Source: Gammaproteobacteria bacterium (GTDB lineage: Bacteria; Pseudomonadota; Gammaproteobacteria; HK1). Taken from it: DNA of 32,925 nucleotides. The stretch covers positions 1 through 32,925 of the forward strand of contig JAGTVB010000181.1 in assembly GCA_018224385.1 (NCBI GenBank). The letters run 5' to 3'. Under the pieces are notes generated by a model. That model was not told the origin of the DNA and made no database searches. It saw nothing but the letters and a program-made list of their open reading frames with translations. Positions 1 to 32,925 of this stretch are shown here, one piece after another. The position numbers were made by a program, and so were the translations under genes. How positions within the stretch are numbered: position 1 is the stretch's first letter; each line of letters begins with the position of its first letter.

Positions 1-47
1 CTGCTGGGGAACAATGCCTCGGGGGCGGCTGGCCCGACGCGGGTATT

Positions 48-608
48 TCAGTTCAGGGGCTTGCCGTTTGCCCCGGCCTGTAGCACGGCAACCAAGGCAT
101 TGTGGAGCTCCACCACCGACTCCCTGGCCTCGGGGTGGCGCGAGCGGGTCGTGTTAAGGAGCACCTCGAGGTTCACCGCTGCAGCCCAAACGATACCTTC
201 CTGGTCTTCATAAAGGGTAATGCGACAGGGCGTGTAGGGAATGATTGCTGGGTTAAAAGCGAACAGTCGATCCCGTGCTGCGGCGCTGCAGAAATTGAGT
301 ATCGCAAGTTTGGGCCTTTTGTTAGAAGGGACGCCTTCGGCGACCAGCTTGAGCTTGTGGCGAGCCGCCTCGCGTTTCATGGCTTTCATCGCTCGCTGAA
401 TACTGACACCGCCTTCAAGGGGAATTTTGAGAATACCCGCGGTGGCCAGATCGCTGCTCAGCGCGCGGGTCGCGAACTTCTCCAAGGCCGCTGCGGCTTC
501 GGGCTCGAACTCGCGCGTCGCGTACCACCCGCGCGCATAGAGCACAAAGAGAATGAGCAAAAACAGCACGCCGAGGGTGGCCAACAGATTCTTGATGAGA
601 CGCAACAT
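48..608 (-). CDS. Membrane-anchored DUF302 domain protein
   Basis: The product is 186 residues. Residues about 5-25 form one strongly hydrophobic segment (LLATLGVLFLLILFVLYA), so the protein is probably anchored in the inner membrane with its C-terminal part in the periplasm. The remainder resembles the DUF302 family: a charged amphipathic region, then KLAILNFCSA and a later YTPCRITLYED segment, which match the family's beta-strand pattern. DUF302 proteins have no established biochemical function, although some occur near sulfur or heavy-metal genes. It is the last gene of the minus-strand block, 277 bases downstream of maf, so it is probably transcribed separately. No good ribosome-binding site lies in front of the chosen ATG. 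The family call is made by eye; the function is unknown. Confidence 0.75.
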   Translation of the reverse strand: MLRLIKNLLATLGVLFLLILFVLYARGWYATREFEPEAAAALEKFATRALSSDLATAGILKIPLEGGVSIQRAMKAMKREAARHKLKLVAEGVPSNKRPKLAILNFCSAAARDRLFAFNPAIIPYTPCRITLYEDQEGIVWAAAVNLEVLLNTTRSRHPEARESVVELHNALVAVLQAGANGKPLN

Positions 609-645
609 GGTGGGTGCTCAAGAGTATCCTTATGGCCCATGCTCC

Positions 646-660
646 GGCCGTAGAACGGCT
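646..660. other. Small hairpin between maf and the DUF302 gene
   Basis: GCCG and CGGC flank a short TAGAA loop about 40 bases upstream of the DUF302 start. It has no T-run, so it is not a standard intrinsic terminator. The rest of the 609-885 gap holds nothing I recognise; reading frames there are continuations of antisense frames of maf. Confidence 0.3.
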
Positions 661-885
661 GATGTGCAGGCGCCGGAAGGGGGTAGCAGCAATTGACTTA
701 CAAAGGGGCACGAGGCCGCTCGGGCCGGTGAGATGCTATCGGCTGCGGCGGCGAACGATTGATTACTGATGACGGACCTGGCCTCGACATTTTCCCCCGA
801 AGCGGCCGGTACAGTGCACGACGTTGTCCGGCGGCACCCTCTCTTAAGGATCTCTCAAATCGGGGGGTGCGTCTCTGGATGTGCG

Positions 886-1476
886 TTACTCAAACAGCAC
901 TTGAAGACCGACCCCATGCAGCAGTTCACCGGTCTCGAACAGCGGCAATCCCATTACCCCAGAGTAGCTGCCCTCCAGCCGGCGAATGAACAGCGCCGCC
1001 TGTCCTTGGATAGCATAGCTGCCGGCTTTATCCAACGGTTCTCCGGTGGCGCAATAGCGCTCGATCAGTGCCGGCGAGAGCTGCCGGAACCAGACCCGGC
1101 TTTTACTGAGCCGCACGGCCTGGTGCGCCGCGCAGACCATCGCTACGGCGCAAAGTACCTGGTGCTCGCGTCCAGAAAGACGGGAAAGCTGGCTTCGCGC
1201 TTCGGCTTCGTCTCCCGGTTTACCGAGTAGCGCACCGTCGACCATAACCACGGTATCCGCCCCGAGCACGGCGCTTGGTCCGAAACCGTTTACACAATCC
1301 CAACCTGCGGTGGCTTTTTCAAGGGCCATGCGACATACGAAGTCCTCCGCACCTTCGCCCGCCGCGGCTACTTCTTCAACCGCTACCGCAATCACGCGGT
1401 AGTCCACGCCTATCTGGCGGAGCAGCGCGCGTCGTCTAGGGGAGCGCGATGCCAGGTAAAGGTAAGGGGCAGCCAT
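886..1476 (-). CDS. maf: Maf-family nucleotide pyrophosphatase
   Basis: The 196-residue product starts MAAPYLYLASRSPRRRALL, which carries the Maf substrate-binding motif SxSPRRxxLL at the N-terminus. It continues with VLGADTVV near residue 75, containing the catalytic aspartate, and ends with a family-typical GVMGLPLFET segment. Maf proteins hydrolyse dTTP, UTP or modified nucleotides to monophosphates in the cytoplasm and are linked to control of septum formation. A longer in-frame reading exists, but the extra 44 residues overlap rlmH and are not conserved in character. The ATG at 1476 shares one base with the rlmH stop codon (TGATG), so translation is probably coupled. The YhdE (dTTP/UTP) and YceF (m7GTP) subgroups cannot be separated with certainty here. 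Confidence 0.9.
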   Translation of the reverse strand: MAAPYLYLASRSPRRRALLRQIGVDYRVIAVAVEEVAAAGEGAEDFVCRMALEKATAGWDCVNGFGPSAVLGADTVVMVDGALLGKPGDEAEARSQLSRLSGREHQVLCAVAMVCAAHQAVRLSKSRVWFRQLSPALIERYCATGEPLDKAGSYAIQGQAALFIRRLEGSYSGVMGLPLFETGELLHGVGLQVLFE

Positions 1477-1943
1477 CAGCGGTGGTAAGGGTGGCCTCGC
1501 AGCAAGGAGAAAGCACGATAGATCTGCTCGGCAATCACCACGCGCACCAAGCCGTGGGGCAGGGTGAGCGGCGACAGCGACCAACAATGCTCCGCCCGTT
1601 GTAGACAAGCGGGGGCGAGGCCGTCAGGGCCGCCCACTAACAAGGCGACGTCGCGGCCGTCCAGCATCCAACGGTTTATCGCCGTGGACAGTGTGGGACT
1701 GTCCCAGCGTTCGCCTGAGCGATCCAGCGCCAGTACCCGAGCACCGTCGGGAACGGCTGCCAGCAGGCGGGCGCCCTCCTTATCGAGCACCGTTGCTACC
1801 GGCGTGTTTCGGGTACGTTTCGCGGTGGGTACTTCGGTCAAGCGCAAGGCACACTCGCGCGGCAGGCGAGCCGCGTAGTCTTGAAATCCGGCCGTTATCC
1901 AGGGCGCCAGGCGCGTCCCGACGGCGAGCAGGTAGATGCGCAC
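1476..1943 (-). CDS. rlmH: 23S rRNA (pseudouridine-1915 N3)-methyltransferase RlmH
   Basis: The 155-residue product has the full family length (E. coli RlmH is 155 residues). The SPOUT-type cofactor-binding loop LLVGGPDGL lies near residues 100-108. The C-terminal signature HGLVRVVIAEQIYRA followed by GHPYHR is characteristic of the family. RlmH methylates pseudouridine 1915 in helix 69 of 23S rRNA on the assembled 70S ribosome. The start codon is GTG with no obvious Shine-Dalgarno sequence. It lies 9 bases downstream of rsfS, which matches the rsfS-rlmH pair conserved across bacteria. In enterics the next genes are mrdA and rodA; here the next gene is maf. Confidence 0.95.
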   Translation of the reverse strand: MRIYLLAVGTRLAPWITAGFQDYAARLPRECALRLTEVPTAKRTRNTPVATVLDKEGARLLAAVPDGARVLALDRSGERWDSPTLSTAINRWMLDGRDVALLVGGPDGLAPACLQRAEHCWSLSPLTLPHGLVRVVIAEQIYRAFSLLRGHPYHR

Positions 1944-1952
1944 AGTACGGGA

Positions 1953-2324
1953 CTAGCGGGCAGCCTCTTGCATCGCCCCGGGATGGGCACCGACATTGGT
2001 TTCGCCCCAGAGCTTTTCTAACCGGTACAAGGACCTGACCTCCGGCAGCATCACATGCACTACCACGTCGCAGAGATCGACTAAAACCCACTCCCTGTGC
2101 TGTTCTCCTTCCACACCCAGTGGGCGTTGGCCTCGCTCCTTCGCTCGCTGCACGACGTTTTCTGCAATCGCCAGCACCTGGCGGTGCGATCCGCCACTGG
2201 CCACGATCATGTAATCGGTGACATCGGTGACTGGGCGCACGTCCATCACCTCGATGTCCATCGCTTTCAGCTCGGTCAAATCGGAGACCACGTATTGGGT
2301 CAGCTGGTCACTGTTCATGAGCAT
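1953..2324 (-). CDS. rsfS: Ribosomal silencing factor RsfS
   Basis: The 123-residue product matches the RsfS/Iojap family. The region DYMIVASGGSHRQVLAIAENV near residues 37-57 is the typical core, and WVLVDLCDVVVHVM near residues 80-93 is the conserved C-terminal strand. The protein binds ribosomal protein uL14 and blocks joining of the subunits when nutrients are short. Two ATGs are possible, at 2324 and 2318. Either overlaps the 3' end of nadD, by 17 or 11 bases, indicating translational coupling with nadD. The order nadD-rsfS-rlmH is conserved. Confidence 0.95.
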   Translation of the reverse strand: MLMNSDQLTQYVVSDLTELKAMDIEVMDVRPVTDVTDYMIVASGGSHRQVLAIAENVVQRAKERGQRPLGVEGEQHREWVLVDLCDVVVHVMLPEVRSLYRLEKLWGETNVGAHPGAMQEAAR

Positions 2325-2949
2325 AGATACCGTCCGTCATGATGATGTCAAAGACGCTGTCAGGAACCAGGTAGCGCACCGATCGTCCTCGCGCGATCAG
2401 AGTCCGTATCTGGCTCGCAGAAATGTCCATCGCTGGAATGTTACGCAGCACCACGCAGCCTGCTTTGCGGCGGTGCAACTCCGCCGCATCGTCGACTCGA
2501 GCGGCCGCCAGCAAACTCGCCACCTGCCCTTCTTCGGGAGGCTGGGTTCCCGGCCGATCCGCCACCCCGAGGTGGGCGAGTTGCAACAGCCGTTGCCATT
2601 GATACCAGCTTTCTAGGCCGCAAAAGGCGTCCATTCCGAGGATGAGGCATAGGGCGTGTTGCGGAAAGCTTTGCTGCACAGAGCGCAGCGTGTCCACCAT
2701 GTAGGACCTGCCCGAGCGCTCGAATTCCCGGGCGTCCACACACAGTCCTTCGGTGCCCTTAACCGCGGCCTCTAGCATGTGAAGCCGTGCCGTTGCGCTC
2801 GCGCTGGGTGATGCGCGATGGGGTGGGGTACCCGCCGGAATGAGGCGCACGGCATCCAGGCCGAGCTGCTCGCGCATCTCCACGGCAAGCCGCAGATGCC
2901 CGCAATGCACTGGATCGAAGGTTCCGCCGAGGATACCAATAACCTTCAC
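2308..2949 (-). CDS. nadD: Nicotinate-nucleotide adenylyltransferase
   Basis: The product is 213 residues. It opens with GILGGTFDPVHCGHLRLA, the nucleotidyltransferase signature with the HxGH catalytic pair. The C-terminal ATP-binding motif appears as SASQIRTLIARG near residues 178-189, a variant of ISTSxIR. The enzyme joins nicotinate mononucleotide and ATP to make deamido-NAD in the cytoplasm. The start is GTG at 2949, preceded by AAGGG at a spacing of about 5 bases, a better ribosome-binding site than most in this block. It overlaps rsfS downstream and is separated from proA upstream by 73 bases that contain a GC-rich hairpin. Confidence 0.95.
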   Translation of the reverse strand: MKVIGILGGTFDPVHCGHLRLAVEMREQLGLDAVRLIPAGTPPHRASPSASATARLHMLEAAVKGTEGLCVDAREFERSGRSYMVDTLRSVQQSFPQHALCLILGMDAFCGLESWYQWQRLLQLAHLGVADRPGTQPPEEGQVASLLAAARVDDAAELHRRKAGCVVLRNIPAMDISASQIRTLIARGRSVRYLVPDSVFDIIMTDGIYAHEQ

Positions 2950-2969
2950 GCAGACCCTTAAGCAGTGCG

Positions 2970-2988
2970 CCCGCCTTGGGTAGGCGGG
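2970..2988 (-). other. GC-rich hairpin between proA and nadD
   Basis: CCCGCC (2970-2975) and GGCGGG (2983-2988) pair around a 7-base loop. The hairpin lies between the proA stop and the nadD start on the transcribed strand. No T-run follows, so it is more likely an RNA processing or stability element, or a partial attenuator, than a complete intrinsic terminator. Confidence 0.4.
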
Positions 2989-3022
2989 GGTTGGTTGGCT
3001 CGGCCACTAGGCACGATGCGCT

Positions 3023-4300
3023 TTATCCGCGAATATGACCGTCTCCGATAACGATGAACTTCTGACAAGTGAGTCCTTCAAGCCCCACGGGCCCGCGGGC
3101 ATGGAGCTTATCCGTACTGATGCCAATTTCGGCCCCGAGCCCGTATTCAAAGCCATCGGCAAAGCGGGTGGAGGCGTTGACCATGACGGAGCTGGAGTCG
3201 ACCTCGGTCAGGAAGCGACGCGCTCTGCCCAGATTTTCGGTGATGATGGCGTCGGTATGCTGCGATCCGAAAGCCTCGATATGGCTGATCGCCTCATCGA
3301 TGCCGGCCACGATGCGGATGGACAAAATCGGCGCGAGATACTCTGTCCCCCAATCCGCCTCGGTCGCTGGTGTGATGTCCTCCAACAGGGCTTGGGTTTT
3401 CGGGCAGCCCCGCAGCTCTACGCCCGCTTCGCGGTAGCGTGCGGCGAGATCGGGAAGTACCTCGGCGGCGATGGATTGTGCCACCAGGAGTGTTTCCATG
3501 GTGTTGCAGGTTCCGTAGCGCTGCGTCTTCGCATTGTAGGCCACCGCGATCGCTTTCTCACGATCGGCCTGGTCGTCGATATAAACGTGGCAGATCCCGT
3601 CCAAGTGCTTGATCACAGGGATTCGGGACTCGCGGGCGACCCGCTCCACCAGCCCCTTGCCTCCGCGCGGGACTAACACATCGACATAGCCTTGCAGCTT
3701 GAGGAGCTCGCCGACCGCCGCTCGGTCCGTCGTCTGCACGACCTGAATGGCGCTGGCGGGCAGACCTGCGACCTCTAACCCGCGCTCAAGGCAGCGGCCA
3801 ATGGCCCGATTCGAGTGAATGGCCTCGGAGCCGCCGCGCAAGATGGCGGCATTTCCCGATTTCAGGCACAGGCCCGCGGCATCGGCGGTGACGTTGGGGC
3901 GCGACTCGTAGATGATTCCGATGACTCCGAGGGGTACGCGCATGCGACCCACCTGAATTCCGGATGGCCGATAGGTGAGGTCGGCGATGACCCCCACCGG
4001 GTCCGGTAACGACGCGATGATCTCAAGCCCTTGCGCCATCGACTCGATGCGTTCCGGGGTAAGCTCCAACCGATCCAGGGCCGCCGCGCCAAGGCCGGTG
4101 TCCCGCCCCGCCTGGAGATCTTGCTCGTTTGCATGGCGCAATTGCTTTGCCTCGACCCGGATGGCTTCGGCAATGGCGAGCAGTGCGGCGTCCTTCTTCG
4201 CGGTTGATGCCGGTGCGAGAACGCGCGCCGCCGCCCGCGCTTGTTGCCCGATGGCTCGCATGGGCACGCTCAGATCAGAGTCCAATGTGTCGTCACTCAC
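3023..4300 (-). CDS. proA: Glutamate-5-semialdehyde dehydrogenase (gamma-glutamyl phosphate reductase)
   Basis: The 425-residue product has the usual family length (about 417 in E. coli) and the aldehyde-dehydrogenase fold. The catalytic cysteine lies in [14 protein letters not shown] around residues 262-275, and the glycine-rich [10 protein letters not shown] segment is near the C-terminus. The enzyme reduces glutamyl 5-phosphate with NADPH in the second step of proline synthesis. The partner proB is not in the window. The chosen start is GTG at 4300; an in-frame ATG at 4261 is also possible. In several gammaproteobacteria proA sits directly before nadD, as it does here. A GCAAGCTTGC palindrome lies just upstream of the start (4305-4314). 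Confidence 0.95.
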
Positions 4301-4339
4301 CTTTGCAAGCTTGCGTTATTTCACAGCGAGCATACTCTG

Positions 4340-5380
4340 CTATGCCCTGACATCATTATACGGGAATATACGCACGCCGCAGATCAGTAAGCACAGGCGC
4401 TGCAACTCATCCCAGACGTTTCCCGGGGCAAGCCCCTTGATGGTGCGGTCGACCTCGGCGGCCGCGGCCATGACATCGAGCCAGTGTGCCGGCCGGTGGC
4501 GGTCAAGCGCTTTCTGCAGCGCATGGCGGCGAGGTCGCCACACTCGCTCGGCATTCAGCAGTTGCTCCAAGCGTTCACCCCGGTCTAATCGCCGCCCCAT
4601 GCGGGCCAGGGCGCGCACTTCCCAGGCCAGGGCACCCAGCACCAGCTGCGGCGCTATATCCTCCTCCTGTAAGCCTCGGAGAATACGCACAGTACGGGGC
4701 GCATCACCGAGCAGCGTGCTGTCGACCAGGTCAAACGGCTGGAATCGAGCGCTGTCGGCTACGGCGCAAAACACCTGGTCGATGTCGACGATCGCGGGAC
4801 CGTGCAGCAGATAGAGCTTCTCCAATTCCTGAGCAAGGGCGAACAGGTTACCTTCGCCACGCTCTGCCAGAAACAGCGTTGCCGCGTCAGTCAACCGAAG
4901 CCCCAGCCGCTGTGCTCTTTCCCTTACCCAAGCAGGCAGCGAGTGGGCCGGTATCGGCCACACTTCTACGGTGATCCCTGCTGTCTGCACCTGACGGTAC
5001 CAATGACTTTTCTTGGTGTGAGCCTCGAGCTTGCCGGTGTTCATGATCAGCATATGGTCAGGGTGCGGACGGGCCGCATAATTGGCCAGCGCGCGGGCGG
5101 CCGCTTCGCCGATTTTGCCCCCGGCCAGGGTGATGGTCAGGTCAAGCACGCGCTTCTCGGCAAACAAAGACAAGCTGTCGGCGGAGTACTCGAGCAGGCC
5201 CCAATCGAAGGACGCATCGGCCTGAATGGCGGTGCGCTCAGTAAAGCCTGTGGCCCGCGCCGTGGCGCGGATGTGATCCAGCGCCTCACGCAACTGCAGC
5301 GGCTCATCGCCGCTTACCAGGTAGATCGGCGCCAGCTTACCCGCCAGATGGGAGGCCAGTTGATGGAGTCGTAGCTGCAC
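4340..5380 (-). CDS. holA: DNA polymerase III delta subunit
   Basis: The 346-residue product begins MQLRLHQLASHLAGKLAPIYLVSGDEPLQLREALDHIR, which matches the N-terminus of HolA. Its length is close to the E. coli protein (343 residues). Delta is the clamp-opening wrench of the clamp loader: it binds the beta clamp and works with delta-prime and tau/gamma in the cytoplasm. The start is GTG at 5380, preceded by a purine-rich AGGGCGGG stretch. It follows lptE by 57 bases, the conserved leuS-lptE-holA order of gammaproteobacteria. Confidence 0.93.
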   Translation of the reverse strand: MQLRLHQLASHLAGKLAPIYLVSGDEPLQLREALDHIRATARATGFTERTAIQADASFDWGLLEYSADSLSLFAEKRVLDLTITLAGGKIGEAAARALANYAARPHPDHMLIMNTGKLEAHTKKSHWYRQVQTAGITVEVWPIPAHSLPAWVRERAQRLGLRLTDAATLFLAERGEGNLFALAQELEKLYLLHGPAIVDIDQVFCAVADSARFQPFDLVDSTLLGDAPRTVRILRGLQEEDIAPQLVLGALAWEVRALARMGRRLDRGERLEQLLNAERVWRPRRHALQKALDRHRPAHWLDVMAAAAEVDRTIKGLAPGNVWDELQRLCLLICGVRIFPYNDVRA

Positions 5381-5437
5381 CGTTTGCCCGCCCTGCGCGT
5401 TACTCTGCCGGCGCGCGCGACATGATTGAAACGACTT

Positions 5438-5989
5438 CTAGGGATTCAGCGCGGCTTGCATGCGCGCCATTATTTGTCGGGCCGCTTCGCGCCGCATCTC
5501 TGAATAGATGACCTCCTCCTCACGGTTACTGCCGATAACCGCGTCCGGATCGAACACGAAATCACGCGCAAGGAAGATGGTCTGTGACGGCACCACGGCT
5601 TGTCCCTCCTTGCCCAGCACCTCAAGGGATGAGGTGTACGTCAGCTCGAATTCGCGGGCCTTGCCGGTTTTGGAATCCACCGCTAACAGCCGCCGGTCGA
5701 AGCGTTCGGCAGCGACGATGAGCGTGAGATCGGCATCCTCCCGGGTGGGAACGATGGACGTTTCACCTGCGGCTAACAACAGTTTGATTTCTTCAGCAAG
5801 CTCGGTGTTAGGCACTTGCAGGTGGATGGTATCGACGCCAACAGGTAGCAGCACGCTGCCGCGCAAATGAAATCCGCACCCTCCAAGGGCTAGCAGATGG
5901 AGCACCATCCAGCACCATACGGCAAGAGTGCGGCGCTGCTCAGGGAGGGCTTGTTGCGGACTGCCGATGGGTTTCGCGGTCATGATCAT
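5438..5989 (-). CDS. lptE: LPS-assembly lipoprotein LptE
   Basis: The 183-residue product has an N-terminal signal for lipoprotein export: a hydrophobic stretch (LAVWCWMVLHLLALGGC) ending in a lipobox with cysteine near residue 38. The sequence then reads GFHLRGSVLLP, the hallmark of LptE (formerly RlpB). LptE forms the plug inside the LptD beta-barrel at the outer membrane and helps insert lipopolysaccharide. It therefore belongs to the same pathway as lptABC at the other end of the window. Starts at 5989 and 5983 are both possible. The unusually long region before the hydrophobic core suggests that an internal start is not excluded. Confidence 0.9.
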   Translation of the reverse strand: MIMTAKPIGSPQQALPEQRRTLAVWCWMVLHLLALGGCGFHLRGSVLLPVGVDTIHLQVPNTELAEEIKLLLAAGETSIVPTREDADLTLIVAAERFDRRLLAVDSKTGKAREFELTYTSSLEVLGKEGQAVVPSQTIFLARDFVFDPDAVIGSNREEEVIYSEMRREAARQIMARMQAALNP

Positions 5990-6097
5990 CGGTTCGGCAC
6001 TTTGGGTCCTTTCGGCTGCCTAGAGATTCGGGGCACGACCTTACTTCTCAATGTGGCGCTCACGCAACGATGCCCTTGGCCAACGTTCGTTTTGCTC

Positions 6098-8563
6098 CTA
6101 TACCACAATGTTGACCAGCCGGCCCGGAACCATTATGAGCTTCTTGATCGGTTTTCCAGCAATAAACCGCTGCACGTTGGGGTTTTCGAGGGCCTGTTTT
6201 TCGATATCCGCGGCCTTCGCCTCGCGTGCGACGAGGATATGAGCGCGCAGCTTCCCATTGACCTGCACCACCAATTTTATCGCTTCCTGCTCCAAGGCGG
6301 CGGGGTCCGCTACTGGCCAGCGTTCGTCCACCAGCGCTTGCGGGTGCCCGAGGGCCTGCCACAGTGCGTGGGTGATATGGGGGACGATAGGGCAGAGAAG
6401 CAGCACCACGCTCTCGACGCCTTCTCGAAAAACGGCTTGACCCTGGGGCGTGTTGTCGTTCCAGCGAGACAGGTGATTGACCAATTCCATCACCGCCGCG
6501 ATGGCGGTATTGAAGGTGTAGCGCCGCCCGATGTCGTCGGACACTTTGGCGATGGTTTCATGGATCTGGCGGTGCAAGGATCGCTGTGGTTCGCTGAGCG
6601 TGCTCGGTTGAAGCGGGATGCCGGCACCCTGATCGGCGCGTGACGCGACCAGCTTCCACAGCCGCCTCAAGAAACGGTACGCCCCCTCGACGGCGCTGTC
6701 GGACCACTCTAACGACTGCTCGGGCGGGGCGGCGAACATCATGAAGAGGCGTACGGTATCGGCTCCGTACTGATCGATGAGGTATTCAGGGTCGACCACG
6801 TTGCCCTTCGATTTGGACATTTTAGCGCCGTCTTTCAGCACCATGCCTTGCGTGAGCAGATTGGCGAAGGGCTCCGAACTTTGTACCAGTCCCACGTCGC
6901 GCAGGAGCTTATGAAAGAAGCGAGCGTACAGGAGATGCAAGATGGCATGCTCGATTCCACCCACATACTGGTCAACGGGCAGCCAGAAGTCCGCCCGTTG
7001 GTCGAGCATCGCCTGGCGGTTATCAAAGCACGCATACCGCGCGTAATACCAGGAGGATTCGACGAACGTATCAAACGTATCCGTCTCTCGCCTTGCCGGC
7101 GCGCCGCATTGCGGACAAGGGGTCTCGTAGAACGCCGGCAGGCGCGCCAGCGGTGAGCCGCCGCTCTCGAAAGAGACGACCGGCGGCAGAACCACCGGCA
7201 GGTCGTGGTCAGGAACGGGCACGGTTCCGCAGTGCGGGCAGTAAATAATAGGTATCGGTGCTCCCCAATATCGCTGACGGGAGATGCCCCAGTCCCGGAG
7301 TCGATAATTGACCCTCTTGCGGCCGTGGCCACGCGCCTCGAGGTATTGGGCGATGGCGTCAAAGGCTTCTTCGGAGGCGAGCCCTGAAAAAGGTCCAGAG
7401 TCGCGCAGCATGCCTTTTTCGGTAAAGGCCGCCTGACGCATATCAATAGCATGACCGTCTGCCGGAAAGACCACAGGCCGGATCGGCAAGCGGTACTTGC
7501 TGGCAAACTCGAAGTCGCGTTGATCATGAGCGGGCACCGCCATCACCGCACCCGTGCCGTATCCCATGAGCACAAAGTTCGCGACCCAAACCGGCAGTGA
7601 TTCCCCGGTGACGGGGTGCCGGGCGAAGCAGCCAAGGGGCATCCCCCGCTTTTCCATGGTTTCCAAGGTCGCCTCGGCGGTGCCGGTCATCGCGCATTGT
7701 TGGATAAAGGCTTGAATCTCGGTGTTGTGCTCGGCGGCTTGCATGGCAAGGGGATGGGCGCTGGCAACGGCGAGGTAGGTCACCCCCATCAGCGTATCCG
7801 GGCGCGTAGTGAACACCTTCAAGGGCGCTTTGGCACCGGCAACGGTAAAATTGAGCTCGACGCCTTCAGAGCGTCCGATCCAGTTGCGCTGCATGGTGCG
7901 CACCGCCTCCGGCCAACCTTCCAGCCGCTCGATTTCCTCGAGCAGTTCCTCGGCATAGGCGGTAATGCGCAGGAACCACTGCAGCACCTCGCGGCGCTCC
8001 ACCAGGGCTCCCGAGCGCCAACCTCGCCCATCGACCACCTGTTCGTTGGCCAGCACCGTCTGGTCGACCGGGTCCCAGTTCACCTCGGCTTTTCTTTGGT
8101 AGACCAGCCTCCGCTCAAACAGACGGGTAAATAGCCATTGCTCCCAGCGGTAATAATCCGGCTCGCAGGTCGCCAATTCGCGCCTCCAATCGTAGCCGAA
8201 GCCAAAGCGCTTGAGCTGCTGGCGCATGTAATTGACGTTGTCTTCGGTCCAGCGCGCCGGAAGGACATTGTTCTGCGCCGCCGCGTTCTCTGCGGGAAGG
8301 CCAAAGGCGTCCCAGCCCATGGGCTGTAACACGTTCTTGCCAAGCATACGTTGATAGCGCGCGATGACGTCGCCAATCGTGTAGTTGCGCACGTGTCCCA
8401 TGTGCAGGCGCCCACTGGGATAGGGAAACATGGATAAGCAGTAGAATTTCTCCCGCTCCGGGCGTTCTGTGACTTCGAAGGACTTCGCTTGCTCCCAATA
8501 GCGCTGTGCGTCCGCTTCGATCTGATCTGGATAGTACCGTTCGTCCATTTGGCTTTTGCGCAT
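6098..8563 (-). CDS. leuS: Leucyl-tRNA synthetase
   Basis: The 821-residue product is a complete class I synthetase, somewhat shorter than the 860 residues of E. coli. The HIGH motif appears as HMGH within [13 protein letters not shown] near residue 55. The KMSKS motif appears as KMSKSKGN near residue 580. The editing domain carries TRPDTLMG, and two CxxC pairs (CPHCG and CPQCG) form a zinc-binding insert. The enzyme charges leucine onto tRNA-Leu and edits mischarged products in the cytoplasm. Starts at ATG 8563 or ATG 8548 are both possible, and neither has a clear Shine-Dalgarno sequence. It lies 21 bases after the flavin reductase gene, so the two are probably co-transcribed. Confidence 0.97.
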
Positions 8564-8584
8564 TGATAAAATTTGGCGCTCGGG

Positions 8585-9613
8585 TCAGTTATTGTGGCCG
8601 TCTACGTAGGCATATTCGAAGGCATCGGAAAACATTCTGGAGGGATCGAAGCCACGCGCCAAGAGGCTGTCGCGCACGGCATGAACCATCACTGGGGGAC
8701 CGCTGGCATACACGTCGTAGGGCGCCGGATCAGGGAACTGCGCCAGCACCGCCTCGTGTACCCAGCCGGTGCGTCCAGACCATTGATCCTCGCTCTCAGG
8801 CTCCGAGAGCACCGGCAGGTAGTGCACATGAGCGTGCTCTGTGGCCCATTGGGTAGCCAATTCGTGCATATAGAGATCGCGACGGGCACGGACCCCCCAG
8901 AACAAGTAGATGGGTCTTTGTATCCGTCGCGCCAGGGCATATTCAATGATTCCTTTCACGGGAGCAAATCCGGTACCGCCGGCAATGAACAGCAGCGGTC
9001 GTTGCGACGACTCCCGCAGAAAAAAACTCCCGAGGGGCCCGCGGATACGCAGCAACGCTTTTTCGTGCATGTCATGGAAGGCATAGTGGGAGAATTCACC
9101 GCCCGGCACCTGACGTACGTGCAGCTCCAAGTATTCGTCCGAAAACGGCGGATTGGCGAGTGAAAAGGCCCGGCGGCGCCCATCCTTCAGCAGGATATCG
9201 ATGTATTGACCCGCCAAGAACTGCAGCCGCTGGCCTTCTGGAAGCTTCAAGTAGAGGCCAATGACATCATGGGCCAAGCGCTCCTTGCGAGCGACGCGCG
9301 CCGGCAGCGTACGCACGCGAATGCCTTGGACGGTGCTCATGGCGTCGACTTCGATGGTCAGATCACTCACGGCCCGCGCCTGGCAAAAAACCGCTAAGCC
9401 TTGATCCGCTTCTTTCTGGGTCAGGGCCGGTGGTAATCCATCGGGATATGCAAAGTCGCCATCGAGCACCTTGCCACGACAGGAACCACAGGCCCCGTTG
9501 CGGCAGCCGTAGGGAAAAGCAATCCCCTGCCGCAGTGCTGCGTCTAAGACGCTCTCACCCTCTTCAACGGTGAACTCTCGACCGCTTGGCCGAACCTGTA
9601 CTCGATAGTTCAT
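8585..9613 (-). CDS. Ferredoxin-fused NAD(P)H flavin oxidoreductase (AscD/phenol-hydroxylase reductase type)
   Basis: The 342-residue product has three modules. Residues about 1-90 are a plant-type [2Fe-2S] ferredoxin with the cysteine pattern YGCRNGACGSC and a fourth cysteine in FCQARA. Residues about 105-200 are an FAD-binding domain with RAFSLANPP. Residues about 210-340 are an NAD(P)-binding domain with FIAGGTGFAPV and SGPPVM, in which the usual cysteine before GPP is serine. Such proteins pass electrons from NAD(P)H through FAD and the iron-sulfur cluster to an oxygenase or radical enzyme. Databases often label gammaproteobacterial homologues CDP-6-deoxy-delta-3,4-glucoseen reductase, but no sugar or oxygenase genes are nearby, so the partner is unknown. 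The ATG has no adjacent ribosome-binding site; an AAGGAG lies about 60 bases upstream. Confidence 0.85.
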   Translation of the reverse strand: MNYRVQVRPSGREFTVEEGESVLDAALRQGIAFPYGCRNGACGSCRGKVLDGDFAYPDGLPPALTQKEADQGLAVFCQARAVSDLTIEVDAMSTVQGIRVRTLPARVARKERLAHDVIGLYLKLPEGQRLQFLAGQYIDILLKDGRRRAFSLANPPFSDEYLELHVRQVPGGEFSHYAFHDMHEKALLRIRGPLGSFFLRESSQRPLLFIAGGTGFAPVKGIIEYALARRIQRPIYLFWGVRARRDLYMHELATQWATEHAHVHYLPVLSEPESEDQWSGRTGWVHEAVLAQFPDPAPYDVYASGPPVMVHAVRDSLLARGFDPSRMFSDAFEYAYVDGHNN

Positions 9614-9649
9614 GAATTAAGTCGCGGGATAGCGTTGGTTAAAAATAAG

Positions 9650-9657
9650 AACCGGTT
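9650..9657. other. AACCGGTT palindrome upstream of the reductase gene
   Basis: A perfect 8-base palindrome in an AT-rich stretch 37-44 bases upstream of the reductase ATG. It could be part of an operator. I see no confident promoter here: a GATAAT hexamer lies upstream on the minus strand but lacks a well-spaced -35. The rest of the 9614-9884 gap shows no gene. Confidence 0.25.
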
Positions 9658-9884
9658 AATTTTCTAGCAGTATTATCTCCTTGAAAACTGATAGCAAATT
9701 GAGGCGGTTCTGCCGCGGCGTCCGTCACCAGCGGGCTTCGGGGTCGATATACGAGGCGCTGAATAGGGACATTGGCGCCGAAAGTCTCTGGGCCGTGGGC
9801 CAACAGGCTAGACGTGCAGCCCCGCTTTATGGGGAGTCAAGGTCGGCGAATAGTCTTTCCCAGGCGGCGTCACCAGCCTATCGC

Positions 9885-10541
9885 TTATTTGGGTACGCTC
9901 CGTTTGCTATTCAACCACTTAAATAGCGGGCGCCAAAGCTCAGTATCGTGTGCCACCAGCGAGGGAGCGCCCTCAAAGATACCGAGTCCGCGCTCTGCCG
10001 CGCGCAGATAGTTCTGGCTGCTGCGAATGCAGGCGACAAACGGCAGCTTACGGCCGTCGGGCAGCTTGAGGGAACGCAGAAAATCCTCGAGCAGATCCCG
10101 GTTTGTCGAATTCTCACGGACCCGATTCGCTACTGTTGCGATGGCAACCCGTCGCTTGTGCACTGCGCTCAGACGCATCAGTTCGTCATGGAAACGAATG
10201 GCAGCTCTGAGATCGATAGGTGAGGGAACCACGGGAACTAGCACCGTATGGGCACGCCGCACCAGGCTCGCCAGCATGTCCCCATGCAGGCCGGCGGGGG
10301 CATCCATGATCACGTAGTCGATACCGCTTGGGATGCGCACCCGGCCCTCGCCGGCGGCAATACCCTTAATGGGAGGCCGATCGGCGGGGCGCTCTGCTAG
10401 CCAATCGATACTCGATCCCTGCGGATCGAAATCGATGAGGGCTGCCGATTTTCCCTTCAGGGCGAAGTAGACAGCGAGGTTTGTGGCGAGCGTTGTCTTA
10501 CCGCTTCCCCCTTTGGGGTTTAACAAGAGGATTGAGCGCAT
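9885..10541 (-). CDS. Orphan ParA/MinD-type ATPase
   Basis: The 218-residue product is a single-domain Walker-type ATPase. The deviant Walker A motif KGGSGKT is at residues 10-16 with its signature lysine. The A-prime motif DFDPQGS is at residues 37-43, and a Walker B-like VIMDAPAG is near residue 75. ParA proteins dimerise on ATP, bind DNA non-specifically and position plasmids, chromosomes or protein cargo such as chemoreceptors and carboxysomes. No ParB, McdB or other partner gene is adjacent. The start chosen is ATG 10541, preceded by GGGAGAGG at 5 bases; an upstream ATG at 10565 would add eight residues. The gene lies between phosphoribulokinase and the reductase, all on one strand. Its cargo cannot be deduced. 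Confidence 0.85.
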   Translation of the reverse strand: MRSILLLNPKGGSGKTTLATNLAVYFALKGKSAALIDFDPQGSSIDWLAERPADRPPIKGIAAGEGRVRIPSGIDYVIMDAPAGLHGDMLASLVRRAHTVLVPVVPSPIDLRAAIRFHDELMRLSAVHKRRVAIATVANRVRENSTNRDLLEDFLRSLKLPDGRKLPFVACIRSSQNYLRAAERGLGIFEGAPSLVAHDTELWRPLFKWLNSKRSVPK

Positions 10542-10575
10542 CCGAGCCTCTCCCGATTCGAGCATGGATTTGTTT

Positions 10576-10590
10576 GTTATTCTGGATAAC
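10576..10590. promoter_or_regulatory. 15-base inverted repeat at the putative parA transcription start
   Basis: GTTAT and ATAAC are separated by 5 bases (plus-strand reading GTTATTCTGGATAAC). The dyad begins 3 bases beyond a candidate -10 box on the minus strand, exactly where a repressor would act. Autoregulation by the ParA product or another repressor is an inference. Confidence 0.4.
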
Positions 10591-10593
10591 GCC

Positions 10594-10602
10594 AGTATAC
10601 CA
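10594..10602 (-). promoter_or_regulatory. Candidate extended -10 promoter of the parA-like gene
   Basis: The minus strand reads TGGTATACT, an extended -10 (TGnTATACT). It lies about 53 bases upstream of the ATG at 10541. No good -35 box with normal spacing is present, which is tolerated by extended -10 promoters. Confidence 0.4.
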
Positions 10603-10922
10603 ACAGAAGGCCCGAAAGCTGTCGAGAAAGGCTGTGGTGTGCGTGGAAACTCTTGGGTAGCCCGTAAACCGATAAATGAAGTCCTCCGTTGTCTGCTTCG
10701 CTACCTTCGCCTGTAGCGCTAAGCTCGTATCCATCCCCTGGCCGCCAGGCGACGTTGCTATCGGCTTCTCAAGACCTACCCAGGTACGGCCTCATAAAAA
10801 CCGGTTGGTACTGGCCCCGGCGGGGTCAGCGTGCCGCTGCGCAAAATCGCTCGGGACCATTGGGGCGCCGCAGTGCGCGGCCAGGGCCCGCGCAGTTATA
10901 AGCTAATTTCACACTTTGACCG
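10603..10922. other. Non-coding interval between prk and the parA-like gene
   Basis: Together with the promoter and dyad this makes 381 bases between the two genes. It contains a strong hairpin (10874-10894) 28 bases beyond the prk stop. It also contains a CCCCG/CGGGG palindrome on the minus strand followed, after a gap, by a T5 run. A 78-codon minus-strand frame crosses into the ParA gene but has no usable ribosome-binding site. No RNA gene is recognised. Confidence 0.4.
10874..10894 (-). terminator. GC hairpin downstream of phosphoribulokinase
   Basis: TGCGCGG and CCGCGCA form a perfect 7-base stem around a 7-base loop, starting 28 bases past the prk stop codon. There is no T-run directly after it, so it may mark a 3' end by protection rather than by classic intrinsic termination. 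Confidence 0.35.
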
Positions 10923-11792
10923 TCAACCGCGGTGTTTGATCATCTCATCGATAATGGGGGTGAAGATGATCTCCATTGCCAATCCCATTTTGCCGCCAGG
11001 CACCACAATTGAGTTGCGCCGGGACATGAACGAATCATGAATCATTGCCAGCAAATAAGGAAAGTCCATGTTGAACTTAGTCGGATCACGAAAACGAATC
11101 ACGACGAAGCTCTCGTCTGGCGTGGGGATATCGCGAGCAATGAATGGATTGGAAGTATCGACGGTCGGTACGCGCTGAAAGTTGATGTCCGTGAGGGAGA
11201 ACTGCGGCGTAATGTAGTGCACGTAGTCGTACATACGTCGAAGGATGGTATCGGTAACGTCGCTGGGATGATAGCCGCGCTCTTGGGTGTCGCGATGGGT
11301 CTTCTGTATCCACTCGAGATTCACGATGGGTACGACGCCGATGAGCAGATCCACATGCTTGGCGATGTTTGCTTCGTCCGTGGTCACCCCGCCATGGAGT
11401 CCCTCGTAAAAAAGCAAATCGGTGTCGGTGGTAATGTCTTCCCAAGGCGTAAACGTGCCGGGCTCCTGGCTAAATGGCGCCGCCTCCTCCTCGCTGTGCA
11501 GGTAATAGCGACGCTTCCCGGTTCCGGTCTCGCCGTACTGGCGAAATAAATCCTCCAGCTCCTTAAAGAGATTGGCTTCAGCGCCAAAATGGCTCAAGTT
11601 TCGGCCTTGTTCCAGCGCCTTGGCAACAGCTTTTCGCATTTCGACGCGATCGTAGCGATGAAAACTGTCACCTTCGATGATGACGGGTTTCACCTTCTCT
11701 CGATAAAAGATATGCTCAAATGCGACTTTCACCGTTGATGTGCCGGCGCCCGATGATCCGGTCACCGCAATTATTGGATGCTTTTTCGACAT
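10923..11792 (-). CDS. prk: Phosphoribulokinase
   Basis: The 289-residue product begins MSKKHPIIAVTGSSGAGTST. The P-loop GSSGAGTS at residues 12-19 is the form found in proteobacterial phosphoribulokinases of about 290 residues, distinct from the longer plant and cyanobacterial enzymes. DSFHRYDR and HFGAEANL follow, also typical. The enzyme phosphorylates ribulose 5-phosphate to make ribulose 1,5-bisphosphate, the substrate of Rubisco, in the cytoplasm. The start at 11792 is supported by GAGGAG with a 7-base spacing; an upstream in-frame start at 11807 has no such site. No other cbb gene lies in the window, so the gene stands outside a Calvin-cycle operon. It is the best evidence that the host is autotrophic. 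Confidence 0.95.
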   Translation of the reverse strand: MSKKHPIIAVTGSSGAGTSTVKVAFEHIFYREKVKPVIIEGDSFHRYDRVEMRKAVAKALEQGRNLSHFGAEANLFKELEDLFRQYGETGTGKRRYYLHSEEEAAPFSQEPGTFTPWEDITTDTDLLFYEGLHGGVTTDEANIAKHVDLLIGVVPIVNLEWIQKTHRDTQERGYHPSDVTDTILRRMYDYVHYITPQFSLTDINFQRVPTVDTSNPFIARDIPTPDESFVVIRFRDPTKFNMDFPYLLAMIHDSFMSRRNSIVVPGGKMGLAMEIIFTPIIDEMIKHRG

Positions 11793-11886
11793 GCCCCCGC
11801 TCCTCAAGTAAATTAGCCGCTACAGGCTTTTGGCTATTATTGGGCCATTGAGTCCTTGAGAGACTAATGAGTTTTTTTTATGTCTA

Positions 11887-12039
11887 CCTAAGAGCGTGTT
11901 TTAAAACCCCAGCGAGCGCAGGCAGAACAGGCGCACGCTGGCGAGGAACCGGAGTGTACCAGGGGAGTATATGAGGATGTCGAACCAGCGCGCAACGCAG
12001 GTATGGCCAGCGCACAAGGTTCTAAAACATGCTCTAAGG
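11887..12039 (-). repeat. Inverted-end intergenic repeat, copy 1
   Basis: The ends form an imperfect 22-base inverted repeat: CCTAAGAGCGTGTTTTAAAA reading in from the left, and the complement of TTCTAAAACATGCTCTAAGG on the right, with three mismatches over the arm. On the minus strand the 33-base core at 11927-11959 is closely similar to cores at 14922-14954 and 24048-24080. It is non-coding and lies about 95 bases upstream of the prk start. The size, inverted ends and intergenic placement resemble a MITE or a large REP-type element. No target-site duplication is obvious. Confidence 0.7.
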
Positions 12040-12092
12040 CATCGGCATATCCTAAGGTAGGGTGATGGCGTGCAAAGCGAAACTGGGTGGAA

Positions 12093-12134
12093 AGCTGTTG
12101 CAGAACAGCTACGCTTGCCGTGGCGCAGCGCCAC
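12093..12134. other. Two adjacent perfect palindromes
   Basis: AGCTGTT/AACAGCT flank GCAG at 12093-12110. GTGGCGC/GCGCCAC flank a single A at 12120-12134. Both arms match perfectly over 7 bases. They lie just beyond repeat copy 1 and may belong to a larger decayed element. Neither is followed by a T-run. Confidence 0.5.
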
Positions 12135-12330
12135 CACTGAGCAAAATCGTTGCCTGCGATTTGGGCGCCCCGTTGCGGCTGCGGCGCTCGCCACGTTTTT
12201 CCCGCAGCTCCCTTTAAGGGCAGCCCGCTGATGGGGCGTGCGGCGAATGCACCGATGATTGGGCGCGAATAGGTTTAAACCGTTGCCGCAGGCCTGGCCA
12301 ACAGGCACGAGTGGAGCATCACGGTCACAC

Positions 12331-13359
12331 ATGGAGGAGCAACTCCTGGGGACATCGCTGGCGACATTGACGATCTTGGAAAGCGTTCCCGAAAGGCTGC
12401 TAAGCCGACCTGCGGCCCGGTTACACGAGGTCCTACCAGGCCCTACGCTCATTCACCTACCGGGAAGGCGCTCCGAAGCGCTTTATCTGTCCGTCCTGTT
12501 GCACGGAAACGAAGATACCGGCTGGGAGGCGGTGCGCGCGTTACTGCTCCGCTATGAAGAACAGACCTTGCCGCGTGCCCTGTCGGTATTTATCGCGAAC
12601 GTGGCGGCGGCTCGTTTCGGGCTGCGGCGCCTCGAGGGGCAGCCCGATTACAATCGCATCTGGAAGGGCGACAGCACGCCGGAGCACCGCATCGTGCAGC
12701 AAGTGTTCGTATCGATGCGGGAGCGAGGCGTATTTGCCAGCGTCGATGTCCACAACAATACCGGCATGAACCCGCATTATGCCTGCGTCAATCGATTAGA
12801 GCCGGCCTTTCTCCATCTTGCCACCCTGTTCTCGCGCACGGTGGTGCATTTTACCACCCCGGATACGGTGCAGTCTCGGGCCTTCGCCAATCTCTGTCCG
12901 GCGGTGACCATAGAGGCCGGGCAGCCCGGGCAGGCGCACGGAGTGGCCCATGTACTGGAGTTTCTCGATGCGTGTTTGCACCTGGTGGAGCTTCCAAGAC
13001 ATCCCGTTGCTTTCGGCGATATCGATCTGTTCCATACGGTGGCCATCGTCAGGATACCGCCCCATGTCAGCTTTAGCTTCGATGGGCGGGAGGCGGATCT
13101 GCAGCTGCTCGATGATCTGGATCGGCTCAACTTTCATGAAGTGCCGCCAGGAACCTTATTTGGTTGGACACATGGAGGCCGCGGGCTGGGGCTGGAAGTG
13201 CATAATGAGGAGGGTATCAACGTGGCCGAGCGCTACTTCACCATGCGTGGTTTCGAGCTGCTGACGGCCTCCTCCATCATACCGTCCATGTTGACGTTGG
13301 ATGAGCGCATCGTGCGCCAGGATTGTCTTTGTTACTTGATGGAACGTCGTCATCCCTGA
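12331..13359 (+). CDS. M14-type succinylglutamate desuccinylase/aspartoacylase-family protein
   Basis: The 342-residue product carries the zinc-binding pattern of the AstE/AspA branch of the M14 carboxypeptidases. HGNEDTGWE gives the first His and Glu ligands near residue 62, and SVDVHNNTG gives the second His near residue 140. The segment FANLCPAVTIEAGQPGQ near residue 190 is also family-like. Relatives remove acyl groups from amino acids or cleave peptides; the substrate here cannot be deduced. The ATG at 12331 is chosen because upstream in-frame residues back to 12259 look non-conserved, although no clear ribosome-binding site precedes it. It diverges from prk and precedes yebC by 85 bases. 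Confidence 0.8.
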   Translation: MEEQLLGTSLATLTILESVPERLLSRPAARLHEVLPGPTLIHLPGRRSEALYLSVLLHGNEDTGWEAVRALLLRYEEQTLPRALSVFIANVAAARFGLRRLEGQPDYNRIWKGDSTPEHRIVQQVFVSMRERGVFASVDVHNNTGMNPHYACVNRLEPAFLHLATLFSRTVVHFTTPDTVQSRAFANLCPAVTIEAGQPGQAHGVAHVLEFLDACLHLVELPRHPVAFGDIDLFHTVAIVRIPPHVSFSFDGREADLQLLDDLDRLNFHEVPPGTLFGWTHGGRGLGLEVHNEEGINVAERYFTMRGFELLTASSIIPSMLTLDERIVRQDCLCYLMERRHP

Positions 13360-13444
13360 ACCGCCTCGGCTGGGGACCTGTCGGGGGTACCCAGCCGGGT
13401 GCTAAACTTGTGCTGGCAAACAAAGGATAGGTCGAGGGGAATTC

Positions 13445-14191
13445 ATGGCAGGGCACAGTAAGTGGGCCAACATACAGCATCGCAAGGGTGCACAAGACGC
13501 CAAGCGCGGGAAGCTGTTTACCAGGCTAATCCGCGAGGTCACGGTAGCTGCCCGGCTGGGCGGTGCGGACCCGAAATCCAACTTTCGATTACGGGGCGCC
13601 ATTGAGAAGGCACTGGCAGGCAACGTGCCGAAGGACAACGTTGAGCGGGCCATAAAGCGTGCTGCTGGCGATCAGGACGCACAAAACATCGACGAGGTGC
13701 GTTATGAAGGTTATGGGCCCGGCGGTACGGCTATCATGGTCGATTGCATGACCGACAATCGCAACCGCACGGTCGCCGAAGTGCGGCATGTGTTCTCGAG
13801 ATGCGGGGGTAACCTCGGGCTCGACGGCTCGGTCGGCTATCTCTTTCAGGAAGCGGGTCAACTTTCCTTCCCGGTCGGCACGGACGAGGATAGAGTCATG
13901 GAAGCCGCCTTAGAAGCAGGCGCAGATGACGTCATCACGCATCCGGACGGCGCGGTTGACGTGATTACTTCCCCAGAGCGCTTCGCAGACGTCAAAGATG
14001 CCATGATCAGCGCTGGCTTTGAACCGGTGTTTGCCGAGGTGACCCTGTTGGCGGCAACCAGTGTCCAGCTCGAGCTGGAGGATGCGCGACGGGTTATTAA
14101 GCTGATTGAGATGCTGGAGGACGTGGAGGACGTGCAACAGGTCTATTCCAATGCGGATATTTCCGATGACATCCTGGCTCAGCTTGATTGA
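13445..14191 (+). CDS. yebC: YebC/PmpR-family (TACO1) protein
   Basis: The 248-residue product has the characteristic start MAGHSKWANIQHRKGAQDAKR and the full family length. Later family segments include DNVERAIKRAAG, VRYEGYGPGG and a C-terminal ELEDARRVIKLIEMLEDVEDVQQVYSN. Proteins of this family have been described as DNA-binding regulators (PmpR in Pseudomonas, which affects quorum sensing). More recent work links them to relief of ribosome stalling at proline stretches. A GAGGGG box sits 5-6 bases before the ATG. Placement just upstream of ruvC is conserved in proteobacteria. Confidence 0.95.
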   Translation: MAGHSKWANIQHRKGAQDAKRGKLFTRLIREVTVAARLGGADPKSNFRLRGAIEKALAGNVPKDNVERAIKRAAGDQDAQNIDEVRYEGYGPGGTAIMVDCMTDNRNRTVAEVRHVFSRCGGNLGLDGSVGYLFQEAGQLSFPVGTDEDRVMEAALEAGADDVITHPDGAVDVITSPERFADVKDAMISAGFEPVFAEVTLLAATSVQLELEDARRVIKLIEMLEDVEDVQQVYSNADISDDILAQLD

Positions 14192-14260
14192 GCGATTGAG
14201 CTCGAGCGCACCAGGGTTTTGCGCTCGGTGCTTGAAAGCAACCTGACGCACGACGCGGCC

Positions 14261-14758
14261 GTGGCCCGAATTCTTGGCATTGACCCGGGTTCGCGTGTCA
14301 CCGGTTACGGCATCATTGATTTTACCCGCAACCGAGCCGTGCATGTGGCCAGTGGCTGCATACCGGTTTGCGGTGCGGATCTCGCCGGGAAGCTGCGCGT
14401 GATCTATGAGGCCATCATTACCCTTGTCGAGCGGCATCAGCCGGTCGAGATGGTGGTGGAGCAGGTGTTCGTGCATAGAAATGCCGAATCGGCCTTGAAG
14501 CTTGGCCAAGCGCGGGGTGCGGCCGTGCTGGCGGGAGCCATGCGGACACTGCCCGTTTATGAGTATGCGCCTCGAGCGATTAAGCAAGCGATCACGGGTA
14601 CCGGCAGCGCGACCAAGGAACAGGTGCAGCACATGATCAAAGTCTTGCTGGGGCTTTCGCAATCACCCCCAGCGGATGCGGCTGATGCATTGGGGGTGGC
14701 ACTTTGCCATGCCCACATTGGGCAGACGCTGCGCCGGCGCGGCTTGACCCATCGGTAA
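14261..14758 (+). CDS. ruvC: Crossover junction endodeoxyribonuclease RuvC
   Basis: The product matches RuvC, which cuts Holliday junctions as a dimer. Its four acidic catalytic positions are visible: Asp in LGIDPGSRVTGYG near the N-terminus, Glu in VVEQVFVHRN, and two Asp in ADAADALGVALCH near the C-terminus. The start is uncertain. GTG at 14261 gives the family-like beginning VARILGIDPG but has no Shine-Dalgarno sequence. TTG at 14219 or GTG at 14228 would add 14 or 11 residues and lie close to an AGGG. It follows yebC. Repeat copy 2 separates it from ruvA, whereas these genes are often adjacent. Confidence 0.93.
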   Translation: MARILGIDPGSRVTGYGIIDFTRNRAVHVASGCIPVCGADLAGKLRVIYEAIITLVERHQPVEMVVEQVFVHRNAESALKLGQARGAAVLAGAMRTLPVYEYAPRAIKQAITGTGSATKEQVQHMIKVLLGLSQSPPADAADALGVALCHAHIGQTLRRRGLTHR

Positions 14759-14776
14759 GCCCCCGGTCGCTTCCAA

Positions 14777-14987
14777 GCTGTTTTAAAAACGACGGCGCTG
14801 GTCATGGCGGTGTTTCGCGGCGGCTCCGCACAAAATAACGGGGCGCCGTTTTGCACCGCTGCGAGCTGGCCCTGCCAGGGCGAGTTCTAGGACGGGGCGG
14901 GCCACCTTGTCTGTCCATCGTGCACACTCCGGTTGCTCGCTACCGTGCGCCTTGCTCTGCCAGCGCTCGTGGCGTTTTTGAAACAGC
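14777..14987 (+). repeat. Inverted-end intergenic repeat, copy 2 (long form)
   Basis: The first 15 bases (GCTGTTTTAAAAACG) and the complement of the last 15 differ at one position. Inside them lies a second pair, GCGCTGG and CCAGCGC. The core at 14922-14954 matches copies 1 and 3. This copy is about 65 bases longer than the others because of extra sequence around 14832-14915, which has its own small hairpins (AACGG/CCGTT at 14837-14850 and CCCTG/CAGGG at 14870-14880). It fills nearly the whole ruvC-ruvA gap. Confidence 0.75.
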
Positions 14988-15032
14988 CGTGTCCCCAGGA
15001 TAAGCCTGAAGTGCGTTCGAGAGCAGAATCTT

Positions 15033-15632
15033 ATGATTGGATGGCTACGCGGTGTCCTGCGGGAGAAGCAGCCGCCCTATCTCATCCTCGAAGTCAACGG
15101 CGTTGGCTATGAGCTTGAGGCACCGATGACGACTTTTTCCTTGTTACCGAGACTGGGTGAGGAACTCACGGTATTTACCCATCATCTGGTACGCGAGGAT
15201 ACGCAGAGCCTGTATGCCTTCACGCACCGTGGAGAACGCAATGTGTTTCGGCAGCTGCTGCGCGTCAGCGGCGTTGGCGCTAAGCTGGCGTTGGCGATTC
15301 TCTCGGGCATGAATGGGGACGAGTTGTCTCGCTGTGTGTACGAGCGTGACATCTCCCGGCTGGCGCAGTTACCTGGGATTGGAAAGAAAACGGCGGAACG
15401 GCTTGTCATTGAATTACGCGACCGCCTTCAGGCGCTGCCAGAGCTGCCGCCCAGCGAGCTGTTGGCGGGTGCCGAGGCGCAGCTCAAGCATGCCGAGGCG
15501 GAGGCGGTCAGTGCGTTGGTTGCCCTCGGCTTCAAGCCGCAGGATGCGGCCGGGCGCGTGCGGTTGGTGCGGGCAGATGGCCTCGCCTGCGAAGATTTGG
15601 TGCGCCGTGCGTTGAAGTCGTTGGCAAAATAG
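15033..15632 (+). CDS. ruvA: Holliday junction branch migration protein RuvA
   Basis: The 199-residue product has the full RuvA layout. The N-terminal OB-fold domain begins MIGWLRGVLREKQPPYLILE. A central helix-hairpin-helix pair is seen in FRQLLRVSGVGAKLALAIL and LPGIGKKTAERLVIELRD. The C-terminal domain, from about residue 155, contacts RuvB (ALVALGFKPQDA). RuvA tetramers bind four-way junctions and direct RuvB motors. The start has only a weak ribosome-binding site. A 105-base gap separates it from ruvB, in which I see nothing. Confidence 0.96.
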   Translation: MIGWLRGVLREKQPPYLILEVNGVGYELEAPMTTFSLLPRLGEELTVFTHHLVREDTQSLYAFTHRGERNVFRQLLRVSGVGAKLALAILSGMNGDELSRCVYERDISRLAQLPGIGKKTAERLVIELRDRLQALPELPPSELLAGAEAQLKHAEAEAVSALVALGFKPQDAAGRVRLVRADGLACEDLVRRALKSLAK

Positions 15633-15737
15633 TTGCTAAGCCTGAGATCATGCACCGCGGCGACTGGAGATGATCGCTTCCAAATTACTGCGCAGGCAAT
15701 GCGTGTTCTTGCGAAACAAGCTTAGACCAGCGATACC

Positions 15738-16769
15738 ATGGAACGCTTGGTAACATCGGATGCGATTGCTCAGGACGCGTCTTTGGAGGGAACCCTTCGC
15801 CCGCAGCGCTTGGCCGAGTATGTGGGACAGCAGTCGGTGCGCGAGCAACTCGAGATCTTTGTGCAGGCCGCTAAGCAGCGCCAGGAAGCATTGGACCATG
15901 TGCTTATTTTTGGCCCGCCAGGCCTCGGAAAGACGACCCTTGCGAACATACTCAGCAATGAGCTGGGTGTGGGCCTGCGCCAAACGTCAGGGCCGATCAT
16001 CGAGCGGGCGGCGGATCTGGCGGCGCTGCTCACGAATCTTGAACCCCGGGATATTCTGTTCATCGATGAGATCCATCGCCTGAGTCCCATGGTGGAGGAA
16101 ATACTCTATCCCGCCATGGAAGAATGCCAGCTGGATATCATGATCGGTGAGGGGCCAGCGGCGCGTTCTATCAAGCTCGATCTGGCACCGTTTACGCTGG
16201 TCGGAGCGACCACCCGCGCCGGGCTGTTAACCTCGCCGTTGCGGGATCGCTTCGGGATCGTGCAGCGCTTGGAATTCTATAGTCCCGAAGAGCTTACCGT
16301 CATCGTGCGGCGCTCGGCTCGTATTCTGGGTATTCATATCACGGAAAACGGCGCGCGCGAGCTCGCCTGCCGTTCCCGTGGCACGCCGCGCATTGCTAAC
16401 CGTTTGCTGCGTCGAACGCGAGACTATGCGGAGGTTAAGATGGACGGGCGGATCTCGTGCGCGGTGGCACAGCAGGCGCTTGCGCTGCTTGCGGTCGATG
16501 GAGCCGGGTTCGATGTCATGGACCGCAAGCTGCTACTCGCCGTGCTGGAAAAATTTGATGGAGGTCCGGTCGGTCTGGATAACCTGGCCGCGGCCATCGG
16601 CGAGGAACGCGGTACCATCGAGGATGTCCTCGAGCCCTACCTCATTCAGCAGGGCTTTCTCAAGCGCACGCCGCGTGGACGCATGGCAACCCGCAGCGCC
16701 TGGCTGCATTTCGGCTTGGCGGCACCTGGCACGGGGGAGCTTTGGCGCGAGTCCGACCTGTTTGATTAA
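15738..16769 (+). CDS. ruvB: Holliday junction branch migration ATPase RuvB
   Basis: The 343-residue product is a complete AAA+ motor of normal length. Walker A is [11 protein letters not shown] near residues 57-67, Walker B is FIDEIHRL near residues 109-116, and sensor 1 with the following arginine is seen in GATTRAG. The C-terminal winged helix includes TPRGRMAT. RuvB hexamers pump DNA through the RuvA-bound junction. Its TAA stop is followed at once by the ybgC ATG, so the ruv and tol clusters are probably one transcriptional unit. Confidence 0.97.
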
Positions 16770-17234
16770 ATGCAGGCTCAGGCGAGCAAAGTTGTGCGCA
16801 ATAATTTCTTGGCACCCCCGATGGATGCGTTTGTTTGGCCGGTTCGGGTCTACTATGAAGACACCGACAGCGGTGGCGTCGTCTACTACGCGAACTACCT
16901 CAAATTCATGGAGCGAGCCCGCACTGAATGGTTGCGCGCACGCGGCTTTGATCCGGCGGCATTGGTGCGAGAACACCGCCTCGTGTTTGCGGTGACGCGC
17001 CTCGCGGTGGAATACCGAAGGCCGGCGCGTCTGGGTGATCTGCTCGCGGTTGGCGTCAGACCGCTGACGCTTGGTCGGGCGAGCCTCGAATTGATTCAAG
17101 ATGTGGCTCGTGATTCGTTCGAGGGTGAGCTCCTGTGTCACGGCCAAGTGAAAATTGCCTGCCTGGATGCTGCGACCCTTCGGCCCCGTTGCATTCCGTC
17201 GCCCATCGCATCGGAGTTGACTCGTGAACACTAG
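16770..17234 (+). CDS. ybgC: Tol-Pal-associated acyl-CoA thioesterase YbgC
   Basis: The 154-residue product is a hotdog-fold thioesterase. The signature VYYEDTDSGGVVYYANYLKF contains the catalytic aspartate and is followed by ERARTEWLR. In E. coli YbgC acts on short-chain acyl-CoAs or acyl carrier protein at the inner membrane and is the first gene of the tol-pal cluster. The ATG at 16770 directly abuts the ruvB stop. An in-frame ATG at 16821 would give an N-terminus closer to the family's usual length. Its 3' end overlaps tolQ by 11 bases. Confidence 0.93.
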   Translation: MQAQASKVVRNNFLAPPMDAFVWPVRVYYEDTDSGGVVYYANYLKFMERARTEWLRARGFDPAALVREHRLVFAVTRLAVEYRRPARLGDLLAVGVRPLTLGRASLELIQDVARDSFEGELLCHGQVKIACLDAATLRPRCIPSPIASELTREH

Positions 17235-17898
17235 TCTTTCGCTGGTCGACTTGGTTCTCAATGCGAGTTTGTTGGTTCAGCTCGTGATGTTGCTGCTGCT
17301 GGCCGCTTCACTGGCGTCCTGGACCATGATTTTCCGCAAGCGCTTGGATATGCGCCGTGCGCAACGAGCCGCCGATGAGTTCGAGGATCAATTTTGGTCG
17401 GGGAAAGATTTGGTGTCGATGTACAACCGCATCAACGCCTCTCAATATAGCTTGTCTGCGATGGAACGCATCTTCCAATCGGGGTTCAAAGAGTTCGCGA
17501 GGCTGCGCAATCAGGGAGGGCTTGATGCTAAGGCAGTATTAGAAGGTTCGCAGCGGGCAATGCGGGTCGCGCTGCGCCGGGAAGCCGATGCATTGGAGAT
17601 TTATCTTCCGTTCCTGGCCACCGTCGGCTCGACCAGCCCCTATATTGGCCTGTTCGGTACGGTATGGGGCATCATGAACTCATTCCGGGCCCTCGGCAAC
17701 GTCGATCAGGCAACTTTATCGATGGTAGCGCCGGGCATCGCCGAGGCGTTGATCGCAACCGCAATGGGTCTATTTGCCGCCATCCCAGCCGTGATTGCCT
17801 ACAACCGTTATACCAGCGACGTTGAGCGGCTCACCAGTCGGTACGATACCTTTGTCGAGGAGTTCTCTACGATACTGCAGCGCCAAGCGCACGCTTGA
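17224..17898 (+). CDS. tolQ: Tol-Pal system proton-channel protein TolQ
   Basis: The 224-residue product has three expected membrane segments: about residues 14-36, 130-152 and 168-190. The conserved glycine-rich region STSPYIGLFGTVWGIMNSF and the later AEALIATAMGLFAAIPAV match the TolQ/ExbB channel. TolQ and TolR form the inner-membrane proton channel that energises TolA. The start is GTG, inside the end of ybgC, pointing to coupled translation. Unusually, 162 bases separate its stop from tolR. Confidence 0.96.
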   Translation: MNTSLSLVDLVLNASLLVQLVMLLLLAASLASWTMIFRKRLDMRRAQRAADEFEDQFWSGKDLVSMYNRINASQYSLSAMERIFQSGFKEFARLRNQGGLDAKAVLEGSQRAMRVALRREADALEIYLPFLATVGSTSPYIGLFGTVWGIMNSFRALGNVDQATLSMVAPGIAEALIATAMGLFAAIPAVIAYNRYTSDVERLTSRYDTFVEEFSTILQRQAHA

Positions 17899-18060
17899 GA
17901 CGCGGTGGAGAAACCGGAGCGGGCGACGTTGCCGGGAGACGCCGCCGGTTTATTCACACGCTCTGACGGCGTTGGCCCGATCCGCAGGCAAGGGAATGCT
18001 GGCAGTCGTTTTCTGCCGGGCTAAGATCTCTGGGTAGGCAAAGGTTCCACCAAACACGCT

Positions 18061-18486
18061 ATGCAGGGTTCACGCAAGAAGCCGATTTCGGAGATCAACG
18101 TCGTCCCGTACATCGACGTGATGTTGGTGCTGCTCGTCATTTTCATGATTACGGCGCCGCTCCTTTCCCAGGGCGTGAAAGTGGATCTGCCGAGGATCCC
18201 CGCCGAAGTGTTACCGCCGACCGACCATGAACCCCTTATCGTCTCCGTGGATGCTGCGGGGCAAGCGTATTTGAATATCGGCGATCACCCTGAACGAGCA
18301 GTGGAGCACACCACGCTCGTACAACGCGTCAACGCACTGCTGCGCTTCCGCCCACAGACACCCGTGTTGGTGAAGGGCGATCAAGCAGCGAGATACGGTG
18401 CGGTGGTCACGGTGATGCGCGTGCTCAAGGAAGCGGGGGTGCAGAGCGTCGGCTTGATGACACAGCCCCCGGAGTCGCGTGAGTAA
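18061..18486 (+). CDS. tolR: Tol-Pal system protein TolR
   Basis: The 141-residue product has a short cytoplasmic N-terminus, a single membrane segment at about residues 17-37 and a periplasmic domain. The segment VVPYIDVMLVLL carries the proton-conducting aspartate at its start. TolR pairs with TolQ to use the proton gradient. No strong ribosome-binding site precedes the ATG, and the N-terminus is shorter than in many relatives. The last base of its stop codon is the first base of the tolA ATG (TAATG). Confidence 0.95.
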   Translation: MQGSRKKPISEINVVPYIDVMLVLLVIFMITAPLLSQGVKVDLPRIPAEVLPPTDHEPLIVSVDAAGQAYLNIGDHPERAVEHTTLVQRVNALLRFRPQTPVLVKGDQAARYGAVVTVMRVLKEAGVQSVGLMTQPPESRE

Positions 18487-19523
18487 TGTCGTCCCGGTTT
18501 CATGCACTCTTTGACAAGGGACGTGCGGCGGTGTATGCCGTCTTGGTGCATGCACTGTTTGTGGCCGTTTTGCTCACGACGCTGGATTGGGCGCCCGAGC
18601 CGGCGCCGGCAGCGCCGAAGGTGGAATCGGTGCAGGCCGTGGTGGTGGATGAGGGCCAAGTTGAGGCGGAGGTGAAGCGCCTCCAGGAACAGGAGCGGCT
18701 GAAGCAAGAGCAGGCGGCGGCTGAGCAGCGCCGGCTTCAGGAGCAGGCACGGCAAGCGCAAACAAAGCGCCAGCAAGAAGAGCAGCGGCTGGCCGACGTT
18801 CAGAAACAGTTGGTTGAGGAGCGCCAGCGACATGCGCAGGTGCTTCGCCAACAACAAGAAAAAGAAGCGGAAAAACTAGCTGCTTTGCAACAGCAGCAAG
18901 CGCAGGAGGCTGCGCGACTCGCGGAGCTCGATCGGCAGCAGATGAAAGTTGCTGAGCAGCGAAAAGAGGAAGCGCGGCGGGCGGCCGAGCGCGAACAGGC
19001 GCAGGCGCGGGAGGCCAAGATAGCGCACGCGCAGGCGTTGCTCGCAGCGGAGCAACGACGGGCGGAGGCTGAACGTCAGCAGGCGGCAGCCGAGCAGCGG
19101 CGGGCCGAAGAGGAACAACGGCTCGCCGAGGATGCCAAACGCAAAACCGAGGAGGCACAGCGCAAGCAGCAGGCAGAGCAGACACTGAGGGAGCAGCTTG
19201 CCCAGGAGCAAATGACGCTTGACCGGGAGCGGCAACGCCTTCGGGAGCGTCATCTTGCTCAGTATGCGGCGCAGATTCAGGGCGTCGTGCAGCGCAACTG
19301 GATACGCCCCGCAGGCACGCCCAAGGGACTGAAGTGCAGTGTCCGGGTCGAGCAGATCCCGGGTGGAGAAGTGGTGAGCGCGGTGGTGACGAGTAGCTGC
19401 GGGAGCGTCGCGCTGGATCGCTCGGTAATGGAGGCGGTCTATCGGTCATCGCCGTTGCCAAAACCCCAGGACCCTTCGCTGTTCGATCGAGAACTCAATT
19501 TTGTGTTTGAGCCAGAGGACTGA
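18486..19523 (+). CDS. tolA: Tol-Pal system protein TolA
   Basis: The 345-residue product has the three TolA parts. Domain I has a membrane anchor at about residues 15-35. Domain II, about residues 50-255, is a long helical stretch made almost only of Ala, Glu, Gln, Lys and Arg and probably spans the periplasm. Domain III, about residues 255-345, is globular; it contains WIRPAGTPKGLKCSV and TSSCGS with the two cysteines that usually pair. TolA links the TolQR motor to TolB and Pal. The skewed composition of domain II produces long open frames on the opposite strand, which are not genes. Confidence 0.95.
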   Translation: MSSRFHALFDKGRAAVYAVLVHALFVAVLLTTLDWAPEPAPAAPKVESVQAVVVDEGQVEAEVKRLQEQERLKQEQAAAEQRRLQEQARQAQTKRQQEEQRLADVQKQLVEERQRHAQVLRQQQEKEAEKLAALQQQQAQEAARLAELDRQQMKVAEQRKEEARRAAEREQAQAREAKIAHAQALLAAEQRRAEAERQQAAAEQRRAEEEQRLAEDAKRKTEEAQRKQQAEQTLREQLAQEQMTLDRERQRLRERHLAQYAAQIQGVVQRNWIRPAGTPKGLKCSVRVEQIPGGEVVSAVVTSSCGSVALDRSVMEAVYRSSPLPKPQDPSLFDRELNFVFEPED

Positions 19524-19526
19524 ACT

Positions 19527-20843
19527 TTGAGGTATCCGTTTCTGTGGCGTTGCGGCGCCGTAATCGTTGCACTGTTCTTAACACATGGCGCCGAGGCGGC
19601 CTTGGATATCAAGATCACGCAAGGGGTGGAAGGCGCACTGCCGATTGCCGTGGTGCCCTTCGGTTGGACCGGTTCTCAGGGCAATCCGCCAACCGATGTT
19701 GCCGGGGTCATTGCCGCCGATCTCGAGCGAAGCGGGCGGTTTGCCCCAGTACCGCGCGCCGATTTGCCGGCCGAGCCCCATGACAAGGAGGCAGTGCAGT
19801 TTAACGATTGGCGCCTTCTGGGAACGGGAAATTTAGTCATTGGCGCTCTGGCGTCAGAGCCCAACGGGGCTTACACGGTGGAGTTTCGCCTGTTCGACGT
19901 ATTTCGTGGTGTTCAGCTTGCTGGCCTACGGTTTGCTGTGACTGAGCAGGAACTGCGAAGCACCGCGCATCGAATTGCTGACCTCATCTACGAGGAACTC
20001 ACTGGTGAGCCCGGCGCTTTTGCCGCTCGTATCGCCTACATTACCGAGTATGACGTTGGGGCGGAGGCAGAAAAGCGCTATGCGCTGCAGGTCGCTGACA
20101 GCGACGGCGAGAACGCCCGCACGGTGGTGGAGGCTAGCCAGCCTCTCCTGTCGCCGGCCTGGTCGCCCGATGGTCGCCGGCTCGCCTATGTTTCTTTTGA
20201 AACGAACCAACCCCGCATTTATGTCCAGGAGCTGGCGAGCGGTGCTCGCCAGCAGGTCAGTGCTTCCCCGGGTCTCAATAGCGCGCCTGCCTGGTCCCCA
20301 GATGGCTTGCGGCTGGCGCTGACTTTGTCCAAAGACGGCAATCCGGAGATTTATATTCTCGACCTTCGGACGCAACAGGTGCGACGCTTGACCCGCAGCG
20401 CAGCCATTGATACCGAACCCGCTTGGGCTCCGGATGGACAATCGCTGGTGTTCACCTCCGACCGCGGCGGCAGCCCTCAGATCTACCGGATCCCGGTAGC
20501 CGGGGGCCGAGCGGAGCGGCTGACCTTTGACGGGCGCTATAACGCGCGCGCCACCTTCGCACCAGATGGTAACAAGCTCGCGCTTATTCACGGCGACGGT
20601 AACGCTTACCGGGTGGCGTTGCTGACACTCGGCGACAAGGCATTGCAGGTGCTCAGCGACACGCTGCTTGACGAATCGCCAAGCTTCGCGCCAAACGGTC
20701 GGATAATACTTTATGCTACCACCGATGCTGAGGGGGCGACGCTTGCCGCCGTATCGGTCGATGGTCGAGTGCGGCATCGGCTTGGCGTCCAGCTGGGGAA
20801 GGTCAGGGAACCGGCATGGTCGCCATTGGCACCCAATGAATGA
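19527..20843 (+). CDS. tolB: Tol-Pal system translocation protein TolB
   Basis: The 438-residue product starts with TTG at 19527, 3 bases after tolA. A signal peptide of about 25 residues ends near GAEAALDIKIT, so the mature protein is periplasmic. Residues about 25-160 form the N-terminal domain. From about residue 210 there is a beta-propeller with repeated blades of the type PAWSPDGRRLAYVS, seen also as PAWSPDGLRLAL, PAWAPDGQSLVFTS, ATFAPDGNKLAL and PSFAPNGRIILY. TolB binds Pal and is released by TolA. No earlier ATG fits the signal peptide. Confidence 0.96.
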   Translation: MRYPFLWRCGAVIVALFLTHGAEAALDIKITQGVEGALPIAVVPFGWTGSQGNPPTDVAGVIAADLERSGRFAPVPRADLPAEPHDKEAVQFNDWRLLGTGNLVIGALASEPNGAYTVEFRLFDVFRGVQLAGLRFAVTEQELRSTAHRIADLIYEELTGEPGAFAARIAYITEYDVGAEAEKRYALQVADSDGENARTVVEASQPLLSPAWSPDGRRLAYVSFETNQPRIYVQELASGARQQVSASPGLNSAPAWSPDGLRLALTLSKDGNPEIYILDLRTQQVRRLTRSAAIDTEPAWAPDGQSLVFTSDRGGSPQIYRIPVAGGRAERLTFDGRYNARATFAPDGNKLALIHGDGNAYRVALLTLGDKALQVLSDTLLDESPSFAPNGRIILYATTDAEGATLAAVSVDGRVRHRLGVQLGKVREPAWSPLAPNE

Positions 20844-20849
20844 CTTATT

Positions 20850-20869
20850 TACGGCTATTCTACGGCTAT
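20850..20869 (+). repeat. Short tandem repeat before pal
   Basis: TACGGCTAT occurs twice with a period of 11 bases, immediately before the pal ribosome-binding site (GGAG, 20870-20873 region). Possible effects on the pal mRNA leader are unknown. Confidence 0.5.
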
Positions 20870-20880
20870 GGAGTTAATGG

Positions 20881-21456
20881 ATGAGCGGTTTTGGTAAGGT
20901 AATATGGGTTTTGATTCCGGGGATGGTGTTGCTGGCCGGCTGCGCCGGCAGCGGACTCACGCAGGACGCCGGTGTTCCCGTGGAGGATCGGACCGCCGCG
21001 GATACCGGGCTCGAGGAGGGGGATCTGGCGACGCAAGATGCTCAGGAGGGCGCTTACACCCAGGGCCTGTCCGATACGCGAGCGTTTGCGGGCGATCCGC
21101 TCGATGATCCCGAAAGCCCCCTGGCCACGCGCGTCGTTTATTTTGACCTCGACAGCAGTGAGATCCGTGATGAAGATCGCTCCATTGTCGAGGCGCATGC
21201 GACTTATCTGGCGGCACATCCCCAAGCCCGCTTGAGACTTGAGGGGCACGCCGACGAGCGGGGATCGCGGGAGTACAATATTGCCCTTGGTGAACGCCGG
21301 ACTAACGGTGTGCGCCAGCTGATGGGGTTGTTTGGCGTTGATGAGCAACAGCTCGTCTCGATCAGCTATGGCGAGGAACGTCCGGCGGCCCTTGGACACG
21401 AGGAGTCCGCCTGGCAGCTCAATCGCCGGGTGGAGTTGGAGTATACCGCCCGATAG
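20881..21456 (+). CDS. pal: Peptidoglycan-associated lipoprotein Pal
   Basis: The 191-residue product has a lipoprotein signal with lipobox LLAGC, acylated cysteine at residue 21. A flexible acidic linker follows to about residue 80, and then an OmpA-like peptidoglycan-binding domain. Domain signatures include VVYFDLDSSEIRDED, LEGHADERGSREYNIALGERR and the C-terminal LNRRVELEY. Pal tethers the outer membrane to the cell wall and is the outer-membrane end of the Tol-Pal system. A GGAG box sits 8 bases before the ATG. Confidence 0.96.
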   Translation: MSGFGKVIWVLIPGMVLLAGCAGSGLTQDAGVPVEDRTAADTGLEEGDLATQDAQEGAYTQGLSDTRAFAGDPLDDPESPLATRVVYFDLDSSEIRDEDRSIVEAHATYLAAHPQARLRLEGHADERGSREYNIALGERRTNGVRQLMGLFGVDEQQLVSISYGEERPAALGHEESAWQLNRRVELEYTAR

Positions 21457-21480
21457 GTCTTGTAATAACACGGGGCGGGC

Positions 21481-22296
21481 ATGATGCTCAACGCATATCG
21501 ACTCGTAAGAACTGCAGGATATTGGCTTGCGGCGGTTAGTTTTCCTGTATCATTGGCGGCGCAGCAGCCGAGCGAATCCCCTGGCCTTTCCGTCGAGCAG
21601 CGCCTGACCCGCCTGGAGCGGCTGGTTAGCAGTCAAGCGCTTGTGGAGATCTTGGAGCAGCTGCAGCGACTGCAAGGGGAACTGCAGGAATTGCGCGGTG
21701 AAGCGGAGCTACAAACTCACGCATTGCAACAGGTGAAGGAGCGGCAGCGAGAACTGTATCTCGACATCGATCGACGGCTTCGTCGTTTCGAGGCCGGGAC
21801 TGAGGGGACAATCCCGTCGGAGAAGACCAACGACCTGGCTCAGGACGGTGTCCCAGGTGCAAGGGAAGGCCCGCCATTGGCGGCGGGGGCTATGTCGTCC
21901 GTGGCGCCTGTCCAGGAGCAAGAAAGCTATCAAGCCGCCTTCAACCTGTTGAAAGAAGGCCACTATGAAAAGGCGATCGAAGGGCTCAATGCCTTTCTCC
22001 AGGAGTATCCTGAGGGCGCCTATGCGGATAATGCGCAGTATTGGCGTGGGGAAGCATATTATGTGACGCGCCAGTATGAGGCGGCCATGCAGGCTTTTCA
22101 GAAGCTGCGTGAGGCCCACCCCGAGAGTCCTAAAGTGAGTCACGCAGAGCTTAAGATGGGATATATCTATTATGAGCTCGGCCAAGAAACCGAGGCGGAG
22201 CGCATGCTGACGTCGCTGGTAGAGCGTTACCCAAACACCGCCGTAGCGCGACTTGCACAAGAGCGGCTCGAGCGAACAAAAAACGAGCAGCGCTAG
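21481..22296 (+). CDS. cpoB: Cell division coordinator CpoB (YbgF)
   Basis: The 271-residue product has a signal peptide ending near residue 27 (SLAAQQ). A coiled coil at about residues 38-105 (LERLVSSQALVEILEQLQRLQ and beyond) probably trimerises. Three tetratricopeptide repeats follow at about residues 148-265, with YQAAFNLLKEGHYEKAIEGL, YWRGEAYYVTRQYEAAMQAF and KMGYIYYELGQETEAERML. CpoB binds TolA in the periplasm and coordinates peptidoglycan synthesis with outer-membrane constriction. It closes the tol-pal cluster, 24 bases after pal. Confidence 0.93.
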   Translation: MMLNAYRLVRTAGYWLAAVSFPVSLAAQQPSESPGLSVEQRLTRLERLVSSQALVEILEQLQRLQGELQELRGEAELQTHALQQVKERQRELYLDIDRRLRRFEAGTEGTIPSEKTNDLAQDGVPGAREGPPLAAGAMSSVAPVQEQESYQAAFNLLKEGHYEKAIEGLNAFLQEYPEGAYADNAQYWRGEAYYVTRQYEAAMQAFQKLREAHPESPKVSHAELKMGYIYYELGQETEAERMLTSLVERYPNTAVARLAQERLERTKNEQR

Positions 22297-22403
22297 TCAC
22301 ACATTGTTCAGAGGCTGTTGTAGGCGAAGCAGGGGACGAGCACCGAGCAAATTCCAGGACATAGGATTGAACCGTCATGCTGTGCCGCGATGGCAAGCCT
22401 GAT

Positions 22404-22429
22404 CGTTTCTATAATGCGTTTCTATAACG
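22404..22429 (+). promoter_or_regulatory. 13-base tandem repeat containing two -10-like boxes before queE
   Basis: CGTTTCTATAATG (22404-22416) is followed directly by CGTTTCTATAACG (22417-22429). Each unit holds a -10-like hexamer, TATAAT at 22410-22415 and TATAAC at 22423-22428. No convincing -35 was found for either. The remaining cpoB-queE gap (22297-22403) shows no terminator or riboswitch fold that I recognise. Confidence 0.4.
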
Positions 22430-22448
22430 ACCGTGTGTCCTCGCTTCA

Positions 22449-23207
22449 TTGACGTCGATCACTCGATTGGATTCGGTGCAGCCGGCAGGGTATTCCAGGC
22501 AAGCGGTATCGACGCTGAGCGGCGGCGCCGCGCTCAAGGCCACAGTTGCGTTAGAGTCCACGTTGGAAGCACGTTTGCGGGTAACGGAAATTTTCTATTC
22601 ACTGCAGGGCGAGTCACGCTCAGTTGGCTGGCCTACCGTCTTCGTACGCCTCACCGGCTGCCCCCTGCGATGCATTTACTGTGACACAGCCTACGCTTTT
22701 TCTGGAGGCCGCTGGATGCGCCTGGAGGCGGTCCTCGCCGGCGTTGAAGCCTATGCGCCCCGCTACGTGACCGTTACTGGGGGCGAGCCTCTGGTACAGC
22801 CCCCATGTAAGACGCTGCTCTCCCGGCTTTGCGATGCGGGTTACCAGGTCTCGTTGGAGACCAGTGGCGCCCTTGACGTGTCGGCAGTGGACCAACGCGT
22901 GGTGCTGGTCATGGATCTCAAAACGCCGGGCTCGGGAGAAGGACATCGTAACCGCTACGAAAACCTTGATTGCCTTCGGCCTCAAGATCAGGTGAAGTTT
23001 GTTATTTGCGATCGCCCCGATTATGAGTGGTCGAAGGTCCAGTTGGCGCGGTTCGATCTGGATAGGCGCTGCGAAGTGCTCTACTCAGCGAATCATGGGC
23101 AGCTTGATGCGGCGTTACTGGCCGATTGGATTCTGGCTGACCGTCTGCCGGTGCGGTTTCAGGTGCAACTACATAAGTATTTGTGGGGCGATGTCCGGGG
23201 ACGTTAG
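22449..23207 (+). CDS. queE: 7-carboxy-7-deazaguanine synthase QueE
   Basis: The product is a radical-SAM enzyme. The cluster-binding pattern CPLRCIYCDTAY has the Cx3Cx2C spacing and lies shortly after VTEIFYSLQGES. A TGGEPLVQP segment and the C-terminal QLHKYLWG also match QueE. It converts 6-carboxytetrahydropterin to 7-carboxy-7-deazaguanine in queuosine synthesis. The start is unclear. TTG 22449 gives 252 residues with an atypical N-terminal extension of about 40; GTG 22476 and TTG 22563 are alternatives, and the last gives a normal-looking N-terminus. No ATG and no strong ribosome-binding site are present. queC follows. Confidence 0.92.
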   Translation: MTSITRLDSVQPAGYSRQAVSTLSGGAALKATVALESTLEARLRVTEIFYSLQGESRSVGWPTVFVRLTGCPLRCIYCDTAYAFSGGRWMRLEAVLAGVEAYAPRYVTVTGGEPLVQPPCKTLLSRLCDAGYQVSLETSGALDVSAVDQRVVLVMDLKTPGSGEGHRNRYENLDCLRPQDQVKFVICDRPDYEWSKVQLARFDLDRRCEVLYSANHGQLDAALLADWILADRLPVRFQVQLHKYLWGDVRGR

Positions 23208-23244
23208 ATCAAAGGCACACGGCAATTCTTAAAGCAGCTTCTGA

Positions 23245-23265
23245 AGGAGACGACACGGGACTCCT
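23245..23265 (+). promoter_or_regulatory. Hairpin that can cover the queC Shine-Dalgarno sequence
   Basis: AGGAG (23245-23249) can pair with CTCCT (23261-23265), which ends 2 bases before the queC ATG at 23268. As a linear sequence the Shine-Dalgarno is 18 bases from the ATG, too far. CTCG at 23264-23267 can alternatively pair with CGAG at 23273-23276, excluding the first fold. This is a possible translational switch and has not been tested. Confidence 0.35.
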
Positions 23266-23267
23266 CG

Positions 23268-23948
23268 ATGACCGAGGCGACGAACAAAGCGGTGGTGCTG
23301 ACCTCAGGGGGACTGGACTCGGCTACCTGCCTTGCAATGGCGAAAACGAGGGGATATCGGGCTTACGCACTCAGCGTTGATTACGGTCAGCGGCATCGGG
23401 CTGAGCTCAGAGCGGCGCAGCGCGTAGCAGCGGCCCTGGGAGCCGCGGCGCATAAGGTTGTGCATCTGGAACTCACCGCCATTGGCGGTTCCGCTCTGAC
23501 GGACCCACAAATTTCCGTGCCCGCCGAGGCGGGCGAGGGAATACCTGTTACCTACGTCCCCGCGCGCAATACCATTCTGCTCGGTCTGGCCTTGGCCTGG
23601 GCCGAGGTGATTGAGGCTAGTGATATTTTCATCGGGGTCAACGCTGTCGACTACTCGGGTTACCCTGATTGCCGTCCGGCCTTTATCGCGGCTTTCGAGC
23701 AGGTTGCCAGCCTTGGCACGCGCGCCGGCATTGAAGGACGCCCGTTTCGCATTCACGCGCCCCTCATCAAGCTGAGTAAGGCGGCAATCATCCACGAGGG
23801 CATGCGTCTCGGGGTGGATTTCTCGCTGACGGTGTCGTGCTACCAGGCCGACGAAGCGGGCCGGGCCTGCCGCCGCTGCGATGCCTGCCGGCTGCGTCGG
23901 TGGGGATTTGAAGCGGCCGGAATAGCCGACCCCACGCGTTATCGATAG
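23268..23948 (+). CDS. queC: 7-cyano-7-deazaguanine synthase QueC
   Basis: The 226-residue product begins with the PP-loop motif [15 protein letters not shown] near residues 11-25. [18 protein letters not shown] near residue 95 and [15 protein letters not shown] are typical of QueC. The C-terminus has the zinc-binding cysteines in [18 protein letters not shown]. The enzyme uses ATP and ammonia to make preQ0 from 7-carboxy-7-deazaguanine, the step after QueE, in the queuosine pathway. It sits 60 bases after queE. See the leader hairpin entry for its unusual ribosome-binding site. Confidence 0.96.
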
Positions 23949-23973
23949 CCCATCACGGGATCTGTCAATCGAC

Positions 23974-24115
23974 GAAGCTTTTCAAAAAGCGACTGCGCTT
24001 ATCATGGCGGCGTCGCACGACGGCTCGCACTCCTGCTGTACTCCCGGGTACACTGCGGTTGCTTGCCGCCGTGCGCCTTGCAACTCCCGCGCTCGCGACA
24101 TTTGTAGCGCGCTTC
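23974..24115 (+). repeat. Inverted-end intergenic repeat, copy 3
   Basis: This 142-base copy has the same layout as copies 1 and 2. It has a GAAGC...GCTTC outer pair with diverged inner arms, a left part including TATCATGGCGGCGT (similar to GTCATGGCGGTGT in copy 2), the 33-base core at 24048-24080, and a right arm GCGCTCGCGAC comparable to copy 1. It fills most of the 202-base gap between queC and the quinone reductase gene, and no gene reads through it. Confidence 0.65.
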
Positions 24116-24150
24116 TAAAGAACTGATCTTAAACTAAGGAGGAAAGCGGT

Positions 24151-25131
24151 ATGCGGGCCATCGTATTCGATCAACCGGGCGATGAATCGGTGCTGCGCGT
24201 CGCAACAGTGGAGCCGCCAGTCATGGCTCCGCACGCGCTGCGTATCCGGGTACAGGCAACCGCCGTGAATCGCGCTGATCTCCTGCAGCGGCAGGGCCTC
24301 TATCCGCCGCCACCGGGCGTTTCTCCGCTCCTGGGGCTCGAGTGTGCCGGCGAGGTGGTGGAGGTTGGACGCGAGGTGACGGGGTGGCAGGTCGGTGCGC
24401 GCGCGATGGCTTTGCTCTCAGGCGGTGGGTATGCCGAGCAAGTGGTCGTGGATGCCGGTGCGGTGATGCCTGTCCCTTCGGCGATTTCAGACGAGGAAGC
24501 GGGCGCTATTCCTGAGACGTTCATCACCGCTTTTCTGAACATTTTCCTGCTGGGCAAGCCACCCGATAAAGGGCGTGTGCTCGTGCACGGCGGCGGCAGC
24601 GGCGTCGGCACGGCGGCCACGAGCTTGTGCAAGGAGGCGGGGCTGACGGTGCTGGTCACGGCAGGAAGTGATGAGAAGTGTGCGCGCTGTTTACAACACG
24701 GTGCGGATGTGGCGATCAATTATCATACTGAAGAGTTCGCGCCCCGGGTCCTGGCGGCAACGCAGGGAAAAGGAGTTGACGTGATTCTGGATTGCGTCGG
24801 TGGGCGTTATCTGGGTGCTAACGTTAAGTGCTTGACGATGGGAGGTGCGCTGATTGTCATCGGGCTTACTGGTGGTACGCGTGGCGAGTTGGACCTGGCA
24901 ACGCTGCTGCGCCGGCGGCTTCGGCTCGAGGGATCGACGTTACGGGCGCGTTCTGCGGTTGAGAAGGCGGCGATCGTGAACTCCTTCATTGAGCGTTTCG
25001 GAGAGGCGCTGAAAAGCGGGCGGGTGCGGCCCGTAGTGGACCGCATCTTGCCGCTTGCGCAGGCTGCGGAGGGTCACCGGGTGCTGAAAGCGAGCGAGCA
25101 CTTTGGCAAAGTGGTATTGCGAGTTAACTGA
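24151..25131 (+). CDS. NAD(P)H quinone oxidoreductase, PIG3/QOR type
   Basis: The 326-residue product is a zinc-free medium-chain dehydrogenase. The N-terminal catalytic domain carries AVNRADLLQRQGLYPPPPG. The nucleotide-binding motif VHGGGSGVGTAA lies near residues 149-160. The sequence strongly resembles the human TP53I3 and bacterial QOR group, which reduce quinones with NADPH in the cytoplasm. The ATG has the best ribosome-binding site in the window (AAGGAGG, 8-base spacing). It is likely a single-gene transcript, since repeat copy 3 lies before it and a weak terminator-like hairpin follows. Confidence 0.9.
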   Translation: MRAIVFDQPGDESVLRVATVEPPVMAPHALRIRVQATAVNRADLLQRQGLYPPPPGVSPLLGLECAGEVVEVGREVTGWQVGARAMALLSGGGYAEQVVVDAGAVMPVPSAISDEEAGAIPETFITAFLNIFLLGKPPDKGRVLVHGGGSGVGTAATSLCKEAGLTVLVTAGSDEKCARCLQHGADVAINYHTEEFAPRVLAATQGKGVDVILDCVGGRYLGANVKCLTMGGALIVIGLTGGTRGELDLATLLRRRLRLEGSTLRARSAVEKAAIVNSFIERFGEALKSGRVRPVVDRILPLAQAAEGHRVLKASEHFGKVVLRVN

Positions 25132-25222
25132 CACTGCAGGGCTGGGCTGGAAGCGCGCGGGGACAACCGCAGGCATGCACTCCACCCACGTTCCCGACAG
25201 GCACCACGGACCGATCAATAAA

Positions 25223-25246
25223 ACGCTTGCGAGCGTCTGTCTTTTT
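25223..25246 (+). terminator. Possible terminator after the quinone reductase gene
   Basis: ACGCT and AGCGT form a 5-base stem closing a TGCG loop, and TTTTT follows after 5 bases. The stem is short and the T-run is displaced, so the call is weak. Confidence 0.3.
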
Positions 25247-25260
25247 CATACCTGCCTATC

Positions 25261-26364
25261 ATGCGGCTGATTGGAGACTGGTTCCGACGTCATTTATCTG
25301 ATCCCCAGGTTGTCGGGCTGGCGCTTGTCCTTGTCATTGGGTTCGCCATCGTCGTGATCATGGGACGTATGCTTGCGCCCGTGATCGCCAGTGTGGTGAT
25401 CGCTTATCTGCTCGAAGGTTTAGTGAGCTGGCTGGTGCGCTGGCACTGTCCTCGTTTGCTCGCGGTCGTGCTCGTCTCGTTTCTCTTCATGGCAGTCCTG
25501 CTGTTTCTCATGTTTGCGCTCGTGCCCCTTCTGCTGCAGCAACTTACACAGTTGTTTCAGCAGTTGCCGTCAATGATCGCCAAAGGCCAGGATGTGCTGA
25601 TGAGTCTCCCAGAGAAATATCCCCACATCGTCGAGGAGCGACAAATCCGCGATTTGATCGGCGTCATTCGAGCGGAGCTGGCGATGCTTGGGCAGCGGGT
25701 TTTGACTCTGTCGCTGGCTTCGGTTGTCAGCTTAATCACGCTCGGCGTCTACCTTGTTCTCATGCCGTTGCTGGTCTTTTTCTTTTTGAAGGATAAGCAG
25801 CGTCTGCTCGACTGGGTGAGCGGTTATCTACCGCAAAAGCGAGAGCTGGTGGCCCAAGTATGGCGGGATGTGAATCGCCAAATTGGCAACTACGTGCGCG
25901 GGAAGTTCATCGAGATCCTGATCGTGTGGGCGGTTACCTATGTCACCTTCCTGCTGATGGGGCTGCAGTTTTCCGTGTTGCTGAGTTTGCTGGTGGGTGT
26001 ATCGGTGCTGGTTCCCTACGTCGGCGCTGTTGCCGTTACCTTTCCCGTCGCACTGATTGCGTACTTTCAGTGGGGATTCGGACCCGACATGTGGTGGGTC
26101 ATGGGTGCCTATACCCTGATCCAGACACTCGATGGCAATGTATTGGTTCCGGTACTCTTTTCCGAAGTTGTTAACCTGCATCCGGTCGCCATTATCGTCG
26201 CCATCTTGGTCTTCGGTGGACTTTGGGGATTTTGGGGCGTGTTCTTCGCCATTCCGCTAGCAACTTTGGTTCAGGCGGTACTCGCCGCTTGGCCCACGCT
26301 GGAGCCGCGAGAGCCGGTATCGCTCCTGGATGAGGCGAGACAAAGCGCCGAGGCGGATACCTGA
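25261..26364 (+). CDS. AI-2E family transporter (PerM/YdiK type)
   Basis: The 367-residue product is an inner-membrane protein with about eight hydrophobic segments: two near residues 15-60, one near 70-95, one near 155-180, and a cluster from about 215 to 335. The family pattern is seen in VGVSVLVPYVGAVAV and DGNVLVPVLFSEVVNLHP. Members are described as exporters of autoinducer-2 or as sodium/proton antiporters, but most have no proven substrate. No strong ribosome-binding site precedes the ATG. The gene converges on rapZ with only 16 bases between the stop codons. Confidence 0.88.
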   Translation: MRLIGDWFRRHLSDPQVVGLALVLVIGFAIVVIMGRMLAPVIASVVIAYLLEGLVSWLVRWHCPRLLAVVLVSFLFMAVLLFLMFALVPLLLQQLTQLFQQLPSMIAKGQDVLMSLPEKYPHIVEERQIRDLIGVIRAELAMLGQRVLTLSLASVVSLITLGVYLVLMPLLVFFFLKDKQRLLDWVSGYLPQKRELVAQVWRDVNRQIGNYVRGKFIEILIVWAVTYVTFLLMGLQFSVLLSLLVGVSVLVPYVGAVAVTFPVALIAYFQWGFGPDMWWVMGAYTLIQTLDGNVLVPVLFSEVVNLHPVAIIVAILVFGGLWGFWGVFFAIPLATLVQAVLAAWPTLEPREPVSLLDEARQSAEADT

Positions 26365-26380
26365 CCGAGAACGCCAGCGT

Positions 26381-27265
26381 TTAGGATGCAGCCCGAGATT
26401 GCTCAAGTTCAGGCGTCTCCCGATGTCGGACCAACACCGCTGGGCGAAGCGCTCGAAAGTGCTCCACCAGACGCTCGCAAAGGTAGACGGAGCGGTGACG
26501 TCCACCGGTGCAGCCGATGGAGACAGTCATGTAGGCCCGATTTTCCGCTTCGAAGTGCGGTATCCAGCTTTCGAGGAACCCACGCAAGGATTCAAACATC
26601 TGCTGTACCAGCGGTTCGGCCTCGAGAAAAGCTTTCACCTCCTGATCGCGACCCGTCAATGGGCGAAGGTGAGGTTTCCAGTGGGGGTTTGGTAGACAGC
26701 GCACATCGAACACCATATCCGTGTCGGGTGGAACGCCGTGCTTGTATCCAAACGACTGGAACAGAATTGATAGCTGCCTTAAAGGACGGCGGTCTACCCG
26801 CTGACGCACCAGCTCGCGCAGCTCGTGAAGAGAGGTGCGACTGGTATCAATGCAGATATCCGCCTCCTGGCGCAGCGGTGCCAGCAATGTGCGTTCTCGG
26901 GTAATTGCCTCAGCAAGGGAGACATCATCTGCCGTCAAGGGATGCTTACGTCGTGTCTCGCTGAAGCGCTTGATGAGAGTTTCGTCCTCTGCCTCGAGAA
27001 AGACCAGCTCGTTAACTAAACCTTCGGCGCGCAAGCCTCTGATCATCTCAGGCATGGCCAGGAGTGCATTGGCGGGATTGCGCGCATCAATTGCCACGGC
27101 TGCGCGCTGATAAGCCGATTTATCCGCTCGCGTAAGCTCGGCCGTGAGAGCAGGTAGAAGATTGACCGGCAGGTTATCTATGCAATAGTAACGCAGATCC
27201 TCCAGCGCATCCATGGCGACACTCTTGCCAGCGCCGGACAATCCGCTAATAACGATGAGTCGCAT
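26381..27265 (-). CDS. rapZ: RNase adapter protein RapZ
   Basis: The 294-residue product begins MRLIVISGLSGAGKSVAMDALED, with a Walker A motif at residues 8-15. The C-terminal half has the RapZ signature VSIGCTGGRHRSVYLCERL. In E. coli RapZ presents the small RNA GlmZ to RNase E and senses glucosamine 6-phosphate. Whether GlmZ exists in this organism is not visible. It is the last gene of the sigma-54/nitrogen-PTS cluster. No HPr-like (npr/ptsH) gene follows it in the window, because a convergent permease gene comes next. Confidence 0.94.
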   Translation of the reverse strand: MRLIVISGLSGAGKSVAMDALEDLRYYCIDNLPVNLLPALTAELTRADKSAYQRAAVAIDARNPANALLAMPEMIRGLRAEGLVNELVFLEAEDETLIKRFSETRRKHPLTADDVSLAEAITRERTLLAPLRQEADICIDTSRTSLHELRELVRQRVDRRPLRQLSILFQSFGYKHGVPPDTDMVFDVRCLPNPHWKPHLRPLTGRDQEVKAFLEAEPLVQQMFESLRGFLESWIPHFEAENRAYMTVSIGCTGGRHRSVYLCERLVEHFRALRPAVLVRHRETPELEQSRAAS

Positions 27266-27301
27266 AAAGTTAACGTGTCAAGGATGGCTGCAAGCGAGCA
27301 A

Positions 27302-28258
27302 TCAGGCCGGATTCTGAGATTGGTCCTCTGCGATTGCGCGGCGCTGAGATTCTTTGAAGTCGCGCGCGGCATCGTAGCCTTTGATACGCAGCAGGTGATT
27401 GCGTATGGTGCATTCCACGAGCACGGCCATATTTCTTCCTGGCGCTACGGGTAAGGTTATCTCAGGCATTGCAACCCCGAGAATAGGGCGCCGCCTGCGA
27501 AGTCCGTGCAGTCTGTCGGTGGCCCTCACCTGCTCCGGATGCATCACCTGCAATTGGATAATGAGCCGCAGATTCTTGCGTATTTTGACCGCGCTATCGC
27601 CGAACAGGGCCCGCACGTTGACGATTCCCAGACCCCGTACCTCCAAGAAGTTTTGCAGCATACGAGGACATGTGCCTTCGAGAGTATTCGGGGCCACCAG
27701 AGCGAACTCGACTGCATCATCAGCAATTAGACGATGCCCTCGGGTAACGAGTTCCAGGGCAAGCTCGCTTTTGCCAACGCCGCTGTCCCCTGTCAGCAAG
27801 ATCCCTGCGCCCATAATCTCCAGAAAGACACCATGGACAGTAGTCCGCTTGGCCAACTGGTGCGCCAAGAGATACCGCAAGTTTTCTACGAGCGTCTGGC
27901 TTGGGAGTGCCGATCCTAGCAGGGCTAAGCCGCTTTGATCGGCGTGAGTGATCAAGCCAGGAGCCGCTGGCAACCCATCGGCGACCAAAATGCAGAATGG
28001 CCCTGCCTTGAACAGCCGGCCAAGAACATCTTGTTTTTGTTGTTCCGTCAGTTCCCTAAGGTATTGGCACTCCGCTTGCCCGAGGATCTGTACGCAGTAC
28101 GGCCGCACCAAGTTGAGATGGCCGACAAGGGAGGCAGAAGAAACATCGTTGCCGCGGTTGAGCTCACGCTGCGCGCCGGCCTGACCGGCAAGCCAGTTCA
28201 ACCCAAGGCTGGTCGCAGTGAGCTCAACCAGCTCTTTGACCGTCAGGCTCGACTGCAT
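27302..28258 (-). CDS. hprK: HPr kinase/phosphorylase
   Basis: The 318-residue product has an N-terminal regulatory domain and a C-terminal kinase domain. The Walker A motif is LTGDSGVGKSELALEL near residues 150-165, followed by HRLIADDAV. The family signature FLEVRGLGIVNVRALFG lies near residue 200. HprK phosphorylates a serine of HPr and also removes the phosphate. In proteobacteria it modulates the nitrogen-PTS and so transport, metabolism or virulence genes. The ATG at 28258 is preferred over a TTG at 28264. Either start lies inside the end of ptsN, so translation is coupled. Confidence 0.94.
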   Translation of the reverse strand: MQSSLTVKELVELTATSLGLNWLAGQAGAQRELNRGNDVSSASLVGHLNLVRPYCVQILGQAECQYLRELTEQQKQDVLGRLFKAGPFCILVADGLPAAPGLITHADQSGLALLGSALPSQTLVENLRYLLAHQLAKRTTVHGVFLEIMGAGILLTGDSGVGKSELALELVTRGHRLIADDAVEFALVAPNTLEGTCPRMLQNFLEVRGLGIVNVRALFGDSAVKIRKNLRLIIQLQVMHPEQVRATDRLHGLRRRRPILGVAMPEITLPVAPGRNMAVLVECTIRNHLLRIKGYDAARDFKESQRRAIAEDQSQNPA

Positions 28259-28727
28259 GATCAACCGTCAGGCTCAAGTCACGTGTGAGCAAAAGAAAAA
28301 CCGTTTCGGATGAGGCCTCAGGGGCGCGCAGTTGCTGCCGAAGGGCTTCATCGCTAAACCCCTCCGCCAGCAGCGACAACAGTTGCAGATGCTCATCAGT
28401 TGATTCTGCGGGTACCAGCAGGCCGAAGAGCAGGTCGACAGGCTCATTGTCGAGCGCATCGAAATTTACCGCTTCCTTGAGCCGAATAAACGCCCCTATC
28501 GCCTGGGGTAGGTTGGGCAACCGGCCATGGGGAATAGCGATCCCGGAACCGAGCCCAGTACTCCCCAGCCGTTCACGCGCCAGTAAACAATCAAACACAG
28601 CCCTTGGCGTGAGCGAAGGATCGCCGAGCGCAATCTGAGCACTTAAAACCTCAAGTGCTCGTTTCTTGCTGTTCGCCTCAACCCCGCAACGAACGCGATC
28701 GGACGTGAGAATGTCGGAAATACGCAT
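28224..28727 (-). CDS. ptsN: Nitrogen-PTS EIIA component
   Basis: The 167-residue product is a PTS EIIA type-2 domain. The active-site histidine is in LGSGIAIPHGRLP near residue 67, and EPVDLLFGLLVP near residue 94 is also conserved. EIIA-Ntr receives phosphate from HPr-like NPr and regulates potassium transport and other functions rather than sugar uptake. Its C-terminus extends into hprK by 35 bases in a different frame. A direct repeat at that overlap suggests the end of the protein has changed. It lies 59 bases downstream of hpf. Confidence 0.95.
   Translation of the reverse strand: MRISDILTSDRVRCGVEANSKKRALEVLSAQIALGDPSLTPRAVFDCLLARERLGSTGLGSGIAIPHGRLPNLPQAIGAFIRLKEAVNFDALDNEPVDLLFGLLVPAESTDEHLQLLSLLAEGFSDEALRQQLRAPEASSETVFLLLTRDLSLTVDHAVEPDGQRAG
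28239..28275. repeat. 12-base direct repeat at the ptsN/hprK overlap
   Basis: ACCGTCAGGCTC occurs at 28239-28250 and 28264-28275, with a period of 25 bases. The copies encode Ser-Leu-Thr-Val in ptsN and again in hprK in the other frame. Because 25 is not a multiple of three, a duplication would shift the ptsN frame. Confidence 0.6.
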
Positions 28728-28786
28728 AGACCTTCGGCTAGGAACACCAGCAGCCGCAGGCGATAAGATCGGCGCGGTAACACCCG

Positions 28787-29113
28787 CTAGGTGCCGTTCC
28801 GATTCTTTTGTCCCCCGTCTTGACGGTGGTGATCCGTCAGTTTCTCCTTATGACGTTTAATCTGGCGGTCAAGCTTATCCGCGAGGGCATCTATCGCCGC
28901 ATACATGTCAACGTCAATGGCATCCGCAAACAAATGCCCGCGTGAGACATGGATGGTCGCCTCCGCCTTCTGGCGCATCTTCTCAATGGAAAGGACGACA
29001 TAGGCGTTGGTGACGTTATCAAAATGGCGCTCTAATCGCTGCAGCTTATTCTTGACGTATTCCCGCAGGGCTGGGGTTACCTCCACATGGTGTCCGCTTA
29101 AATTAATCTGCAT
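28787..29113 (-). CDS. hpf: Ribosome hibernation promoting factor
   Basis: The 108-residue product starts MQINLSGHHVEVTPALREYV, typical of HPF/YfiA proteins. Basic and acidic residues continue through DVDMYAAIDALADKLDRQIKRHKEKL. Its length matches short HPF, which stabilises 100S ribosome dimers in stationary phase. The ATG at 29113 is chosen because AAGGAG lies 8 bases upstream; a GTG at 29122 would overlap that Shine-Dalgarno. It sits between rpoN and ptsN, the usual gammaproteobacterial place. A 154-base gap separates it from rpoN. Confidence 0.95.
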   Translation of the reverse strand: MQINLSGHHVEVTPALREYVKNKLQRLERHFDNVTNAYVVLSIEKMRQKAEATIHVSRGHLFADAIDVDMYAAIDALADKLDRQIKRHKEKLTDHHRQDGGQKNRNGT

Positions 29114-29267
29114 TTCTTGCACTCCTTATTTCAGATGTGCAGATATCGAGCTGTCGGCTCAGCGCCCGGGAGGCCCGTTCCAAAGCCGCTGAACCGGCCT
29201 TAAGCTGTTGCATGGCCCGCCGGCAGAGGCCCCGGTCGCCAAGCGCCGCGTTGCTTCACCGTGCCGA

Positions 29268-30713
29268 TTAAACCAAACGTTTTCTCTCATTGGAGGACGG
29301 GATAGTCATGGCCTCACGGTATTTTGCCACTGTTCTCCGCGCTACGTTAATCCCTTGTTCAGATAAAACGCTCGCCAGCTTGCTATCACTCAACGGCTTG
29401 CGCGGGTTCTCCGCGGCTATGAGCTTCTTGATGAGCGCGCGAATCGCCGTGGAAGACGCCTCGCCACCCCCTTGCGTCGACACATGGGAGGAGAAGAAGT
29501 ATTTCAGCTCATAGATTCCGCGTGGGGTATGCATGTACTTCTGAGTGGTCACCCGGGAGATGGTTGACTCGTGCATACCGACGACCTCGGCCACATCGTG
29601 CAGCACCATTGGCCTCATGCCCTCTTCCCCGTATTCCAAAAATGCCTGCTGCCGCTCAACGATACACGTGGCCACTTTCAACAGCGTCTCGCTGCGGCTC
29701 TTGAGACTTTTCAAGAACCAGCGTGCTTCCTGCAAATGGGTCTTCAGACAGTTATTGTCCGCACTGTTGTCCGCCCGTCGGATGAGGCTAGCATAGTACG
29801 AGTTTATACGAAGCCTGGGTATAGCTTCCGCATTAAGTTCAACCATCCACGTGCCTTTGTGCTTGCGCACAAATACATCGGGAACCACATACTGTACCGG
29901 TTCTGGATGAATCTGTCCGCCTGGGCGCGGATTCAGGGACTGAACCAAGGCGATGACTTGTTGGAGCTCTTCCTTGGTGAGCTGCATGCGCCGGGCAAGC
30001 TGCGCGTAGTCCCTGGCAGCCAGAACATCCAGGAAAACATCAACCAGGCGAATTGCCGCGTCCCGCCATGGGGAATCGATCGGCTCTTGTCGAAGTTGCA
30101 GCAGCAGGCACTCACGGAGATCCCGTGCGCCGACCCCGGTAGGATCGAGGTGCTGAACGTGGTGCAAGGCCGCTTCGATTTCCTCGATGGCGATTTCCGC
30201 CACGTCAGTACCGTTGTTGGCAACACTACGTTGGATTTCTTCTAATGGGGCACGCAAGTAGCCATCATCGTCGATGGCATCAATGAGGGAGGCGGCGATC
30301 AGTTTATCCGTCTCGCTCAAGTAGCTCAGTCCGAGCTGCCAATACAAATGGTCCTTCAGACTCTCGGCGCCTGTGCGCTGGCTCTCGATCTCGGGTCCTG
30401 AATCATCTGGCGCAGTGCCCAATGACGGGGCGGCGTCATAAATGTCTTCCCACGCGCTATCGACCGGTAGTTGTTCCGGAATGTCAACGGGTTGTACATT
30501 GGCCTCGATGTCTTTTGCGTCGATTTCCCCATTCCCGCCGCCGCCAGTATGTTCCTCCTCGGAGGCTTCCTCCAACATCAAATTGGATTCCAATGCCTGC
30601 TGCACTTCCGTTTGCAGCTCCAAGGTAGACAGTTGCAGCAAGCGGATCGCTTGCTGCAACTGTGGCGTCATGGTGAGATGCTGCCCCAACCGAAGCTGCA
30701 GAGATTGCTTCAT
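29268..30713 (-). CDS. rpoN: RNA polymerase sigma-54 factor
   Basis: The 481-residue product has the three RpoN regions. The glutamine- and leucine-rich activator-interacting region I is in residues 1-50 (LRLGQHLTMTPQLQQAIRLL). An acidic region II lies at about residues 50-120. The core- and DNA-binding region III contains the RpoN box ARRTVAKYREAM near the C-terminus. Sigma-54 recognises -24/-12 promoters and needs an activator ATPase. The DNA just upstream contains a good sigma-70-type promoter, so it can be transcribed apart from lptB. The ATG has no strong ribosome-binding site. Confidence 0.97.
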   Translation of the reverse strand: MKQSLQLRLGQHLTMTPQLQQAIRLLQLSTLELQTEVQQALESNLMLEEASEEEHTGGGGNGEIDAKDIEANVQPVDIPEQLPVDSAWEDIYDAAPSLGTAPDDSGPEIESQRTGAESLKDHLYWQLGLSYLSETDKLIAASLIDAIDDDGYLRAPLEEIQRSVANNGTDVAEIAIEEIEAALHHVQHLDPTGVGARDLRECLLLQLRQEPIDSPWRDAAIRLVDVFLDVLAARDYAQLARRMQLTKEELQQVIALVQSLNPRPGGQIHPEPVQYVVPDVFVRKHKGTWMVELNAEAIPRLRINSYYASLIRRADNSADNNCLKTHLQEARWFLKSLKSRSETLLKVATCIVERQQAFLEYGEEGMRPMVLHDVAEVVGMHESTISRVTTQKYMHTPRGIYELKYFFSSHVSTQGGGEASSTAIRALIKKLIAAENPRKPLSDSKLASVLSEQGINVARRTVAKYREAMTIPSSNERKRLV

Positions 30714-30755
30714 AAAGATACTCGAAAACTTGCGCCTTTGCGCTTCCTTGTCGAA

Positions 30756-30783
30756 ATTTTAGTCTAGCAAACCCGTTTCACAA
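30756..30783 (-). promoter_or_regulatory. Candidate sigma-70 promoter of rpoN
   Basis: On the minus strand TTGTGA (30783-30778) and TAAAAT (30761-30756) are separated by 16 bases. They match the -35 consensus at 4 of 6 positions and the -10 at 5 of 6. The -10 ends about 42 bases before the rpoN ATG. Confidence 0.5.
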
Positions 30784-30841
30784 ACTGCCTAGTGAGCGTC
30801 GCGCTACGGTGCGCCAGTCCGGGCGCCCCAAGGCGGTGCTC

Positions 30842-31567
30842 CTAAAGCCTGAATTCTTGTCCGAGATAAACATCGCGCACGCGCTGATGCGCCAGGATCG
30901 CCTCCGGTGTTCCCTCCGCGATGATTAGACCCTCACCTACGATATAGGCGCGGTCGCAGATGCCTAGGGTTTCCCTGACATTATGGTCGGTAATTAAAAC
31001 ACCAATGCTACGGAACTTTAAGTGCTTAATAAGACGCTGAATATCGAGGACAGAGATGGGATCTACACCGGCGAAGGGCTCGTCAAATAGAATAAACCGT
31101 GGTTCTGAGGCGAGCGCTCGGGCAATCTCGACGCGTCGGCGCTCCCCTCCGGACAGACTTTCGCCGATGCGATCACGAAGGTGACCGATGCTCAGCTCGC
31201 GCAGCAGATTCTCCTGCTGCTCCTGTCGAGCTGCTCGCGATAGCTCGGACCGCACCTCAAGGATAGCCATAATATTTTGCGCCACAGTGAGCTTGCGGAA
31301 AACGGAGGGTTCCTGCGGAAGGTAACCAATGCCTAAGCGGGCGCGGGCGTGCATGGGATAGTCGGTCACGTCCTGGCGGTTTAGGTAGACCGAGCCCCCG
31401 TCGCACCGAACCAAGCCGACAATCATATAAAAACTCGTGGTCTTTCCGGCACCATTCGGACCCAGCAGCCCAACCACTTCGCCACTTTGGACCGTGAGGC
31501 TCACGTTCCTTACAACGAGATGCGACTGGTAGCGCTTAGCGAGATGCTTTGCGCTGAGAAGGCTCAT
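30842..31567 (-). CDS. lptB: Lipopolysaccharide export ATP-binding protein LptB
   Basis: The 241-residue product is an ABC ATPase of exactly the expected length. Walker A is [16 protein letters not shown], the signature is [16 protein letters not shown], and Walker B is [13 protein letters not shown] followed by the H-loop region ITDHNVRE. LptB drives extraction of lipopolysaccharide from the inner membrane through LptFG, which are not in this window. A longer in-frame reading to 31798 overlaps lptA and is rejected because [13 protein letters not shown] is the family's normal N-terminus. lptA ends 73 bases upstream. Confidence 0.96.
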
Positions 31568-31640
31568 CGGTCCGTCATCGCACACGGCAACGGGCCCGCC
31601 AAAGGCGGTTCGCCGCGGACCTCGCCTGAACGGTGTCGCT

Positions 31641-32165
31641 TCATTCTTTATTTGGCAAAATGGTGATGCGCACTCGGGGCTTACCGGAAGCTTTGGTGGT
31701 CGCCTGGGCGTGTGCCTGCACGCGATTGTGTACCGTATCAAAGACGATTCGGTCCCCGGTAATCTGTTCGCGACCCTGCCAGGATCGGGCGTCCCCAAGT
31801 AAGATGATGAGGTTGTTATCGGCGCGGTACTCCATGCGCTGCGCGGTCGCTTGTTGATAATCGGATTGCCCTTCCACCTGCTGGCGGAAATGGGCCGGCT
31901 TACCGACGACCACCAGGGCCGTAAGATCGCGCTCCCGATTATAGTGAACCGTCGCCGTGTCGCCGCTGATCCGCAGACTCCCTTGGGTAATGACCACGCT
32001 TCCTTTATACACGGTTACGCGGCGCCCATCATCAGCCTCGGCAAGGTCCGCTTCGACGGTGATGACCTGTTGGCGGTCGCTGGACAATGCCAGTACTTGA
32101 GCGGCGCCCAGGAAACCACAAGCGCCGGCGACGACGAGAATTAGACTAAGGACGCATCGCCTCAT
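31641..32165 (-). CDS. lptA: Lipopolysaccharide transport periplasmic protein LptA
   Basis: The 174-residue product has a signal peptide of about 25 residues ending near [10 protein letters not shown] beta-jellyroll of the OstA type follows: [23 protein letters not shown] opens it, and [16 protein letters not shown] continues it. LptA filaments bridge the periplasm between LptC and the LptDE outer-membrane complex. Its start codon lies inside the end of lptC (20-base overlap). Confidence 0.94.
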
Positions 32166-32712
32166 ATCGTGTCCGAACCTGTGATTTCAGTATCAGGCGG
32201 CGTTCATCTAGATACGCTTGCATTCCCGTTCCGTGGGATTCACTGTGAGGCGTACGAATCACCACCGGCTTGAGGGTCTCTCCGTAGTGCGTCTGGGTGT
32301 ACACCGTGAGGTCCTCGGTCTCGACTTCGAGCTCCCGTGCGCCCGACATTCCCTCACGCCAGATCCGAACGTCGCCAATTAAATCAATCACTTGATTATC
32401 TGAAGAGACTCGTGCCTGAGACGCACGGACATGCCAGGCGGGGGCAGGGGTCTGATACACGACGAGGTAGGCGCGTCGCAGCTTTTTGATGTCTGTATCC
32501 GGGTAATGTTCCATATATTCAGCCTCAAGCCGTCGCTTGGGGCGCCCATGGTCGTCCATTGTCGTCATCTGAAAATCTTCGATGTAGTAATCCGGGCTTG
32601 CTGCCAAAGCTGGGCTAGCGTCGCCGGCCGTTGTGTCCAGTTGCCGGACGAACCAGCCGGTGCTCATGGCGAATAACAGGAGCGGGACGATCCAAATGTG
32701 CCGCCGAATCAT
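32146..32712 (-). CDS. lptC: Lipopolysaccharide export protein LptC
   Basis: The 188-residue product from ATG 32712 has one N-terminal membrane segment (HIWIVPLLLFAMSTGWFV) and a periplasmic beta-jellyroll. Family features include YYIEDFQMTTMDDHGRP and the C-terminal [10 protein letters not shown]. LptC is anchored with LptBFG and passes lipopolysaccharide to LptA. The open frame extends upstream to 32820, but that part overlaps the end of kdsD and lacks a signal-anchor, so the shorter form is chosen. kdsD ends 64 bases upstream, with no kdsC between. Confidence 0.92.
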   Translation of the reverse strand: MIRRHIWIVPLLLFAMSTGWFVRQLDTTAGDASPALAASPDYYIEDFQMTTMDDHGRPKRRLEAEYMEHYPDTDIKKLRRAYLVVYQTPAPAWHVRASQARVSSDNQVIDLIGDVRIWREGMSGARELEVETEDLTVYTQTHYGETLKPVVIRTPHSESHGTGMQAYLDERRLILKSQVRTRYEAMRP

Positions 32713-32776
32713 CTCAGGTACGGTTGATAGCGGCTGTGGAGTTTCCGCCGCATCTGATGATGTCCTGCATGCCGAT

Positions 32777-32925
32777 CTAGATGACGCCTGCCCGCAAAAG
32801 ATCGTGCATATTGAGTGCACCGATCAGACGTCCATCGCTATTTTGCACCAGCAAGGCGTTGATTTTGTTCAGTTGCATGATATTAAGCGCCTCGGCCGCC
32901 AAAAGGTCTGCAGTCGCGGTCACGC
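32777..32925 (-). CDS. kdsD: Arabinose-5-phosphate isomerase KdsD, C-terminal part
   Basis: The complement of the window's last 149 bases is open to a TAG stop at 32777. It encodes about 48 residues that end MQLNKINALLVQNSDG...LIGALNMHDLLRAGVI, the closing part of the second CBS domain of KdsD. KdsD converts ribulose 5-phosphate to arabinose 5-phosphate, the first step of KDO synthesis. The rest of the gene lies outside the window. Its position ahead of lptC fits the conserved kdsD-(kdsC)-lptC-lptA-lptB order. Confidence 0.88.
   Translation of the reverse strand, partial: VTATADLLAAEALNIMQLNKINALLVQNSDGRLIGALNMHDLLRAGVI

Follow-up and report, generated by a model that had tools for sequence, protein, structure and literature searches.

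The usual picture of a MITE is that of a remnant of an IS element, specific to one genome, of which the ends are kept and the interior is arbitrary. Such an element usually originates through an internal deletion in its IS, and its interior then matches that of the partner. The Correia elements (CREE/NEMIS) of Neisseria carry the terminal inverted repeat (TIR) TATAGTGGATTAA and a TA duplication. MITEPsy1 of Pseudomonas syringae, a 100-bp element with the TIR GGAAGGTCTGAAAAAGCC, has been found to move in vivo; its TIRs resemble those of the IS5-family element ISPsy2, and its target duplications are CTAG or YTAA (PMC3189936). The Coxiella burnetii elements QMITE1 and QMITE2 are multicopy palindromic MITEs, some of them transcribed, with a size of 300-400 bp for QMITE1; QMITE2 carries a GTAG REP, and its duplications, 7-11 bp long, vary in sequence (PMC5896051). 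In the family described here, the usual relation between ends and interior is reversed: the ends are private to a lineage, and it is the interior, with its covarying fold, that shows conservation across phyla.

The window (the whole stretch analysed, 32,925 nucleotides) is contig 181 of a gammaproteobacterial draft genome of 3.8 Mb (390 contigs, 91% complete). Searches relied on a covariance model, R1, built from 20 full copies in the host (alignment A1), and on a core model, R2, built from 47 diverse core copies (alignment A2), whose E-values are rough. The following features were located in the window:

5388-5439, plus strand: degenerate right-half fragment, a fourth copy (profile match, E 3.4e-5)
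11889-11891, unstranded: target duplication TAA, low-coordinate side of copy 1
11892-12034, minus strand: MITE copy 1, 143 bp, GAGCATG...CACGCTC (R1, E 1.9e-31; ends and duplication read directly)
11926-11999, minus strand: hairpin core of copy 1 (R2, 59.3 bits, rough E 3.2e-12)
12035-12037, unstranded: target duplication TAA, high-coordinate side of copy 1
14777-14987, plus strand: MITE copy 2, ends AAGCTGTTTTAAAAACG / CGTTTTTGAAACAGC intact and matching copies elsewhere (fold z -4.8)
14917-14987, plus strand: right half of the element in copy 2, including the 33-base core (profile match, E 2.5e-14)
23974-24118, plus strand: MITE copy 3, ends eroded (R1, E 5.7e-24)
24009-24081, plus strand: hairpin core of copy 3 (R2, 58.9 bits, rough E 4e-12)

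The preliminary description had recognized three related segments, and their similarity is well beyond chance: within the window, copies 1 and 2 are 82% identical over 62 nt (E 1e-11), copies 1 and 3 match at E 2e-7, and copies 2 and 3 match in two halves (E 2e-7 and E 3e-6). Copy 1 was correctly placed but runs exactly from 11892 to 12034, not from 11887 to 12039, and the bounds of copy 3 have likewise been moved, to those given above. The 33-base core that had been singled out is real but forms only the right half of a hairpin core of ~72 nt. A layout common to all three copies had also been proposed; this holds for the ends and the right-hand core, but in copy 2 ~70 bp of other palindromic sequence takes the place of much of the left core, which accounts for its greater length (both ends and the right half are kept), and copy 3, with its eroded ends, is flanked by GAC and TAA, the target duplication being lost. 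As described, all three copies are intergenic and occur in both orientations. According to Pfam assignments of the neighbouring genes, copy 1 is flanked by a divergent gene pair (PRK-family and AstE/AspA-domain), copy 2 by ruvC and ruvA, copy 3 by queC and a zinc dehydrogenase gene, and the fourth-copy fragment by lptE-like and holA-like genes. Copy 2 starts ~18 bp past the ruvC stop codon and separates ruvC from ruvA (14758-15033); read-through of the ruv genes could be influenced by the strong hairpin of this copy.

Further copies and a shared fold, on which the preliminary description had made its case depend, were both found in the host genome. With copy 2 as query, blastn gave 53 matches, and R1, for which 150 candidates were scored, gave at least 141 at E<=0.01, each of ~143 bp; the true copy number may be higher. 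Three host contigs (L010, L011 and L014) start within element copies, and the repeat probably breaks the assembly, with copies undercounted as a result. A typical copy is 143 bp long, with a left end of GAGCATGTTTTAAAAC or GAAGCTGTTTTAAAAA and a right end that is its reverse complement; the whole is imperfectly palindromic, and the profile gives full-length matches on both strands. The inverted ends noticed earlier are TIRs of 15-19 bp (GAAGCTG/GAGCATG-TTTTAAAA; GAGCATGTTTTAAAAC/GAGCGTGTTTTAAAAC are present in host copies), and the end motif TNAGARSMTGTTTTARAAM has 206 matches in the host genome versus 2 for the reversed control. When the 29 best copies that have both flanks were examined, 24 showed an exact 3-bp target duplication, against 7.6 expected with shuffled partners, and in these 24 copies the duplicated triplet is always TNA (TAA, TTA, TCA or TGA). 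Derivatives of 70-90 bp that keep both ends but have lost most or all of the core also occur (L217:1-70, L212:1-84 and L227:1-91). The TIRs, the TNA duplications, the absence of coding capacity, the presence of more than 100 copies in both orientations and the closely matching empty site of a sister type described below together support the classification of the host family as a MITE. The earlier suggestion of a MITE is thereby borne out, whereas its alternative, a large REP element, is at odds with the target duplications and TIRs of the host copies.

The interior of the element is a near-palindrome, and its ~72-nt core is much better conserved than the ends and has a far wider distribution. 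In alignment A2, for which the structure was written by hand and copies were filtered for arm pairing (a bias towards the outer arm), 96.8% of cells are paired; double changes occur in 154 cells, compared with 36.7 ± 5.4 after shuffling, one-sided changes number only 6, and the covariation signal is lost when partners are slid. When 110 cores were selected solely on the basis of their loops, 82% of pairs were Watson-Crick, versus 53-55% for shuffled and 32-43% for slid partners. The inner helix, to which the arm filter was not applied but parts of which are fixed by the search motif, is 100% paired, with 18 double changes. The unpaired or mismatched bases (GCGTT / TC / T / TCA // CTSC / TC / GCCTTG) are nearly invariant across phyla. 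Wobble pairs make up only ~1-3% of paired cells, with A.C and G.T mismatches both rare; an apparent ~2:1 excess in the raw counts (71 A.C versus 34 G.T) disappears once close relatives are clustered (22 versus 26), and the possibility, hinted at by the raw counts, that the complementary strand functions as RNA was rejected on this ground. Since covariation is almost exclusively of the Watson-Crick type and wobbles are equally rare on both strands, these alignments favour a palindrome that is kept as DNA, or required on both strands, over an RNA made from one strand, and the near-invariance of the mismatched bases between the arms favours recognition via these mismatches. Part of the arm covariation could nonetheless stem from neutral templated correction between the hairpin arms.

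Outside the host, R1 matched sequences in 7 of 37 relatives, in which the ends differ and the middle is the same. An exact pattern for this middle was found in at least 117 stretches of GTDB contigs; the matches listed include Pseudomonas, Halomonas, Nitrosomonadales, Chromobacterium, Formivibrio, Thioalkalivibrio, Rahnella and aphid symbionts, as well as Desulfobacterales, Desulfobulbaceae, Chlorobium and one Acidobacteriota MAG. Of 274 genomes sampled from the host's class, 119 had core matches with R2 (rough E<=0.001, strict filters); at a rough E<=1e-5, matches were obtained in 17 of 118 genomes in a sample of the phylum of Chlorobium and 6 of 118 in a sample of the phylum of a Desulfobulbaceae MAG. 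R2 is a search model that finds these elements, which would otherwise mostly be left without annotation, in more than 40% of sampled class genomes. Copies per genome reach 54 in Chlorobium ferrooxidans, 109 in a Desulfobacterales MAG and 117 in Fukatsuia. By contrast, the host's own end motif was present in 1 of 369 genomes, namely the host itself. The ends of sister elements include CAGGCTGTTGAAAA, GAACCTGTTCACGA, GAACCTATCTCAAA, GGGCACCTCTAAAA, CTGTGTCACAAAGC and AGAGGTGCTTGCAA; as several of these vary one IS5-like theme, GRnCYTGTTnnAAAA, and others do not, ends that were swapped and ends that changed gradually are indistinguishable. Detectable target repeats of sister elements are mostly TNA or CTAG. 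The host element had no match in plasmid records; sister types occur there in a few Pseudomonas, Halomonas and Fukatsuia records only, and none was found in the phages or in the E. coli searched.

The view of this family as new-looking stands in part. Rfam gave no match in the window, and at the cores of 17 loci no family was found, the only matches being an unrelated cobalamin riboswitch and a tRNA; no description of the core was found in open-access literature text (figures are not searchable). However, the core is common to several phyla under other ends and is not a local novelty.

Some genomes show unusual arrangements. In G736, from the Desulfobacterota sample, tandem units of ~356 bp, each with a core, are present in 3.0 and 3.9 copies (L365:1169-2245 and L365:10129-11510), with further cores elsewhere spaced ~350-390 bp apart, and the element seems to have been converted to satellite-like arrays. 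Two cores in opposite orientation lie ~160 bp apart in L156:2875-3181, and likewise on contig 4 of G190. For Candidatus Fukatsuia symbiotica (G449), an aphid symbiont, the 117 core matches are a high number for a reduced host-associated genome.

In Pseudomonas toyotomiensis, a 140-bp sister element with CAGGCTGTTGAAAA ends has CTAG on both sides, and in two other Pseudomonas species the flanks are joined without it (CGG-CTGATC-AGGCC versus CGG-CTAG-element-CTAG-CCTAGGCC); filled and empty sites differ by a few bases (CTGATC versus CTAG...CTAGCCT), so that the match is close but not letter-perfect. Plasmids of the P. syringae group yielded no clean empty site. In Chromobacterium aquaticum, sequence that encodes a C-terminal portion of an IS5-family transposase (L237 and L244, both incomplete because they stop at contig ends; NF033580, E 4e-22) has the end GAACCTGTTTACGATCT, preceded by TAA, and the same end is found on a local MITE (L105). 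A 417-bp transposase-less element with the same ends (L244:1061-1477) abuts the IS5-family copy in this species. Thioalkalivibrio denitrificans (L238) contains a fragmentary 790-bp IS5-family remnant (NF033581, E 4e-29) with ends AACAGGCCGTTGAAAA and CAGGCCGTTGAAAA, which are not identical to each other and are close to the local MITE end GCAGGCTGTTGAAA. The core is absent from the available IS sequence, that is, 790 bp of L238 and ~270 bp of L237/L244. These IS5 genes at matching ends support a putative trans-mobilization by IS5-family enzymes; we presume the subgroup to be IS1031/IS427-like. The host copies lie at the TNA target expected of an IS5-family mobilized element, a transposase having been seen for sister elements only. 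No transposase with the host's own ends was found among six DDE_Tnp_1 genes of the host genome (a 91% complete draft), and no IS with these ends in 20 host regions starting at single ends, which consist of degenerate ends or 70-90-bp derivatives. A search with the TIR pattern across the class matched the host only, and no partner could therefore be found by that route.

For the host copies, mobilization in trans by IS5-family transposases is the most likely mechanism. We propose, with a probability of roughly 0.75, that the family is a non-autonomous IS5-type MITE whose core acts as a folded DNA hairpin or cruciform that aids amplification, while its ends track the available transposases. An IS5-family transposase acting in trans would recognize the ends, excise the element and insert it at TNA; the core would work as a folded hairpin or cruciform in DNA, read through its mismatched bases, and may aid amplification of the element, for instance by holding the two ends close to each other or through a host protein that binds it; and the ends would change to suit whichever IS5-type transposase each lineage offers. 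That the same hairpin occurs in several phyla under quite different ends suggests that the interior is more important than the termini. A more far-reaching proposal, which we regard as tentative and rather doubtful, is that of one MITE lineage carrying a portable DNA hairpin across phyla and keeping it for its own amplification, while repeatedly swapping or evolving its ends to make use of the IS5-type transposase present in each host; the hairpin, in its folded form, would be read through its fixed mismatches by a putative protein of the host or the transposition complex.

Alternatively, the core may be a structured RNA (a cis-regulatory hairpin, an sRNA or an RNase III substrate) spread by the MITE. 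Predicted RNA folding is strong relative to shuffled controls (z -4.2 to -5.6 in three of four copies; copy 3, z -2.5), the raw wobbles lean to the complementary strand, and other MITEs are transcribed, with sRNAs arising from Coxiella QMITE1/2 (PMC5896051). Yet no Rfam family matches, the copies lie in both orientations, and the strand bias does not survive clustering. In RNA helices, G-U pairs are normally accommodated far more often than the few wobbles seen here, although the same pattern would arise if both strands had to function as RNA; on balance, we consider a structured RNA unlikely. Slightly less probable still is that the core is functionless, an ancient MITE lineage having kept its arms complementary by hairpin-templated mutation. 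Templated correction does yield Watson-Crick-only covariation without selection, but it would erase unpaired bases, which are in fact the most conserved positions, and it leaves the conservation across phyla amid differing ends unexplained.

The palindromic, intergenic character of the element and its conserved mismatches would also suit an element of REP/REPIN type that depends on a RAYT (Y1/HUH) transposase for its movement, and the outer stem of the core, GATGCGGCGTT...GCCTTGTC, recalls what we take to be the E. coli REP stem, a resemblance that serves as a lead only. TNA or CTAG duplications and IS5-type TIRs are, however, not products of HUH single-strand transposition, and REPs are not known to have target duplications or such TIRs, which makes this origin very improbable. 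An attC-like reading was rejected too: no attC-type GTTRRRY box follows the conserved GCGTT of the core, and the ends, being of IS5 type, do not resemble attC. If the core of our preferred IS5-type MITE, the folded DNA hairpin, is functional, parts of a MITE beyond its ends are under selection, a single element lineage can change transposases, and a concrete hairpin becomes available as bait for its reader protein.

Among known systems, Correia elements are similar in appearance, being MITEs of similar size and palindromic layout that are alike around TGTAC...CGGCTTC.TCGCCTTGTC, but the resemblance in layout is weak (10 of 500 shuffles were equally good) and the host copies have other ends, without the TIR and TA duplication of that family. 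Membership of the Correia family, suggested by this resemblance, was rejected, as R2 scored 7.0 bits (rough E 0.25) on a gonococcal locus (L367) versus 59 bits on the window copies. With REP/REPIN elements, the host family shares intergenic hairpins and a high copy number, and differs in its target duplications and IS5-like TIRs. QMITE1/2 are likewise multicopy palindromic MITEs of a gammaproteobacterium; compared by description, they differ in their variable duplications or larger size, with no shared core reported (PMC5896051). MITEPsy1, set apart by description in that its relatives are reported by overall similarity and with no cross-phylum core under unrelated ends (PMC3189936), is short, with IS5-like TIRs and CTAG/YTAA duplication, and provides a parallel to the host element at the level of transposition. 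Movement itself is ordinary for a MITE; what is new is the conserved core, with invariant mismatches, across phyla.
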